This document shows positions 1 to 64,000 of a stretch of 64,000 bases of DNA, one piece after another. The stretch is from positions 186,001-250,000 of the forward strand of contig JACQZU010000021.1 of assembly GCA_016213735.1 (NCBI GenBank), in the 5' to 3' direction. A program made the position numbers and the translations under genes. Within the stretch, counting starts at the first letter, position 1; every line of letters begins with the position of its first letter. The notes under the pieces are model-generated. The model was not told the DNA's origin and searched no databases. It saw only the letters and a program-made list of their open reading frames with translations. The stretch is from Acidobacteriota bacterium. Lineage in GTDB: Bacteria > Acidobacteriota > Holophagae > Holophagales > Holophagaceae.

Positions 1-1
1 C

Positions 2-751
2 AGCGCCAGCTCCAACACCAAGGCCGGCATCGCGGGAATGTTCCAGGACGCCAACTTCTTCAACACCGAGAAGGGCAAGCAGATTCTCGAGAACCACGGG
101 AAGGGCATCCTGCCGGGCGGCCGGGGCATGGCGCCCATCGACGGCGGCGAGCAGGGGGGCGGCCAGCCCGAGAAGGAGACCGGGGCCCTGGAGGAGGAAC
201 AGAAGAAAATGGAGGCCACCGCCGCCGCGATCGAGCAGGCCTTCAACTCCGACCAGTTGCTCCAGGCCTTCAAGGACCAGATCACCATGGACTTCACCGA
301 CGAGGGTCTTCGCATCCAGATCGAGGACAAGGCCACCCAGGTGCTCTTCGATTCCGGCTCCGCCAAGATCAAGCCCCACACCCTGGCCATCCTCCGGGAA
401 ATCGCCAAGGAGCTCGGCAAACTGCCCAACCACCTGGTCCTGGGGGGGCACACCGACAGCCAGCAGTACGCCTCCGGGGCGGCCTACACCAACTGGGAGT
501 TGAGCGCGGACCGGGCCAATGCAGCCCGGCGGGCCATGGAGGCCTCAGGCCTCCGACCGAACCAGGTGAAGAAGGTCACGGGCTACGCTGACACCCGCGT
601 CCTCGAGGGCGTGTCCCCCGACGACCCCCGCCAGCGCCGCATCTCGATCATCGTGCAGAGCAGCGCCACCGAGGCTGCGGAGGCCGAGCGCCAGAAAGTG
701 AAGCCTCCCAGGGGCGAAGGGAAGGCCCGACCGAAGGCCGAGAAGGGCTGA
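2..751 (+). CDS. MotB/OmpA-family peptidoglycan-binding protein, 3' part
   Basis: This reading frame is already open at the window edge, so the N-terminus and any membrane anchor lie outside. The C-terminal half is an OmpA/MotB peptidoglycan-binding domain (about bases 335-650), with VLFDSGSAKIKPHTLAIL, GGHTDSQQY, a conserved LSADRANAARRAME helix and DPRQRRISIIV. An acidic, low-complexity linker precedes it, and a short basic Lys/Pro tail ends the protein. In the family this domain ties a stator (MotB) or envelope protein to the cell wall. A flagellar stator role is the most likely reading because such linkers and tails occur in MotB proteins, but the plug and transmembrane helix that would prove it are not visible. 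An OmpA-like lipoprotein is the alternative. Confidence 0.8.
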   Translation, partial: SASSNTKAGIAGMFQDANFFNTEKGKQILENHGKGILPGGRGMAPIDGGEQGGGQPEKETGALEEEQKKMEATAAAIEQAFNSDQLLQAFKDQITMDFTDEGLRIQIEDKATQVLFDSGSAKIKPHTLAILREIAKELGKLPNHLVLGGHTDSQQYASGAAYTNWELSADRANAARRAMEASGLRPNQVKKVTGYADTRVLEGVSPDDPRQRRISIIVQSSATEAAEAERQKVKPPRGEGKARPKAEKG

Positions 752-903
752 GGGACTCGGGAAACAGGTGGGTCGGAGAGCTCCGGTGTGACCTCGGGCA
801 CCTTTCTTGACCTACAGGTTGACCATGCTACCTCGTGAGGCAATGCTCTTGCCGAGGCGAGGACGGGATGGACTCGAGCCCGGCCCGCCGTGAAGGAGAA
901 CCC

Positions 904-1662
904 ATGAGTGTGGGCCTTCTCTTCGATTCCACCCGCTGCGTCGCCTGCGGAGCCTGCAGCACCGCCTGCAAGGAGCAGAACAAGCTCCCCGGGCCGGTGG
1001 ATCCCGAACCCACGGCGCGCACCTGGACCACGGTCCAGACCCTGGAGGGCCAGAACGTGCGTCGCCTCTGCATGCACTGCCTGGTGCCCACCTGCGTCTC
1101 CGTGTGTCCCGTGGGGGCCCTCGCCCGGACGCCCGAGGGTCCGGTGGTCTACGACGGCGGGAAGTGCATGGGTTGTCGCTACTGCATGATGGCCTGTCCT
1201 TTCGGGGTGCCCAAGTACGAGTGGGACAAGCCGGTGCCCGTCGTCGGCAAGTGCATCCTCTGCACCAGCCGGGTGAAGGAGGGAAGGCCCACCGCCTGCG
1301 CGGAGGCCTGTCCTTACGGCGCGACGGTCTTCGGCACCCGGGAACAGCTTGCGAAGGAGGCGAGGAAGCGCATCCAGGAGAGTCCTTCCGCCTACCGGGA
1401 CCACATCTACGGCCTGGGCGAAGCCGGGGGCACGGGGGTCCTCATGATCGCCGCGGTGCCCTTCGAGAAACTGGGGCTGCGCACCGACGTGCCCAAGGAC
1501 CCGCCGGCCATGCGCACCTGGCAGGTGCTGGCCAACATCCCCGACTTCGTGGCCGTCTGGGGCTGCTTCCTCTACGGCGTCCACTGGATCACCGCCCGGC
1601 GCGAGGAGGTGGCCTCCGGGCCCGGGGCGGGGGGGCACGGCCCTGAAGGGAGGTCGTCATGA
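904..1662 (+). CDS. HybA-like 4Fe-4S electron-transfer protein, no Tat signal
   Basis: This 252-residue ferredoxin-type subunit carries cysteine groups for four 4Fe-4S clusters: CVACGACSTAC near the N-terminus, CMHCLVPTCVSVC, CMGCRYCMMAC, and CILC with a later CAEAC. A hydrophobic segment near the C-terminus (FVAVWGCFLYGVHWI) resembles the C-terminal anchor of HybA. The ATG at 904 is preceded by AAGGAGAA, which decides the start. Unlike periplasmic HybA/DmsB relatives, I see no twin-arginine signal, so the clusters should face the cytoplasm. The stop overlaps the next start (ATGA), so this and the NrfD-like gene are surely co-translated. The pair should move electrons between the quinone pool and a cytoplasmic partner; no catalytic subunit is encoded nearby. 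Confidence 0.85.
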   Translation: MSVGLLFDSTRCVACGACSTACKEQNKLPGPVDPEPTARTWTTVQTLEGQNVRRLCMHCLVPTCVSVCPVGALARTPEGPVVYDGGKCMGCRYCMMACPFGVPKYEWDKPVPVVGKCILCTSRVKEGRPTACAEACPYGATVFGTREQLAKEARKRIQESPSAYRDHIYGLGEAGGTGVLMIAAVPFEKLGLRTDVPKDPPAMRTWQVLANIPDFVAVWGCFLYGVHWITARREEVASGPGAGGHGPEGRSS

Positions 1663-2807
1663 ACGGCAGCACCGCCCTTCCCTCCCGCCGCCTCAACTGG
1701 GGCTTCTGGACCGTCGTCTTCTCCATCCTGGTGGTGGCCTTCCTCGGGGTCACCGTCCTGCGCTTCTCCAAGGGCCTGGGGGCGGTCACGCACCTCAACG
1801 ACACCTTCCCCTGGGGCATCTGGATCGGCTTCGACCTGCTGTGCGGCGTGGGCCTTGCGGCAGGCGCCTTCACCCTCACCGCGGTGGTCCACCTCTTCAA
1901 CCTGAAGCGCTTCGAGCCCATCGTGCGGCCCACCATCCTGACCGGCTTCCTGGGCTACACCTTCGTGATCCTCGCTCTGCTCTTCGACCTGGGGCAGCCC
2001 TGGCGAATCTGGCACGCCATCATCTACTGGAACCCCCACTCGGTGATGTTCGAAGTGGCCTGGTGCGTGATGCTCTACACCACCGTGCTGGCCATCGAAT
2101 TCTCGCCCGTGGTCTTCGAGCGCCTCGGCTGGCACGCCCCGGCCCGGCTGGTGCACCGCATGATCACCCCGCTGGTCATCGCGGGGGTGATCCTCTCCAC
2201 CCTCCACCAGAGCAGCCTGGGGTCGCTCTACCTCATCGTGCCCTCCAAACTGCACCCCCTCTGGTACAGCCCGCTCCTGCCCCTCTTCTTCTACATCTCC
2301 GCCATCGGCGCGGGGATCGGGATGGTGGTGCTGGAGTCCTACATGAGCAAGCGGGCCTTCGGCCGGAACCTGGAGATGGAGCTCCTGGAACCCCTGGCCC
2401 GCGCCATGGTGGTGGCCCTCTTCATCTACGGCCTCATGCGCCTCCAGGCCATCAACCGGAACCAATGCTGGGGCGACATCGCCTCCTTCAGCTACGAGGG
2501 GAAGATGTTTCTCGTGGAATTCGTGCTGGGGGTGGTCCTGCCGGTGGCCATGCTGTCCTTCCGCAGGATCCGGACCAGCCCCTCGGGCCTGGTCACGGGC
2601 TCATTCCTGGCCGTGCTGGGCTTCGTGATGAACCGCCTCAACGTGAGCATCACCGGCATGGAGCGCGGGCTCGGGGCCCGCTATTCTCCCGCCCTCATGG
2701 AATACACGGTGTCCCTGGGCCTGGTGGCCATCGGCATGGCGGTCTTCGCCTTCGCGGTGCGCTACCTGAACATCTTCCCCGAGGGCCAGCGAGAAGGAGG
2801 CTCCTGA
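1659..2807 (+). CDS. HybB/NrfD-type polytopic quinone-interacting membrane protein
   Basis: This 382-residue protein consists almost wholly of hydrophobic segments, as in the NrfD/PsrC family and closest in style to HybB (about 390 residues). Recognisable features are the early FPWGIWIGFDLLCGVG block, LHQSSLGSLYLIVPSKLHPL in the middle and NRLNVSITG near the C-terminus, all typical of HybB-like proteins. Family members exchange electrons between menaquinol and a partner iron-sulfur subunit, here the upstream gene with which it overlaps by four bases. A sensor kinase gene follows after only four bases, so the electron-transfer pair and the signalling genes form one transcription unit. Confidence 0.9.
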   Translation: MNGSTALPSRRLNWGFWTVVFSILVVAFLGVTVLRFSKGLGAVTHLNDTFPWGIWIGFDLLCGVGLAAGAFTLTAVVHLFNLKRFEPIVRPTILTGFLGYTFVILALLFDLGQPWRIWHAIIYWNPHSVMFEVAWCVMLYTTVLAIEFSPVVFERLGWHAPARLVHRMITPLVIAGVILSTLHQSSLGSLYLIVPSKLHPLWYSPLLPLFFYISAIGAGIGMVVLESYMSKRAFGRNLEMELLEPLARAMVVALFIYGLMRLQAINRNQCWGDIASFSYEGKMFLVEFVLGVVLPVAMLSFRRIRTSPSGLVTGSFLAVLGFVMNRLNVSITGMERGLGARYSPALMEYTVSLGLVAIGMAVFAFAVRYLNIFPEGQREGGS

Positions 2808-2811
2808 GGCC

Positions 2812-4347
2812 ATGCGCACCCGCATCGGCACGCGTCTGATCCTGGGGGCCGGCCTCACCACGGCCCTCGTGATCGGCGTGATGGCCGCCGCGATCGTGCG
2901 CATCCACACGGCCCAGCTGGTCTCGGAGCGGACGCGCCACGCCAACCAGCTCAGCGAGACCATCAAGGGCGCCACCCACGACGACATGCTGGAGAATCGC
3001 CGGGAAAACCTCCACCGGCAGATCCGGGCCGTGGGGGCGCTCCAGCAGGAGGGCATCCGGAAGGTCCGCCTCTTCAACAAGGAGGGGCGCATCATGTTCT
3101 CTTCCGTCGAGGCGGAGATCGGGACCGCCCTGGACACCAAGGCCGAGGCCTGTTTCGCCTGCCACGCGGAAGGGCGGCCCCTGGAGAAGCTGGACATGCC
3201 CGCCCGCTCACGGTTCTACAGGGCGCCCGACGGCACCCGCGTGCTGGGCATCATCACGCCCATTCCCAACGAGGCCTCCTGTTCAACCGCCGCCTGCCAT
3301 GCGCACGGGCCCAAGCAGAGCGTGCTCGGGGTGCTGGACGTGAACATTTCCATGGCCGAGGCGGACGCCGAGATCGCGCGCAGCCGGACCTGGATGCTCG
3401 GCCTGGCCCTGGTGGCCGTGCTGGCCACCGGCCTCATCCTCTGGTGGCTCACCCGCAGCCTGGTCGTCAAGCCCGTGGCGGCCCTGGTGGCCGGGACCCG
3501 GGCGGTGGCCGGAGGGGAGCTGGGCACCACCATCCCGGTCATGGGCCGGCACGAGCTGGGAGACCTGGCCAAGGCCTTCAACGACATGACCCGCCGCCTC
3601 GTGGAGACGCAGCGCCAGCTCACCCAGGCCGACAAGCTGGCCTCGGTGGGGCGCCTGGCGGCCGGCATCGCCCACGAGATCAACAACCCCCTCACGGGCG
3701 TCCTCAGCTACGCCTCCCTGCTCCGCAAGCGACTGGACGCGGACAAGGAGTCCTGCGAGGACCTGGACGTGATCGTGCGGGAGACCAAGCGCTGCCGGGG
3801 CATCATCCGCGACCTCCTGGACTTCGCGCGGCCCACGCCCCCCACCCGCAAGCCCACGGACCTCAACGAGGTGGCCCGGCGGGCCATCGCGGTGGTCATG
3901 TCGCAGCTGGCCCTCAACCAGGTGCAACTGGCCCTGGACCTTTCCCCCGAACTGCCGGAAGTCCCCGCGGACGGGAACCAGGTCCAGCAGGTGCTGGTGA
4001 ACCTCCTCCTGAACGCGGCCGACGCCATCGGCCCCTCCGGGGGGACCATCCGCGTCTCCTCCCGCACCGCCGAAGGCGACCGCTTCGCCGAACTGGCCGT
4101 CCACGACAACGGGCCGGGGATCAGCGAGGAGAACCTCCCCCGGGTCTTCGAGCCCTTCTTCACCACCAAGGGGAGCCACGGGACAGGACTGGGCCTGGCC
4201 GTGAGCTGGGGGATCCTCGAGCACCACGGCGGGCGCCTGGAGGTGGAGAGCCCGCCGGGCGAGGGCACCTGCTTCACGCTCCGCCTGCCCCTCGACGAAG
4301 TGCCCCTCTCCCTCAAGCTTCCCGCCGAACCCTCCGCCATCGCCTAG
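2812..4347 (+). CDS. Membrane sensor histidine kinase with two c-haem-like motifs
   Basis: A 511-residue kinase. Residues 8-30 form a transmembrane helix, followed by a periplasmic region of about 165 residues and a second helix (about 193-212). The periplasmic part holds CFACH (residues 114-118), a standard CXXCH c-haem site, and CSTAACH (157-163), a CX4CH variant. A HAMP region follows, then HisKA with GRLAAGIAHEINNPLTG (phospho-His near 287) and an HATPase with DNGPGISEENLPRVFEPFF and GTGLGLAVSWGILEHHGG. Haem on the periplasmic side suggests sensing of redox state or a diatomic gas. The next gene encodes a receiver protein, the probable phosphorylation target. The second motif could be a degenerate or unusual haem site. 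Confidence 0.88.
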   Translation: MRTRIGTRLILGAGLTTALVIGVMAAAIVRIHTAQLVSERTRHANQLSETIKGATHDDMLENRRENLHRQIRAVGALQQEGIRKVRLFNKEGRIMFSSVEAEIGTALDTKAEACFACHAEGRPLEKLDMPARSRFYRAPDGTRVLGIITPIPNEASCSTAACHAHGPKQSVLGVLDVNISMAEADAEIARSRTWMLGLALVAVLATGLILWWLTRSLVVKPVAALVAGTRAVAGGELGTTIPVMGRHELGDLAKAFNDMTRRLVETQRQLTQADKLASVGRLAAGIAHEINNPLTGVLSYASLLRKRLDADKESCEDLDVIVRETKRCRGIIRDLLDFARPTPPTRKPTDLNEVARRAIAVVMSQLALNQVQLALDLSPELPEVPADGNQVQQVLVNLLLNAADAIGPSGGTIRVSSRTAEGDRFAELAVHDNGPGISEENLPRVFEPFFTTKGSHGTGLGLAVSWGILEHHGGRLEVESPPGEGTCFTLRLPLDEVPLSLKLPAEPSAIA

Positions 4348-4356
4348 GAGTCCGCC

Positions 4357-5481
4357 ATGACCGCCCTCATCGTCGTCCTCATGTTCATCGCCTTCGTGGT
4401 GATCGACATCTTCGTCCGCAAGGTCTCCGAAAGCCTCAAGCTGCGGCGGGAGCGCCGGGAGCGCGAGGATGTCCTGCGCGTCTCGCTGCAGCTGGACATC
4501 GCCGACGAGGCGAAGAGCCTCAAGCGTGCGGAAGTTCCCAACCCCAAGGCCCGCATCCTCGCGGTGGACGACGAGGCGGTGGTCCTGGACAGCTTCCGCC
4601 GGATCCTGGTCCTGGAGGGCTTCAGCGTGGACACCGTCGAGACCGGCCCCGAGGCCCTGGGCCTGGTCCAGCGGAACGACTACGACTTCCTCTTCACGGA
4701 TCTGAAAATGCCCGTGATGGACGGGGTGGAGGTGGTGAAGGCGGTCAAGCACCTGCGCCCGGACGTGGACGTGGTCGTCATCACCGGGTACGGCACCATC
4801 GAGACGGCGGTGCAGACCCTCCAGTTCGGGGCCTGCGAGTACGTCCAGAAGCCCTTCACCGCCGAGGAACTGGGCGACTTCGCCCGGCGCCTGCTCATCA
4901 AGCGGGAGGCCCGCCTGGAGGCCGCCCGGAAGCCCACCATCAAGGTGGTGGCCCCCGCCCTGGCGGAAGGCACACCGGCCGGGGAATTCTGCGTCCCCGG
5001 GGGGGCCTTCATCTCCTCGGCCCACGCCTGGGCCCGCCTGGAGCCCAACGGCCAGGTGCGCATCGGGCTGGACGACTTCGCCCGGAAGGCCCTATCCCTT
5101 CCCTCGAGCGTCGAACTGCCCCGTCCCGGGCAGACCGTCAAGGCCGGGGAGCCCCTCTTCTCCCTGAAGGAGGGCGAGGCCTGGGTCCGCTTCCCTTCGC
5201 CCCTCAGCGGCAAGGTCGTCCACGGCAACGAGGACCTGAAAGCAGATCCCCGGCTGACCCTCCGGAGCCCCTACGACCGCGGCTGGGTCTGCCTCCTCCA
5301 GCCCTCGGACCTCGCCACGGAGCTGCCCGGACTCCGCATCGGCAAGCCCCTGGTGGACTGGTACCAGGAGGAGATCGCGAGGCTCCGCGCCCAGGGCGCT
5401 TCCGCCCCGGCGGCCGGCCCCGTGGACCCTGCTGCCTTCGAGCGGGAATTCCTGGGCGGGAGGCCTGCCGCGACCGTGTGA
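4357..5481 (+). CDS. Membrane-anchored receiver fused to degenerate GcvH-like domain
   Basis: This 374-residue protein has three parts. Residues 1-18 are a transmembrane segment (TALIVVLMFIAFVVIDIF). Residues about 64-190 are a receiver domain with ILAVDDEAV, the phospho-acceptor Asp in FLFTDLKMPVMDG, TGYGTIETAV and the lysine in VQKPF. Residues about 215-340 resemble the glycine cleavage H protein (ISSAHAWARLEPNGQVRIGL, then FPSPLSGKVV, then NEDL and SPYDRGWVCLL). Where H proteins carry the lipoyl lysine, seven residues before SP(V/L)SG, this protein has Glu in KEGEAWVRF, so ordinary lipoylation looks impossible. There is no DNA-binding domain, so output is likely by protein contact at the membrane. 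It lies nine bases after the kinase gene. Confidence 0.85.
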   Translation: MTALIVVLMFIAFVVIDIFVRKVSESLKLRRERREREDVLRVSLQLDIADEAKSLKRAEVPNPKARILAVDDEAVVLDSFRRILVLEGFSVDTVETGPEALGLVQRNDYDFLFTDLKMPVMDGVEVVKAVKHLRPDVDVVVITGYGTIETAVQTLQFGACEYVQKPFTAEELGDFARRLLIKREARLEAARKPTIKVVAPALAEGTPAGEFCVPGGAFISSAHAWARLEPNGQVRIGLDDFARKALSLPSSVELPRPGQTVKAGEPLFSLKEGEAWVRFPSPLSGKVVHGNEDLKADPRLTLRSPYDRGWVCLLQPSDLATELPGLRIGKPLVDWYQEEIARLRAQGASAPAAGPVDPAAFEREFLGGRPAATV

Positions 5482-5498
5482 CCTCCGGGGCGGGTCCA

Positions 5499-5528
5499 TT
5501 GATTCAGGTTCGAGTGGAAATGGATTAT
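5499..5528 (+). promoter_or_regulatory. Possible promoter for the OB-like lipoprotein gene
   Basis: TTGATT at 5499-5504 and GATTAT at 5523-5528 are separated by 18 bases in a local AT-richer patch between two genes. This fits a weak sigma-70 site, but the gene could equally be read from the upstream operon. Confidence 0.25.
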
Positions 5529-5582
5529 TCTGGGGGTTCGGCCTGGGATCCGCCCGGGCCGACCCATCGCAGGAGCCTTTGC

Positions 5583-6320
5583 ATGCGTCCGATGTTCGTC
5601 ATTCTGTTCGCCGCCGCCGCCCTCCTCGGCTGCAAGAAGTCCGAGACCCCCGCGGCCCAGGCCCCGGTCGCCGCCCCTCCGTCCCCGGCGCCCGGCGCCA
5701 GCGTCACGGGCAAGATCCTGGAACGCCTGGAGGCGCCCCCCTACGTGTACTTCCGCCTCAAGGTGGGCGACCAGGAAGTCTGGGCCGCGGTCCCCGAGAA
5801 CAAGCTGGCCGTCGGGGAGGAGGCCACCCTCGCCAATGCCATGGAGATGCGCGACTTCGAGTCGAAGACGCTCAAGCGCACCTTCCCCTCCATCCTCTTC
5901 GCCAACCTGGGCACCGGCGGCGCCCCCACCTCCATGGCCAACATGGCCAGCCAGCACGCCATGGCCGCCAAGGGCGGAGACGAAGTGGCGGTAGGCAAGG
6001 TGGACAAGGCCCCCGGCGCCGAGGGCCGCAGCATCGCGGAACTCTATGCCCAGAAGGGCACCCTGAAGGACAAGACCGTCGCCGTCCGCGCCCGGGTGGT
6101 GAAGGTCAGCCTGGAGATCATGGGCAAGAACTGGCTGCACCTGCGCGATGGCAGCGGGGACCCCGCCAAGGGCGACCACGACCTCACCGTCACCTCGGCG
6201 GACAAGGTCGAGAAGGGCGACCTGGTGCTGGTCCGTGGCACCCTGCGCCTGGACAAGAACTACGGCTCGGGCTACGCCTACCCCGTGATCCTGGAGGACG
6301 CCAAGGCCCAGAAGCAGTAG
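5583..6320 (+). CDS. Lipoprotein with two OB-fold-like repeats (NrfJ-like)
   Basis: A 245-residue protein. A short signal peptide ends in the lipobox AALLGC, with the lipidated Cys at about residue 16, followed by a Pro/Ala linker. Two similar beta-rich segments follow: about 40-85 (VTGKILERLEAPPYVYFRLK, then VWAAVPENKLAVGEEATL) and about 165-240 (VRARVVKVSLEIMGKNWLHL, then VEKGDLVLVRGTLRLDK). These read as OB-fold-like modules of the kind seen in NrfJ-type proteins linked to cytochrome genes; this identification is tentative. AGGAG at 5571 supports the ATG at 5583. It sits 100 bases after the receiver/H-like gene and may belong to the same redox system at the cell envelope. Confidence 0.75.
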   Translation: MRPMFVILFAAAALLGCKKSETPAAQAPVAAPPSPAPGASVTGKILERLEAPPYVYFRLKVGDQEVWAAVPENKLAVGEEATLANAMEMRDFESKTLKRTFPSILFANLGTGGAPTSMANMASQHAMAAKGGDEVAVGKVDKAPGAEGRSIAELYAQKGTLKDKTVAVRARVVKVSLEIMGKNWLHLRDGSGDPAKGDHDLTVTSADKVEKGDLVLVRGTLRLDKNYGSGYAYPVILEDAKAQKQ

Positions 6321-6395
6321 GGCCGGCCTGGGTCCTGCCCGGGGCCGGGCGACGAAAGGGACATGAGGCGATGAGGCGCCACCCCCCGACAAAAG

Positions 6396-6421
6396 GAAAC
6401 GCCCCGAGGCAGGGGCGTTTC
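6396..6421. terminator. Hairpin terminator between converging genes
   Basis: A perfect 10-bp stem (GAAACGCCCC paired with GGGGCGTTTC) with a six-base loop. On the minus strand it is followed by CCTTTT, a short U-run, so it should end leftward transcripts from the gene at 6710. It may also stop rightward transcription from the lipoprotein gene. Confidence 0.7.
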
Positions 6422-6709
6422 AGGGGGATGCTTTGGAAGGTTTCGGTCGGAGGGATCCGTTGAGCGGGCGCCGCGAAACACAACGGCGGGTTGCAATCGG
6501 AAGGATGAAAAGCGGCGGGATGTCCTTGCGGACGCCTCAGCCTCCAGGATAGCCCCGCAGGGGGGTGGGCGCCACTCCGCGGTGCGGCCTTCAAGGGGGT
6601 TCACCCTCGAGGCAGGTCCCCATTCCGGCCCCCCGCCCCGGGTGTCCGGGGAGATGCACCGCTCCCCCGTTTCCTCCGGCCCCTCGCCGAGCATGGGTCC
6701 GGAGGAGGA
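6422..6709. other. Gene-free stretch
   Basis: Between the terminator hairpin and the end of the LolA-like gene I see no supported reading frame, tRNA or recognised RNA. The sequence is GC-rich with several short G and C runs. It is probably 3' untranslated sequence of the leftward operon. Confidence 0.4.
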
Positions 6710-7396
6710 TCAGTTCCCCGGCAGCTCGAAGAGGGCCGGGTCCGGCGCGCCGGGGGCCCAGGCGCTGAAGCGGAGGGTGGCCTTGCCGCCGCCGGGTTCC
6801 TCCAGGGCCATGCCCGGGATCAGGCGCACCCCCTGGACCAGGGTGGGGGCCTCGAAGCGGACGCGCTTGGCCAGCTTGCCGGAGGCCAGGTGGAAGGCCG
6901 CGGCCAGGGGCCGCCCGTCGTCGGCCACCCAGAGGCTCACCGTGCGGTAGCTGATGGAGGGCCTGCGGGCCGCCAGGTCCAGGCGCGTGGCCGGAGCGCC
7001 CTCGAAGGCCTCCGGCTCCGCCCGGGCCACGGTGTAGTCCTCCCCGAAGCGGGTCCGGGCGATGTCGCCCCCGGCGGCCGGACCCATGACCCGCTGCTGG
7101 GGTGAGATCCTCATGGGCCGTTTCGAGGTGGCCGCCAGCAGCCACATCTGCTCGCCCAGCAGCAGCACGGAGCGCCCCTTCTCCTTCTCCGAGAGGCCCT
7201 CCACCCGGGCGTCCCCGTTGGCCCGGGCGTGGACCCGCCAGCGCTGCGAACCCTTTTCCGACGCCAGGGCCACCTCCACCGAGAAGGCCGGCCACGGATG
7301 GCGCAGCTTGTCCACCTTGGCCAGGAGGGCCTCGGGGGACTGTCCGAACAGAGGGAGGGCGAGCAGGGCCCAGACCCCGGCCTTAAGCCCGCCCAT
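6710..7396 (-). CDS. LolA-like outer-membrane lipoprotein-sorting family protein
   Basis: A 228-residue exported protein. The start MGGLKAGVWALLALPLFGQS gives a signal peptide. The mature part (SPEALLAKVDKLRHPWPAFS, then RVHARANGDARVE, MWLLAATSKRPMRISPQQRV, SLWVADDGRPLAA) has the repeated beta-strand pattern of the LolA/LppX fold, closest to the outer-membrane lipoprotein-sorting family rather than true LolA. Such proteins bind lipids or lipoproteins in the periplasm. I chose the ATG at 7396 because it begins the signal peptide; it overlaps the end of the cupin gene by 14 bases, which suggests translational coupling. The ligand is unknown. Confidence 0.7.
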   Translation of the reverse strand: MGGLKAGVWALLALPLFGQSPEALLAKVDKLRHPWPAFSVEVALASEKGSQRWRVHARANGDARVEGLSEKEKGRSVLLLGEQMWLLAATSKRPMRISPQQRVMGPAAGGDIARTRFGEDYTVARAEPEAFEGAPATRLDLAARRPSISYRTVSLWVADDGRPLAAAFHLASGKLAKRVRFEAPTLVQGVRLIPGMALEEPGGGKATLRFSAWAPGAPDPALFELPGN

Positions 7397-7742
7397 AGTC
7401 GTCCTGCAGCCGCTCGATGTCGTGCTCGTCAAAGGTGCCCAGGCTGACCTCGAGGACCCGGACGGGGTGGGGGGTCCCGGCGTCGCAGCGGAGGCGGTGG
7501 GTGGAGCCCAGGGGCAGCCAGACCTCCTCGCCCACGCGGGGGCGGAGTTCGATTCCGTCCAGGTCCACCACGACCCCCGGGTCCAGGGCCACCCACAGCT
7601 CGCCGCGGTGGGCGTGGCGCTGCAGGCTGAGCCTCGCGCCGGGCTTGCAGGTGAGGATCTTCACCGTGCAGGGGGTGTTCAGGGCGTACTGGTCGAAGGA
7701 GCCCCAGGGCTTCTCCACGTGCAATGTCTCGGGTCGTTCCAT
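7383..7742 (-). CDS. Mannose-6-phosphate isomerase type II-like cupin
   Basis: This 119-residue single-domain cupin begins MERPETLHVEKPWGSFDQY. It contains the metal-binding pattern KPGARLSLQRHAHRGELW and the second cupin motif around GEEVWLPLGSTHRL, as in the C-terminal domain of bifunctional mannose-6-phosphate isomerase/GDP-mannose pyrophosphorylase. The pyrophosphorylase domain is encoded by the gene directly upstream (7798-8856), so the fused enzyme of many bacteria is here split into two proteins. Together they would supply GDP-mannose for polysaccharide or glycan synthesis. Confidence 0.85.
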   Translation of the reverse strand: MERPETLHVEKPWGSFDQYALNTPCTVKILTCKPGARLSLQRHAHRGELWVALDPGVVVDLDGIELRPRVGEEVWLPLGSTHRLRCDAGTPHPVRVLEVSLGTFDEHDIERLQDDYGRA

Positions 7743-7797
7743 CGTGTCCTCTCCAATGCCAAGCCCGTTGGCCAGGTCGCCCGGCTTCCCTGGGAGC

Positions 7798-8856
7798 CTA
7801 GAGCAGGTCCTTCCGGCCCCGCCGCTTCAGTTCGTCCACCACCTGCTTCACCCCCTGGGCGCGGTCCCGCCGGGTGACGAGCAGGGCGTCGGGCTCGTCC
7901 ACCACGATGAGGTCCTCGACGCCCGCCAGGGCCACGAGGCGCGCGCCACCGAAGACGGCGCAGTCCCGGGCCTCCACCAGCACCGCGTCGCCCCGGACGA
8001 TGTTGCCGGCGGCATCCTTCTCGTGGAAGTCCAGCAGCGCAGGCCAGCTGCCCACGTCGGACCAGCGGAAGCGCGCGGGGATCGCGGCCACGCGCCTGGA
8101 GCGCTCCAGGAGGGCGTAGTCGATGCTGGTGGCCTCCGTGCGGGCGTAGGCCGCGGGCAGGTCCCCGGGCAGCGCCCCGGCAGAGGCCCAGGCCTCCAGG
8201 GGGTCCAGCACGGCGGGGGCGTGGGCGCGCAGCTCCTCCCGGAAGGCGTCCAGACGCCAGACGAACATGCCGGCGTTCCAGAAGTGACGCCCGGAGGCCG
8301 CGTAGGCCAGGGCGGTCTCCAGGGGGGGTTTCTCCCGGAAGGCCGCCACCCGGCGCACCGGGCCTTCGCCCTCGGTCTCGATGTAGCCGTAGCCCGTCTC
8401 CGGATAGGCCGGCGGGATGCCGAAGGTCACCAGGTCCCCGGTGCCGGCGGCGTGCCGTGCGGCCAGGTCCAGGTCCTCCAGGAAGCGCGGCTCGTCTCCG
8501 ATCCAGTGGTCGGCGCTGAGCACGGCCATCACGGCGTCCGGCCGCTTCCGGGCAATGTGGACCAGGGCCAGGGCCAGGCAGGGCGCCGTGTTGCGTCCCT
8601 CGGGTTCGGCGATGACGTTGTCCGGGGGGAGCTCGGGCAGCAGGCGGCGGGTCTCCTCCGCCAGTTCCGTGGTGGTGGCGATGAAGATGCGCTCCGGACC
8701 GAAGGTGGGCAGGACCCGGTCCACGGTCTGGGCCAGCAGGTTCCGCTCCCCAAGGATGGGAAGGAACTGCTTGGGACGGCGTTCCCGGGAGCGGGGCCAG
8801 AAGCGTGTTCCCTTGCCCCCGGCCATGACGACGATGACGGTTGAACCAGCGCCCAT
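7798..8856 (-). CDS. manC: Mannose-1-phosphate guanylyltransferase
   Basis: A 352-residue nucleotidyltransferase that makes GDP-mannose from GTP and mannose-1-phosphate. The N-terminal signature VMAGGKGTRFWPRSRERRPK is intact, followed by NTAPCLALAL, LSADHWIGDE, FREKPPLETA and the FWNAGMFVWR motif of the GMP/ManC family. The start at 8856 is supported by GGAGGGTGAGG upstream; a longer frame to 8970 runs into tandemly repeated DNA and is unlikely to be coding. It lacks the C-terminal isomerase domain, supplied by the cupin gene 55 bases downstream. The first 30 bases of the gene are part of a 103-bp tandem repeat. Confidence 0.92.
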   Translation of the reverse strand: MGAGSTVIVVMAGGKGTRFWPRSRERRPKQFLPILGERNLLAQTVDRVLPTFGPERIFIATTTELAEETRRLLPELPPDNVIAEPEGRNTAPCLALALVHIARKRPDAVMAVLSADHWIGDEPRFLEDLDLAARHAAGTGDLVTFGIPPAYPETGYGYIETEGEGPVRRVAAFREKPPLETALAYAASGRHFWNAGMFVWRLDAFREELRAHAPAVLDPLEAWASAGALPGDLPAAYARTEATSIDYALLERSRRVAAIPARFRWSDVGSWPALLDFHEKDAAGNIVRGDAVLVEARDCAVFGGARLVALAGVEDLIVVDEPDALLVTRRDRAQGVKQVVDELKRRGRKDLL

Positions 8857-9065
8857 CGTGACCTCACCCTCCCATGAACTCAACGCCCCAGGGCGTGAGG
8901 TCCCGCGTACCGCGCGGCGAACCCGAGATGACGACGATGACGGTTGAACCAGCGCCCGTCGCGACCCCACCCGAAAGGCTTCTGGATGCCCGAAGGGGCC
9001 TGGTCCCGGGTGCCGTCCGGCGAGTCCGGGATGACCACGGCGACGGTCTCGGAACCGTTCATGGG
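8825..9065. repeat. 103-bp period tandem repeat spanning the manC start
   Basis: Three copies start at 8825, 8928 and 9031, exactly 103 bases apart. Copies one and two agree at all of their first 30 bases (ATGACGACGATGACGGTTGA and onward) and agree again near the end of the unit (GGTCCCGsGTrCCG, CGGCGA). The third is more diverged but begins ATGACCACGGCGACGGT. Read on the minus strand, copy one is the manC start, copy two repeats it with ATG changed to ACG, and copy three has AACGGTTCCGAGACCGTCG in place of GGCGCTGGTTCAACCGTCA. Confidence 0.85.
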
Positions 9066-9084
9066 CCCGCCCTTCCCCCGGCCC

Positions 9085-9408
9085 TCAGCCGCCCTTCCGG
9101 GTGGCCTTCTTCGGCGCCTTGCGGGCGGCTCCGGCCTTTTTCTTCGCCCCCGCCTTCGGGCTGCCCTTCCGGGCACCGCCGCGCCGGCCCCGGCGAAGGT
9201 CCTTGGGGTGGATCTCCGGTGGCGGGAGAGGGGGCGGCTCGACGATGCCTCGCGGCACCGGCGGCAGGTCGTCCTCCGGGATGTTCAGGGCGGCGGCCCG
9301 CTGGGCCCGGGCCTGGACCACCGGATCCCCCTCGGGTACGAGGGGCGTGGCTGCGGCCACGAGGGCGAAGGTGACGGCGGCCGTTCCCAGGCGTCGCAGC
9401 AGGCTCAT
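9085..9408 (-). CDS. Small exported Lys/Arg-rich protein of unknown function
   Basis: A 107-residue protein with a signal-peptide-like start (MSLLRRLGTAAVTFALVAAA), a central Pro-rich segment (PPVPRGIVEPPPLPPPEIHP) and a strongly basic tail rich in Lys, Ala and Gly, like the tails of nucleic-acid or polyanion binding proteins. GGAGGAG lies six bases before the ATG, which supports real translation. I do not recognise a family. The gene shares strand and neighbourhood with the CheZ-like gene 40 bases upstream. The third copy of the manC-start repeat abuts its 3' end. Confidence 0.55.
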   Translation of the reverse strand: MSLLRRLGTAAVTFALVAAATPLVPEGDPVVQARAQRAAALNIPEDDLPPVPRGIVEPPPLPPPEIHPKDLRRGRRGGARKGSPKAGAKKKAGAARKAPKKATRKGG

Positions 9409-9448
9409 CCGGGCTCCTCCGTTCCCTCCACCATACCCCCAGGGGGCT

Positions 9449-9964
9449 TCAGGCGGGAGGCTTGGGGGGCCTCAACTTGGCGAAGAACTCCGCCACCACC
9501 GCATCTGCGGCCTCCTTGGCCTTGTCGGCGACCTGGGCCTCCCGGGCCAGGATGTCCCGGCCAGCCGGGGCCATGTGGGCCTCCTCGGTGGCGGCGGGCT
9601 GGAGGTTCGCCAGGACGAAGTGGCTGACGTCGATGAGACGGTGGCCCACCTTCTCGAGCTTCTGCCGGATGATGTCCTGGTACTGGAAGAGGTCGAAGAC
9701 CCCCGAGACGTTGTAGACGCCGTTCTCCACGTGGACAGAGATGGCTTCCATCTTTTCCACAAGGGCGTCCTTCTCCGGAGAGGGGGGGACGAGGTCCCGC
9801 AGGAGTTCCTGGCATTCCCGGATCAGCGCCTGGATCTCCTGGAAGCTGCTCTCGACCACCTCGATCTGCCCAAGAACGCGCTCCGCGCCCCCTTCCTGCT
9901 CCTTGGCAATCTGGAGCAACTGCTCGGGAATGGCTTTGGACTTGGAACTCGGGATTTCGGCCAT
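9449..9964 (-). CDS. CheZ-like chemotaxis phosphatase
   Basis: A 171-residue helical protein. The segment FQYQDIIRQKLEKVGHRL (about 93-110) matches the active-site helix of CheZ, in which an Asp and a Gln four residues later (DxxxQ) act on phosphorylated CheY. Here they are D97 and Q101. Family members dephosphorylate CheY-type receivers. The same motif recurs in the larger protein at 34765-35697. No chemotaxis receptor or CheA lies nearby, so the target receiver is unknown. Lack of similarity outside the motif keeps confidence moderate; a general coiled-coil adaptor is the alternative. Confidence 0.6.
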   Translation of the reverse strand: MAEIPSSKSKAIPEQLLQIAKEQEGGAERVLGQIEVVESSFQEIQALIRECQELLRDLVPPSPEKDALVEKMEAISVHVENGVYNVSGVFDLFQYQDIIRQKLEKVGHRLIDVSHFVLANLQPAATEEAHMAPAGRDILAREAQVADKAKEAADAVVAEFFAKLRPPKPPA

Positions 9965-9978
9965 GAAGACCCCTGTAG

Positions 9979-11916
<1,938 letters not shown>

Positions 11917-11925
11917 ACCGGGCCC

Positions 11926-14538
11926 TCAGCCCCGCGAGGTCCGCGCCACGGTCTGGAGCAGCTCCGCCAGGCGGTAGGGTTTGTGGAGGAACGCGGTGGC
12001 CTCTCCCTCGACCAGGTCCTGCTCCGTGTAGCCGCTGCTGAGCACTACGGGAACCGTCGGATCCAGGGCCCTGATCCGGAGGAGGGCGTCCCGCCCTCCC
12101 ATCCTCGGCATGGTCAGATCCAGGATCACCAGGGCCACCTCCTCCCGGCGGGCGGAAAAGACTTCCACCGCCTCGAGGCCGTCCCAGGCCAGGAGGACCC
12201 GGTAGCCCTGGCTCCGCAGGGCTTCGCGGACGAACTCCCGGAGTTCGGGCTCGTCGTCGGCCACCAGCACCAGGGCCCCGGAACCTCCGGCCTCGGGAGC
12301 CGACACCTCCGCCGGCTCTTCCGGGGGCGGCGCCTCCGCCTCGGGGAGGAACAGGCGGAAGGTGGTGCCTCGCTCTCTCTGGCTCTGGACCGCCAGGCCG
12401 GCGCCGTGGGACTTCAGGATGCCCAGGACGGCCGTGAGACCCATGCCGCGGCCCGCGAACTTGGTGGTGTAGAAGGGATCGAAGATCCGGCCCAGCGTGG
12501 AGGCGTCCATTCCGGCGCCGTTGTCCTGAACCTCGACGACCACCGCGGGGCCTGGCGTCAGGGCATGGCCCGGCCACAGGCCCGCGAGGGTCTCCTCCCC
12601 GACGACCCCATGATGGATGTGGACCTTCACGACGCCGGGATGCTCCCCGATGGCCTCCGCACCGTTGGTGACCAGGTTCATGAGCACCTGCTGCATCTGG
12701 GCGGGGTCTCCCCTGACCCAGGCCGGGCGCACATCCAGGTCCAGCTGGATTTCCACCAGTTTGGGAAGGGAGTCCCGGAGAAGGTCTGCGATCTCCTCCG
12801 CCTCCCGGTTGAGGTCCAGGGTCCGCATGGTCATGGGGGCCCGGCCTGCGTAGGCCAGCATCTGCTGGGCCAGGTCCGCGGCCCGGCGGGAGGCGCCCAG
12901 GATGCGGCTCAGGTGTTCATGGACGGGGCTGTCGGTCGGGGTGAGGCGGGCCGCCAGGTCCGCATTCCCGCTCACCACCGCGAGGAGGTTGTTGAAGTCG
13001 TGGGCGATGCCTCCCGCCAGGACGCCCAGGCTTTCCAGCTTCTGGGCCCGGCGGAGGTTCTCCTCCTCCTTCCGGGCCTGGGTGACATCCTCCACCAGGC
13101 TCATGACGCCCAGCACCCGGCCTTCCCCGTCGGTCAACGGCGTGTTGGTCCACTGGCACAGCACGCGCCCGCCGTCCTTGGTCCGGTTCTCAAGGGTGGC
13201 AAGGTGGCTGCGACCGAGGGACAGCCTGTTGAGCGCATGGCGGATGGGCTGGGAGCTGAAGTCGTCGAAGAGCAGGTCGCGTCCATGTTTCCCAAGGATC
13301 TCCCCTTCGTCGTAGCCGAAGATTTTTTTGGCCGCGGGATTCCAGCCCTGGATCCGGAGTTCGGTGTCCCAGTCGATCACCGCGAAGGGAAGGTTTTCCA
13401 CAAGGTTGTGGAACCGCTGGAGCCCGGCGCGGATGTCCTCGGTGAGTCGGTGGGCCATCCCGAGGGCCCGGCTGCGGGCCCCGAGCAGGGACCAGGTGAG
13501 GACTCCCAGGGCCAGGCTGATGAGCCCGCCCCCCACGAGCCAATCCCGCCCCGACCGCCGTCCCGGGTCGTTCATGAAAGGCGGGAGGGCTCGGTAGCTC
13601 GCCCTCCATGTTCGTCCGCCCAGGTCGAAAGTCTGGTCCAGGGACGGGCTGGTGAAGCCTGGGGGGAGGTCCCGAAGGCGGGGATCCACCCTCACCGGCC
13701 TGGCGTTTCCCCCTGTGACATCCAGGACGTCCACCGCGATCGTGGACCCTTCCCCCTGGATTCCTCCCTCGATGAGGGCCGTGGAGCGTATGCCCAGGCT
13801 CAGCCATCCGTCGGAGAGGCCCCTCCGGTCCTCCAGGGTGGCCGGGGTCGCCCCGCCCTTGTAGAGAGGCAGGAACAGGGCCAGGGCGTGGGGATCAGGT
13901 CCGGCGTCCCCGAACATCAAGGGGGCGGTGAGCTTCAAATTCCCCGTATCCCTGGAGAGTTCCGCCGCCTCCCGCTGGACGGCGTGGGACCCGACGTCCA
14001 GGCCCAGGGCCAGTGGATTGGCGCTGGCCGGAGCTGCGTACTGGATCACGAGGAGGTCGGGCAATCCAGGCGAAATCGGCGGATCCCCGGGGATGAGGGT
14101 TTCGCTTCTCACCGGCCGAACCTGGTACAGGATCCCCTCCGCGAGACCCCGCTTGAGGAATTCCCCGAGCTCGGCCCGGGGAAGGCGGACGATGCGGGCG
14201 AGGGATTTCAAATCGGAGTGTTCTTCCAGGTCCATCTGCCCCACAAAGGCTTCCCATTCCCTGGCTCCGACCCTGTCCGTGACCATGCGCAGACCCCGCC
14301 CGGCCCGGAGCAGGTCCCCGAACTGATGGAGGCGTTCCTCGAGGCTTCCCTTCAGGCGCGCCGCGTGACGTGCCAGCCGGGCTTGGTCGCGGGCGGCCTG
14401 GGCCCCCCGGGCCTGGCGGTAGCCCAGGAAGCTCGCCAGGAGACCCAGGGCGAGCACCGCCAAGCCCCAGCCTGGGGCCGACCTGGATGGGCGGCCCGCC
14501 CGCGGGAGGGCCGTTGAATCAGGGACTGTACGGGTCAT
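11926..14538 (-). CDS. CHASE-PAS hybrid sensor histidine kinase with receiver
   Basis: An 870-residue membrane kinase. A first transmembrane helix (about 24-42) and a second (about 335-357) enclose a CHASE-type extracellular sensor (FGDLLRAGRGLRMVTDRVG, EWEAFVGQMDLEEHSDLKSL). A PAS domain follows (VIDWDTELRIQGWNPAAKKI), then HisKA with LAGGIAHDFNNLLAVVSGNA, HATPase with DNGAGMDASTLGRIFDPFYT and GRGMGLTAVLGILKSHG, and a C-terminal receiver with LVADDEPELREF, VILDLTMPRMGG and LHKPY. Its start overlaps the stop of the GGDEF-EAL gene by four bases, so the two form one operon. CHASE ligands are usually small extracellular molecules; none can be assigned here. Confidence 0.93.
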   Translation of the reverse strand: MTRTVPDSTALPRAGRPSRSAPGWGLAVLALGLLASFLGYRQARGAQAARDQARLARHAARLKGSLEERLHQFGDLLRAGRGLRMVTDRVGAREWEAFVGQMDLEEHSDLKSLARIVRLPRAELGEFLKRGLAEGILYQVRPVRSETLIPGDPPISPGLPDLLVIQYAAPASANPLALGLDVGSHAVQREAAELSRDTGNLKLTAPLMFGDAGPDPHALALFLPLYKGGATPATLEDRRGLSDGWLSLGIRSTALIEGGIQGEGSTIAVDVLDVTGGNARPVRVDPRLRDLPPGFTSPSLDQTFDLGGRTWRASYRALPPFMNDPGRRSGRDWLVGGGLISLALGVLTWSLLGARSRALGMAHRLTEDIRAGLQRFHNLVENLPFAVIDWDTELRIQGWNPAAKKIFGYDEGEILGKHGRDLLFDDFSSQPIRHALNRLSLGRSHLATLENRTKDGGRVLCQWTNTPLTDGEGRVLGVMSLVEDVTQARKEEENLRRAQKLESLGVLAGGIAHDFNNLLAVVSGNADLAARLTPTDSPVHEHLSRILGASRRAADLAQQMLAYAGRAPMTMRTLDLNREAEEIADLLRDSLPKLVEIQLDLDVRPAWVRGDPAQMQQVLMNLVTNGAEAIGEHPGVVKVHIHHGVVGEETLAGLWPGHALTPGPAVVVEVQDNGAGMDASTLGRIFDPFYTTKFAGRGMGLTAVLGILKSHGAGLAVQSQRERGTTFRLFLPEAEAPPPEEPAEVSAPEAGGSGALVLVADDEPELREFVREALRSQGYRVLLAWDGLEAVEVFSARREEVALVILDLTMPRMGGRDALLRIRALDPTVPVVLSSGYTEQDLVEGEATAFLHKPYRLAELLQTVARTSRG

Positions 14539-16508
14539 GGACGGAGGCCGGGGCCCAGGTTAACAGACTCCCCCAGCCAGCACGGATCGCGGGCCAGGAG
14601 TTCCTCCATGGCTTCGGACCCCAGAGGCTTCGAGAAGAGGTAGCCCTGACCCTGGTCGCAGCCCAGGGCGAGAAGCCGCTCGAACTGGGCCCGGGTCTCG
14701 ATGCCCTCCCCCGTGACCCGCATGCCCAGGGCCTTCGCCATCGAAACGATGGCGGAGACGATGGCCGTGTCCTCCGGGCCCCGCCCCAGGCGGTCCACGA
14801 AACTCTTGTCCACCTTGAGGGCGTCCACCGGGAACCGCTTGAGGTAGGAAAGGCTCGAATAGCCCGTGCCGAAGTCGTCGATGACCAGGGCGATGTTGAG
14901 GCCCTTGAAGATTCGCATCGCCTCGATGGAGGTATCCGGATCCTTCATCATCACGCTCTCGGTGATCTCCAGCTTGAGGTGCCGCGGGCGCAGTCGCTGG
15001 TTCGAGAGCGCGGTGGTGACCATCTCCACCAGCTCCTTCTGCTGGAACTGCCGCATGGACAGGTTCACATTGATCATCCGGGGCGGATCCGTGGGGAATC
15101 GCCGCTGCCACTCGCTGGCCTGCCGGCAGGCCTCCTCCAGCACCCAATTCCCGATGGGGACGATGAGGCCCGTCTCCTCCGCCATGGGAATGAACTCCAG
15201 GGGGCTCACCATGCCTCGGTCGGGATGCTGCCAGCGCACCAGGGCCTCCCATCCCTCGATGCGGCCGGTGCGGAAGGAGACCAGGGGCTGGTAGTGGAGC
15301 TTGAATTCCCCCTGCTCCAGGGCGTGGCGCAGCTCCCCCTCCAGGCGGAGCCGGTCCTTGGCCGCCTGGTTCATGCTCGGGTCGAAGATCTCCACGGCGC
15401 CCTGCCCCTTCGTCTTGGCGCGGTACATGGCCAGCTCCGCGTCGTGCAGCAGCTCCTGGGCCCGGATGCCCGCCCGGTTGGTGAGGGCCAGGCCCATGCT
15501 GCAGCCCGTGAAGACCTCCTGGCCGTCGAGTTCCAGCCGTTCCCCGCACGCGGCCTGGATGCGATCGGCCACCACCATGGCGTGGCTGGCGTCCGCCAGG
15601 TCCTCGAAGAGGACCGCGAAGTCGTCCCCGCCAAGACGGGCCACGGTGTCCTCAGGACGAACGCAGGAGCGGATCCTCCCCGCCATCTGAACCAGCAGCC
15701 GGTCCCCGGCCTCGTGGCCCAGGCTGTCGTTGACGAGTTTGAAGCGGTCCAGGTCCAGGCGGAGGATGGCCACGAACTGTCTGCGGCGCTCCAGGCGCAG
15801 GAGGCTCTGCTGGACGCGTTCGAGGAAGAGGGTGCGGTTCGGCAGTGAGGTCAGGCGGTCCTGGAAGGTCTGGAGGGTCAGCTCAGCCTGGGTCTGGGTC
15901 CGGCCGGTGATGTCCTCCAGCACCACCAGCACCTCCTGCACGCGGCCCCTCCGATCCGCCAGGGGCTCTCCCTTCACCGACAGCCAGATCCAATCCTCGC
16001 CGCCGGGGCGCTCCACCCCCAGGACGTCCCCGTCGATCCGGATCCCCCCCCGCAGGATGCGGGGGACGGGGAGTTCCTCCGCCGCCCAGGGGGTGCCGTC
16101 CACCTTCAGGAAGGGCGGATCCGGGTTCAGCCAATCGAGCCGTTCCAGGGCGGGCAGTTCCCGGCCGAGCATCTCCAGGGCCCTGGAATTGCATCGGACC
16201 ATCCGCCCCCTCCGGTCGCAAAGCAGCACACCCACGGGAAGCATCCCGAAGACCACCGCGAAGGGATCATCGGCGGTGGCCTCCTCCTCCACCTTCCCCC
16301 GGGGCAGAAACCGCCTGATGGCCCCGCGGAAGAACAGAACCAATACGGCGCCCCCCAGGGCCTGGACGAGCAGCAGGGCCCCAGCCCCGAGGATGCCCCG
16401 GAGGTGGTATCCCGTGGCCCAGAGCCATAGGCCCATGGCCAGCACCGCTCCGGCGAAGGACAGCCACCGCCGGGGTGGCATCGCCGGAAGGGGGGGACTG
16501 CTCTCCAT
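14535..16508 (-). CDS. Membrane PAS-GGDEF-EAL cyclic-di-GMP protein
   Basis: About 657 residues. Two transmembrane segments lie at the N-terminus (about 13-60), then a PAS domain (FAVVFGMLPVGVLLCDRRGR), a GGDEF domain with RLGGDDFAVLFEDLADA and an EAL domain starting GWEALVRWQHPDRGMV, with IDDFGTGYSSLSYLKRFPVD and the C-terminal GCDQGQGYLFSKPL. The EAL catalytic motifs look intact, so c-di-GMP hydrolysis is likely. The cyclase motif is GGDDF rather than GG(D/E)EF and may be weak or regulatory. I prefer the ATG at 16508, preceded by AAAGGAAC, over the in-frame 16547 start. It is co-transcribed with the CHASE kinase. Confidence 0.93.
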   Translation of the reverse strand: MESSPPLPAMPPRRWLSFAGAVLAMGLWLWATGYHLRGILGAGALLLVQALGGAVLVLFFRGAIRRFLPRGKVEEEATADDPFAVVFGMLPVGVLLCDRRGRMVRCNSRALEMLGRELPALERLDWLNPDPPFLKVDGTPWAAEELPVPRILRGGIRIDGDVLGVERPGGEDWIWLSVKGEPLADRRGRVQEVLVVLEDITGRTQTQAELTLQTFQDRLTSLPNRTLFLERVQQSLLRLERRRQFVAILRLDLDRFKLVNDSLGHEAGDRLLVQMAGRIRSCVRPEDTVARLGGDDFAVLFEDLADASHAMVVADRIQAACGERLELDGQEVFTGCSMGLALTNRAGIRAQELLHDAELAMYRAKTKGQGAVEIFDPSMNQAAKDRLRLEGELRHALEQGEFKLHYQPLVSFRTGRIEGWEALVRWQHPDRGMVSPLEFIPMAEETGLIVPIGNWVLEEACRQASEWQRRFPTDPPRMINVNLSMRQFQQKELVEMVTTALSNQRLRPRHLKLEITESVMMKDPDTSIEAMRIFKGLNIALVIDDFGTGYSSLSYLKRFPVDALKVDKSFVDRLGRGPEDTAIVSAIVSMAKALGMRVTGEGIETRAQFERLLALGCDQGQGYLFSKPLGSEAMEELLARDPCWLGESVNLGPGLRP

Positions 16509-16583
16509 GGATGGATGTTCCTTTCGAGCCCTGTGAGCCCAGACCATCCTTTCGGCAGGCCCGCCGTCGGACTAAATTGAGGG

Positions 16584-17027
16584 GTGGAATCCCTCGACGC
16601 CTTCCTCCCTTTCGGCCACCAGGCGCTGCGCCACCCCGCGGAGCGCCGTCGCCTGGACGCCATCCTCCTCCGCTGGGCCACGGCCTGGCAGGGGCCCCGC
16701 CGCACCTTGGAATTTACCCGCTCCCACCACGGGGCCTACCTGCATTTCAACCAGCTCATTGGACGCACCTGGTGCCAGGTCTGCACCTTCCACGCCGTTC
16801 CCCGCCAGGGGGTCGCGCTCCGGGGCCCGGACCCCGACCGCATGAGGAAATCCCACAAGCTCCGGCGGATCCCCCTGGACCGCAGCTCCCTGGACGCCGT
16901 CTTCGAGGCCTGGTCGGCCCATCCCGAGGCCCGGCCCGCGGGTCTTGCGGTGGAGCTGCACCTCGCAGAGGCTCCCGACGAAGTGTGGGAGGCTTTTCTG
17001 CTGGAGGCCCTGCGGGCCCTCGGATGA
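16584..17027 (+). CDS. Hypothetical protein, 147 residues
   Basis: I do not recognise this protein. It is soluble, rich in Arg, Leu and Trp, and begins MESLDAFLPFGHQALRHPAE. It contains SHHGAYLHFNQLIGRTWCQV and DRMRKSHKLRRIPLDRSSLD, without signal peptide or membrane segments. It is divergently transcribed from the GGDEF-EAL gene. The GTG at 16584 is the likely start: a -10-like TAAATT (16573-16578) lies five bases before it, so the mRNA may have no leader. Codon use resembles the neighbours. Confidence 0.55.
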   Translation: MESLDAFLPFGHQALRHPAERRRLDAILLRWATAWQGPRRTLEFTRSHHGAYLHFNQLIGRTWCQVCTFHAVPRQGVALRGPDPDRMRKSHKLRRIPLDRSSLDAVFEAWSAHPEARPAGLAVELHLAEAPDEVWEAFLLEALRALG

Positions 17028-17043
17028 GGCCGGGCCCGGGGAT

Positions 17044-18048
17044 TCAGCCGCCCACCCGGTGCATGGGCACCTTGGGCAGGGCCGCGGTGGCTTCCGTGCG
17101 GAGCAGGGAGTAGCGGTCCTCCCGGCGGGCCCAACGACCGGCGATGGCGGCCTCCAGGGTTGCGTCCCCCGCACCCCCGCGGAGAAGGCCCTTGAGGTCG
17201 AGACCCTCACCGGCGAAGAGGCAGGTGTAGAGGTGTCCGTCCGCGGAGAGCCGCGCACGGTCGCAGCCCAGGCAGAAGGGTTCCGTCACGCTGGAAATGA
17301 AGCCCACCTCCCCGGCCCCGTCCCGGTACCGGTGCCGGAAGGCCACCTGCCCCAGGCGATCCTGCGGCACCGGATCCAGGGGCCAGCGGGCGTGAATGCG
17401 TGCCCTGAGGCTTTCGCCGGACAGGACCCGGTCCAGGCGCCATCCGGCCGCGCTGCCCACGTCCATGAACTCGATGAAGCGCAGGGCAAGCCCCCGCCCC
17501 CGCGCCCAGCCGGCCAAGTCCAGGACTTCGTCGTCGTTGACGCCAGCCTGAACCACGCAGTTGATCTTGACCGGATGCAGGCCCACCCCCTGGGCCTCGG
17601 CGATGCCCTCCAGCACCAGGGCAAGGGGGACCGACGTGTCCGAAACGGCCTGGAACCTGGCGGGGTCCAAGGTGTCCAGGCTCACCGTCACCCGGGCCAG
17701 CCCGGCCTCCTTCAGGGCCTTGGCATGTCCCGCCAGCAGCGCCCCGTTGGTGGTGAGGGTGATCTCCCGGATCCCCTCCGTGGCGCGGAGCATCTTGACC
17801 AGGGCAGGGAGGTCCTTCCTCAGCAGGGGCTCACCGCCGGTCAGGCGGATTTTCTCCACCCCCAGGCGGGTGAAGAGGACGGCCAGCCGGGCCAATTCCT
17901 CGAAGTGCAGGATGTCCTCCCGGGGCAGGAAGGGGTAATCCGGAGGGAAGCGCTCCGCGGGCATGCAATAGGTGCAACGGAAGTTGCAGCGGTCCGTCAC
18001 GGAGAGGCGGAGGGAGCGGAGCGGCCGCTGGAGGGCGTCGAGGGGCAT
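17044..18048 (-). CDS. moaA: GTP 3',8-cyclase MoaA
   Basis: A 334-residue radical-SAM enzyme that starts molybdenum cofactor synthesis by rearranging GTP. The N-terminal cluster site is CNFRCTYC within LRLSVTDRCNFRCTYCMP. KIRLTGGEPLLRKDL follows, and the second cluster is formed by FCLGCDRARL and a later Cys in GHLYTCLFAGEG. The usual C-terminal Gly-Gly pair ends the protein (HRVGG). No other moa genes are nearby. The ATG at 18048 is preferred; an in-frame GTG at 18057 would sit almost against the CATAAT -10-like box upstream. No clear Shine-Dalgarno is seen. Confidence 0.95.
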   Translation of the reverse strand: MPLDALQRPLRSLRLSVTDRCNFRCTYCMPAERFPPDYPFLPREDILHFEELARLAVLFTRLGVEKIRLTGGEPLLRKDLPALVKMLRATEGIREITLTTNGALLAGHAKALKEAGLARVTVSLDTLDPARFQAVSDTSVPLALVLEGIAEAQGVGLHPVKINCVVQAGVNDDEVLDLAGWARGRGLALRFIEFMDVGSAAGWRLDRVLSGESLRARIHARWPLDPVPQDRLGQVAFRHRYRDGAGEVGFISSVTEPFCLGCDRARLSADGHLYTCLFAGEGLDLKGLLRGGAGDATLEAAIAGRWARREDRYSLLRTEATAALPKVPMHRVGG

Positions 18049-18116
18049 GGGAAGCACAATTATGGCGGGAGCCCGCCGGCCTTCCGGTCACAATGGAGGG
18101 TTGCATTGGATTCCCC

Positions 18117-19358
18117 ATGGGCTTCTTCTCGAAACTGTTGAACCGCGAGGGCTCGGGCCCCCTTCCGGACCTGGAGGTCCTCCTGGGGTCCCGTGGCGTT
18201 CCGGTGGACCTCCCCGGCCTGGACCGTGTGCGGGAGGACTTCGAACACCTGCGCAAGGCCGAAGATCGGGAGCATTGGGCCGATGCGGTGAAGGAGCTCT
18301 CCGAACAGGGCGCGCCCCTGCCTCCCCCCTGGCTGGACGCCATGGACCACCTTCTTCCCGAAGTGGTTCCCCACTGGCGCGCCGAGCGGGAAGGTCGTTT
18401 CTTCCGCCCCTTCTGCGAGGGCCTCTGCGAGCGGGTCACCCTGGAGGGCCAGGCCGCGCCCGAGGCCTGGTTCAGGCTCTGGGGCATCCAGCCCCAGGAG
18501 GCCCAGGACCGGGCCCGCGACCACCTGGCCGAACGCTCGGAGGGGCAGCTCTTCGAACGCCTGCCCAGCGGGGTCTACCGCTGCGCCTCCCGGGACGGGC
18601 TGGAGGCCGCCCGGATCCTTCTCAGGGACCGCTGGGAGAAGCTGTTCCCCGGCCAGCCCACCTTCCTCGCCGTACCCACCCCCGGCACCCTCCTCGTGGC
18701 GCCCCAGGTGCTCCTGCCCAAGCTCGTGGACGAGATCGGCAAGGCCCTGCAATCCGGTCAGCCGCACCTCCAGGCGGTGATCCTCCAGAAGGTGGATGAG
18801 CGGTTGATGCCCGCCAACCTCCAGGACCCGCACCCCATCGCCCAGCCCCAGCGGGAGTTGCGGCAGCAGGACCTCCTGGAGTGCCTGAAGGTCCAGGACG
18901 GCGACCTGGACCCCTCCCGGGGGCGATGTCCGGACCTGGGCATCGTCCGCACCAACCAGGGCCGCACGCTCACCATGGCCTCATGGCAGGAGGGCCGTCC
19001 GGTCTATCTGCCGGAAACGGATCTGGTGGCCTTCCTTCGCAAGGACGGTTCGACCCTGGGGGTCTTCTGGCGCCAGACCCTGCCCCGCATCACCAGCCTC
19101 AAGGGAGAGGGGGTGGAAGTCTGGGGCCCCCGCCGGCTGCGCTTCGAGGCTTTTCCAACCCCGGAGCAGCTGGAGACCCTGGAGTGCTTCGCCACCGCCG
19201 AGCAGATGCGGGCCGCCGCCAAGGCCCAGGCCCCCGGCGCCCCCCCGGCCCGGCCCCAGGGCACACCGCCCCCCGAGGCCTCGGGTGTCTCTCTTGGCGC
19301 CAGTCCCGTCCCGGCCCACCTTCGCGGGCTCAGCCTCGGGGTCCAGGACGGGGATTGA
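18117..19358 (+). CDS. Uncharacterised cytoplasmic protein, DUF1444-like
   Basis: About 413 residues starting MGFFSKLLNREGSGPLPDLE; an earlier in-frame ATG at 18093 is possible. There is no signal peptide. The region around FPGQPTFLAVPTPGTLLVAP and LPKLVDEIGKALQSGQP recalls the DUF1444 family, but I hold that assignment loosely. A later segment (VYLPETDLVAFLRKDG, LRFEAFPTPEQLETLECFA) is beta-rich, and the C-terminus is a Pro/Ala-rich low-complexity tail. It is divergent from moaA and convergent with recA, so its neighbours give no clue to its role. Confidence 0.7.
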   Translation: MGFFSKLLNREGSGPLPDLEVLLGSRGVPVDLPGLDRVREDFEHLRKAEDREHWADAVKELSEQGAPLPPPWLDAMDHLLPEVVPHWRAEREGRFFRPFCEGLCERVTLEGQAAPEAWFRLWGIQPQEAQDRARDHLAERSEGQLFERLPSGVYRCASRDGLEAARILLRDRWEKLFPGQPTFLAVPTPGTLLVAPQVLLPKLVDEIGKALQSGQPHLQAVILQKVDERLMPANLQDPHPIAQPQRELRQQDLLECLKVQDGDLDPSRGRCPDLGIVRTNQGRTLTMASWQEGRPVYLPETDLVAFLRKDGSTLGVFWRQTLPRITSLKGEGVEVWGPRRLRFEAFPTPEQLETLECFATAEQMRAAAKAQAPGAPPARPQGTPPPEASGVSLGASPVPAHLRGLSLGVQDGD

Positions 19359-19367
19359 TCCCTCGGC

Positions 19368-20420
19368 TCAGGCCTCGGGCTTCTTCAATCCCACGCGCTC
19401 CCGGATCTGGCCCTCGATCTCGTCGGCGAGTTCGGGGTTGTCCTGGAGGAGCTTCTTCACGTTCTCGGCGCCCTGGCCCAGGCGGCTGTCCTTGTAGCTG
19501 TACCAGGAACCGCTCTTCTGGATGATCTCCAGCTGGGTGCCGAGCTCGATGATCTCGCCCAGGCGGCTGATGCCCTCGCCGTACATGATGTCGAAGGTGG
19601 CCACCTTGAGGGGGGGCGCCACCTTGTTCTTCACCACCTTGACCTTGGTCTTCTTGCCGATGACGGAGCTGTCCTCGTCCTTGGCCGCCACGAGGGGGTC
19701 CCCGGTGTTGCCCTTGATGCTCTGGATGCTGCGCACGTCCAGACGCACGGAGGCATAGAACTTCAGGGCGTTGCCGCCGGTGGTGGTCTCGGGATTGCCG
19801 AACATGACGCCGATCTTCATCCGGATCTGGTTGATGAACACGACGCAGGTGTTGGTCTTGCTGATGGTTCCGGTCATCTTACGGAGGGCCTGGCTCATGA
19901 GGCGCGCCTGGAGGCCCACCTGCATGTCGCCCATCTCGCCGTCGATCTCGGCCTTGGGCACGAGGGCCGCCACCGAGTCGATGACGATGATGTCCAGGGC
20001 GCCGCTGCGCACCAGCTGGTCCGCGATCTCCAGGGCCTGCTCGCCACTGTCGGGCTGGCTGATGAAGAGGTTGTCCACGTCCACCCCCAGGCGCCGGGCG
20101 TAGTCGGGGTCCAGGGCGTGCTCGGCGTCGATGTAGGCCGCCAGGCCCCCCTTCTTCTGGGCCTGGGCCACCATGTGGAGGGCCAGGGTGGTCTTGCCGC
20201 TGGCCTCCGGGCCGTAGACCTCCACCACCCGCCCCTTGGGCACCCCGCCAACCCCGAGGGCCGCGTCCAGGCTGATGGATCCGGTGGAGATCACCTCGAT
20301 CCCCTCGGCGTGCATCCGGTCGCCGAGCTTCATGATGGCGCCTTTGCCGAAGGCCCTTTCGATCTCGGAGAGGGTGCGGTTGAGGATCTTGATCCGGTCG
20401 TCTTGCTCGATGGCAGCCAT
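19368..20420 (-). CDS. recA: Recombinase RecA
   Basis: A 350-residue RecA with the standard motifs: [19 protein letters not shown] (Walker A), [20 protein letters not shown] (Walker B), [20 protein letters not shown] (L2 loop region) and [14 protein letters not shown]. It binds single-stranded DNA for homologous recombination and triggers LexA cleavage in species that have it. The start at 20420 ([17 protein letters not shown]) is the family start and has GGAG upstream. I saw no obvious LexA box in the upstream 200 bases, though the acidobacterial consensus is not known to me. The gene stands alone. Confidence 0.98.
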
Positions 20421-20527
20421 GGGGCGCTCCGCGTGGGATTTGAGCCTACAAGGGCGGGTGGGAGGACGAAAGCTCCGGGGATCTCGCGGAGGGCCCGAAG
20501 CTGGACGCAAAAGGGCGATGGAGAAAG

Positions 20528-20570
20528 GATGAAACAAAAAACGAAAAAAACAAGAAATTTTTTCTTCCCG
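20528..20570. promoter_or_regulatory. AT-rich tract between recA and the hybrid kinase gene
   Basis: In a genome near 70% GC this stretch holds AAACAAAAAACGAAAAAAAC followed by AAGAAATTTTTTCTT, an inverted repeat (AAGAAA/TTTCTT). Such tracts can be bent DNA or UP-like elements. It lies about 110 bases before recA and 65 bases before the kinase start and could serve either. Confidence 0.35.
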
Positions 20571-20635
20571 CCCGCCGCTTCCCAAGATCCCTCCCGAAGA
20601 CGCCGAAAAGTCCCTGTTCCGGCGGGTGGAGCGGC

Positions 20636-23110
20636 ATGCATCCCAGATTCCAGCAGCATTTGGATGCCCTGCGGGCGGCGGGCGGCCTTCCTTCCGGCCC
20701 CGCGTGGGAGGCCTTCCTTGCGGAGGTGGAGGGGCCCGGGCCTGGCGCCCCCAGCCTTCCCGGCGCCGAACGCCTGGCCGCGCTGGTGGAGGGCCTTCGG
20801 GACGTGGTGTTCCAGATCGACCGGGACGGCAACTGGTCCTTCCTGAATGGCGCCTGGACCCAGATCACGGGGCATGGGGTGGAAGAGAGCCTGGGGCGCC
20901 CCTTCCTGGAGTTCCTGCATCCCGGGGACGGACCTCGCTACCTGGATGTGCTCACCCAGGCCATTGAACACGACCAGGACGCCCTCCACGGAGAGTTCCG
21001 CTTCGTGACGAAGGACGGCCAGGTCCGATGGATGGAGCTGTACAACAGGGTCACCCTGGACGGGCGGGGGCTGGTGGTCGGCGTCTCCGGAACCTTGAGC
21101 GACGTCACCGACCGGAAGCGCGCGGAGATGGTGCTCCGGACCGCCACCTCCCGGCTGGGGGCCCTCATCGAGAACATGCAGGCGGGCATCCTCGTGGAGA
21201 CCGAGCGCCGCGAGGTGGCCCTCCTCAATGAGGAGTTCTGCCGGCTGTTCGCGATCCCGGTTCCGGCCTCAAGCCTGCTGGAGAGCGAGGCCCGGGAGCT
21301 CCTGGAGGAATGCCGGCCCCTGATCCAGGACGCCGAAGGATTCGCCCGGCGCCAGGAGGAACTGCTCCAGGTCCGTCAGCCCTGCACCGGCGAGGAGATC
21401 CAGCTCCGGGACGGCAGGGTGCTCTCCAGGGACTTCATCCCCATCCGCATCGGGGAGGACTATCTGGGTCACCTCTGGCAGTACCACGACATCACCCAGC
21501 GCACCCGCTTCGAGCGGGAACTCGCGGAGGCCAACCGGAACCTGGCCCTGGCCCGGGACAAGGCCCTCCAGCTCTCGGTGGCCAAATCGGAATTCCTGGC
21601 CAGCATGAGCCACGAGATCCGCACCCCCATGAACGGGATCATCGGGATGACCGGCTTGATGCTGGACACCACCCTGGACGAAGAACAGCGGCAGTATGCG
21701 GAAACCATCCGGGGCTGTGGCGAGAGCCTTCTCTTCCTCATCAACGACATCCTGGACTTCTCCAAGATCGAGGCGGGCAAGCTGGACCTGGAGGCGGTGG
21801 AGTTCAGCCTGCCGGGTCTGGTGGACGACGTGCTGGCCGTCCTGGGCATCAAGGCCTTCAACAAGGGGGTGGACCTGGCCTCGCGGATGGATCCCTCGGC
21901 CCCGGCCCAGGTGGTGGGGGACCCCACCCGGGTTCGCCAGATCCTCACCAACCTGGTGGACAATGCCCTCAAGTTCACCGCGGAGGGTTCGGTTCAGGTG
22001 GATTGCCGGAGCACGGAGCGGCGGGGGGGCGAGACGCTTCTCCGCTTCGAAGTCCGGGACACCGGCATCGGAATGAGCCCCGAGCAGACCCGGCGGCTCT
22101 TCCAGTCCTTCAGCCAGGCGGACATCTCCACCACCCGGAAGTACGGCGGCACGGGCCTGGGTCTGACCATCAGCAAGCGCCGGTGCGAAATGATGGGCGG
22201 GGAGATCGGCCTCAGCAGCGAACCCGGCAAGGGCAGCACCTTCTGGTTCACGCTCCTCCTCCCCCTGGGGACCGATCCCTTCCCCCGCCCGGCCCCTGCC
22301 GTGCGCCACGTGGTGCTGGCCCACCTTCCCCCCGCCACGGGAGTCCTCGCCGGCGCTCAGCTAGCTTCTTGGGGGATTCGTGTGGAACGGCTGCCCGACG
22401 ATCTGGGGCTCGAAGCCGCCAACGAATGGCTGAGCCGCAGGCTGAAGCCCGGAAGCCTGGTGCTGTGGGGGCACTCGGCGCTGGATCAACTCGGCGCCCT
22501 CCGCGGGGCCGGCCCCCTTCCGGAATGCCGCTGGGCGGCCGTGGCTCCCCTCTACGACGGGCAGGCCCGCCTCCGTGCGAGGAGCGCCGGCCTCAAGGAA
22601 TTGCTCCCCCTGCCCCTGCGGAACCTCCAGCTTCGGGACGCGGTGGGTCCCTCCCCCCGCGCGTCCGAACCCGAACCGGAAGCCCGGCCCTTCGTCGAAC
22701 CTGCCGGCCAGCTCCGGGCCCTGGTGGCGGAAGACAACCTGGTGAACCAGCGGGTGGCGGTGCGGCTGCTGGCCAAGCTCGGGGTCCAGGCCGAAGTGGC
22801 GGCCGACGGCCTGGAGGCCCTGGAGAGAAGCGCCGCCACGGACTACGACGTGCTGTTCATGGACTGCCAGATGCCCGGAATGGACGGTTTCGAGGCCACC
22901 CGTCGCATCCGGAAGCGCGAGGCGGAAGGAACGCGCCTGCCCATCATCGCCATGACCGCCAATGCCATGGTGGGGGACCGGGAGCGCTGTTTCGAAGCCG
23001 GAATGGACGACTACGTGCCGAAGCCGGTCCGGGCCGACGCCATCCTGGAGGCCCTGAAGCGCTGCCTGCCGGGACGGCCCTTTCCGGACGAGGCGCCCAC
23101 CCGGGCATGA
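20636..23110 (+). CDS. PAS-PAS hybrid sensor histidine kinase with receiver
   Basis: An 824-residue soluble hybrid kinase with no transmembrane helix. Two PAS domains ([20 protein letters not shown] and [19 protein letters not shown]) precede HisKA ([20 protein letters not shown]) and HATPase ([41 protein letters not shown]). After a segment resembling a degenerate receiver comes a complete receiver ([43 protein letters not shown]). This is the BarA-like layout without a visible Hpt domain, so a separate phosphotransfer protein is likely. GGAG at 20627 supports the start. Only three bases separate it from the PilZ-like gene. Confidence 0.93.
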
Positions 23111-23113
23111 ACC

Positions 23114-24283
23114 ATGGCCAGGAACCCGCTCCTCGTCGAGGACCCCCTTCTCATCCGCATGACGCTCCAGCGCCTCTGCGCCGAGGCCACCCCCCTGGGC
23201 CTGGGCTTCCAGGGACGGAAGGGGGAGTTCCCCCTGGTGCTCGAGGACGGCCATTCGCTCGCCCTGGAGATGGGCCATGGACAGATCCGCGAATGGCAGC
23301 TGGAACCCGGCGTGAATGTGGATCTGCAGTTGAGGGACAGGGGTCTGCTCTTCGAGTGCGTGGTGAGCCACCTCGCCCCGGGGCGCCTGGAGGGCCTGGA
23401 GACCTGCCTGCTCGGGGCTCCGAGGATCCTGCGGCGCTCGGACACCTTCCGGCTGGTGGACTTCGTGCCTGTCCAGCCCCACCCCTGCACCTTCACCAAC
23501 ACGCGGAACGCCCTCCTGGACGGGAGCATCCGGGGCCTCAGCGAGGAAGGCCTGGAGATCGTCCTGAGGGATCCGCGCCAGGGCCTCCAGAACATCCTCC
23601 GCATGGGGGAGGAGTCCCTCCTGGATGTGACCCTCGGCGAGGGTCTCCAGCTCAAGGCATCCACCACCGTGGCCTACTTCCACGAGGACGCCGTGGGCCT
23701 CCGCATCAGGAAGGTGGAGGATGGCCGCGTTCTGGACCGCTACTGCGACTGGATCCAGGAACAGCAGGCCCTCCAGGCCCAGAAGGACCGGGAGGCCTTC
23801 GTCCCCGGCGGCTTCCGGCGGCCCGCCGCCCGGGAGGGTCCGCAGCTGCCCCAGCTGAGGGTATGGGTGGACCGGGACCCCATGCTGGTCCTGCTGACGG
23901 AAAAGGGCGACTTCGCCCAGCGCCTGGCGGAGGCCCTCAGCCGGAAATTCGGGCTGGCCAGCCTCGACTACATCAAGGGTCCCCTCCGGCCCCAGCTCAA
24001 GCGCCTGGGCGTCTCCGCGGACGGGGACAACTGGGGGCGCGCCCGGGCCGTCCTGGTCCACAACATGCTGCGCCTGGGGAGTCCCCTCGAGCTGGCAAGG
24101 CAGCTGGTGGAGAAAGAGCGCTGCCCCCTTCCCCTCCTGCTCCTGGGGACCGAGGAGGACGCCGACAAAAAGCGCCGCCACGCGATCCGGGCCGGCGCCG
24201 TGGAATACCTTCCGGTGGAACCCTTCCGGGTGCTGTCCGTCTTCAGGAAGATCGAGGAGATCCTGACCCTCATCGGGGCGTGA
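23114..24283 (+). CDS. PilZ-domain protein with pseudo-receiver tail
   Basis: A 389-residue protein. The N-terminal part (about 1-105) looks like the YcgR-type beta domain. RRSDTFRLVDFVPV followed by LLDGSIRGLSEEGLEI (about 110-155) fits a PilZ domain with the DxSxxG motif, the usual c-di-GMP site. The C-terminal 140 residues have a receiver-like pattern (LRVWVDRDPMLVLL, CPLPLLLLGTEEDADK, GAVEYLPVEPFRVLSVFRKI), but the phospho-acceptor Asp and the conserved Lys are not where expected. This suggests a non-phosphorylated pseudo-receiver used for docking. Being three bases behind a hybrid kinase, it may be the kinase's partner and link it to c-di-GMP. Confidence 0.7.
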   Translation: MARNPLLVEDPLLIRMTLQRLCAEATPLGLGFQGRKGEFPLVLEDGHSLALEMGHGQIREWQLEPGVNVDLQLRDRGLLFECVVSHLAPGRLEGLETCLLGAPRILRRSDTFRLVDFVPVQPHPCTFTNTRNALLDGSIRGLSEEGLEIVLRDPRQGLQNILRMGEESLLDVTLGEGLQLKASTTVAYFHEDAVGLRIRKVEDGRVLDRYCDWIQEQQALQAQKDREAFVPGGFRRPAAREGPQLPQLRVWVDRDPMLVLLTEKGDFAQRLAEALSRKFGLASLDYIKGPLRPQLKRLGVSADGDNWGRARAVLVHNMLRLGSPLELARQLVEKERCPLPLLLLGTEEDADKKRRHAIRAGAVEYLPVEPFRVLSVFRKIEEILTLIGA

Positions 24284-24303
24284 GCCTCCGCGGGGCTCCA
24301 TGC

Positions 24304-24309
24304 GATAGT
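24304..24309 (+). promoter_or_regulatory. -10-like box directly before def
   Basis: GATAGT ends six bases before the def ATG, with GGAGGC in between. A transcript starting at the usual distance would begin at or next to the ATG. The same layout occurs before surE. Confidence 0.35.
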
Positions 24310-24315
24310 GGAGGC

Positions 24316-24819
24316 ATGGCCGTGCGACCTGTCATCACCTGGGGGGACCCCCGCCTGAAGCGCGTCAGCGAGGACGTGGGGGCCTGGTCCCCCGAGCTGG
24401 AGCAACTGGTGACGGACCTCTTCGAAACGGGCTACGCCGAGGAGGGCCTGGGCATCGCCGCCCCCCAGGTGGGGGTGAACCTCAACCTCGCCGTGGTGGA
24501 CCTGAGCTGCGGCCAGGATCCAGGGCAGCGCACCGTCCTGGTCAACCCCGAGATCGTCCACGAGGAGGGCGTGCAGAAGGGGCCCGAGGGCTGCCTCTCC
24601 ATCCCGGGCATCCACGAAGTCCTGGAGCGTCCGAAGAAGGTTCGGGTGAAGAACCGGCGGCGCGACGGTTCCTGGGAGGAGCTGGAGGGCGAGGACCTCC
24701 TGGCCCGGGCCTACTGCCACGAGATCGACCACCTCCGGGGCCGGCTCTTCGTGGAGTACTTCGGCCCGGTGAAGCGGCAGGTCATCAAGCGGAAGTACGA
24801 CAAGTCCAGGAAGGGGTGA
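24316..24819 (+). CDS. def: Peptide deformylase
   Basis: A 167-residue metalloprotease that removes the formyl group from new proteins. All three motifs are present: GIAAPQVG, EGCLSIPG with the metal-binding Cys, and HEIDH with the two His ligands and catalytic Glu. It is followed 56 bases later by fmt, the enzyme that adds the formyl group, a common pairing. The short spacer to fmt holds a small direct repeat (ATTCTCGAT twice). Confidence 0.97.
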   Translation: MAVRPVITWGDPRLKRVSEDVGAWSPELEQLVTDLFETGYAEEGLGIAAPQVGVNLNLAVVDLSCGQDPGQRTVLVNPEIVHEEGVQKGPEGCLSIPGIHEVLERPKKVRVKNRRRDGSWEELEGEDLLARAYCHEIDHLRGRLFVEYFGPVKRQVIKRKYDKSRKG

Positions 24820-24875
24820 GGGGATTCTCGATTGTCAATTCTCGATCTTGGCCCGCCGGGGCGCGGGGGCATGAG

Positions 24876-25811
24876 ATGAGCCTTCCGCCGCGGGTCGCGT
24901 TCCTGGGGACGCCGGATTGCGCCGTTCCGGTGCTGCGCGCCCTGGCGGCCGCGGTGCCGGTCCGGGCGGTGTTCTGCAATCCCGACAAGCCGGCGGGGCG
25001 GGGACGTCAGCTCCAGGCTCCCCCGGTGAAGGCCGCCGCAGAGGCCCTCGGCCTGGCGGTGCACCAGCCCGCCTCCTGGAAGGCGCCGGAGACGCGGGCC
25101 CTCTGGGAGTCCCTGGGAGTCGAGCTCGCGGTGGTGGTGGCCTACGGCCACATCCTGCCCCGCTGGCTGCTGGATTCCCTGCCCCTGGGGGCCTGGAACC
25201 TCCATTTCTCCATCCTGCCGCGCTGGCGCGGGGCGGCGCCCGTGAACCACGCCATCCTGGCGGGGGACGCCGAGACCGGCGTGGCCCTCATGCGCCTCAC
25301 GCCCGGCATGGATGAGGGACCCGTGCTGGCGCAGACCCGCCGGCCCATCCTCTTCACGGACACCGCCCCGGACCTGCTGGGGGCCCTGGCCCAGGATGGC
25401 GCCGCCCTGCTTCGGGACCACCTGCCGGCCATCCTGGACGGAACGGCCACCCCCAGGGAACAGGAGGGGGAACCCACCCTGGCCCCGAAGCTGAACCGCG
25501 GGATGGCGCTCCTGGATCCCCGGGCGCCGGCCCTTGAACTGCACCGGAGGGTCCGCGCCCTGCAGCCCTGGCCCGGAACCGAAATCACCCTCGAGGGAGC
25601 CCCGCTCAAAGTCTGCGGAGTGGGAACCCTGCGTCCCGCCGCAGCGACCTCGGGCACCCTCCACTGGGACCGGGAAGGCTGCTGGCTCGCCTGCGGCGAC
25701 GGGCAGGAGATGGAACTCACCCTCCTCCAGCGCCCTGGCAAACCGGTCCAGCGGGCCCTCCAGGCGCTGCAGGCGTGGGGTGGAAAGGGTGCGCGAACCC
25801 TCCTGGGGTGA
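24876..25811 (+). CDS. fmt: Methionyl-tRNA formyltransferase
   Basis: A 311-residue enzyme that formylates initiator Met-tRNA. The start MSLPPRVAFLGTPDCAVPVL is the family start. It has NPDKPAGRGRQLQAPPVKAA, the catalytic region WNLHFSILPRWRGAAPVNHA with the SLLP-like motif, GVALMRLTPGMDEGPVLAQ and a C-terminal OB-like domain (LHRRVRALQPWPGTEI). I chose 24876 over the longer frame from 24816, which overlaps def. Co-transcription with def is likely. Confidence 0.96.
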   Translation: MSLPPRVAFLGTPDCAVPVLRALAAAVPVRAVFCNPDKPAGRGRQLQAPPVKAAAEALGLAVHQPASWKAPETRALWESLGVELAVVVAYGHILPRWLLDSLPLGAWNLHFSILPRWRGAAPVNHAILAGDAETGVALMRLTPGMDEGPVLAQTRRPILFTDTAPDLLGALAQDGAALLRDHLPAILDGTATPREQEGEPTLAPKLNRGMALLDPRAPALELHRRVRALQPWPGTEITLEGAPLKVCGVGTLRPAAATSGTLHWDREGCWLACGDGQEMELTLLQRPGKPVQRALQALQAWGGKGARTLLG

Positions 25812-25875
25812 TCCGGGCCGCGATCCTAGACACAGGATTCCGCCCTGATTCGGGGAACACCGGGCGCCCCCTGGA

Positions 25876-26952
25876 TCAGGCCTGGGCGGCGAGCTCCCAC
25901 AGCTCCCGGGCGATGCGCTGGGCACCGTTGCCGTCCACCAGGGCCATGCCGTCCCGGCTCTGTTCCTGGCGGTTGTCCTGGCCCTCGGGCCCCAGCCACC
26001 GCGCCATGGCCTCCCCCACGGTGCCGAGGTCCGCCTCGGGGCCGATGCCCAGGTCGAAGCACCCGTTCTCCAGCGCCACGTCGGCGATCATGCGGTGCTG
26101 CCGCTCGTTCTGGCCCCAGGCCGCCGCCGGCACGCCGAGGCAGAGGCTCTCCACGAAGGTGAGCCCCGCGGCGCACCAGATGCCGTCGAAGTCGAGCATC
26201 CGCCGCGTGAAATCGGGAAGGCGCTCCAGCAGCGTGCAGCCCGGGAAGGGGTCCCGCAGGGTGCCGTTGGGATCCAGGATGGTGCAGTGGCCGTTCCACC
26301 GGTCCCCGGCCACCAGGTCCCGGAGCACCTCGAAGGCCCTGGCCGCGAGCCCGGGGCCATCCGTTCCCCCGAAGCTGACGAGCAGCCTGCGCACCGTGAG
26401 GGGCTGGAGCTTCTCGCGCCGCGGCCGCAGATCCAGGGCCAAACGGTCCACCACCGCGAAGCGCAGGCCCCGGAGCACCCGGCAGCCCCCGTGGCGGGTC
26501 TCGAAGGGCCGGACCTTCCGCCCGTTCACGGTCTTCACGGGATTCTCGGGAAAGTGCACCCCCTCCAGGAAGGGCTGGAAGAGCAAGTCCGCGGACTCGT
26601 GGAGGTCGCTGTCGTCCTCCATCATGGCCACGGGAAGGGGCCGAAGGTCCTGGATCTCGGAGGCATCGTGCTGCCAATGATCCAGCAGGACCACGGGCTG
26701 CCGCTGCTTGAGGGGGGCCGGAACGGGGGCGTGAAGCTCCGTCCCCAGGTCCGCCACCTCGAAGGGGATCCTGGTTTCCAGGATGGGGTGCAGGCCCTGA
26801 CCCACCCGCCGGGCCCGCTCGTCGCCGGAGACGGCGACAACGGCCTCCCCGCCCAGCCCACGCCAAACCTCCGCGATGGCCAGGGCCCTCGCCACGTGGC
26901 CGAGCCCCAGGCGATGATCGGCGTGGACGCGCAGGACAAGCGGGCGGTTCAT
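25876..26952 (-). CDS. PseG-like UDP-sugar hydrolase/glycosyltransferase-fold protein
   Basis: A 358-residue GT-B-like protein. The N-terminal HADHRLGLGHVARALAIAEV matches the glycine-rich opening of PseG (UDP-2,4-diacetamido-trideoxy-altropyranose hydrolase) and related transferases. The C-terminal half has LLVSFGGTDGPGLAARAFEV and CAAGLTFVESLCLGVPAAAW, with QNERQ further on, the nucleotide-sugar binding region. PseG works in pseudaminic acid synthesis for flagellin or surface glycans, but no other pse genes are present here, so the substrate could differ. The ATG at 26952 starts the conserved fold; no strong ribosome site is seen. Confidence 0.7.
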   Translation of the reverse strand: MNRPLVLRVHADHRLGLGHVARALAIAEVWRGLGGEAVVAVSGDERARRVGQGLHPILETRIPFEVADLGTELHAPVPAPLKQRQPVVLLDHWQHDASEIQDLRPLPVAMMEDDSDLHESADLLFQPFLEGVHFPENPVKTVNGRKVRPFETRHGGCRVLRGLRFAVVDRLALDLRPRREKLQPLTVRRLLVSFGGTDGPGLAARAFEVLRDLVAGDRWNGHCTILDPNGTLRDPFPGCTLLERLPDFTRRMLDFDGIWCAAGLTFVESLCLGVPAAAWGQNERQHRMIADVALENGCFDLGIGPEADLGTVGEAMARWLGPEGQDNRQEQSRDGMALVDGNGAQRIARELWELAAQA

Positions 26953-27048
26953 GGGCAGGGGTCGGGGTTGCAGAAAGTCTATCCGCACTCCCCCGTCAGG
27001 CCAGCCCCGGGATGACGAGGCCGGCATCCGGAAGGGGCGTCCCCGGGA

Positions 27049-27630
27049 TCACGGGAAGGGATGCCCCTCGGAGAATCCCGGCCGAGGGTGCTCCACCCCC
27101 GGGGCTTCCGCCGGGGCCCAGCCGTCGGCGAAGTAGGCCTCCTTGTATCGGACGTAGCGGCTCCACACCGAGGCCACCAGGTCCCGCTGGCCGGGGGACA
27201 GCTCCCCTTTCACCTGGGCCGGCCAGCCCGCCACCAGCGTATGGGGGGGCGACTGGAAGCCCTCCCGAAGGAGGCTCCCCGCGGCCACGAGGCAGCCTTC
27301 CCCCACTTCCGCCCCGTCCATGATCGTGCAGCTCATCCCCACCAGGGCGCCCCGGCGGAGGGTGCAGCCGTGGAGCATGACGTTGTGGGCGACGCTGACC
27401 TCTTCCTCGATCAGCAGGGGGAACTTCGCATTGGTCACGTGCAGGCAGCACAGGTCCTGGATGTTGCTCCGGGCCCCGACGCGGATCCAGTGCACGTCCC
27501 CACGGGCCACCACATTGAACCAGAGGCTGGCGTCGTCCCCGATCTCCACGTCCCCCAGGACCGTGGCACTGGGGGCCACGAAGACGCGCCGGCCGAGGCG
27601 CGGGGCCATGCCCTGGAAGGGAAGGATCAT
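27049..27630 (-). CDS. Gamma carbonic anhydrase family protein
   Basis: A 193-residue left-handed beta-helix protein of the gamma carbonic anhydrase/YrdA type. The hexapeptide-repeat region runs from GRRVFVAPSATVLGDVEIGD to LVGMSCTIMDGAEVGEGCLV. The three zinc-binding histidines seem to be kept, in CLHVTNAKF and VSVAHNVMLHGC. The C-terminal helix follows VAGWPAQVKGELSP. It may hydrate CO2 or be an inactive scaffold, as many YrdA proteins are. It is divergent from ftsH. The start at 27630 is the family start. Confidence 0.88.
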   Translation of the reverse strand: MILPFQGMAPRLGRRVFVAPSATVLGDVEIGDDASLWFNVVARGDVHWIRVGARSNIQDLCCLHVTNAKFPLLIEEEVSVAHNVMLHGCTLRRGALVGMSCTIMDGAEVGEGCLVAAGSLLREGFQSPPHTLVAGWPAQVKGELSPGQRDLVASVWSRYVRYKEAYFADGWAPAEAPGVEHPRPGFSEGHPFP

Positions 27631-27770
27631 GGGGCGCTCCACGAGCCAGGGTAAACCAGGCCGGAAGGTCGCCGTGGAGGGGATAAGCCTAAGCCCGGGG
27701 GACGGGCCCTCCGTTCCCTTGGGTGGGGGTTCCTTCGAACCCTTTGGAGGTCCGGGGCATCCATCATTCC

Positions 27771-27799
27771 GGGACAGAACTTGACTGGACGAGTAAACT
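27771..27799 (+). promoter_or_regulatory. Possible ftsH promoter
   Basis: GGGACA (27771-27776) and TAAACT (27794-27799) are spaced by 17 bases, and TTGACT lies at 27781. The matches are modest, but this is the only AT-rich patch in the leader of ftsH. Confidence 0.3.
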
Positions 27800-27830
27800 A
27801 TTCCCAAGGGGCTCGGCCCCCGGAGGTCAC

Positions 27831-29771
<1,941 letters not shown>

Positions 29772-29772
29772 G

Positions 29773-30591
29773 ATGATTCCGTTCGACTGGGGGCCGCTCC
29801 TGCAGGGCGGCCCCCTCTTCATCGGCATCCTCAACCTCACCCCGGACTCCTTCAGCGACGGGGGACGCTTCCTGGGCCCGGAAGCGGCCCTGGCCCAGGC
29901 GCGGCGGCTGGTGGCAGGTGGCGCGGGGCTCCTGGACCTGGGCGCGGAAAGCACCCGGCCCGGGGCCCTGCCCGTGTCCGAAGCCGAGGAATGGGCCCGC
30001 CTGGCCCCGGGTCTCGTCCTCCTTCGGGCGGAACTGCCCGGGACCCCCCTCAGCGTGGACACGCGCCATCCCGGGGTGGCCGCCCGGGCCCTGGGGGCTG
30101 GCGCCACCGTGCTGAACGACGTCACCGGCTTCTCGGATCCAGGGATGCGGCGCCTGGCCCGGGACCGCGGCTGCGGCTGCATCGCCATGCGCAGCCGCCT
30201 GCGAGAGGGCCGCCTCTGGATGCCGCCCTACGAGGATCCCGCCCCGGGCGATGCCGTGCCCCTGGTCGAGGAGCTCCGGGAGGTGAAGGACCGCCTCCTG
30301 GCGGAGGGGGTCGCGGAACAGCGGCTCCTCCTGGACCCCGGCTTCGGCTTCGGCACGAGGTTCACCGAAGATCTGGCCCTCTGGGAGGCCCTGCCGGAGC
30401 TGCCCCGGCACCTGGACTGGCCTGCGGAACGCTTCTGCCTCGGCATCTCCCGCAAGCGGTTCGTGGCCTGGAAGAGCGGGGACACCGCCCTCCCCGCGGC
30501 GGCGCGGGACGAAGCCACCGCAGCCCTGCACCGCGAAGCAATGGATGGGGGCTACCGCGTCTTCAGGACCCACGCGGTGCCGGGGATCTGA
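29773..30591 (+). CDS. folP: Dihydropteroate synthase
   Basis: A 272-residue TIM-barrel enzyme of folate synthesis joining p-aminobenzoate to hydroxymethyl-dihydropterin pyrophosphate. Conserved sites are GILNLTPDSFSDGG, DLGAESTRPGA, SVDT, LNDVTGFSD, LLDPGFGFGT, GISRKRF and the C-terminal RTHAV (usually RVHDV). The segment after CGCIAMRSRLREG departs from the common MHMQG block, so that loop is divergent, but the core residues remain. The start lies one base after the ftsH stop, an arrangement also found in other phyla. Confidence 0.92.
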   Translation: MIPFDWGPLLQGGPLFIGILNLTPDSFSDGGRFLGPEAALAQARRLVAGGAGLLDLGAESTRPGALPVSEAEEWARLAPGLVLLRAELPGTPLSVDTRHPGVAARALGAGATVLNDVTGFSDPGMRRLARDRGCGCIAMRSRLREGRLWMPPYEDPAPGDAVPLVEELREVKDRLLAEGVAEQRLLLDPGFGFGTRFTEDLALWEALPELPRHLDWPAERFCLGISRKRFVAWKSGDTALPAAARDEATAALHREAMDGGYRVFRTHAVPGI

Positions 30592-30597
30592 GACCGC

Positions 30598-31383
30598 TCA
30601 CTTCTCCCGCGCTTTCTCCTCGGCTCGTTTTCGCAGTTCTCGGTGCTCGGCCTCCGTGAGGATGCCGTCCGCGCGAAGGCGCTCCAGGCGCGCCAGGGTG
30701 CCGGGGAGGTCGAAGGGCTTGGGGTCCCGGACCGCGACCCCGACCTTCCCTGGCTCGGGAGAGCGGAGGGCAGGGGATCCCGTGGACGGGGCCTGGACGG
30801 GGGCCCGGACCGGAGCCGCCTTGGTCCCTTCCGCAGCCAGGGCCCGCCCCACCTCGTCGCACCAGCGCCCGAAGTTGGTCTGCCACGCGCTGTCGCTCAG
30901 GCCGCGAACGCTGTGGTGGAAGGCCGCCAGCAAGTCCCCGGTGGCGGGGTCCGTGAGCTTGAGGTCCACGGTGAGGTGGAGGCGCTCCACGGCGGAGCCC
31001 TCGTCCCCCGGCCCGGCGGCGTCTGCCACCCGGCCGGCCAGTTGGAACGCTCCCGCCCGGGACGAGACCTCGCAGCCCTGGAGCTGCTTGCGCAGGGCCG
31101 ACTCCAGCTGGGCCTCGAAGGTGCCCTCCAGGCGCCGCACGAAACGCCGGTCCTTCTCGTCCCGGGGCCCTGCCACCCAGGCCGGCGCCTCCCAGGGAAG
31201 AATCCGGAGGCTGCGGCCATTCAAGTTCAGCCCGGGCCTCACCCAATGATGGCCCAGGTCCTGGGATTCCTGGAACACCACCCCGGACCCGAACCAGGCG
31301 GGATCCAGGCGGCCCCGGTCGGGGCCCTGGGGCTCGGCGGCCCCGAGGGAAAGGGCGAGGAGGAGGGCGGCGGTCCGGCACAT
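30598..31383 (-). CDS. Exported protein with C-terminal SHOCT-like segment
   Basis: A 261-residue protein with a short signal peptide (MCRTAALLLALSLGAAEPQG). The body (LDPAWFGSGVVFQESQDLGH, LRILPWEAPAW, LHLTVDLKLTDPATGDLLAA, FHHSVRGL) reads like DUF3313-type envelope proteins that collect beta strands, though I cannot assign it firmly. After a Pro/Ala linker, the last 30 residues (TLARLERLRADGILTEAEHR) look like a SHOCT motif, a short helical hairpin found at protein ends. Its function is unknown. It converges on folP with only six bases between the genes. Confidence 0.6.
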   Translation of the reverse strand: MCRTAALLLALSLGAAEPQGPDRGRLDPAWFGSGVVFQESQDLGHHWVRPGLNLNGRSLRILPWEAPAWVAGPRDEKDRRFVRRLEGTFEAQLESALRKQLQGCEVSSRAGAFQLAGRVADAAGPGDEGSAVERLHLTVDLKLTDPATGDLLAAFHHSVRGLSDSAWQTNFGRWCDEVGRALAAEGTKAAPVRAPVQAPSTGSPALRSPEPGKVGVAVRDPKPFDLPGTLARLERLRADGILTEAEHRELRKRAEEKAREK

Positions 31384-31397
31384 GGGGGCTCCGGTTG

Positions 31398-31403
31398 TAA
31401 GCT
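31398..31403 (+). promoter_or_regulatory. -10-like box directly before glmM
   Basis: TAAGCT is separated from the glmM ATG by GGCCCC (six bases), and there is no Shine-Dalgarno. This suggests a leaderless mRNA. Confidence 0.35.
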
Positions 31404-31409
31404 GGCCCC

Positions 31410-32732
31410 ATGAGTCTGAAGCACTTCGGAACCGACGGCATCCGCGGCAGGGCCTACGAACCCCCTCTCCGCCTGGAGGACGCCGCCCGCTGGGGCGCGG
31501 CCTGGTCCCAAGTGGCCCGGAGATCCGGCGTGGAACGCCTCGTGGCGGGCTGGGACCCCCGCCTCAGTTCGGAGCCCCTCCTGGCGGCCTTCCGGCAGGG
31601 CGTGGGGATGCGCCTCGAAGTGCTGGAACTGGGCATGGTGCCGACTCCCGCGGTGGCCTGGACCACGGCGGAGCTCAGCGCCACGGGACCCCGCACCTGG
31701 GGCCTGGTGATCAGCGCCAGCCACAATCCCCCGGAGGACAACGGCCTCAAGGGTTTCAACGAGGCGGGGGAGAAGCTGGAGGAGGAGCAGGAGCGTGACA
31801 TCGAGGAGGCCTTCGAGTCGCTGATGGAACCCACCACCATCCTCACGGAAGCCCTCCGGGCCCCCATGGACCCCTACCTCTGGCATCTGGAAGGCGTGGA
31901 ACTGGGAGCCGACTTCCCGGTCGTGGTGGACTGCGCCCACGGCGCCACCGCCCCCTGGGCCCCCCGCCTCATCCGGGGCCAGGTCTCCTTCCTGGGAGTG
32001 CCGGCGGACGGGAGCCGGATCAACCTCGGGGTCGGTTCGACCCACCTGGGCGCCCTCCAGGCGGAGGTCCGCGCACGGAAGGCGGCCCTGGGGGTGGCCT
32101 TCGACGGCGACGGGGACCGATGCCTGCTCGTGGACCCGGAGGGACACCCCGTGGACGGGGATCAGATGCTCTGGCTGCTTGTGCAGGACCGCCTGGCCCG
32201 GGGCCTGGGGGTGCCCGGGGTGGTGGGCACCCTGATGACCAACGCGGGCCTGGAATCCGCCCTGGTGTCCGCCGGCGTCCCCTTTGTGCGCACCCCGGTG
32301 GGGGACAAATTCATGCTCCGGGAGCTGAACCGCCGGGGCTGGGACCTGGCGGCGGAGGCCTCGGGCCATCTCATCCAGCGGCACCTGGGCCCCAGCGGGG
32401 ACGGGCTGGCCACGGCCCTCGAACTCATCTCCGCCCTCCGGCGACGGCCCCCTGCGGAGCGGTGGTCCTGGCGCTTCCCCCCTTGGCCCCTTCGGCTGGT
32501 GAACCTGGCCTGCCGGGACCGAGTGCCCCTGGAATCCTGCCGGGCGCTGGAGGCTGAGCGCTCCAGGCTGGAGCGGACCCACGGCCCAGAGCTTCGGATC
32601 GTGCTGCGCTGGTCGGGGACCGAGGCCAAACTCCGGCTCATGGTGGAGGCGCGGGAGCGGGCGGTGGTGGACATGGCCCTGTTGGCCCTCGAGCGGGCCG
32701 CCCGGGAGGATCTTGCCCGCCTGGGGGGCTGA
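31410..32732 (+). CDS. glmM: Phosphoglucosamine mutase
   Basis: A 440-residue phosphohexomutase. It has FGTDGIRGRA at the start, the active-site serine in LVISASHNPPEDNGLKGF, the metal site FDGDGDRCLLVDP, the sugar-binding region ASGHLIQRHLGPSGDG and the phosphate site RWSGTEAKLRLMVE. The GTDGIRG start and the ISASHNP motif favour GlmM, which makes glucosamine-1-phosphate for peptidoglycan and LPS, over phosphomannomutase. The gene is monocistronic or leads into pdxJ 69 bases later. Confidence 0.9.
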   Translation: MSLKHFGTDGIRGRAYEPPLRLEDAARWGAAWSQVARRSGVERLVAGWDPRLSSEPLLAAFRQGVGMRLEVLELGMVPTPAVAWTTAELSATGPRTWGLVISASHNPPEDNGLKGFNEAGEKLEEEQERDIEEAFESLMEPTTILTEALRAPMDPYLWHLEGVELGADFPVVVDCAHGATAPWAPRLIRGQVSFLGVPADGSRINLGVGSTHLGALQAEVRARKAALGVAFDGDGDRCLLVDPEGHPVDGDQMLWLLVQDRLARGLGVPGVVGTLMTNAGLESALVSAGVPFVRTPVGDKFMLRELNRRGWDLAAEASGHLIQRHLGPSGDGLATALELISALRRRPPAERWSWRFPPWPLRLVNLACRDRVPLESCRALEAERSRLERTHGPELRIVLRWSGTEAKLRLMVEARERAVVDMALLALERAAREDLARLGG

Positions 32733-32801
32733 GGGGAAATTTTCGACTTCCGCCCCCCGGCCTACCATGGGTTAAGATGCCTTGCACCAAAGGAGTACGG
32801 G

Positions 32802-33530
32802 TTGAGCCCACGGCTGGGCGTGAACATCGACCACGTGGCCACCCTTCGCCAGGCGAGGGGGGGCCGGGAACCTGAGCCCGTGGCGGCGGCGCTCCTGGCC
32901 CAGAGCGCCGGCGCCCACGGCATCACGGTGCACCTCCGGGCGGACCGCCGGCACATCCAGGAGCGGGATGTCCGCATCCTCAAGGAAGTGGTGGCCCTTC
33001 CCCTGAATGTCGAGTGCGCGGCCACCCCGGACGCCGCGGCCCTGGTGGTGGCCCTGCAGCCTGCGTGGGCCACGCTGGTTCCTGAAACCCGGGAGGAGGT
33101 CACCACCCAGGGAGGCCTGGACGCGGTCTTCCTCCAGGGTCACCTCCGGAGCGTCATCCGTGAGCTGCGCTCCGCCGACGTGCAGGTGAGCCTTTTCCTC
33201 GACCCCATCCCCGACCAGGTGCGCATGGCCGCCAAGCTGGAGGCCGACGCGGTGGAGATCAACACGGGCATCTACGCGGACCTGCCCCAGGGCGCGGATC
33301 CCCTGGCAGAACTCAATCGCATCCGCGAGGTGTCCCGCCTCGCCGCCCGCCTGGGCCTCCGGGTGCTGGCGGGCCACGGGCTCAACCTCCGCAACGTGGG
33401 CCCCGTGGCCGCCGTCCCGGAACTGGGGGAACTCAACATCGGGCACAGCATCGTGGGCCGGGCGGTCCTGGTGGGATTCGAGCGCGCGGTGCGGGAAATG
33501 CTCGAGGCCATGGCCGGAGGGGTGCCGTGA
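32802..33530 (+). CDS. pdxJ: Pyridoxine 5'-phosphate synthase PdxJ
   Basis: A 242-residue TIM barrel that makes pyridoxine phosphate from deoxyxylulose phosphate and aminoacetone phosphate. Motifs: LGVNIDHVATLRQARGG, GITVHLRADRRHIQ, LNVECAAT, VSLFLDPIPDQVRMA, EINTGIYADLP, AGHGLNLRNV and LNIGHSIVGRAVLVG. The start is TTG at 32802, shown by AAAGGAG eight bases upstream and by the family N-terminus; no ATG is available in that position. Its end overlaps the next receiver gene by four bases. Confidence 0.96.
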   Translation: MSPRLGVNIDHVATLRQARGGREPEPVAAALLAQSAGAHGITVHLRADRRHIQERDVRILKEVVALPLNVECAATPDAAALVVALQPAWATLVPETREEVTTQGGLDAVFLQGHLRSVIRELRSADVQVSLFLDPIPDQVRMAAKLEADAVEINTGIYADLPQGADPLAELNRIREVSRLAARLGLRVLAGHGLNLRNVGPVAAVPELGELNIGHSIVGRAVLVGFERAVREMLEAMAGGVP

Positions 33531-33919
33531 CCACGAGCCCCCCTGAAGCCCGGACGATCCTCCTGGTGGACGACGACCCCGAGATCCGCGGGATCCTCCG
33601 GGCCATGCTCGAGGGCCGGGGCTTCAACATCCTGGAGGCCCCCACCGCCGAAGCCGGCCGCTTCCGCCTGCTCACCTCCAAGGTGGACCTCGTGTTCCTG
33701 GACCTGGGCCTGCCCGCCGAATCCGGCCCGGAGCTCTGCGCCTACATCAAGAAGGAGATGCCGCCTCCCGTCCCCAAGGTGGTGATGCTGACCGTCCATG
33801 ACGAGGCGGAGGCCTGGGTGATGGGACTGGAATCGGGCCCCGACGTCTACGCGGTGAAGCCCTTCGGGCTGGACCGGATCCTCATGCTGGTGGACAACCT
33901 GCTCGGGGAGGGCGCCTGA
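33527..33919 (+). CDS. Single-domain CheY-like response regulator
   Basis: A 130-residue receiver without an output domain. It has ILLVDDDPEIRGILRAMLEG, the phospho-acceptor Asp in LVFLDLGLPAESGPEL and the conserved Lys in YAVKPFG. It starts with GTG at 33527, overlapping the pdxJ stop, and its stop overlaps the DUF4388 start. It heads a three-gene module with a DUF4388 protein and a CheZ-like phosphatase. The kinase that phosphorylates it is not encoded nearby. Confidence 0.9.
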   Translation: MTTSPPEARTILLVDDDPEIRGILRAMLEGRGFNILEAPTAEAGRFRLLTSKVDLVFLDLGLPAESGPELCAYIKKEMPPPVPKVVMLTVHDEAEAWVMGLESGPDVYAVKPFGLDRILMLVDNLLGEGA

Positions 33920-34740
33920 TGGGAAACCTTAAGGGCAGCCTCCAGAGCATCTCCCTTACCGACGTGGTCCAGCTCCTCCACGTGAACAAGAAGACGGGCG
34001 AGCTGCGGGTGAGCAACGGGAAGGAGAAGGGGATCCTCTTCGTGGTGGATGGCGAGGTTCTCCACGCGGAGCTGGGGACCCTCAAGGGCGAGGGTGCCGC
34101 CTTCGAAACCCTCGAGTGGGAGCGGGGGGAATTCGAGTTTTTTCCGGTCAAGGTCCGACCCGGAGGCAGCATCCGGCGCTCGGTGCCGGACCTCCTCATG
34201 GAAGCCGCCCGGACCTCCGACTCCCGCCGGCGGTTCCGAAGCATCTTCCCCAGCCTCGAGGCGGTGCCCTGGTGCACCATCGAGGAACCGGCGCTCACCT
34301 TCGGCCTCAAGGTCTTCCCGGAGGACCGCAAGGCCATCCCCTTCTTCGACGGCTACCGGGACTTCCGCCAGGTGATGGAGCACGCGGAACTCAGCGAGGT
34401 CACCGTGCTCCAGGCGGCCCAGGTGCTCAAGGAGGCGGGCCGGCTCCAGGTCCTCCTCCCCGCGGTGTCCCTCCGGGTTCTTCCCCTCAAGACCGGGTTC
34501 TTCAAGAAGGGGGACCACGTGGAAGTGGCCAAGGCCCACGAGGACCGCTGGAAGGCCATGGGACCCTACAGCCGGGGGCGCCTGGCCAACCTGCGAATCC
34601 AGTGGGCCTCCGGGGCGGCGGTGGAGCCTGTTCAGTTCGTGGCGGGCCTGGAGGAGGGCAGCATCGCCATCCCCCGTGAATTCATGCAGGCCTGGGGCCT
34701 GGCCGAAACGGACAGCGTGGCGGCGCGGCCCGCGCCCTGA
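33919..34740 (+). CDS. DUF4388 (PATAN-like) signalling protein
   Basis: A 273-residue cytoplasmic protein. The N-terminal 100 residues (MGNLKGSLQSISLTDVVQLL, KTGELRVSNGKEKGILFVVD, GEVLHAELGTLKGEGA) are a clear DUF4388 domain, found in Deltaproteobacteria and Acidobacteria with chemotaxis-like and motility proteins. The rest (FFDGYRDFRQVMEHAELSEV, VEPVQFVAGLEEGSIAIPRE) has a short winged-helix-like part and an unassigned C-terminus. It starts on the last base of the receiver stop codon and precedes the CheZ-like gene. It probably relays the receiver's state to a partner protein. Confidence 0.85.
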   Translation: MGNLKGSLQSISLTDVVQLLHVNKKTGELRVSNGKEKGILFVVDGEVLHAELGTLKGEGAAFETLEWERGEFEFFPVKVRPGGSIRRSVPDLLMEAARTSDSRRRFRSIFPSLEAVPWCTIEEPALTFGLKVFPEDRKAIPFFDGYRDFRQVMEHAELSEVTVLQAAQVLKEAGRLQVLLPAVSLRVLPLKTGFFKKGDHVEVAKAHEDRWKAMGPYSRGRLANLRIQWASGAAVEPVQFVAGLEEGSIAIPREFMQAWGLAETDSVAARPAP

Positions 34741-34764
34741 GAGACCCGCGTGCGAGGAGGACCC

Positions 34765-35697
34765 ATGGAACCCGAATCCGAGCGCCCCGCCGAGTCCTCC
34801 ACGATCCGGCCCGAGGTCCTGCTGGAGGAATTCCGGGAGCGCAGCGAGGCCCTGGACGCCCGCCTGGACGCCCTGCAGTCCATGATCGAGGGCATCCGCG
34901 GGGAGCTCCGCGTGGAGTCCCGGGAGAGTCTCTCCCGGCTGGCTCAGGCGGCCCAGGACATGGCCAACGGCATCGTGTACCAGCAGATCGACCTCCAGGC
35001 GAAGGGCGAGCTGGGGGCCCTGGTGAACAGCCTCAACACCACGCTCCAGAACCTCCAGCAGCTCGACGCCTCCGTGAAGCAGCAGAGCACCCGGGTGCCC
35101 GAGCTCGCAGCCCAGTTGGACGCCATCACCGCCGACACTGAGGCGGCCACCCAGAGCGTGATGAACCGGCTGGACACCCTCATGGCGGCCTCGGACGGCG
35201 CCACCGAGGCGATCCAGGGGGCCCTGAAGGCCCTGGAACAGCGCCAGGCCGGCGAGAACGCCTTCCAGGCCGAAATCGACCGCTTCCTCGACCGTGCCCA
35301 GGAGGGGGGTGACCCCACCACCGTGGCCCAGGACATCCTGGATTTCCTTTTCACCCATCGGGTGACCTCCCGGCTGGCCCCGGTGGACCTGGCCCCCGCC
35401 GCAGAGCGAATCCGATCCATTTCCGACGAGTCTTTCGAGATCCTGAACGAACTCCAGTTCCAGGACATCACCCGTCAGAAGGTGGAGAAGGTCGTGCTCC
35501 TGCTCAAGCAATTCCAGGGGGGCCTCGGGAGGCTTCTGGAGATCTTCAAGCTGCGGGAGGACGAGGCCTCCAGCGAGGTCTTCGAGCGGCGGACCGTCGC
35601 CACCCAGGAGCACATCTTCGAGGCCAGCCTCGAAGCCGACCACAGCAAGGATTCCGTGGACGACATCGTGGCGCGCTTCAAGAAGGAACAGGGGTAG
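34765..35697 (+). CDS. CheZ-like phosphatase with CheY-binding-type tail
   Basis: A 310-residue, mostly helical protein. The segment LNELQFQDITRQKVEKVVLL (about 228-246) carries the CheZ active-site pair D234 and Q238 (DxxxQ). The C-terminus DSVDDIVARF resembles the CheY-binding tail of CheZ (VDDLLxSLGF). The long N-terminal part (about 20-160) is predicted coiled coil. GAGGAGGA before the ATG at 34765 sets the start. Encoded two genes after a CheY-like receiver, it is the probable phosphatase for that receiver. It shares the active-site motif with the shorter protein at 9449-9964. Confidence 0.7.
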   Translation: MEPESERPAESSTIRPEVLLEEFRERSEALDARLDALQSMIEGIRGELRVESRESLSRLAQAAQDMANGIVYQQIDLQAKGELGALVNSLNTTLQNLQQLDASVKQQSTRVPELAAQLDAITADTEAATQSVMNRLDTLMAASDGATEAIQGALKALEQRQAGENAFQAEIDRFLDRAQEGGDPTTVAQDILDFLFTHRVTSRLAPVDLAPAAERIRSISDESFEILNELQFQDITRQKVEKVVLLLKQFQGGLGRLLEIFKLREDEASSEVFERRTVATQEHIFEASLEADHSKDSVDDIVARFKKEQG

Positions 35698-35707
35698 AGG
35701 GCTACCC

Positions 35708-35750
35708 CCAGGGTCGCGCGTCCGCCTGGATGCGCGGGTCGGGACCCTGG
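35708..35750. terminator. Long inverted repeat between converging genes
   Basis: CCAGGGTC (35708-35715) pairs exactly with GACCCTGG (35743-35750), and further CGCG pairing is possible inside. There is no U-run, so it is a possible bidirectional transcription stop of the GC-hairpin kind. Confidence 0.4.
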
Positions 35751-35847
35751 CGGAATCCCACTCCTCCCTCCTGGACGGAGTCCTGCCGCCCTGGGGGGGG
35801 CCCGATCCCGTCCCGGACCCCCCGTGATCCGCGAAGAAGCAGTGGGA

Positions 35848-38508
35848 TCAGCGTGGCCGGTCGATGAAATCCTTCAGGCGCTTCGCCGAGGCGCTGTCCG
35901 GGGCCTCCGCGAGGCAGCGGGCAATGAAGTCGCGGGCCGCGGGCCGGTTCCCCTGGGCCACGGCCACCGTGGCGAGGTGGTAGAGGCACAGGGCCCGGTC
36001 CGGGGCCTCCCGGGCCATCTCCAGGGCACCGGCGAAGGCCCCGTGGGCTTCCTTCAGTCCTCCCGCGTTCATGAGGAACATTCCGGCCTGGATGGCGTTC
36101 CGGAGGCGCCACTTGGCCGTGATTCGCATCCCGACCTCCGCGGGAACCTCCTTCATGGGGGGAGGCGTGGCCCCCCGTCGCGCGAAGACCGCCAATATGG
36201 CCTCGCTGCCCTCCCTGGCCAGGCCCAGCTTGGCGGGGCCCCAGGGGTTGCGGGGCGGGTCGAACTCCAGCGTGGGTCGGTCGTCGGTGACCGGCGCGGC
36301 GGCGGCGCAGAGATCCGCGACGCCCTTCGGGTCCAGGGCAAAGGTCTGGGCGAAGGTCTCGGGGGCGGCCACCCCGAGGCGCGTGAGGTCCGCTGCGAGG
36401 GGCCCGCTGGCCATCGCCCGGTCCAGGGCGGCGCCGTCCAGGGCGGCGGGAGCACCCTTCCGGCCCACGATGAGGCCGGTGTGCGAACAGAGCCAGAGGC
36501 TGGTTTCGGGGAAGACCTCCTGCATGGAACGGAGGATGGCCCAGGCCTGCTCGGTGCTCACAAGGTGGAAGGGCAGCCACTGGACCATGATTCCGCCCTC
36601 GTTCAGGCGCTCCCGGGCGAGGGCGTAGTACTCCCGGGAGTAGAGGCTGGCCATGCCCGCATGGGTGGGGGGCATGGGCTCGCTGGTGATGACGTCGTAG
36701 CGCTCCCGGGTGGTGAGGAGGAAATTCCGCCCGTCGTCCAGGATCAACCGGGCCCGGGGGTCCGCGAAGATGCGGTGGTTCACGTCCTGGAAGTGCGGCG
36801 CGAAGTCCAGCACGGTCTGGTTGATGTCCACCACGTCCACCTGGACCCCGGGGTGGAGCAGCGCCGCTCCCGCCGTGGCGCCGGTGCCGAAGCAGATCAC
36901 CAGCTCCCGCTTCGCCCGCCCGTGCAGCAGCAGGGGCAGGTGGCTCATCATGGGCATGTAGCTGGCCATGGCGTTGGTGCCGCTGGCCACGAAGCCGTTG
37001 ATGCGCAGGGTGCGGGCCCCGTCCCGGGTGCGCACCACCGTCACGGTGGCGTTCACGTCGTCCCGGCGGGCTTCCACGACGGAGCCGGCGGCATCCCGTT
37101 CCATGTCCAGGCGGTCGAAGGCCGCCGCCCCCCCGGGGAGGCGCAGGAGGGCCCAGGCGGAGAGGGCCAGGAGCAGCGCACCGCCGCCGGCCAGGAGGCC
37201 TCGCCGGCGCTCCTCGCCCCACCAGGGGAGGAGCACCAGAGCCATGCCCGCCTGGAGCAGGGACAGGGCCAGGAGCGCGCCCCGCAGGGAGAACAGGGGA
37301 ATGAGCAGGAAGCCCCCCAGCAGAGAGCCCGCCACGCTCCCGACGGTGTTGATCCAGTAGGCCCGCCCCAGGCGGCGGCCCTGGTCCGCGTGGCCTTGCA
37401 CCACCAGGCGGGAAGCCAGGGGGAAGACCAGGCCCATGAAGGTCACGGGCAGGAGCATCACGGCCCCGGCGCCCAGGGCGGAGATGGCCAGCAGGGTCCC
37501 GGGGCTCGGACCCCACTTGAAGGCCGCCCCTTCCATCCACACCGGGATGCTGGCCGCGAGGGGGGCAAGGGCCAGGGCGGCGATGGCGGCCAAGCCCTGG
37601 GCCACCGCAAGAACCCTGGGTCCCGGGCCCGCCAGCCGGGCCGCGGCCAGGCTGCCCAGGGCCAGACCCAACAGGAAGGCCACCAGGATGAGGGTGAAGG
37701 CCTGCACCGTGCTGCCGAAGGAGAAGACCAGGATCCGCGTCCACACCACCTCGTAGGCCATGGTGAGGAAGCCCGAGGCGGCCAGCACCGCCCAGAGGAC
37801 CTTCTCCAGCCCCGGGGATACCCGCTCCCCTTCTGGAACCGGTTCGGGAATTTCCCCCGCGGCGCCCCGATCTCTCCGGGAGAGCCCCCACAGAAGGGCG
37901 CCCAGCCCCACCAGGAGGTTGGCTCCCACCGCGCAGGCGAGGCTGCCCTGGACGCCGAGCCACCGGATGAGCAGGAAGCCCGTGAGCCCGCTCCCGAGCA
38001 CGGCGCCAGCGAGGTTGGCCGCATAGAGGGTGCCCAGGCGGCGGCCGAATTCGCCGCCGGCCCGGGAGACATGCTTGACGAGAAGGGGAAGGGTTCCTCC
38101 CATGAGGGCCGCCGGGAGCAGCAGGAGGGGCGCTGCGAAGAGCAGGCGGAGGCCCAGGAGTGCCGTGCCGCCGAGGCCGGCCGATGCGGCCAGCAGGAAG
38201 GGGCCCTGCGCGAGGCGCATCAGGAGGGGCTGGAGCAAGGCGAACAGTCCGATCGCGATCTCCAGGCACCCGTACCACGCCAGCAGGTTCCGGGAGCGGT
38301 CCGCCACCCGTCCGAGGGCCCAGGCCCCCAGGGCCAGCCCGCCCATGAAGACCGAGAGCACGGTGCCCACCGCCGGCGTGGTGGCGCCGGTCACCAGGGT
38401 CAGCTGGCGGGTCCAGAGGACCTCGTAGGCGAGGGCCGCCGCGCCCGAGAGCAGAAAGAAGCCGTGGACCAGGAAGCGGGCGCCGGGGGACATCGCTGGG
38501 CGGGACAT
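35848..38508 (-). CDS. Polytopic membrane/spermidine-synthase-like fusion protein
   Basis: An 886-residue fusion. The first 430 residues or so form many transmembrane segments (LVHGFFLLSGAAALAYEVLW, GTVLSVFMGGLALGAWALGR, and others) in an MFS-like or repeated arrangement. Residues about 480-720 are a spermidine-synthase-type methyltransferase fold: VICFGTGATAGAALLHPGVQ (SAM-type loop), VDVVDINQTVL, LILDDGRNFLL and EPMPPTHAGMASLYSREYY. A TPR-like tail (GALEMAREAPDRALCLYHLA) ends the protein. Such fusions are common in environmental bacteria, but their product is unknown; classic spermidine synthesis is not shown. It lies 23 bases behind the UbiA gene. Confidence 0.85.
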   Translation of the reverse strand: MSRPAMSPGARFLVHGFFLLSGAAALAYEVLWTRQLTLVTGATTPAVGTVLSVFMGGLALGAWALGRVADRSRNLLAWYGCLEIAIGLFALLQPLLMRLAQGPFLLAASAGLGGTALLGLRLLFAAPLLLLPAALMGGTLPLLVKHVSRAGGEFGRRLGTLYAANLAGAVLGSGLTGFLLIRWLGVQGSLACAVGANLLVGLGALLWGLSRRDRGAAGEIPEPVPEGERVSPGLEKVLWAVLAASGFLTMAYEVVWTRILVFSFGSTVQAFTLILVAFLLGLALGSLAAARLAGPGPRVLAVAQGLAAIAALALAPLAASIPVWMEGAAFKWGPSPGTLLAISALGAGAVMLLPVTFMGLVFPLASRLVVQGHADQGRRLGRAYWINTVGSVAGSLLGGFLLIPLFSLRGALLALSLLQAGMALVLLPWWGEERRRGLLAGGGALLLALSAWALLRLPGGAAAFDRLDMERDAAGSVVEARRDDVNATVTVVRTRDGARTLRINGFVASGTNAMASYMPMMSHLPLLLHGRAKRELVICFGTGATAGAALLHPGVQVDVVDINQTVLDFAPHFQDVNHRIFADPRARLILDDGRNFLLTTRERYDVITSEPMPPTHAGMASLYSREYYALARERLNEGGIMVQWLPFHLVSTEQAWAILRSMQEVFPETSLWLCSHTGLIVGRKGAPAALDGAALDRAMASGPLAADLTRLGVAAPETFAQTFALDPKGVADLCAAAAPVTDDRPTLEFDPPRNPWGPAKLGLAREGSEAILAVFARRGATPPPMKEVPAEVGMRITAKWRLRNAIQAGMFLMNAGGLKEAHGAFAGALEMAREAPDRALCLYHLATVAVAQGNRPAARDFIARCLAEAPDSASAKRLKDFIDRPR

Positions 38509-38531
38509 TCCACGAGCTTAGCCGCTCGGGC

Positions 38532-39527
38532 TCAGGCCATCCGGGCGAAGAGGATCACCTGCAGCAGGTGGCTCGCGAAGAAGATGAGCCCCACGAGGCT
38601 GTTGAGGGTGAAGAAGGCCTCGTCCACCCGCGAGAGGTCCCCCTCCCGGACGATCCACTGCTCCCGTACCAGGATCAAGGCGATGGCACCCCAGCCGAGC
38701 CACGGGAAGAGCAGCGCCTCCTGCCGCAGGTTGAAGTCCGCCCAGCAGGCCAGCGCCGCCAGGTGGAAGGTCCGGCTGATCCAGAGGGCGCGCGCCCTGC
38801 CCAGGCGGGCCGGAAGGGAGTGCAGGCCCCGGTCCCGGTCGAAGGCCTCGTCCTGGAGGGCGTAGATGATGTCGAAACCCGCCGTCCAGGCCAGAACCCC
38901 CAGGGCCAGGGACCAGGCGGGCGGATCGAGGCGGCCGGCGATGGCGATCCAGGCGCCGAGGGGGGCCCCGGCGAGGCTCAAGCCGAGGACCGCGTGGGAC
39001 CAGGAGGTGAAGCGCTTGCAGAAGGAATAGCCCAGAATGATGAGCAGGGCGAGGGGCGCGAGCTTCCAGGGCAGGGGGCCGAGCATCCCCGCCGAGAACC
39101 CGAAGAGGGTGACCGCGAGGCCCAGCAGGGCCAGGGCGCCGGCCCGCCCCACGCGTCCCGCGGGCAGGGCCCGGGCCGCCGTGCGGGGGTTCTGCGCGTC
39201 CACGTCGGCGTCGGCGAGGCGGTTGAAGGTCATGGCGGCGGTGCGCGCCCCCACCATGGCCCCAAGGATCCAGAGCACCTTGTCCCAACCCGGGAAACCC
39301 TGGGCCGCCGCCATCGCCCCCAGGAGGGCGAAGGGAAGCGCGAATACGGTGTGCTCGAACTTGATCATGTCGAGCAGCTCCCGGAGGTCCCGGAAGGGGG
39401 CTCCCCGGCGCCTCGCCGGCGCGGTGGGGGCGGCGGGCGGCTTGGGAGCCGCCAAGCCTCCCTGCGGGGCGGGGCCGGGTTCGGGTCGGGCCTCCGCGGG
39501 CGTCTCCGTATGCTCCATTCCCTTCAT
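38532..39527 (-). CDS. UbiA-family prenyltransferase
   Basis: A 331-residue membrane prenyltransferase. A Pro/Ala-rich N-terminal extension (about 1-45) precedes FEHTVFALPFALLGAM and the two Mg-binding Asp-rich sites, NRLADADVDAQNPRTAARAL and YALQDEAFDRDRGLHSLPAR. The sequence style (IKFEHTVFALPFA, TAMTFNRLADAD) fits 4-hydroxybenzoate or futalosine-route (MqnP-like) polyprenyltransferases in quinone synthesis. The exact substrate cannot be told. The start at 39527 lacks a good ribosome site; a start three codons later is possible. It lies 36 bases after the dioxygenase gene in the same operon. Confidence 0.88.
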   Translation of the reverse strand: MKGMEHTETPAEARPEPGPAPQGGLAAPKPPAAPTAPARRRGAPFRDLRELLDMIKFEHTVFALPFALLGAMAAAQGFPGWDKVLWILGAMVGARTAAMTFNRLADADVDAQNPRTAARALPAGRVGRAGALALLGLAVTLFGFSAGMLGPLPWKLAPLALLIILGYSFCKRFTSWSHAVLGLSLAGAPLGAWIAIAGRLDPPAWSLALGVLAWTAGFDIIYALQDEAFDRDRGLHSLPARLGRARALWISRTFHLAALACWADFNLRQEALLFPWLGWGAIALILVREQWIVREGDLSRVDEAFFTLNSLVGLIFFASHLLQVILFARMA

Positions 39528-39563
39528 GATCGAATGAAAGCGCCGCTTTGTCTTCCCGGCGCC

Positions 39564-40349
39564 TCAGGCGAAGCGGTAGCTCGCAAGGCTCAGGCTTCCC
39601 AGCTGCCAGCCTTCGTGGAAGGGACGGCCAGGCCCACCGGAAGCGCCCAGGGCCAGGAACAGCGGATCCAGGTGTTCGCTGGTGGGGACCGATTCCCGGG
39701 CTCCCGGGGCCCCGGACCAACGGGCCAGGGTCTCGAAATCCCCGTCCGCGACCCGCTCCCCGACCCAGCCCTGGAAGGCTTCGGCCCAGGGCCGGGGAGG
39801 GACCCCGCCCTCCCAGTCCAGGCGGCCGAGGTTGTGGACGATTCCCCCACTGCCCAGGATCAGGACCCCCTCCCCGCGCAAGAACGCCAAGGCCCGTCCC
39901 GCGGCAAGGAGCAGCTCCGGTGTCCGGGGGCGCGGGAGGGAGAGCTGCACCACGGGAAGGGTGGCCTCCGAGGCCAGGTACCGCAGGGGCACCCACGCCC
40001 CGTGGTCCAGGGGGCGATGGGGGGCCAGGCTCGCCGCCAGGCCCACCCCCTCCAGGCCTTGCACCACCCGTTCCGCCAGCTCGGGAGACCCCGGGGCCGG
40101 GTAGTCCAGTTCGTAGAGCGGGGCGGGAAAGCCCCCGAAGTCGTGCATCACCCCCGGCACCGGTGCCGAGGTGGCCTGGAAGCCGCCGGCGGTCTCCCAG
40201 TGGGCCGAACAGACCAGGATGGCCCGGGGGGAAGGCAGGCTCGCGCGGAGCGCTCCCAAAGAGATCCCCCAGGCCCCCCCGTCCAGGGCCAGCGTGGGGG
40301 AGCCGTGGCCCACGAAGAGGGATGGGAGGGGGGGGGGCGTCCATGTCAC
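39564..40349 (-). CDS. LigB/DODA-type extradiol ring-cleavage dioxygenase
   Basis: A 261-residue YgiD/DODA-like dioxygenase. PSLFVGHGSPTLALDG at the start contains the first metal His, CSAHWETAGGF the second, and VLILGSGGIVHNLGRLDW the later conserved His. It acts on catechol-type aromatics such as L-DOPA, but the real substrate is unknown. I chose the GTG at 40349 because a good promoter (-10 at 40366-40371) lies between it and the in-frame ATG at 40382, which would be upstream of the transcript. The early codons include a run of ten C residues (10 G on the plus strand, 40328-40337). Confidence 0.85.
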   Translation of the reverse strand: MTWTPPPLPSLFVGHGSPTLALDGGAWGISLGALRASLPSPRAILVCSAHWETAGGFQATSAPVPGVMHDFGGFPAPLYELDYPAPGSPELAERVVQGLEGVGLAASLAPHRPLDHGAWVPLRYLASEATLPVVQLSLPRPRTPELLLAAGRALAFLRGEGVLILGSGGIVHNLGRLDWEGGVPPRPWAEAFQGWVGERVADGDFETLARWSGAPGARESVPTSEHLDPLFLALGASGGPGRPFHEGWQLGSLSLASYRFA

Positions 40350-40365
40350 CAACCTAGGCGCCCTG

Positions 40366-40395
40366 ATTGTATGTTGCAACATTTAATTCCGACAA
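40366..40395 (-). promoter_or_regulatory. Promoter with embedded 12-bp palindrome before the dioxygenase gene
   Basis: On the minus strand the -35 is TTGTCG (40390-40395), the spacer is 18 bases and the -10 is TACAAT (40366-40371, five of six matches). The perfect palindrome ATGTTGCAACAT (40371-40382) lies in the spacer and touches the -10, a good place for a repressor or MerR-type activator to bind. Confidence 0.65.
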
Positions 40396-40412
40396 GCCCC
40401 GAGGAGCGGCCC

Positions 40413-42212
40413 TCAGCGGTACATGGCCTCGATCTGCTCGGCGTACATCTCGTTGATCACCCTTCGCTTCACCTTGAGGCTGGGCGTGAGCTGGCCGGAC
40501 TCCAGGGTGAACTCGTGGTCGAGGATGGAGATCTTCTTGATCTGCTCGAACTTCGAGAGCTGCTGGTTGACCCTCTCCACCCGCTGCATGAGCTTGGCGT
40601 AGACCTCGGGCTTGGTCACCATGTCCACGTCGTCGTTGCAATGCAGCTTCTTGTAACCCGCCCAGCGGCGCAGGCTCGAGAAGTTCGGCACCACAAGGGC
40701 GGTGACGAAGTTCCTCTGGTCCCCGATGAGGACCGCCTGGGTGATGTACTTGTCGGTCTTGAGGGCCTCTTCGATGGGCTGGGGTGCGAGGTTCTTTCCC
40801 CCGCTGGTGATGATCAGCTCCTTCTTCCGGTCGGTGATCTTCAGCCGGCCCTGGGGGTCCAGCTCCCCGATGTCACCCGTCCGGAAGTAGCCGTCGGGGT
40901 CAAAGCTCTCCGCCGTGGCCTTCTCGTTCTTCCAGTATCCCTGCATCACGCAGGGGCCCTGGGCCAGGATCTCCCCGTCGGGAGCGATCTTGAGGAAAGG
41001 CCGGCCCTTCCATTCGTCGTAGATGGGCCGTCCGACCTTGCCGGGAGCCACCTCGCCGAAGCGGTTGAAGGAGAGCACCGGACTGGTCTCGGTGAGGCCG
41101 TAGCCCTCGATGATGGGGAGCCCGATGCACCAGAAGAATTCCATGAGCATGGGGGCCAGGGGGGCGCCGCCGCTCACGGCGAAGCGCAGGCGCCCTCCGG
41201 TGCGGGCGAGGATCTTGCTGAAGACCAGGTGGCGGCTCCACCAGAGCTGGAAGCGGATCCAGGGGGGGATCGGCTTCTCTTCGTAGAGGTAGGGAACGGC
41301 CATGCGCCCCGCCAGCATGGCCCAGTGGAAGATGAAACGTTTCACGATGCTGGAGGCCGCCACGTTCTCCCGGACGTTGGCGTAGATCTTCTCGTAGATG
41401 CGGGGCACCGAGACGAGGATGGTGGGCCGCACCTGGCGCAGATCCTCCGCCAGCGTGGTCATGTTTTCCGCGTAGGCGATCGTGGCCCCGATGTGGAAGA
41501 GGGTGTAATGGCCCGCCATGCGCTCGAAAATGTGCGACAGCGGAAGGAAGGAGAGGCTGCTGTCGCCCGGCAGCATGGGAAGGATCTCCACGCAGCGGAG
41601 AATGTTGGAAATCAGGTTGCCGTGCGTCAGCATGGCGCCCTTGGGGTCCCCCGTGGTGCCCGAGGTGTAGATGAGGGTCAGCAGGTCCGTGGGCTTCCGG
41701 GCCCTGGCCAGTTGCCGGACTTCGGGACGGTGGGCCTCCATGGCCTTCCCTTCCGCCTGGACTTGGTCCCAGGTGATCAGGTTCCGGCCCTGGGGATCCA
41801 GGCTCCCCTCCATCAGGATCAAGGTCTCGAGCCTGGGCAGGTTGTCCCACTGTTCCAGCACCTTCTTCGCCTGTTCCGGAGTGGAGCAGACCACCCACCG
41901 GGATTCGGAGTTCCGGAGGATGTAGCCGGTCTGGGGGGCGTTGAGGGTCGGGTAGATGGTCACGGAGGGGAAGCCCCCGATGGCGCAGGCGTAGTCTGTG
42001 ATCGCCCATTCGGGCCGGTTCTCCGAGACCAGGGCCACCGCGTCTCCCGCCCGGAGGCCCCGGGCCTGCATGGCCAGCACCATGCGCTCCACCCGGGCCT
42101 GGAGTTCCTTGTGGGAGATGGGGGTGTAGGTCCCGTCCTTCTTGTGTGAGAGGGCGTTCGGGTAATCGAACTCGCACGCCTTGTAGAAGAGGTCCGCGAT
42201 GGTGGCGACCAC
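40413..42212 (-). CDS. Long-chain acyl-CoA synthetase (AMP-forming)
   Basis: A 599-residue adenylate-forming enzyme that activates fatty acids with CoA. The ATP-binding motif LIYTSGTTGDPKGAMLTHGN, LSFLPLSHIFERMAGHY, VSGGAPLAPMLMEFFWCIG, IIEGYGLTETSPVLSFNR, YFRTGDIGELDPQGRLKITD and the lysine region SGGKNLAPQPIEEALK are all intact; it resembles the FadD15/long-chain group. The GTG at 42212 follows GGAG. It is divergent from the xer-type gene. The downstream dioxygenase operon has its own promoter. Confidence 0.94.
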   Translation of the reverse strand: MVATIADLFYKACEFDYPNALSHKKDGTYTPISHKELQARVERMVLAMQARGLRAGDAVALVSENRPEWAITDYACAIGGFPSVTIYPTLNAPQTGYILRNSESRWVVCSTPEQAKKVLEQWDNLPRLETLILMEGSLDPQGRNLITWDQVQAEGKAMEAHRPEVRQLARARKPTDLLTLIYTSGTTGDPKGAMLTHGNLISNILRCVEILPMLPGDSSLSFLPLSHIFERMAGHYTLFHIGATIAYAENMTTLAEDLRQVRPTILVSVPRIYEKIYANVRENVAASSIVKRFIFHWAMLAGRMAVPYLYEEKPIPPWIRFQLWWSRHLVFSKILARTGGRLRFAVSGGAPLAPMLMEFFWCIGLPIIEGYGLTETSPVLSFNRFGEVAPGKVGRPIYDEWKGRPFLKIAPDGEILAQGPCVMQGYWKNEKATAESFDPDGYFRTGDIGELDPQGRLKITDRKKELIITSGGKNLAPQPIEEALKTDKYITQAVLIGDQRNFVTALVVPNFSSLRRWAGYKKLHCNDDVDMVTKPEVYAKLMQRVERVNQQLSKFEQIKKISILDHEFTLESGQLTPSLKVKRRVINEMYAEQIEAMYR

Positions 42213-42253
42213 GATGAACTCCAGTGTGTGGAAAGTTGGGGCAGAATAGCAGA

Positions 42254-43171
42254 GTGGACGAATCCCTGCGCCAGGCCGTGGATGCCTTCCTCACGGAGCA
42301 GCGGGCCCGCGCGGTGAGCCCCCACACCCTCAGGGCCCAGAAGGGGGACCTCGGAAAACTCCTGGCCTTCGCCCGGTCCGAAGCCTGGAATGGGTGGGGG
42401 CAGAAGCCCCGGGCCCTCCGGGGCTTCGCCCATGCCCTCGGGCGCCGGGGCCTGGACCCGTCGAGCCAGGCCCGGATCCTGTCCACCGTGCGGGGGTTTT
42501 TCGGGTGGATGTACGAGACGGGCCGACTGCCTTCCAACCCCAGCGAGGGGCTTCGCAATCCCCGGCTTCCGCGAAGGCTCCCCCCCTTCCTCACCGAGGG
42601 GGAGAGCGCCGCTTTGCTGAAGCTGCCGCCGCCCACCGACTTCCCCAGCGCCCGGACGACCGCCCTGCTGGAGCTGCTCTACGCCTCGGGCCTCCGGGTC
42701 GCCGAGTTGGTGGGCCTGGATCTGGGGGATCTGCTCCTCGAGGAGCGCACCCTGCGCGTGCTGGGCAAGGGCGGCAAGGAACGCCTCGTGCCCTTCCACC
42801 ACGCCGCGGGAAGGGTCCTGGGGGACTACCTGGGATACCGGAAGGCCTTCCTGGAAGCCCATTCCCTTCCCCCTGCCGCCGCGGTGTTCCTGAACCAGCG
42901 AGGGGGGCGCCTGACCGCCACCTCCGTGCGCAAGCTCCTCCAGGCGGCCCTGGACCACGCGGCCGTCCGCGCCCGGGTCAGTCCCCACGCCCTCCGCCAC
43001 AGCTTCGCCACCCACCTCCTCAACCGCGGCATGGACCTGAGGGCCATCCAGGAACTGCTCGGCCACGCCAGCCTCAGCACCACCCAGAGGTACACCCACC
43101 TCGGGCTGGAGGAGCTGTCGAGGACCTACGAGAACGCCCATCCCCGGGCCCGGCGCTCCGCCGACGATTAG
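42254..43171 (+). CDS. XerC/XerD-type tyrosine recombinase
   Basis: A 305-residue recombinase with the SAM-like core-binding domain (VDAFLTEQRARAVSPHTLRA) and a catalytic domain. The active-site set is complete: Arg in ASGLRVAELVGLDL, Lys in VLGKGGKERLVPF, His and Arg in SPHALRHSFATHLL, His in LLGHASLSTTQRYTH and the nucleophile Tyr in that same motif. Length and motifs fit the housekeeping dimer-resolution XerC/D proteins rather than a phage integrase, and no mobile-element ends are visible. The GTG at 42254 is my choice of start; other in-frame starts lie at 42224 and 42236. Confidence 0.92.
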   Translation: MDESLRQAVDAFLTEQRARAVSPHTLRAQKGDLGKLLAFARSEAWNGWGQKPRALRGFAHALGRRGLDPSSQARILSTVRGFFGWMYETGRLPSNPSEGLRNPRLPRRLPPFLTEGESAALLKLPPPTDFPSARTTALLELLYASGLRVAELVGLDLGDLLLEERTLRVLGKGGKERLVPFHHAAGRVLGDYLGYRKAFLEAHSLPPAAAVFLNQRGGRLTATSVRKLLQAALDHAAVRARVSPHALRHSFATHLLNRGMDLRAIQELLGHASLSTTQRYTHLGLEELSRTYENAHPRARRSADD

Positions 43172-43259
43172 GGAACCGTGACGCGGTCCGGATCCGGGAT
43201 TCCGCAAGTGCGCCGAGAACGGCCCGGGTTCCCCGTGGGAGGACGGAAACTCCCGAACC

Positions 43260-43288
43260 TCGACAGGTTCCCGCATCCCCACTAGGGT
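43260..43288 (+). promoter_or_regulatory. Promoter of the M23 peptidase-bactofilin pair
   Basis: TCGACA (43260-43265, five of six to TTGACA) and TAGGGT (43283-43288) are spaced by 17 bases. The ATG follows at 43298, so the transcript leader would be only a few bases long. Confidence 0.45.
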
Positions 43289-43297
43289 AGAGGGTCC

Positions 43298-44260
43298 ATG
43301 CCGAGAAAGCCTCTCACCCGCCGCGCGATCCGGCTGAGCCGGCCGGATTCGGAGCGCTTCCTCACGGTGATGGTGGTCTTCCTCAACAGGACCTTCCGCT
43401 GGAGCCTCACGATCAGCCGCATGGCCTGGATCGCAGGAATCGCCGGGGGCCTGGGGGCCATCGCGACGGTGGGCTCGGCCTACGGCTTCTGGGCCACCAA
43501 GAAAATCATGGATTTCAACAAGCTCCAGCAGGAAACCCAGGAGCAGGTGCACCAGCTTCGCTCCGCCCTGGACCAGGCGGAAGGCCTGGAAAAGGAGATC
43601 CAGCAGTTGCGCTCCCAGCACACGGAACTGTTGAAACTGCTTGATCCCAGGGCCCCGGGCCCCACCCTCCCCACCCTTCCCAGGCGGGGGGAGGGCCCCC
43701 CGCCGCCGCCCCCCGGCAATCCGGCGGAAAAGCTGAGCCGGCTGCGGGGCGAACTTGAACGGCGGGCCGAGCAGGCCAACCTCATCCGGGCCCGGATGGA
43801 GCCCATTCTCACCCGCTGGATGCACACCCCCTCCATTCCGCCCACGGCAGGCTACCTCTCTTCCGGCTTCGGCATCCGCATCAGCCCCTTTTCCAGGCGG
43901 GGGGAGGAGGACGAGGGCCTGCTCGGCTACCACACCGGCCTCGACATCACCAACGCCCAGGGAACGCCCATCCAGGCCACCGCGGACGGGGTGGTGGCCG
44001 AATCCGGGTGGATGGGCCGCTACGGCTGGGGCGTCGTGCTCCAGCACACCGATGACCTGGAGACCCTCTACGCCCACCTGGAACGCATCGAAGTGCTGCA
44101 GGGGCAGAAGGTATCCCGGGGCCAGATTCTCGGGAAGATGGGCCGATCTGGAAATGCGACCGGGGTTCATCTACACTACGAGGTCCGCCGCGCCGGCAAG
44201 CCCATCAACCCGATGCCCTACATGAAACTGCAGAAGGAGTGGCTGCGCGGCCTCGGATAG
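43298..44260 (+). CDS. Membrane-anchored M23 (LytM-type) peptidase
   Basis: A 320-residue cell-wall hydrolase. A cytoplasmic start (FLTVMVVFLNRTFRWSLTIS) leads into a transmembrane helix (about 45-65), then a coiled coil (KLQQETQEQVHQLRSALDQA), a Pro-rich linker and a C-terminal M23 domain with the zinc motifs GYHTGLDITN and HLHYEVR, and TADGVVAESGWMGRYGWG between them. It should cut peptidoglycan cross-links or activate another hydrolase. The bactofilin gene follows after 11 bases; this pairing is known from other bacteria, where bactofilins position M23 enzymes to shape the cell. Confidence 0.93.
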   Translation: MPRKPLTRRAIRLSRPDSERFLTVMVVFLNRTFRWSLTISRMAWIAGIAGGLGAIATVGSAYGFWATKKIMDFNKLQQETQEQVHQLRSALDQAEGLEKEIQQLRSQHTELLKLLDPRAPGPTLPTLPRRGEGPPPPPPGNPAEKLSRLRGELERRAEQANLIRARMEPILTRWMHTPSIPPTAGYLSSGFGIRISPFSRRGEEDEGLLGYHTGLDITNAQGTPIQATADGVVAESGWMGRYGWGVVLQHTDDLETLYAHLERIEVLQGQKVSRGQILGKMGRSGNATGVHLHYEVRRAGKPINPMPYMKLQKEWLRGLG

Positions 44261-44271
44261 GAGGTCCTGCG

Positions 44272-44844
44272 ATGTTCGAGAAAAAGACGAACGGCCAGGT
44301 TCCCGCATGCCACACCCTGCTGGGCAAGGGCACCCTCTGGAAGGGGGAGGTCCACGCCGGCGCCACCTCCCTGCGCATCGAGGGGACCGTGGAGGGGACG
44401 GTTCACTCTGAAGGGGAAGTCACGATCGCTCCGTCCGGCCTCGTGACCGGCACCGTCCACGCCAAACACCTCATCGTCACCGGCAAGGCCGAGGGGCTCT
44501 TCAAGATCGAGCAGTGCCTCGAGATCCACGGCACCGGCTGCGTGGAGGGCGACGTGGAGGTGGGCTCCCTGGTGGTGGACGAGGGCGGCACCCTGCAGGG
44601 CACCTGCGTGCGCCGGGGCCACAAGGCCAGCGGCAAGCTCCACCTGGGGAGCCACGAACCCAAGATCCTCGCCATGAAGGCCGAGGGTCCCCTCTTCCAG
44701 GCGGAGCCCCAGGCCCCCCCCCTCGAGGGCGAGACCGTGGCGGCCGGCGACCCCGGGGACAGCAGCCCCGGCCTCAAGGCCGGGCGGCCCTTCGGCGCCC
44801 AGGACGGCAAGCACCGGCACCCCAAGGGCGCGCCGGTGGGCTGA
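44272..44844 (+). CDS. Bactofilin
   Basis: A 190-residue polymer-forming cytoskeletal protein. The central beta-helix has the repeating pattern LLGKGTLWKGEVHAGATSLR, IEGTVEGTVHSEGEVTIAPS, GLVTGTVHAKHLIVTGKAEG and VEGDVEVGSLVVDEGGTLQG, as in bactofilins. The C-terminal tail (about 125-190) is Pro/Gly-rich. GGAGGTCC before the ATG at 44272 fixes the start. It is co-transcribed with the M23 peptidase and probably scaffolds it at the membrane. Confidence 0.92.
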   Translation: MFEKKTNGQVPACHTLLGKGTLWKGEVHAGATSLRIEGTVEGTVHSEGEVTIAPSGLVTGTVHAKHLIVTGKAEGLFKIEQCLEIHGTGCVEGDVEVGSLVVDEGGTLQGTCVRRGHKASGKLHLGSHEPKILAMKAEGPLFQAEPQAPPLEGETVAAGDPGDSSPGLKAGRPFGAQDGKHRHPKGAPVG

Positions 44845-44941
44845 ACGGCCCTCCCTCCGGTCTGCCTGAGAAACCCCCAACCGGTCGTGACCCCCGCCCC
44901 TGGGCGGGAGAGCCTGGAAGACACCTTCTGGGAGCCTTCCC

Positions 44942-45430
44942 GTGCACAGCCCTTCCCGCCTCCTTCTGGCCGCAGCCCTCCTCCTGCCCGGCGCCCCGGG
45001 CCTCCGGGCCCAGTCCACGACCCATCTCAACGTGCCCTCCGCCAACATGGTGTTGCTGCAGGGGAGGAATTCCCCCACCGGCACGAACTGGTCCGCCCTG
45101 GTCAACGGAACCTGGTCCTACACCTTTGGGGGCCACTTCGTCATCCCCACGGGGAAGACCCTGGTGATCACGGACCTGCGTTGGTATGCGTCCGGGACGG
45201 CTACCGCCGGAGCCCTCTACCATCTCGCCCTTTTCGGGGGACCCTCCGCCGGACAGGATATCTACCACCAGTTCGTAACCATGACCGGCGATTTGGCCAC
45301 CTTCAGCGACAGCTTCCTCACCGGTTACAGGTTCCCGGCGGGAAACGCCCTTGAGGTTTCCGTGAGTGCAGTGTCGGGCAAAGCCCCCAACAATTGGTGC
45401 GTCACCCTCCTGGGCTACTACACGAACTGA
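44942..45430 (+). CDS. Secreted protein of unknown function
   Basis: A 162-residue exported protein. The signal peptide (MHSPSRLLLAAALLLPGAPG) ends near LRAQS. The mature part is rich in aromatic, Thr and Ser residues (SANMVLLQGRNSPTGTNWSA, FGGHFVIPTGKTLVITDLRW, DSFLTGYRFPAGNALEVSVS) and looks like a small beta-sandwich, as in extracellular or appendage-associated proteins. The start is GTG at 44942 with GGGAG upstream. I recognise no family. A short GC-hairpin (44893-44908) sits before it. It converges on argC. Confidence 0.6.
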   Translation: MHSPSRLLLAAALLLPGAPGLRAQSTTHLNVPSANMVLLQGRNSPTGTNWSALVNGTWSYTFGGHFVIPTGKTLVITDLRWYASGTATAGALYHLALFGGPSAGQDIYHQFVTMTGDLATFSDSFLTGYRFPAGNALEVSVSAVSGKAPNNWCVTLLGYYTN

Positions 45431-45448
45431 CTCCGAGGTTCGTCTGGC

Positions 45449-46495
45449 TCAGGGCCAGCATCCGGGCTGCATCAGCCCCGTCCCCTCTTCCAGCCCCAGG
45501 GCCAGGTTCATGCACTGGATGGCCTGGCCGGCCATGCCCTTCACCAGGTTGTCGATGGCCGCCAGCACGCAGCCGGTGCCGCCCTTGGCGGCCACGCCGA
45601 GGTCGGCGAAGTTGCTGCCCGTGACCGCCGCCACGCGGGGGGAGCCCTCCACCATGCGGACGAAGGGCGAGCCCTGGAAGGCCGCCTCGGCCCGGGCCCG
45701 CAGGCCCGCGGCGTCCAGGCCCGGCGGCAGGGCGAACTGCACCGCGGCGAAGATCCCCCGCACCAGGGGGGCGCTCTGGGGCACGAAGCCCAGGCGGCCG
45801 CCGATGCCTTGCCGTCCCATCATGGCCTGGACCTCCGCCAGGTGCTGGTGATCCAGGACCTTGTAGGCCCGGAAGTCCTGGGCCCGGGTGGGGTGGTGGG
45901 TGGTGTCGCTGGGCGCCATCCCCGAGCCGGAGGAACCCGTGGCGGCGCTGGCCGCGATGAAGCCCAGGTCCAGGCCCCGGAGGGGCAGCAGGGCCAGCTG
46001 CAGCGCCGTGGCGAAGCATCCCGCGGAGGCGATGCGCCGGGTCCCGCGAAGGGCCTCGCGGTTCCACTCGGGCAGGCCGTAGGCGAAGCTCCCCAGCCGC
46101 TCGGGACAGGGGTGGGGCCGGCCGTAGGCGGCCTGGAAGACGGCGGGGTCCGCGAGCCGGAAATCCCCGGAGAGGTCCACCAGCAGCAGCCGCTCGGCGA
46201 GGCCCGCGGCCTCCCACGCCGCCTCCAGGCCCGGCAGGGCCTGGGCCAGTTCTCCGTGGGGAAGGGCCGCGAAGACCACGGGCTGTTCCGACCCCGCCAG
46301 CTCCCCGAAGGAGATCTCTGCCGTGAAGGCGCCGTTCACCACCCCGCGCAGGTTGGGGTGGGCCGTGTGGAAGGGTTTTCCCGCATGCTGCCGGGAACTG
46401 CCCCGGAGGCTGCGGAGCAAGGGGTGGCCCGAGAGCAGGCGAAGCAGTTCCCCGCCGCCGTAGCCCGAGGCCCCGAGAATCACTGCGTCCATCAT
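45449..46495 (-). CDS. argC: N-acyl-gamma-glutamyl-phosphate reductase
   Basis: A 348-residue NADPH-dependent reductase, the third step of arginine synthesis. ILGASGYGGGELLRLLSGHP is the nucleotide-binding start. The catalytic Cys lies in IASAGCFATALQLALLPL, and ATGSSGSGMAPSDTTHH and PLVRGIFAAVQFALP are typical. The GCFAT form of the Cys motif recalls the Bacteroidetes-type ArgC that works with N-acylornithine carbamoyltransferases. It overlaps the end of the P-loop gene by four bases and is the last gene of the arginine operon. Confidence 0.93.
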   Translation of the reverse strand: MMDAVILGASGYGGGELLRLLSGHPLLRSLRGSSRQHAGKPFHTAHPNLRGVVNGAFTAEISFGELAGSEQPVVFAALPHGELAQALPGLEAAWEAAGLAERLLLVDLSGDFRLADPAVFQAAYGRPHPCPERLGSFAYGLPEWNREALRGTRRIASAGCFATALQLALLPLRGLDLGFIAASAATGSSGSGMAPSDTTHHPTRAQDFRAYKVLDHQHLAEVQAMMGRQGIGGRLGFVPQSAPLVRGIFAAVQFALPPGLDAAGLRARAEAAFQGSPFVRMVEGSPRVAAVTGSNFADLGVAAKGGTGCVLAAIDNLVKGMAGQAIQCMNLALGLEEGTGLMQPGCWP

Positions 46496-47547
46496 GGGAG
46501 CCCCCGCTCGGGAATGCCCAGCACGCCCAGAATGTGCGAACCCAGGGCCAGGGGGCTGGTGCGGGCGTTGATGCCCGGGAGCCCCGCGGCCCGTTCGACG
46601 AAGCGGACGCCCACCTGGTTGTCCGTCGCGGGCCCCGCCACCACGCTCACCGCGATGCCGTAGCTCCGCCGCAGCTCTTCCACGCCCCCCGCCACGCCCA
46701 CGGGGTCGTTGGCGCAGAGCACGAAGGCCTGGCCCCAGCCCCGCAGCTCCTCGTCCGCCAGGATGGCCTGGACGCCGTACTCCCCCAGGATCCCGTCCCC
46801 GGTCTCCGCGACGATGAGATCCACTCCCGAGGCCGCCAGTTCCGAGAAGATGGTGCGGGTCACCTGGGGCGCCGTCTCGGAGGAGGTGCAGGCGACGCCC
46901 GCGTCCGTGAAGTCGAAGGCCTGTTCGGCACCGTAGTCCTGCATGGCCAGGATGTCCCGCATGAGGGCCACGCCGGTGAGCTTGGCCCCGCCCACCCGGA
47001 GGCCCGCCTGGGTGAGGCGCCGGATCATGGCGCAGGCCGCGTGGGTCTTGCCCGCGTTCATGCAGGTGCCCATCACGAAGACCACCGGGACCTTCCGGGG
47101 CCCGGGCCGGCCCGCGAGGGCGCCCATCCCGATGTGGGCAGGCTCTCCCTTCCGGGAGCCGAATTCCTTGAAGGCAAGCACCTGACCCAGAACTTCCACC
47201 TCGAAGGGCGGTCCCACATCGGGGTTGGCCGAGACGGCCCTGCCCAGGACCCCGCCCAGGTTCAGGAGGTGCAGGCGCTCCCCCTGGACCACCCGCTCGG
47301 GCATCACCCCCTCGTAGCCCTGGAGGGCGTTGCGGTGCCCCAGGGCCCCCACCACGATGTCCCCCTGGTGCAGCACGCTCATGCGGCCGTGGGGATCCTC
47401 CAGATGGTTGTACACGTGCTTCTCGTTGAGGATGCGGCCCGCCACCACCGCCCCGTGGCGGACCTCGATGTCCGGGCTGAGCGTGACCGTCCGCTGCAGG
47501 TGCAGGTTCCGGGTCACGCTGGAGATCTTGTCGAGGTGGATGCGCAT
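46492..47547 (-). CDS. P-loop (DUF1611/SIMIBI-like) protein in the arginine operon
   Basis: A 351-residue cytoplasmic protein. The first 150 residues are beta-rich (IEVRHGAVVAGRILNEK, GDIVVGALGHRNALQGYEG, LLNLGGVLGRAVS). The second part is a P-loop NTPase-like fold with VMGTCMNAGKTHAACAMIRR (Walker A, K167), then RVGGAKLTGVALMRDILAM, FDFTDAGVACTSSETAPQV and VDLIVAETGDGILGEYGVQ. It resembles DUF1611/DgcN and MobB/CobQ-type folds without being a clear member. As I recall, one DUF1611 protein (DgcN) N-acetylates D-glutamate. Its place between argG and argC, in a cluster lacking argA and argJ, makes it a candidate for the missing glutamate N-acyltransferase. This role is inference only. Confidence 0.75.
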   Translation of the reverse strand: MRIHLDKISSVTRNLHLQRTVTLSPDIEVRHGAVVAGRILNEKHVYNHLEDPHGRMSVLHQGDIVVGALGHRNALQGYEGVMPERVVQGERLHLLNLGGVLGRAVSANPDVGPPFEVEVLGQVLAFKEFGSRKGEPAHIGMGALAGRPGPRKVPVVFVMGTCMNAGKTHAACAMIRRLTQAGLRVGGAKLTGVALMRDILAMQDYGAEQAFDFTDAGVACTSSETAPQVTRTIFSELAASGVDLIVAETGDGILGEYGVQAILADEELRGWGQAFVLCANDPVGVAGGVEELRRSYGIAVSVVAGPATDNQVGVRFVERAAGLPGINARTSPLALGSHILGVLGIPERGLP

Positions 47548-47565
47548 GGGGGAAGGTCCGGGAAA

Positions 47566-47645
47566 AGATCACCGCCAAGGCGCCAAGGCCGCCAAGAAGA
47601 GACGATCCCTGGTTTTTTGGACTTGGGGCCAGACGCCGCCTGGCG
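47566..47645. repeat. Hairpin repeat element (GCCAAGG type) in the argG 3' spacer
   Basis: It starts with tandem units (CACCGCCAAGGCGCCAAGG, then CCGCCAAG) and ends with a roughly complementary CTTGGGGCCAGACGCCGCC. It has the same plan as the elements at 52230, 53357 and 62115. Confidence 0.5.
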
Positions 47646-47651
47646 GGGTGT

Positions 47652-48845
47652 TCATGGATTCTCTTCCGAACGGTGGGCCAGCATCTGCTGGACGCCGAAG
47701 AGCTTGGCGAAGCCCGCGGCCTCGGCGGCGCTCCAGAGGCTGGCCCCTTCTCCGTAGGCGGCCACCTTGGGATCCATCAGGCCGCGGGGGGAACGCACGC
47801 CCTGCACCGTGAAGCGCCCCGGGGCGAGGCGAAGGCGAACCTCTCCCGTCACGCGGGTCTGGCTGCTGGCGAGGAAGGCCTCCAGGTCCCGCGCCAGGGG
47901 GTCCAGGAAGTGGCCCTCGTGGAGCAGGCTGCCGTAGAGGTTGCCCAGCAGCTCCTTCCAGAAGAGCTGCTTCCCGGTCAGCACCAGCTTTTCCAGCTCC
48001 CGGTGGGCCGCGATGAGCAGCTGGGCCGCGGGCGCCTCGAAGGCCACCCGGCCCTTGATGCCGAGGATGGTGTCCCCCAGGTGGACGCCCCGGCCCAGGC
48101 CGAAGCTGCGCCCGGTCTCGTTGAGCTTCAGCACCAGGGACACGGGATCCAGGTCGGCGCCCTCCAGGGCGCAGGGCTGCCCCGCCCGGAAGCCCACCAC
48201 GAGCTCCAGGGGGGGCTTGGCGGGATCCACGGGCCCCCCGGGCCAGGCCTCCTCGGGCAGGGCGGACCAGGGATCGTGGGTCTCCCGTCCGCCCACGGAG
48301 GTGCCCCACATGCCCTCGTTGATGGAATAGGCCTCGGTCTTCTCGGGGAACTCGAAGCCCCGGGCTCCCAGGAAGGCCCTTTCCTCCGCCCGGCTGGGCC
48401 CGAGGTCCCGGATGGGGGCCAGGAGGGCAAGGTCGGGGGCCAGGGTGCGGAAGGCGACGTCGAATCGCACCTGGTCATTGCCCGCGCCGGTGCTGCCGTG
48501 GGCCAGGGCCGTGGCGCCCAGCTCCCGGGCCACCGCCACCGCCCGACGCGCCTGGCAGACGCGCTCGGCGCTGACGCTCAGGGGGTACACCTGGCCCCGG
48601 AGCACGTTGCCGGCCACGAGGTGGCGGAGGTAGCCCTCCCACAGCTCCGCCCGGGCGTCCACGGTGCGGTGGGAGGCCGCGCCAAGCTTGGGGGAGAGGG
48701 CCTCGATGCGCGCCAGTTCCTGGGGCGAGAAGCCCCCGGTGTCCACGGTGACCGTATGGACCTCGTGCCCCTGGGCCTTCAGCCACACCACGCAGTAGGA
48801 GGTGTCGAGGCCCCCGGAAAAGGCGAGCAGGACCTTGTGGCTCAT
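47652..48845 (-). CDS. argG: Argininosuccinate synthase
   Basis: A 397-residue ATP-dependent ligase joining citrulline and aspartate. LLAFSGGLDTSYCVVWLKAQ is the pyrophosphatase-type P-loop. VCQARRAVAVARELGATALA, GSTGAGNDQVRFD (usually TGKGNDQVRF) and EAYSINEGMWGTSVGG are present. The start overlaps the argH stop by four bases. About 100 bases with a hairpin repeat separate its end from the P-loop gene. Confidence 0.94.
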   Translation of the reverse strand: MSHKVLLAFSGGLDTSYCVVWLKAQGHEVHTVTVDTGGFSPQELARIEALSPKLGAASHRTVDARAELWEGYLRHLVAGNVLRGQVYPLSVSAERVCQARRAVAVARELGATALAHGSTGAGNDQVRFDVAFRTLAPDLALLAPIRDLGPSRAEERAFLGARGFEFPEKTEAYSINEGMWGTSVGGRETHDPWSALPEEAWPGGPVDPAKPPLELVVGFRAGQPCALEGADLDPVSLVLKLNETGRSFGLGRGVHLGDTILGIKGRVAFEAPAAQLLIAAHRELEKLVLTGKQLFWKELLGNLYGSLLHEGHFLDPLARDLEAFLASSQTRVTGEVRLRLAPGRFTVQGVRSPRGLMDPKVAAYGEGASLWSAAEAAGFAKLFGVQQMLAHRSEENP

Positions 48846-50209
48846 GGAAGACCTCCGTCCCAGACGGCGTCGCGGGCCGAATCCAGCCGCGCCTTCGTGC
48901 GATCCACCCACGCGCGGGCCTCGGCCAGTTCGGCGCGGCAGGCCTCCAGGCCCAGGTTGGCGGTGCCGCCGGTGTGGGTGGCCTCGGCCTCGACGGGATC
49001 GGGCGCAAAGGTGCCTGCCTTCAGTTCCTCGGCCACGGCGCGGTAGGCCTCCCGGAAGGGCAGGCCCTGGGCGGCGAGGCGCAGGGCCTTGTGGGCCGCG
49101 TGCAGTTCGGGCGTGCTGGCCCGCCTGGAGGCCTCCGCATCCACCTGGAGCACTGGGACGAGGCGGTTCAGGACCTCCAGAAGTTCCTCCCCCGCCCGCA
49201 GGCCGGCCAGCAGCGGCTTCTTCTGCAGCTGGAAATCCCGGTGGTAGTTGGAGGGGAGGCCCGTGGCCAGCTCCCGGAGCAGGCCCGCCCACCCGCGGAT
49301 CTCGGAGCACTTGCCCCGGGCGAGCTCCACCACGTCCGGATTGCGCTTCTGGGGCATGATCGAGGAGCCCGTGGTGAAGGCGTCGGGCACCTTGACGAAT
49401 CCGAACTCCTCCATGGAGTAGAGGCTCAGGTCCCAGAGGGCCTTCTCCACCACCCCGGCCAGGGAGGCCAGCCAGCCCAGCAGCGCCAGTTCGTGGCGAC
49501 CCCGGCTGTTGATCACGTCCACGGGGCTCCGCTGCACCCCCGCAAAGGCCAGGAGGTCGGCCACCCGCTCCCGCTGCAGGGGCAGGGGCACGCCGAAACC
49601 AGCCGCGGCCCCGAGGGGGCACTTGTCCAGGCGCCGGAACACCTCGGGGAGGGCCTGGAGTTCCTCCAGCAGCCCTTCCGCGAAGGCCTGGCCCCACTGC
49701 CCCCAGCTGCTGGGCATGGCCCGGCGCAGGTGGGTGTAGCCCGGCATGGGCTCGTCCCGGTGGGCCTCCGCGAAGGCCAGGAAAGCGTCCGCCAGCTGGG
49801 CCGCCCTGAGGCCCAGGCGAAGGGCGGCGTCCCGCATGAGCAGGCGCAGGGCCAGGATCACCTGGTCGTTGCGGCTCCGGCCCAGGTGGATGCGTTTGCC
49901 GGTCTCGCCGAGCATCCGGGTGAGCTCCGCCTCGATGGCCGTGTGGCCGTCCTCCTGCTCGGGGAGGATGTGGAAGGCCCCCTGCCCCGCCAGGTTGAGG
50001 ATGCGCCGGAGCCCGTCCACCAGAAGGCGGGCCTCGGACCCCGGAAGAAGCCCCGCCTCCGCCAGCATCCGCGCGTGGGCGGCGCTTCCAAGGCAGTCCC
50101 AGGGCAGAAGCTGGAGGTCCAGTTCGGGGTCCTCGCCCACCGTGAACCGGTGGATCACCGCGTCCAGGGGCAGATCCTTGGCCCAGAGCTGGGCGCCGGG
50201 CTCAGGCAT
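48842..50209 (-). CDS. argH: Argininosuccinate lyase
   Basis: A 455-residue member of the fumarase/aspartase superfamily releasing arginine and fumarate. It has GKRIHLGRSRNDQVILALRL, PGYTHLRRAMPSSWGQW and the family signature TGSSIMPQKRNPDVVELARG with the catalytic Ser. NYHRDFQLQKKPLL is also typical. It overlaps argE by eight bases and argG by four, showing tight co-translation. Confidence 0.95.
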   Translation of the reverse strand: MPEPGAQLWAKDLPLDAVIHRFTVGEDPELDLQLLPWDCLGSAAHARMLAEAGLLPGSEARLLVDGLRRILNLAGQGAFHILPEQEDGHTAIEAELTRMLGETGKRIHLGRSRNDQVILALRLLMRDAALRLGLRAAQLADAFLAFAEAHRDEPMPGYTHLRRAMPSSWGQWGQAFAEGLLEELQALPEVFRRLDKCPLGAAAGFGVPLPLQRERVADLLAFAGVQRSPVDVINSRGRHELALLGWLASLAGVVEKALWDLSLYSMEEFGFVKVPDAFTTGSSIMPQKRNPDVVELARGKCSEIRGWAGLLRELATGLPSNYHRDFQLQKKPLLAGLRAGEELLEVLNRLVPVLQVDAEASRRASTPELHAAHKALRLAAQGLPFREAYRAVAEELKAGTFAPDPVEAEATHTGGTANLGLEACRAELAEARAWVDRTKARLDSARDAVWDGGLP

Positions 50210-51272
50210 GGCTGGCCTCCTTCCGGGCCTGCATGGTCCGCAGGTAGCCGAGGGCCGCGGCCGCGTAGAAGGCGGCGCCTCGATGCAGCTCCGTGGCGAG
50301 CAGGTACTCGTCGGGGCGGTGGCTTCGGTGGGTGTCGCCCGGACCCACCTTCACGGCCGGCAGCTCCCCGAGGCAGGCCCAGTCCGAGGTGGTGGCCGAG
50401 CCCACCGGGTTCGCGACTCCCGCCGCCGCAAGGGCGGCCTGAACGACGGGTTCCGCGGGATCCGTGGCCCGGGGCAGGTAGCGGTCGGAGTGGATGCTCA
50501 CCTCGCTCTCCAGCTGGCCTGCAAAGAAGCGCAGCAGCTCGTCGTGCTCCAGGTTCGGGGTGGTGCGGAGGTCGATGAAGAACTCGCACGCGTCGGGGAC
50601 GAGGTTCCGGGCGATGCCACCCCCGATCTGGGTCACCTGGGCCCTGGGTGCGCCCAGAAGGGGATGCCCCTCGAATCGGAAGAGTTCGAGCCGGGCGATG
50701 TCCCGGGCGGCCTTGTGGATGGCGTTCTCCCCCAGGCGGGCATGGGCCACGTGGGCGCTCTCCCCCCGGGCGAGGCAGCGCAGGATGAGCATGCCCCGCT
50801 GAGCCGCGCAGACCTGGAGCCCCGTGGGCTCTCCCACGATGGCGGCGTCCAGGGCGCCCAGCCGGGGAAGGATGGCCTCGATCCCACCACTGCCGGTCTC
50901 TTCTTCCGCGGCGAAGGCGAACACGAGGGTGCCCGGGAGTTCCGCGGAGCGGAGGCCCAGGGCCGCGCCGGTCATGGCCGCCACGCACCCTTTGGCATCG
51001 TTGGCCCCCAGGCCCGTGAGGCGCCCTTCCATCCACTCCGGCTTCCAGGGATCTCCGCTCCAGCCTGCCCCCGGGGGCACCGTGTCCAGGTGGCTGAGGA
51101 GGAGGAGGCGCGGGGCCCCGGATCCGATCTCGAAGACCAGGTTGTGCCCGGCCCGGGTGACCGAGATACCCTCGCCTTCCAGGATCCCCTGGAGGAGGTC
51201 CGCGGCCGGGCCCTCCTGACCGGAGAGGCTGGGCGCCTCGACGAGGCGCTTGAGCAGGTCCTCGAGGTTCAC
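50202..51272 (-). CDS. argE: M20-family N-acyl-ornithine/citrulline deacylase
   Basis: A 356-residue metallopeptidase-fold enzyme. The zinc-binding motifs are LLLSHLDTVPPG, GANDAKGCVAAMTGAALG and FAAEEETGSGG, with IVGEPTGLQVCAAQRG and HRSHRPDEYL later. Because the carbamoyltransferase in this cluster is of the N-acylornithine type, its likely substrate is N-acylcitrulline rather than N-acetylornithine, as in Xanthomonas. The start is GTG at 51272, overlapping the argB stop. A LysK/DapE-like role is the alternative but does not fit the context. Confidence 0.85.
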   Translation of the reverse strand: MNLEDLLKRLVEAPSLSGQEGPAADLLQGILEGEGISVTRAGHNLVFEIGSGAPRLLLLSHLDTVPPGAGWSGDPWKPEWMEGRLTGLGANDAKGCVAAMTGAALGLRSAELPGTLVFAFAAEEETGSGGIEAILPRLGALDAAIVGEPTGLQVCAAQRGMLILRCLARGESAHVAHARLGENAIHKAARDIARLELFRFEGHPLLGAPRAQVTQIGGGIARNLVPDACEFFIDLRTTPNLEHDELLRFFAGQLESEVSIHSDRYLPRATDPAEPVVQAALAAAGVANPVGSATTSDWACLGELPAVKVGPGDTHRSHRPDEYLLATELHRGAAFYAAAALGYLRTMQARKEASHA

Positions 51273-52177
51273 GGGGCGTTCCCCGCGGCCGGCGCCTCGC
51301 CCTGGGCCACCAGCATGGTGCCGCTGCCCTCGTTGGTGAAGACTTCCATCAGCAGGCCGTCCTGGGTGGCTCCGCTGACGATGTGGACGGCGGGAACCCC
51401 CCCCTGGAGGGCCGCCTTGGCGGCGGTGATCTTGGGGCGCATCCCGGTCTTGATGGAGCCGGCCCTTTCCAGGGCTTCGAGGGCCTTCAGGTCCGCGAAG
51501 GGGACCAGGCTGCTGGGGTCCTCCACGTTCCGGAGCAGGCCGGGCACGGTGAGAAGGAAGAAGAGTTTTTCGGCCCCCAGGGCCTGGGCCAGGCTGGCGG
51601 CCACGGTATCAGCGTTGGTGTTGAAGACCTGGCCTTCGGCGTCGGCGGTGAAGGGCGCCACCACCGGCACGTAGCCCCCCGCGAGGAGGTGGCGAAGGAG
51701 GGCGGGGTCCACCGCCTTCACGTCCCCCACCAAGCCGAAGTCCACCAGCTGCCCGTCCACCAGCACCGGCGGGCGCTTCTCGGCCCGCACCAAGCCTCCA
51801 TCCAGGCCTGAGAGGCCCACGGTCGGCACTCCGGCGGCCTCCAGGTCGGCCAGCAGGTCCATCTGGAGGCGTCCCTTGAAGGCCATCTTGGCGGCCTCCA
51901 GAACCTCGGGGGGCGTCACGCGGCGGCCGGCCACCTTTTCCGTGGGCAGGCCCATGGTCTCGCAGAGGCTGTCGAGGCCCGTGCCCCCCCCGTGGACGAT
52001 GACGACGGGAATGGAGAAGCTCCAGAGCACCGCCAGCTGGGCGGCCAGGTTCTTCCGGAGCTTGGCGTCGTCCAGCAGCTCCCCGCCGAACTTGACCACG
52101 AAGATCTTGCTGCGGAACTGGCGCACGTAGCGAGAGGCGCTGCGGATGGTGGCGAAGGGATCGTGCGGGTGGGTCAT
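51269..52177 (-). CDS. argB: N-acylglutamate kinase
   Basis: A 302-residue amino-acid kinase that phosphorylates N-acylglutamate. Motifs are IFVVKFGGELLDDAKLRKNL, PVVIVHGGGTGLDSLCE, VAGRRVTPPEVLEAAKMAFK, VFNTNADTVAASLAQALGAE and SIKTGMRPKITAAKAALQGG. The start at 52177 (MTHPHDPFATIRSAS) follows a weak AGG. The natural substrate may be N-acetyl- or N-succinylglutamate, given the carbamoyltransferase next door. It lacks the fused GNAT acetyltransferase domain of some ArgB proteins. Confidence 0.92.
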   Translation of the reverse strand: MTHPHDPFATIRSASRYVRQFRSKIFVVKFGGELLDDAKLRKNLAAQLAVLWSFSIPVVIVHGGGTGLDSLCETMGLPTEKVAGRRVTPPEVLEAAKMAFKGRLQMDLLADLEAAGVPTVGLSGLDGGLVRAEKRPPVLVDGQLVDFGLVGDVKAVDPALLRHLLAGGYVPVVAPFTADAEGQVFNTNADTVAASLAQALGAEKLFFLLTVPGLLRNVEDPSSLVPFADLKALEALERAGSIKTGMRPKITAAKAALQGGVPAVHIVSGATQDGLLMEVFTNEGSGTMLVAQGEAPAAGNAP

Positions 52178-52229
52178 GGGGCTACCTGGAGGGGGATTCA
52201 CTTCGGAGGGCAAGGAGAAGGAAAAAATT

Positions 52230-52315
52230 CTCACCACGAAAAACACAAAAAGGCACGAAAACAAGCTGCATCACGGTGAATTCTTTCGTGCGGGTTCGTG
52301 TTTTTCGTGGTTGAG
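52230..52315. repeat. Hairpin repeat element (CCACGAA type) between argF' and argB
   Basis: CTCACCACGAAAAACAC on the left faces GTGTTTTTCGTGGTTGAG on the right, with GGCACGAAA facing TTTCGTGC inside, giving an almost complete 86-bp hairpin. It is the clearest of four related elements. Confidence 0.75.
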
Positions 52316-52335
52316 ATGATTTCCTCCGTGGTTCC

Positions 52336-53337
52336 TCATGATCCGTTTCCGATCAACAGGTCGAGGAGGGCGCGCTGGACATGGAAGCGGTTCTCGGCCT
52401 CGTCCACGACGCGGCACTGGGGGGAATCCAGCACGGCGTCCGAGACCTCTACGTTGCGCCGGACGGGCAGGCAATGCTCGAAGATGGCGTCCGGGGCCAT
52501 GCGGGCCAGGTGGGCGGTGCTGGTGAGCCACTCCGGGTGGGCCTTCACCGCTTCGGGCCCCGGGCCGCCGGCGGTGGCGGGCCCCCAGGACTTGGCATAC
52601 AGCACCCGGCTGCCCGCGAGGGCCGAATCAAGGTCGTGCGTGACGCTCACCGAGCCGCCCGCGGCCTGGGCGTAGCCCCGGGCCTCCGCCAGGACCTCGG
52701 GCATCAACTCGAATCCCTCGGGGTGGGCCACCCGCACCTCGCAGCCGGCCGCGGCGGCCGTGAGGAGGAAGGAGTTGGGCACCGCCTTGGGCAGGGGCTT
52801 GATGTGCGGGGCCCAGGCAAGGGTCACGGGCAGCCCCCGGGTGGGGCCGAAGAGCTCCCGGGCGGTGAGGAGGTCCGCCAGGCCCTGGCAGGGGTGCTCC
52901 CGGGCGCTCTCCATGCTGATCACGGGCACGGTGCTGTACTGGCGGAAGGCGCCGATCACCGGATCGGCGTGGTCCGCCGCGTCGTCGGCGCAGGTGGCGA
53001 AGGTGCGCACCGCGAGGGCGTCCGCATAGCGGGCCAGGACGGGCACCGCCTCCCGGACGTGCTCGGCCCGATCGCCGTCCATCACGGCCCCGAGCCGGTC
53101 CTCCAGCTTCCACACGCCATTGCCCACCTCCAGCACCACCGCGCTGCCTCCGCCGCGGATCATCACCGTCTCGAAACTGGCCCGGGTGCGCAGCGAAGGG
53201 TTGAAGAACACCATGGCCAGCACCCGGTCCACCAGGTGCTTGGGGAAGCTGCCCTTCCATGCGGCGGCCCTGGACAGAATGCGTTCCACGCCCTCCGGGC
53301 CCAGGTCCCTGATGTGGGTGAAGTGACGAAGCGTCAT
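52336..53337 (-). CDS. N-acylornithine carbamoyltransferase (succinyl type suspected)
   Basis: A 333-residue transcarbamylase, not the usual ornithine enzyme. It has FFNPSLRTRASFE in place of the STRTR motif, then VLEVGNGVWKLEDRLGAVMD, GDRAEHVREAVPVL, SMESAREHPCQGLADLLT, LYAKSWG, FEHCLPVRRNVEVSDAVLDS and DEAENRFHVQRALL, all hallmarks of the Xanthomonas acetylornithine and Bacteroides succinylornithine enzymes. At the residue that sets specificity (Glu92 in the former, Pro90 in the latter) this protein has Ala91. Published swaps of that Glu to Ala or Pro turned the acetyl enzyme into a succinyl enzyme, so N-succinylornithine is the favoured substrate. Confidence 0.9.
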   Translation of the reverse strand: MTLRHFTHIRDLGPEGVERILSRAAAWKGSFPKHLVDRVLAMVFFNPSLRTRASFETVMIRGGGSAVVLEVGNGVWKLEDRLGAVMDGDRAEHVREAVPVLARYADALAVRTFATCADDAADHADPVIGAFRQYSTVPVISMESAREHPCQGLADLLTARELFGPTRGLPVTLAWAPHIKPLPKAVPNSFLLTAAAAGCEVRVAHPEGFELMPEVLAEARGYAQAAGGSVSVTHDLDSALAGSRVLYAKSWGPATAGGPGPEAVKAHPEWLTSTAHLARMAPDAIFEHCLPVRRNVEVSDAVLDSPQCRVVDEAENRFHVQRALLDLLIGNGS

Positions 53338-53356
53338 GGCTGCCTCAGAGAAGAAG

Positions 53357-53426
53357 ATTCACCACGAAGACCACGAAAGGAACCGCCATGGGAGTGGGTG
53401 GTCTTCCTGTCTTCGTGGTTCCAATT
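53357..53426. repeat. Hairpin repeat element (CCACGAA type) between argD and argF'
   Basis: TTCACCACGAAGACCACGAAAGG on the left and GTCTTCGTGGTTCC on the right form a hairpin of about 70 bp, related to the element at 52230. Confidence 0.65.
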
Positions 53427-53431
53427 CCATT

Positions 53432-54613
53432 TCATCCCTTCCCCCCGAAATCCCGGATCGCGTCGAGGAGGGCCCGGACGGCGTCATCGGTGAGGGTGAG
53501 CGGGGGCATGAGGCGCAGCACCTCCGGGTCGTGGGAACCGCCCACCAGGATGCGCCGGTCCTGGAGGAATGTCTTGAGGGCCTTGGCCCGACCGGGAACG
53601 CGCAGACCCAGGAGGAGTCCCTCCCCGTGGACCCTCGTCACGACGGACGGATCCACGGCGTCCCGGATCCACTGGCCCAACCGGGCGGCCCTCTCGGCGA
53701 GCCGTTCCTCCCGGATCACCTCCAGGGTGGCGAGGAGCGCGGCGGAGGCCAGGGGGCCGCCTCCGAAGGTGGACCCGAGGTCCCCCGTGCCCAGGCGGGC
53801 GGCGACGGCTTCGTTCATCAGGAGGGCCCCCATGGGAACCCCGCTGGCAATGCCCTTGGCCAGGCTCATCAGGTCCGGGTCCACCCCGTAGTACTGGGCG
53901 GCGAAGGGAGTCCCCAGGCGGCCGAAGCCGGTCTGGACTTCGTCGAAGATCAACAGCGCCCCGGCGTCGTCGCAAGCCTTCCGGAGGGCCCGGAACCAGG
54001 CGGGATCCGCCGTGCGCACCCCCGCCATGCTCTGAATGGGCTCCACGATCACGGCGGCGGCCTGCCCCAGGTCGGCCTGCTCCAAGGCCTCGCCGTCACC
54101 GAAGGGCAGGAAGTCCACGGGGGCGAGAAGGGATTCGTAGCCGTGGTGAAGCTTGGGATCGTCCGTGGCCGAGAGGGCCAGCAGCGTGCGGCCGTGGAAG
54201 CTGCCCCGGAAGGCCACGAAGGAGTGGCGCCCCGTCAGCTTGGCCGCCACCTTGAGGGCGTTCTCGTTGGCCTCGGCGCCGGAATTGCAGAAGAAGGCCG
54301 AGGCCATGGCGGTGGGCGCGAAGGCGAGCAGGGCCTCGGCGGCGGCGTCCCGGACCGGAAGGCGGGCCGCAGTGGAGTAGAAGATCAGTTCCCGAGCCTG
54401 GGCGGCGATGGCCTCCGCCACCCTGGGGTGGGCGTGGCCCGTGGCGCACACGCAGTGGCCCCCGTAGAAGTCGAGGTAGGCGTTCCCCTCGGCGTCGAAG
54501 ACCCGGTCCCCCGCGCCCCGCAGGAGCGGAAAGGGGTAGGGCGGGTAGGTGGGCAGGAGGGCCGGCAGGCTGGAGGTCACAGGGGCTCGCGGAAGGCTGC
54601 ATGCCGTGGGCAT
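53432..54613 (-). CDS. argD: N-acylornithine aminotransferase
   Basis: A 393-residue class III PLP aminotransferase. [78 protein letters not shown] and the PLP lysine in [11 protein letters not shown] are intact. It transaminates N-acyl-glutamate semialdehyde. The start at 54613 lies just after a TATTAT -10-like box; in-frame ATGs at 54622 and 54631 fall inside that promoter. It is the first gene of the leftward arginine operon, divergent from argR. Confidence 0.92.
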
Positions 54614-54614
54614 G

Positions 54615-54740
54615 AGACGCATAATATGCATTCAGGGACGTCCTCGAAGCAAGTTCTTTTTTTTGATTTTTTTGAAAATATCATTGAATTCAAGACATTC
54701 CCTCCTTGCATTGATCTGCAAATTTTTGCATATTTCAACC
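54615..54740. promoter_or_regulatory. argR-argD control region with AT-rich inverted repeats
   Basis: This 126-base region is strikingly AT-rich for this genome. It holds GCATAATATGC (54619-54629), runs of eight and seven T, TTGAATTCAA (54684-54693) and TGCAAATTTTTGCA (54717-54730). These are good ArgR-box candidates (E. coli boxes resemble TGAAT-N4-ATTCA). The TATTAT on the minus strand would serve argD. Confidence 0.6.
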
Positions 54741-55154
54741 ATGCCTCACTCCCTGGACCAGGCCATCCTCCAGGCCATCGCGCGCGGCGACGCCGCCGAT
54801 CAGGACACCCTCCTCCGTCGCCTGGCCCGGCAGGGCCACGAACTCACCCAGTCCACCCTGTCCCGGCACCTCAAGAAACTGGGCATCCACAAGGTGGAGG
54901 GCGTGTACCGCCGGACCGAGGCTCCCCGGGGGGGACTCCCGAGCTTCACCCTCACCGTCGCCCCCCCCAACCTGATCGTTCTGCGCACCGCCCCGGGCTT
55001 TGCCAACGCCCTGGCCCTGCGGCTGGACGCGGCTGAACTCCCGGGCCTCGTGGGAACCATCGCGGGGGACGACACCGTGTTCATCGCCGTGGAGCCCCCC
55101 GCCGGGCTCCAGCCCATGGCTTCCCGCGTTCGGACGTTCTTGAACGGGGCCTGA
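54741..55154 (+). CDS. argR: Arginine repressor ArgR
   Basis: A 137-residue ArgR/AhrC-type regulator. The N-terminal winged helix ([40 protein letters not shown]) holds the SxxTxSRxL-like recognition helix. The C-terminal hexamerisation domain has [20 protein letters not shown] and the arginine-binding [12 protein letters not shown] (GTxAGDDTxF). The protein is shorter than E. coli ArgR (156). It should bind the inverted repeats in the shared upstream region and control both itself and the arginine operon. Confidence 0.93.
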
Positions 55155-55160
55155 CGCCCC

Positions 55161-56450
55161 TCAGCGCACCAGGGCCTGGTACACCTGGGTCTGGAAGTCG
55201 CCGCGCCAGTTGAGCCCGCCCCAAGGATTCCGCTGGGTCATCAGCACCGCCACCAGCCGCTCCTTCGGGTCCACCCAGAAAGTGGTCCCGTAGGCCCCGC
55301 TCCAGCCCCACATTCCCGGGGTTCCAAGCTGGCGGGAGGCCCCCAGGTCCACCAGCACGGAGACCCCGAGGCCGAATTCCCGGCCCGGGCTGATGGGCGG
55401 CAGGTCGTGGGTGGCGCTGGCGGTCATGAGCTGCACGGTCTTGGGGGCGAGCAGCCGGGTGCGACCCAGGATCCCGCCGTTCAGAAGCAACTGGAGGAAA
55501 CGGGAGAAGTCCGTGGCGGTGGAGACCAGCCCGGCTCCCCCGGAGAGGTAGCGTTTGCCGCTCCGGTATCCCGCCTCCGGGGACAGATCCAGGAAACCGA
55601 AGCGCTCGGGATCCCGGAGGGGCCGGATTCCGCCGCCTTCCGCGGCGGTGGCGACGGCCGCGAAGCGGGACCCCTTCTCCGGTGGCACCGAGAAACCCGT
55701 GTCCACCATCCCGAGGGGGCGGAAAATCCGCTCCTCCAGGAAGGCGTCCAGGGGGCGTCCTGAAGCCACCTCCACCACCCGCCCGAGGACATCGCTGGCG
55801 AGACCATAGTGGAAGGCCGTGCCGGGATCGTGGACCAGGGGGGCCTTGGCCAGTCGGGCCACGTTTTCCGCCAGGGTGATCCCAGGATCGTCCAGGCCGT
55901 CGCTGACCCCCAGTTTCCGGTAGGCCTGCTGCACCGGCCCGTCCCCATTGAAGCCATAGGAAAGACCCGCTCGGTGCGTCAGCAGGTCGTGCACGGTGAC
56001 CTGCCGGGAGGGTTTCTTCAGGGAGGGCGCCTCCCCGGCCTTGCCGGGCACGGCCACCTGGACCTCCTTGAATTCCGGGCAGAACTTCGACAGGGGATCG
56101 TCCAAGCGGAGCCGACCCTCCTCCATCAGCATCAGGGTCGCCACGCTGGTGACGATCTTGGTCATGGAGGCGATGCGGAAGATGGTGTCCGGACGCATGG
56201 GCCGGCGTCCTTCCACGTCCTGGGTTCCCAGGGCCCGGAACAGGACCTCCTTCCCGTCGCGGGCCACCAGCAGCACGAGCCCCGGCAGTTCCTTTCGGTC
56301 CACGGAGCCTTGCATCACCCGCGCTAAACCCTCAAGTCGCGCGGGATCAAAGCCATGGACCGGATGGGGTGCGGCCGGAGGAACCCCACCGGAAACCGTC
56401 GCCACCCAGGGGAGGGCGACCAGGGCCGCAAGGATCAGGCGTCGAGGCAT
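55161..56450 (-). CDS. Serine beta-lactamase-fold hydrolase, exported
   Basis: A 429-residue protein with a signal peptide (MPRRLILAALVALPWVATVS). The catalytic SxxK motif is in FRIASMTKIVTSVATLMLME, followed by VHDLLTHRAGLSYGF. The second motif is Tyr in FHYGLASDVLGRVVEVASGR, where class C enzymes have YxN. GMWGWSGAYGTTFWVDPKER resembles the HxG-type C-terminal block with a different residue. It is closest to EstB-like esterases and D-aminopeptidases of the class C family, so an esterase or peptidase role is more likely than antibiotic resistance. GGAG precedes the ATG at 56450. Confidence 0.85.
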   Translation of the reverse strand: MPRRLILAALVALPWVATVSGGVPPAAPHPVHGFDPARLEGLARVMQGSVDRKELPGLVLLVARDGKEVLFRALGTQDVEGRRPMRPDTIFRIASMTKIVTSVATLMLMEEGRLRLDDPLSKFCPEFKEVQVAVPGKAGEAPSLKKPSRQVTVHDLLTHRAGLSYGFNGDGPVQQAYRKLGVSDGLDDPGITLAENVARLAKAPLVHDPGTAFHYGLASDVLGRVVEVASGRPLDAFLEERIFRPLGMVDTGFSVPPEKGSRFAAVATAAEGGGIRPLRDPERFGFLDLSPEAGYRSGKRYLSGGAGLVSTATDFSRFLQLLLNGGILGRTRLLAPKTVQLMTASATHDLPPISPGREFGLGVSVLVDLGASRQLGTPGMWGWSGAYGTTFWVDPKERLVAVLMTQRNPWGGLNWRGDFQTQVYQALVR

Positions 56451-56508
56451 GAAGGGGCTCCGGTTGGGACCCACTCTACCCGCGGCGGAGCGGGGGGCCC
56501 AAGTGGCC

Positions 56509-57528
56509 TCACCCGAACAGCGGCCCTGCGCTTGGCTTGATCCCCAGGTAGGCGTAGGCGTTCTCGGTGGCCCGGCGGCCCTGGAGGGTCCGGTCCAGGA
56601 AGCCGATCTGCATGAGGTAGGGCTCCACCAGGTCCTCCAGGCTGTCGCCCTCGTTCTCCCCCAGGGCGGCTGCCAGGGTCCGCAGCCCCACGGGGCCGCC
56701 CCGGAACTTCCCGCACAGGGCTTCCAGGTAGGCCCGGTCCAGGCCGTCCAGGCCCAGTTCGTCCACCTCGTGAAGGGCCAGGCAGGCGGTGGCGATGTCC
56801 TCCGTGATGACGCCCTTCCCCTTCACCTCGGCGAAATCCCTGCAGCGGCGAAGGAGCCGGTTGCAGATGCGCGGAGTGCCGCGGCTGCGCCGTGCGATGG
56901 CCTCGGCCCCCTCGGGGGCCATCTCCACCCTCAGCACCCGGGCGCTGCGGTCGGCGATGACGGCCAAATCGGACCTGCTGTAGAAATCCAGGCGGTGGAC
57001 CATGCCGAATCGGTCGTGGAGGGGCTTGCTCAGCAGGCCCGCCCGGGTGGTGGCCCCCACGAGGGTGAAGGGGCGGAGGTCCACCTTGAGGGTCTGGGCC
57101 GAGGGCCCCTGGCCGATGAGGATGTCCAGCTTGCGATCCTCCATGGCGGCGTAGAGCAGTTCCTCGATCGCGGGTGGAAGACGGTGGATCTCGTCGATGA
57201 AGAGGAATTCCCCTTCCTCCAGGTTCGTCAGGATGGCGGCCAGGTCCCCCTTCTTCTCCAGGGCCGGGGCCTGGATCACCTTGCAGGGGTTGCCCATCTC
57301 ATTGGCCAGCACGTGGGCGAGGGTTGTCTTCCCCAGGCCGGGGGGGCCGAAGAGCAGCACGTGGTCAAGGACGTCGCCCCGTTTCCGGGCGGCCAGCAGC
57401 GCGATCTCGAGCCGTGCCTTCACCTTTTCCTGTCCGATGTACTCCCCGAGCCGCTGGGGACGGAGGCTGAGTTCGAAGCCCTCGTCCCGTTCCGAGGCGT
57501 CCAGGTCCGGATTGCGGTGGAAATCCAT
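56509..57528 (-). CDS. ruvB: Holliday junction helicase subunit RuvB
   Basis: A 339-residue AAA+ motor for branch migration. [40 protein letters not shown] (Walker A), [20 protein letters not shown] (Walker B), [20 protein letters not shown] (sensor 1 and Arg finger region) and [20 protein letters not shown] are all present, and a C-terminal winged helix ends in [12 protein letters not shown]. RuvA and RuvC are not in the window. It is divergent from the FHA kinase gene. Confidence 0.97.
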
Positions 57529-57621
57529 GAAATCATTCCCCCACGGGGTGAAGCCGATGTCCAGTCTGGGGCACAATACCTTCGTCGCCCCCCCCTGATC
57601 ATCCCCCGATCCGGAGTCCCA

Positions 57622-59151
57622 TTGGCCGAGCGTTATCAGCTTCTCGTGCGGGACCGCCACGGGTTCGAGCGAAGCCTTTTCCTCAACCGCAGCGTGACCC
57701 TGGGGCGCCACAACAGCTGCGAGATCGTGCTGCCTGACACCATGATCAGCCGCCAGCACCTGCGGCTGGACCTCGAAGACGGGCAATGGTGGGTGGAGGA
57801 CCTGGGTTCCTCCCACGGCACCTTCCTGAGGGAGGAGCGCATCACCCGCGAGCCCTTCCCTCCAGGGGCCACCCTTCGGCTCGCGGACGGCGCCTATTTC
57901 CTGACCCTCAAGGCCGAGTCCCAGACCACCTCCGAAGTGCATCTTCAGGCGGTGCTCCAGACCGCCCACCTCCTGGCGGCCCAGGTGGACCTGGACGAAC
58001 TGCTGGAGCAGACCCTGGACCGCCTCCTGGCCATCTCGGGAACGGATCGGGGTTTCATCATGCTCCTGGAGGGCGGGGAGCTGGCCACCAAGGCCCAGCG
58101 CAACCTGGGCCGGGAGCTGGAGCACAGCATCCAGATCAGCATGAGCAGCGTGCACAGCGTCTTCGAGAAGGGCACCCCCATCTGGATCCACAATGTGGCG
58201 GACGACGAAAAGCTCCGTTCCCACCAGTCCATCGTGGACCTGAAGCTGAAGACCATCCTCTGCCTGCCCCTGACCCTCCAGGGAAAACGGACGGGGGTCC
58301 TCTACCTGGACAGCCGGCGCATCGTGGGGGAACCCGTGGACCGGCCCACCTTCGAGGCCATCGTGGCCCTCTGCGCCATCGCCATCGAGCGCACCCGCCT
58401 CTTCGAGGAGAACCTCCGGAACCAGGTGCTCGCCACCGTGGGCCAGGTGGCCAGCGCCATCGTGCACGACTTCAAGAATGCCCTCTTCGTGGTGCGAGGC
58501 CATGCGGAGCTGCTGGAAACCCAGAGCCAGGATCCCCAGGTCAAGCACCACGTGAAGAAGATTCTCGCGGCGGTGCAGCGGCTCTCCCAGCTCAGCACGG
58601 ACGTCCTGGACTACAGCAAAGTGCGGCAGCCCCATCTGGAAAAGGTCCAGCTCCACGCCTGGATGGAAGGCCTCCTGGAGCCCCTGCAGCCCAGGGCCAA
58701 GGACCTTGGGATTCGCCTGGAAAGCCACTCCCAGCCCTGTGTGGCCCACCTGGACAGTGCGCGCTTCCTCCGGGTCATGGAGAACCTCCTGGCCAACGCC
58801 TTCGACGCCGTGGCGGGAAGGGAAGCTCCCGTCGTGACCGTTTCCTGGGAGCGCGTCACGGGGGGAGTCCAGATCCGGGTGCAGGACAACGGCCGCGGAA
58901 TCCCCAAGAAAGTCCTGCGCCGGATCTACGAACCCTTCTTCAGCCACGGGAAGAAGAAGGGCACGGGCCTGGGCATGGCCACGGTGAAGAAGATCGTGGA
59001 CGAGCACGGCGGCTCGGTGGAGGTGGTCAGCGAGGAAGGCGGCGGCACCTCGGTGATCCTGACGATCCCGGACCAGGAGGACCTTCGGGGCGAGACCCCG
59101 GCGGAGGAGTCCACCGGCAAGAGCCGCGTTCCGAGGCCGAGGCCCCGATGA
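57622..59151 (+). CDS. FHA-GAF sensor histidine kinase
   Basis: A 509-residue soluble kinase. Residues about 5-95 are an FHA domain ([44 protein letters not shown]), which binds phosphothreonine. A GAF domain follows (about 120-275; [40 protein letters not shown]). The kinase core has [19 protein letters not shown] with the phospho-His, [34 protein letters not shown] and [18 protein letters not shown]. The start is TTG at 57622, with CCGGAG five bases upstream. The FHA input suggests cross-talk with Ser/Thr kinases. It overlaps ispF by four bases. Confidence 0.9.
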
Positions 59152-59627
59152 GCCTCCGGATCGGCCAGGGTTTCGATGTCCACCGTTTCAGCGACGCGGT
59201 CCGCCCCCTGGTCCTGATGGGCGTCCCGGTGCCCCACCCCAGGGGCCTCGAGGGCCACAGCGACGCCGACGTGATGCTCCACGCCCTCATGGACGCCCTT
59301 CTGGGCGCCGCAGGCCTGGGGGACATCGGCCGCCACTTCCCCGACCGTGATCCCGCCTTCAAGGGCGCCGATTCCGCGGCCCTCCTGGTTCAGGTGATGG
59401 CGCAACTCCAGGAGCGGGGCTGGAGCGTGGTGAACGCGGACGTGACCCTCGTGGGGGAAGAGCCCCGCATCGGACCCCACCACCCGGCCATGCGGGCACG
59501 GGTGGCCCCCCTCCTGGGCATCCCCGGAGAGGATCTCAACATCAAGGCCACCACCACGGAAGGCCTGGGCTTCACGGGCAGGGGCGAGGGCCTCGCGGCC
59601 CTGGCGGTGGTGCTGCTTCAGCGGTGA
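59148..59627 (+). CDS. ispF: 2-C-methyl-D-erythritol 2,4-cyclodiphosphate synthase
   Basis: A 159-residue trimeric enzyme of the MEP isoprenoid pathway. It has [10 protein letters not shown] with zinc ligands, [40 protein letters not shown] and [17 protein letters not shown]. The ATG at 59148 overlaps the kinase stop. Its end overlaps the end of the converging cca gene by ten bases. Confidence 0.96.
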
Positions 59628-61027
59628 ACCCGGAGCCAGGCCTCCGCCGCCTGCCGGAGCCCCTCCTCCGTGTTGAGGCCAGGATCCTCCAGCACCCGTT
59701 CCAGCAGGTGTTTCTGGAGCTGCCCCAGCCAGGGTCCTCCGGGCCGGCCCGCCTGGGCCATCAGCGCGGTGCCGTCCAGCGCCAGTTCCTTCACGGTCAT
59801 CCCGGGGAAGCGCACCGATTCGAGCCGCCCGCAGATTTCCGCCCAGAAGCGGAGGGTGTCTTCCTTCCATTGCGTCCCGCTGCGCCCATCGGGATGCCCA
59901 TCCGACCAGCCCTTCCCCAGGTGGTCTCGGAGCCGGAAGAGCTCCCAGGCCTCCGGCTCGACACCCGCGTCCAGCAGCCGCTTCAGGAGCCGGCGGAACG
60001 CGGCGTCGCTCCAGGAAGGTTCCGGGTGTTCGCCGTGAAGCCGGATGAGGGCGGCCACCCGGTCCCGGAGACGGTTGGGGGCCTTCAGGCGCTGCAGCAC
60101 CTGGTCCGCCAGGTCTTCCGAGAGCTTCTCGTGGCCGACGAAGTGCGCCTCTCCGTCCGCCCCGAGGGTGCGCGTGGCGGGTTTGCCCAGGTCGTGGAGG
60201 AGCAGTCCCCAGGCCTGGTCGGGAGGCAGGGGCGGGTCAAAGGTCAGGGCATGGAGGGTGTGCTCCCAGACGTCGAAGCGGTGGTGCCGGTTCTGGGGAC
60301 AGCCCACCAGGGGGCGCAGCTCCGGCATCCAGAGGTCGAGCAGGCCCGTGGATTCCAGGAGGCGCAACCCCCGGGCCGGGTCCCGGCCGCAGAGCAGCTT
60401 GGTGAGTTCCACGAAGACCCGTTCGATCGAGACCTTCGCGGCCACCTCAAGGCGCGGTGGAATCGCGGCCAGGGTGTCTGCTTCCACGGAAAAGCCGAGT
60501 TGGCTCGCGAAGCGGCAGGCCCGCAGAGGCCGCAGGCCGTCCTCCGCGAAACGCCGGAGGGGGTCCCCCACCGCCCGGATCAACCCGGCCTCCAGGTCTG
60601 CCCGGCCCTCGAAGGGATCCACCAGCCGCTTCCGCCAGTCCGGGTCCTCCAGGGCCGCCACGGGGAGGGCCAGGGCGTTGATGGTGAAGTCCCGCCGGGC
60701 CAGGTCCTCCTCCAGGGCCACTCCGAGCCGCACGGATTCGGGCCTCCGGCCGTCGCGGTAGTCCCCGTCCCCCCGGAAGGTGGTCAGCTCCACGGGCGCC
60801 TCGCCCACCAGGACCGTGATGGTGCCGTGCTGGAGTCCCGTGGGAATGACCCGGAACCCCGCCGCACGGGCCCGGGCCATGGCCTCCCCCGGAAGCAGCG
60901 CGCTGGCCAGGTCCAGGTCCCCCCCGGAGCGGCCCAGCCAGCGGTCCCGCACCCAGCCTCCCACGGCGTGCAGGGCGGCGTCGGGCCCGAGGGCGCGCGC
61001 CAGCCGATCCACGCTCCCAAAGTCCAA
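59618..61027 (-). CDS. cca: CCA tRNA nucleotidyltransferase with HD domain
   Basis: A 469-residue class II nucleotidyltransferase. LHAVGGWVRDRWLGRSGGDL has the GG and DxD catalytic motifs, then RRDFTINALAL, VDPFEGRADLEAGLIRAVGD and EDGLRPLRACRFASQLGF. The C-terminal half has an HD phosphohydrolase motif (WGLLLHDLGKPATRTLG, later LIRLHGEH). It adds or repairs the CCA end of tRNAs; the HD part may remove 2',3'-cyclic phosphates. The start is TTG at 61027, strongly supported by GGGAGG six bases upstream. Some relatives are poly(A) polymerases, which cannot be excluded. Confidence 0.92.
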   Translation of the reverse strand: MDFGSVDRLARALGPDAALHAVGGWVRDRWLGRSGGDLDLASALLPGEAMARARAAGFRVIPTGLQHGTITVLVGEAPVELTTFRGDGDYRDGRRPESVRLGVALEEDLARRDFTINALALPVAALEDPDWRKRLVDPFEGRADLEAGLIRAVGDPLRRFAEDGLRPLRACRFASQLGFSVEADTLAAIPPRLEVAAKVSIERVFVELTKLLCGRDPARGLRLLESTGLLDLWMPELRPLVGCPQNRHHRFDVWEHTLHALTFDPPLPPDQAWGLLLHDLGKPATRTLGADGEAHFVGHEKLSEDLADQVLQRLKAPNRLRDRVAALIRLHGEHPEPSWSDAAFRRLLKRLLDAGVEPEAWELFRLRDHLGKGWSDGHPDGRSGTQWKEDTLRFWAEICGRLESVRFPGMTVKELALDGTALMAQAGRPGGPWLGQLQKHLLERVLEDPGLNTEEGLRQAAEAWLRVHR

Positions 61028-61074
61028 GACCGCCTCCCATACCAGTGTCGCCCAGGATCCTTTCCCCGGCTCCG

Positions 61075-61080
61075 TACAAT
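61075..61080 (+). promoter_or_regulatory. -10 box directly before surE
   Basis: TACAAT (five of six matches) lies six bases before the surE ATG, with GGAGGC between. Transcription starting at the normal distance would begin at the ATG itself, giving a leaderless mRNA. No good -35 is seen. Confidence 0.45.
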
Positions 61081-61086
61081 GGAGGC

Positions 61087-61845
61087 ATGTCCAAGCGCCT
61101 GATCCTGCTCACCAACGACGACGGCCTCTGGGCCCCGGGCCTCGCCACCCTGGCCCGGGTCGCCTCCCGCTTCGGCCGGGTCGTGGCCGTGGCCCCCGAC
61201 CGCAACCGAAGCGCCATCAGTTCGGCCCTCAGCCTTCACAACATCCTCCGCCTCCACGCCCTGGGTGAGGACCGCTACGCCTGCGACGGAACCCCCGTGG
61301 ACTGCGTCCTCCTGGGTTGCCGCTCCGTGCTGGACCGGGTTCCGGACTGGGTGCTCAGCGGAATCAACCACGGCCTCAACCTCGGGGAGGACGTGTTCTA
61401 CAGCGGCACCGTGGCCGCGGCCTTCGAGGGCCGCCTCCAGGGGGCCCGGGCCGCGGCCTTCTCCATCCACCCCAAAGGGGACCTGGCGGAAGCCGAGCCC
61501 TGGCTGGAGCGCTTCCTGGCCCGCTGGGAGGCCATGGACCTGCCCACCAACCGCATCTGGAACCTCAATTTCCCCAAGGGGGAGCCCGCGGGCTTCCGGC
61601 TCTGCGGCCAGGACAGCCGGCAGTACCACGACGTGGTGGAAAAGCGGGCCGACCCCCGGGGCACGCCCTACTTCTGGATCGGGGGAGACAGCGGCCCCAC
61701 CTACGCGCGGGGGAAGGGCAGCGACGCCGAGGCGGTTTTCGAGGGCTGGATCTCCACGACCCCCCTGCACCTGGACCTGAGCTGCCAGGAGACCCTGGGG
61801 CGCAGCGGGGCCTTCGAGCAGACTTTCAACGGCGGCGATTCGTGA
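61087..61845 (+). CDS. surE: 5'/3'-nucleotidase SurE
   Basis: A 252-residue metal-dependent phosphatase acting on nucleoside monophosphates. LILLTNDDGLWAPGLATLAR carries the metal-binding DD pair, VAPDRNRSAISSALS the phosphate loop, LSGINHGLNLGEDVFYSGTV the conserved Asn and the family core, and AAAFEGRLQGARAAAFSI follows. It is usually linked to stationary-phase survival. Its stop overlaps the GTG of the acylphosphatase gene. Confidence 0.95.
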   Translation: MSKRLILLTNDDGLWAPGLATLARVASRFGRVVAVAPDRNRSAISSALSLHNILRLHALGEDRYACDGTPVDCVLLGCRSVLDRVPDWVLSGINHGLNLGEDVFYSGTVAAAFEGRLQGARAAAFSIHPKGDLAEAEPWLERFLARWEAMDLPTNRIWNLNFPKGEPAGFRLCGQDSRQYHDVVEKRADPRGTPYFWIGGDSGPTYARGKGSDAEAVFEGWISTTPLHLDLSCQETLGRSGAFEQTFNGGDS

Positions 61846-62114
61846 TCGCCCTCTTCCGGGCCCGGGGGCGGGTGCAAGGGGTGGGCTATCGGGCCTTCGT
61901 CCTCAGCCACGCCCGGGTGCTGGACCTGGCGGGCTGGGTCCGGAACGACCTGGACGGCACCGTGTGCGGCGAGGCCGAGGGGAGTCCCGAGGCCCTGGAG
62001 GCCTTCCGGGTGGCCCTGAGGGGCGGCCCGCCCTGGGCTCATGTCTCCGCACTGGACTGGAGCGCCTCCCCTGGGGCACAATCCCTTCCCCGCCCCTTCG
62101 AGGTGCGGAGGTAA
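61842..62114 (+). CDS. acyP: Acylphosphatase
   Basis: A 90-residue protein matching the acylphosphatase fold and length. FRARGRVQGVGYRAFVLSHA has the catalytic Arg in the GRVQGVGYR phosphate loop, and LAGWVRNDLDGTVCGEAEGS has the catalytic Asn. It hydrolyses acyl phosphates such as carbamoyl phosphate. It begins with GTG at 61842, overlapping the surE stop, so it depends on surE translation. Confidence 0.92.
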   Translation: MIALFRARGRVQGVGYRAFVLSHARVLDLAGWVRNDLDGTVCGEAEGSPEALEAFRVALRGGPPWAHVSALDWSASPGAQSLPRPFEVRR

Positions 62115-62222
62115 GGAAGTTTCTCAACGCAAAGGCGCAGAGGCGCAGAGGAGGCAAGCGGCCGGGGTGGATTCCCCCCCGACGGCTTCCCGCCTTGGGG
62201 CCTTGGCGTTCCAGGTTTCTCC
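62115..62222. repeat. Hairpin repeat element (GCAGAGG type) between acyP and apt
   Basis: AACGCAAAGGCGCAGAGG with a further CGCAGAGG unit on the left faces CGCCTTGGGGCCTTGGCGTT on the right. Reversed, the right end reads AACGCCAAGGCCCCAAGGCG, so both ends carry inward-facing copies of the same unit around a 50-base centre. Confidence 0.65.
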
Positions 62223-62232
62223 GAGGACCCCC

Positions 62233-62745
62233 ATGGATCTCCGCTCCTTCGTCCGCGAGGTTCCCGATTTCCCGAAGCCGGGCATCAGCTTCAAGGACAT
62301 CACCCCTCTCCTCACCGACGCCGGGGCCTTCGCCCACGCCGTCGAGCGCATGGCCGAGCCTGTTTCGGCCATGCTGCCCACCCACGTGCTGGGCCTGGAG
62401 TCCCGGGGCTTCATCTTCGGCTCGGCCCTAGCCCAGAAGATGGGCCTGGGCTTCGTGCCTGCCCGCAAGCCCGGCAAGCTGCCCCTTCCGGTTTTCCAGG
62501 AGAGCTACGGGCTGGAGTACGGCACCGACGCCCTGGAGATCCACCGGGACGCCTTCAAGGCCGGGGACCGGGTGCTCATCGTGGACGACGTGCTGGCCAC
62601 CGGAGGCACCGCCGCCGCCGCCCGCCGCCTCGTGGAGAGCGCGGGCGCCCAGCCCCTGGCCCTCACGCTCTTCATCGAGCTGGGCTTCCTGGCTGGCCGC
62701 GCCAAGCTTCCGGGACTGCCGATCTTCAGCGTGCTGAGGTACTGA
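62233..62745 (+). CDS. apt: Adenine phosphoribosyltransferase
   Basis: A 170-residue purine salvage enzyme. VREVPDFPKPGISFKDITPL is the family start. LGLESRGFIFGSALAQKMGL, RKPGKLPLP and the PRPP-binding site VLIVDDVLATGGTAAAA follow. I saw no strong Shine-Dalgarno before the ATG at 62233. A hairpin repeat element occupies most of its leader. It is followed after four bases by a tiny membrane-protein frame. Confidence 0.96.
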   Translation: MDLRSFVREVPDFPKPGISFKDITPLLTDAGAFAHAVERMAEPVSAMLPTHVLGLESRGFIFGSALAQKMGLGFVPARKPGKLPLPVFQESYGLEYGTDALEIHRDAFKAGDRVLIVDDVLATGGTAAAARRLVESAGAQPLALTLFIELGFLAGRAKLPGLPIFSVLRY

Positions 62746-62749
62746 ACCC

Positions 62750-62851
62750 GTGGAGGGCTGGAACCTCTTCACCAAGCTCTGCGTCTTCCTGCCCCTGGCG
62801 GCGATCCCCCTCTGGTTCTGGCTGAGGTTGAGGGAACGGGAGCGCAGGTAG
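62750..62851 (+). CDS. Putative 33-residue single-pass membrane protein
   Basis: GTG at 62750 opens a frame of 33 codons ending in TAG. The product starts MEGWNLFTKLCVFLPLAAIP, continues through LWFWLRL and ends RERERR: a single transmembrane helix with a positively charged end. This is the pattern of small membrane proteins that attach to larger complexes. It begins four bases after the apt stop and may be translated by coupling. No homologue is known to me, so expression is unproven. Confidence 0.45.
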   Translation: MEGWNLFTKLCVFLPLAAIPLWFWLRLRERERR

Positions 62852-63285
62852 GAGGGCCGCCAGCGCCACGATCCTGCTCCACAGGCAGGCCCGGGCCACC
62901 CTCCCAGGCATGGGCCAGGCCGCACGCGGGGCCACGGCCCTTCGCGGGGCGGCTGGCAGCGTCGCGGGGCGGGTGGCTGTTCGGTCATCGGAGTCCCCAT
63001 CCGACCAGGGATCCGGACGCCCAGGTCGTCCGGGAATGGATCACGGTTCATCCGTTCAAACGCCGTTAATATCCTGTACATCATTCATTAACGACTTATG
63101 GGTAGATTTTAAAGGAGCCCTGGCCTGCTCCTGGAGGCGCCTTGGTTCGTCCTCATCGCCCATGTCGTCCCTGGTCCCCGCGGCTTCCGGGCCACGCAGC
63201 CCGACGGGTTCCGGCGGACACCCCCCCTTCCTCGGAGCGAAGGTTCCGGCCTTCCTCCCCAACCCTCAATCCCCTGGAGGCGCCA
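62852..63285. other. Gene-free region upstream of the C10-like peptidase
   Basis: No supported gene in 434 bases. The right part is AT-rich and contains the inverted repeat CGTTAAT (63064-63070) / ATTAACG (63087-63093) with a 16-base spacer, a possible operator or stem near a promoter of the peptidase gene. The sequence TAATAT (63067-63072) could be a -10. The left part is GC-rich and featureless. Confidence 0.4.
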
Positions 63286-64000
63286 TGAACGGGAACATCG
63301 GGACCATCCTCACCAACCTCGGACTTTTGCTGGTCGCCCTTCCCGCCCTGGCGGGTCCTGCCCTGGGCCTGGGAGGCGCTTCCCGCAACCCCGTGAGCCC
63401 GGAGGCCGCCGCCAAGGTTGCGGTCAACCAGCTCACCCGCGCGCGAATCGCGGAAGCCCGGAAGATCCGGGACCCGAAGGAACTGCAGACGCGGATGTGG
63501 CAGATCCTGGCCGAGCCACCCAGCGTCCAGGAGGTGTTCACCGAATCCAAGGAGGGCACCCCGGTCTATCACATTCTCAACCTGAAGCCGCAGGGCTGGG
63601 TGGCGGTGGCCGCGGACAAGGTGGCCTACCCCATCATCGGGTTCTCCGGGAAGGGGGCCTACATCCCGGGGAGGAAGAACTGCGGGTTCCAGGCCTGGAT
63701 GGAGAACGTGCGGGACGAGATCCACGCCGCCGCCTCCCGGGACCTTCCCCCGCTCCCAAGGGCCTCCGCGGCCTGGGACGAGCTGGACCAGTCCCCGGAC
63801 ACCTTCCTGGCTCGTGAAGCCTCCTTCGCGGCCACGGTCCCGGCCCCTGCGGTGGCCGGAAGCGTGTGGCCCCTGCTCACGTCCACCTGGGGCCAGGGCA
63901 GCAACTGGCCCGGGATCGAGCCCTGCGCCAGTTGGCTCATCGCCTGGCTGATCGGCTACGACGCCTACTGCCCCTACGAAAAGAACTGGGCGGGCTTCTA
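63286..64000 (+). CDS. Exported C10 (streptopain-like) peptidase, N-terminal part
   Basis: The frame is open to the window end: 238 codons are visible. A signal peptide (GTILTNLGLLLVALPALAG) is followed by a region resembling the streptopain prodomain (YHILNLKPQGWVAVAADKVA, YPIIGFSGKGAYI). The mature enzyme seems to begin at VWPLLTSTWGQGSNWPG, similar to the LLxTxWgQxxPYN opening of C10 peptidases. The catalytic Cys region expected soon after is beyond the edge, so activity cannot be judged. GGAG before the ATG supports the start. C10 enzymes are secreted cysteine proteases with an inhibitory propeptide. Confidence 0.65.

Follow-up and report, generated by a model that had tools for sequence, protein, structure and literature searches.

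The succinyl route of arginine biosynthesis is known from Bacteroidetes, and a GNAT-family protein, ArgA2 (BT3761, Cabys_1732), has been proposed for its first step, together with a succinyl-type carbamoyltransferase, argB and an M20-like desuccinylase (PMC7311316, PMC9026213). Bacteroidetes and Caldithrix are the only reported sources of ArgA2, a succinyl-type GNAT (PMC5317091). ArgJ and ArgA/NAGS-kinase also supply N-acylglutamate for arginine; their families are unrelated to the candidate P-loop protein described here. DgcN, a DUF1611 protein, is credited with D-glutamate N-acetyltransferase activity. Three residues separate the acetyl-type from the succinyl-type ornithine carbamoyltransferases (PMC4581275). 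The arginine pathway of Myxococcus xanthus was described as linear, with ArgE and without an ornithine acetyltransferase (PMC1865377, PMC1382215).

The window, which is the whole stretch of 64,000 nucleotides analysed from an Acidobacteriota bacterium of the Holophagaceae, contains an arginine cluster. The gene order on the minus strand is argD, argF', argB, an argE-like M20 deacylase gene, argH, argG, the P-loop gene and argC, with argR divergent. The features are:

45449..46495, minus strand, argC, N-acyl-gamma-glutamyl-phosphate reductase (TIGR01850, 302 bits, cut-off 233.6)
46492..47547, minus strand, P-loop gene, candidate glutamate N-acyltransferase (ATG start, 351 aa)
47652..48845, minus strand, argG, argininosuccinate synthase (TIGR00032, 306.6 bits, cut-off 268.2)
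48842..50209, minus strand, argH, argininosuccinate lyase (TIGR00838, 280.7 bits, cut-off 279.5)
50202..51272, minus strand, M20 deacylase of the ArgE/DapE type (PF01546; the ArgE and DapE models score alike, both below cut-off)
51269..52177, minus strand, argB, N-acylglutamate kinase without GNAT fusion (TIGR00761, 209 bits, cut-off 151.3); the listed open reading frame begins further upstream, at 52264
52336..53337, minus strand, argF', N-acylornithine carbamoyltransferase (NF003384, 412 bits, cut-off 288)
53432..54631, minus strand, argD, acylornithine aminotransferase (TIGR00707, 344 bits, below the cut-off of 410; PF00202 well above)
54741..55154, plus strand, argR, arginine repressor, divergent (PF02863 and PF01316 above cut-off)

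No ArgA, ArgJ or GNAT was found within the arginine cluster. These Pfam and NCBIfam calls bear out the original prediction that the cluster encodes the later arginine steps plus ArgR without a recognised enzyme for the first. The M20 protein is a putative N-acylcitrulline deacylase (desuccinylase). All the other pathway steps have a gene in the cluster, and the remaining unassigned step is the N-acylation of glutamate. Near-palindromic runs also occur in the intergenic stretches of the cluster (window positions 52225-52325, 53355-53425 and 47560-47610), for example CACCACGAAGACCACGAA...TTCGTGGT and CTTGGCGGCCTTGGCG, and look like dispersed intergenic repeats.

A gap of 104 bases separates the P-loop gene from argG upstream. 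At its other end, its TGA stop and the ATG start of argC form a 4-bp overlap. Rfam and promoter scans of the gene region found nothing. The protein consists of an all-beta domain (residues 1-150) and a SIMIBI-type P-loop domain (residues 151-351) with the Walker A motif GTCMNAGKT at residues 160-168, of which G160, G166, K167 and T168 are invariant. The reading frame, motif and overlap thus agree with the two-domain protein that had been predicted. The family has no Pfam or NCBIfam name: NCBIfam gave no match at E <= 0.01, and Pfam gave only sub-threshold matches, the best being DUF1611 over the P-loop. The Pfam search found no GNAT domain, and there was no sequence match to the ArgJ or ArgA/NAGS-kinase families. 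No publication describing the family was found in a literature search mostly confined to papers outside subscription, which by itself does not prove novelty.

The AlphaFold2 model of the protein has a pLDDT of 95.4. The best PDB matches of the C-terminal domain model are SRP GTPases, CTP synthase, BioD and HypB (Foldseek E 1e-5 to 1e-7; TM about 0.3-0.43), and with its P-loop alpha/beta fold and Walker A motif the protein falls in the BioD/MobB-like SIMIBI class. BioD, MobB, the amidoligase domain of CTP synthase and SRP/HypB share this C-terminal fold and give weak profile matches over the P-loop; however, they have only about 12-18% identity, none scores above cut-off, and their N-terminal domain and gene context are different. 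The N-terminal domain folded alone was also all-beta (pLDDT 93.6), and no structural relative of it was found in the PDB at E <= 0.001.

The protein had been likened to the DUF1611/DgcN family (PF07755 and PF17396; PDB 2OBN, 2G0T and 7XRJ), which has a similar length and also carries a P-loop in the C-terminal half. The PF07755 match scored 17 bits, short of the gathering cut-off of 25, and covered residues 151-186 only; 28 of 35 family members match it at E <= 0.1 (best 5.9e-5). The hhalign comparison of the family with genuine DUF1611 proteins gave a probability of 64%, again confined to the P-loop region. The motifs are GTCMNxGKT and E-x-GDG in the P-loop protein; whereas those of DUF1611/DgcN are GTDxxxGKxT and EGQG. 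Moreover, the N-terminal domain is all-beta instead of the Rossmann-like DUF1611_N, and PF17396 does not match the P-loop protein but does match the genuine DUF1611 proteins, which are separate genes in 26 of the 247 Acidobacteriota genomes. Membership in DUF1611/DgcN was therefore rejected on the different N-terminal domain, the score below cut-off and a profile match limited to the P-loop. The resemblance of the P-loop to DUF1611, BioD and MobB stands, and the DgcN parallel is a chemical analogy.

Relatives of the P-loop protein occur in 69 of the 247 Acidobacteriota genomes, and the strong, arginine-linked form (about 1e-44 or better) in 59. The arginine-linked genes adjoin argC in nearly all the loci read, across about 15 acidobacterial families, and this linkage is kept in rearranged operons (argG-P-argC, argR-P-argC, argH-P-argC and P-argC-argD-argB, where P is the P-loop gene). 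A scan of genome contigs revealed 455 relatives; the best 80 are all in arginine clusters. These 80 come from Holophagaceae, Geothrix, Myxococcaceae (including M. xanthus and Corallococcus), Armatimonadota, a Verrucomicrobiota MAG and gammaproteobacterial MAGs, with the proviso that the taxon labels of some scan records may be wrong. For example, the arginine cluster of Myxococcus xanthus includes the P-loop gene, which lies at L255:9001-10062 with argG and argC on either side. The 4-bp overlap with argC was found in 45 of 76 arginine-linked relatives of the scan. The adjacency is more than chance, since it recurs across these 15 or so acidobacterial families and also outside the phylum, and mapping the neighbours this widely supported the proposed membership of the gene in the arginine pathway.

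Weaker relatives (29-36% identity) are found in other contexts, beside M20 peptidase, ABC transporter, ATP-grasp-like and MFS genes. In the maximum-likelihood tree, a branch with support 93/89 separates 35 of 35 arginine-linked sequences from the relatives in other contexts; this phylogenetic check did not refute the proposed role. Three of the non-arginine relatives (L047, L066 and L082; about 7.4 kb, 0.3 kb and 5.9 kb) adjoin M20 amidohydrolase-like and flavin-reductase-like genes, and may form another acylation/deacylation pair with the M20 gene. The L047 relative exceeds the DUF1611_C cut-off with 30.8 bits. Three others (L053, L061 and L063) lie beside or divergent to an ATP-grasp-like gene, an alpha/beta hydrolase gene, or MFS/ABC transport genes, which suggests unexplored small-molecule clusters.

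The distribution of the gene was compared with that of the known first-step enzymes. ArgJ is present in 88 and the arginine-linked P-loop gene in 59 of the 247 Acidobacteriota genomes, and no genome has both (Fisher p = 6e-14, phylogeny ignored). The two sets are also disjoint at the family level, and none of 28 P-loop genomes of the contig scan has ArgJ. Four genomes combine ArgJ with a P-loop match (G019, G152, G169 and G201), in each case a weaker relative; the three of these loci that were read are all outside arginine clusters. Families with a canonical-type OTCase and without ArgJ (f21, f53, f61 and f64) also keep the P-loop gene beside argC, which indicates that the gene tracks the acylation step and not the type of carbamoyltransferase. 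NAGS-kinase shows the same exclusion in the genomes searched. Genome G064 has no P-loop gene; its 438-aa ArgB carries a C-terminal NAT domain and is a NAGS-kinase (L084:6068-7384), which sits in an arginine cluster with an acetyl-type carbamoyltransferase and is Xanthomonas-like. The claim that ArgJ and ArgA are missing and that glutamate N-acylation lacks an assigned gene is supported. Elimination and exclusion leave the P-loop gene as the strongest candidate for this first step.

This candidate role is, by analogy, the place that ArgA2 has in the succinyl pathway of Bacteroidetes; the difference is that ArgA2 belongs to the GNAT family and the protein of the window has a P-loop and no GNAT domain. 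The gene context suggests that the P-loop protein probably catalyses the N-acylation of glutamate in place of ArgA or ArgJ, with succinyl as the most likely acyl group. A second, canonical OTCase in the source genome counts against this reading, as does the lack of a proven acyltransferase with this fold among the data examined.

The source genome (28 contigs, 97.2% complete) was searched as a whole for other first-step enzymes. It has no ArgJ (PF01960) and no NAT domain (PF04768), and the NAGS-like model NF005840, with a cut-off of 154 bits, gave no score above 30.6. Neither argA nor argJ turned up elsewhere in the genome, and this check did not refute the candidate role. Thirteen GNATs are encoded, mostly of unknown function and all outside the arginine cluster; a comparison of ten with NCBIfam brought none to a NAGS cut-off. 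One GNAT considered as a NAGS was rejected; it matches no NAGS model and precedes a carbon-nitrogen hydrolase-like gene. The second, canonical OTCase, with the motif DVWASMG, lies outside the cluster (C20:63417-63932; L141:1003-2028).

Nine genomes have an acyl-type carbamoyltransferase over the cut-off and no P-loop gene. In G064 the absence is explained by the NAGS-kinase. In G082 a 4.3-kb contig begins within argC, with the upstream neighbour off the contig, and the gap may be due to the contig end only. The remaining seven, G131 and six genomes of family f22, appear to be true exceptions: their clusters are of the succinyl type, yet these genomes have no P-loop gene, ArgJ or NAT domain. 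In the six f22 genomes argR or argG abuts argC. Five of them (G141, G149, G173, G181 and G227) form one clade nested among carriers of the P-loop gene and the sixth (G204) is separate, which implies at least two losses. No GNAT adjoins argR or argC in the loci without the P-loop gene. A GNAT replacement in the f22 genomes was also sought by clustering about 60 GNATs from five genomes, and among those listed none marks all the genomes that lack the P-loop gene. The f22 exceptions are the main weakness, for they imply that the step was taken over by an unrecognised enzyme or that it does not depend on the P-loop protein.

These exceptions bear on the possibility that the P-loop protein is accessory or regulatory, for example a nucleotide-dependent sensor, chaperone or scaffold, and that an unrecognised GNAT, such as one of the ArgA2 type, makes the N-acylglutamate. 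Many SIMIBI P-loop proteins are non-enzymatic regulators, and the f22 relatives that keep the cluster without the gene, as well as the 13 GNATs of mostly unknown function, would fit such a role. However, no GNAT of the source genome reaches a NAGS model, either among the ten compared with NCBIfam or genome-wide with NF005840; the reported range of ArgA2 is limited to Bacteroidetes and Caldithrix (PMC5317091); and such a role would not account for why ArgJ is excluded or why NAGS-kinase takes the place of the gene. An accessory role is therefore considered unlikely.

The acyl group was assessed from the three carbamoyltransferase residues, aligned to the X. campestris AOTCase structure sequence. 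At positions 92/185/302 the succinyl-type enzymes have A/S/P/V/Q, P and V/I/E (PMC4581275), and the acetyl-type enzymes have E, N and K. The window argF' has A, P and E, which is the N-succinylornithine signature and not the N-acetylornithine one; the acyl group of the pathway is therefore probably succinyl. Among roughly 100 homologues aligned, E, N and K occur only in the G064 enzyme (L084). The other acyl-type carbamoyltransferases read, including those of all the P-loop clusters, have Pro at 185 and, with one exception, E, I or V at 302; those of f22 have Thr at 92, which is outside the published succinyl-type list. This pattern suggests that the P-loop gene accompanies carbamoyltransferases of the succinyl type, and NAGS-kinase those of the acetyl type. 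The argF' enzyme is of the predicted N-acyl type (412 bits with NF003384), but its residues probably do not support an acetyl group.

It is quite improbable that the P-loop protein supplies the missing acyltransferase activity with acetyl-CoA as its donor, together with a carbamoyltransferase that is promiscuous or prefers the acetyl substrate despite its residues. Such a donor would suit the score of argF' as an N-acetylornithine carbamoyltransferase, and the linear M. xanthus pathway with ArgE and without ornithine acetyltransferase (PMC1865377, PMC1382215). Against these stand the residues, which are succinyl-type at all three positions in the window and nearly everywhere that the P-loop gene occurs, and the sole acetyl-type enzyme, which belongs to the NAGS-kinase genome. 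Some other arginine-linked reaction, such as activating or repairing an acylated intermediate at the expense of ATP, with a promiscuous enzyme doing the first step, would be in keeping with BioD and CTP synthase, the nearest in fold, which are ATP-dependent carboxylate- or oxygen-activating enzymes, but is very improbable, because no further pathway step lacks a gene and the exclusion pattern fits the first step only.

If the P-loop protein is the glutamate N-acyltransferase, it would carry out the committed step of the pathway by converting L-glutamate to N-succinylglutamate, and ArgB, ArgC and ArgD would lead to N-succinylornithine. The succinyl-type carbamoyltransferase would then form N-succinylcitrulline, from which the M20 deacylase would release citrulline for ArgG and ArgH. 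The donor might be succinyl-CoA held in the P-loop domain; or it might be succinate plus ATP via an acyl phosphate, as suggested by the BioD and CTP synthase relatives of the fold. More tentatively, a SIMIBI-fold enzyme with an all-beta N-terminal domain, for which no related structure has been solved, could be the N-succinylglutamate synthase of Acidobacteriota, Myxococcota, Armatimonadota and others; this would be a new solution outside GNAT and ArgJ, and it might act as an ATP-dependent ligase instead of a CoA transferase.

The first arginine step is without a recognised gene in these bacteria, which include Geothrix and the genetically tractable Myxococcus with its arginine operon, and gap-based annotation would flag its absence. 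Naming a candidate family that neither Pfam nor NCBIfam contains would fill this gap in several phyla. If the proposed role is true, the succinyl arginine route would extend beyond Bacteroidetes, and a new protein fold would be added to the glutamate N-acyltransferases.
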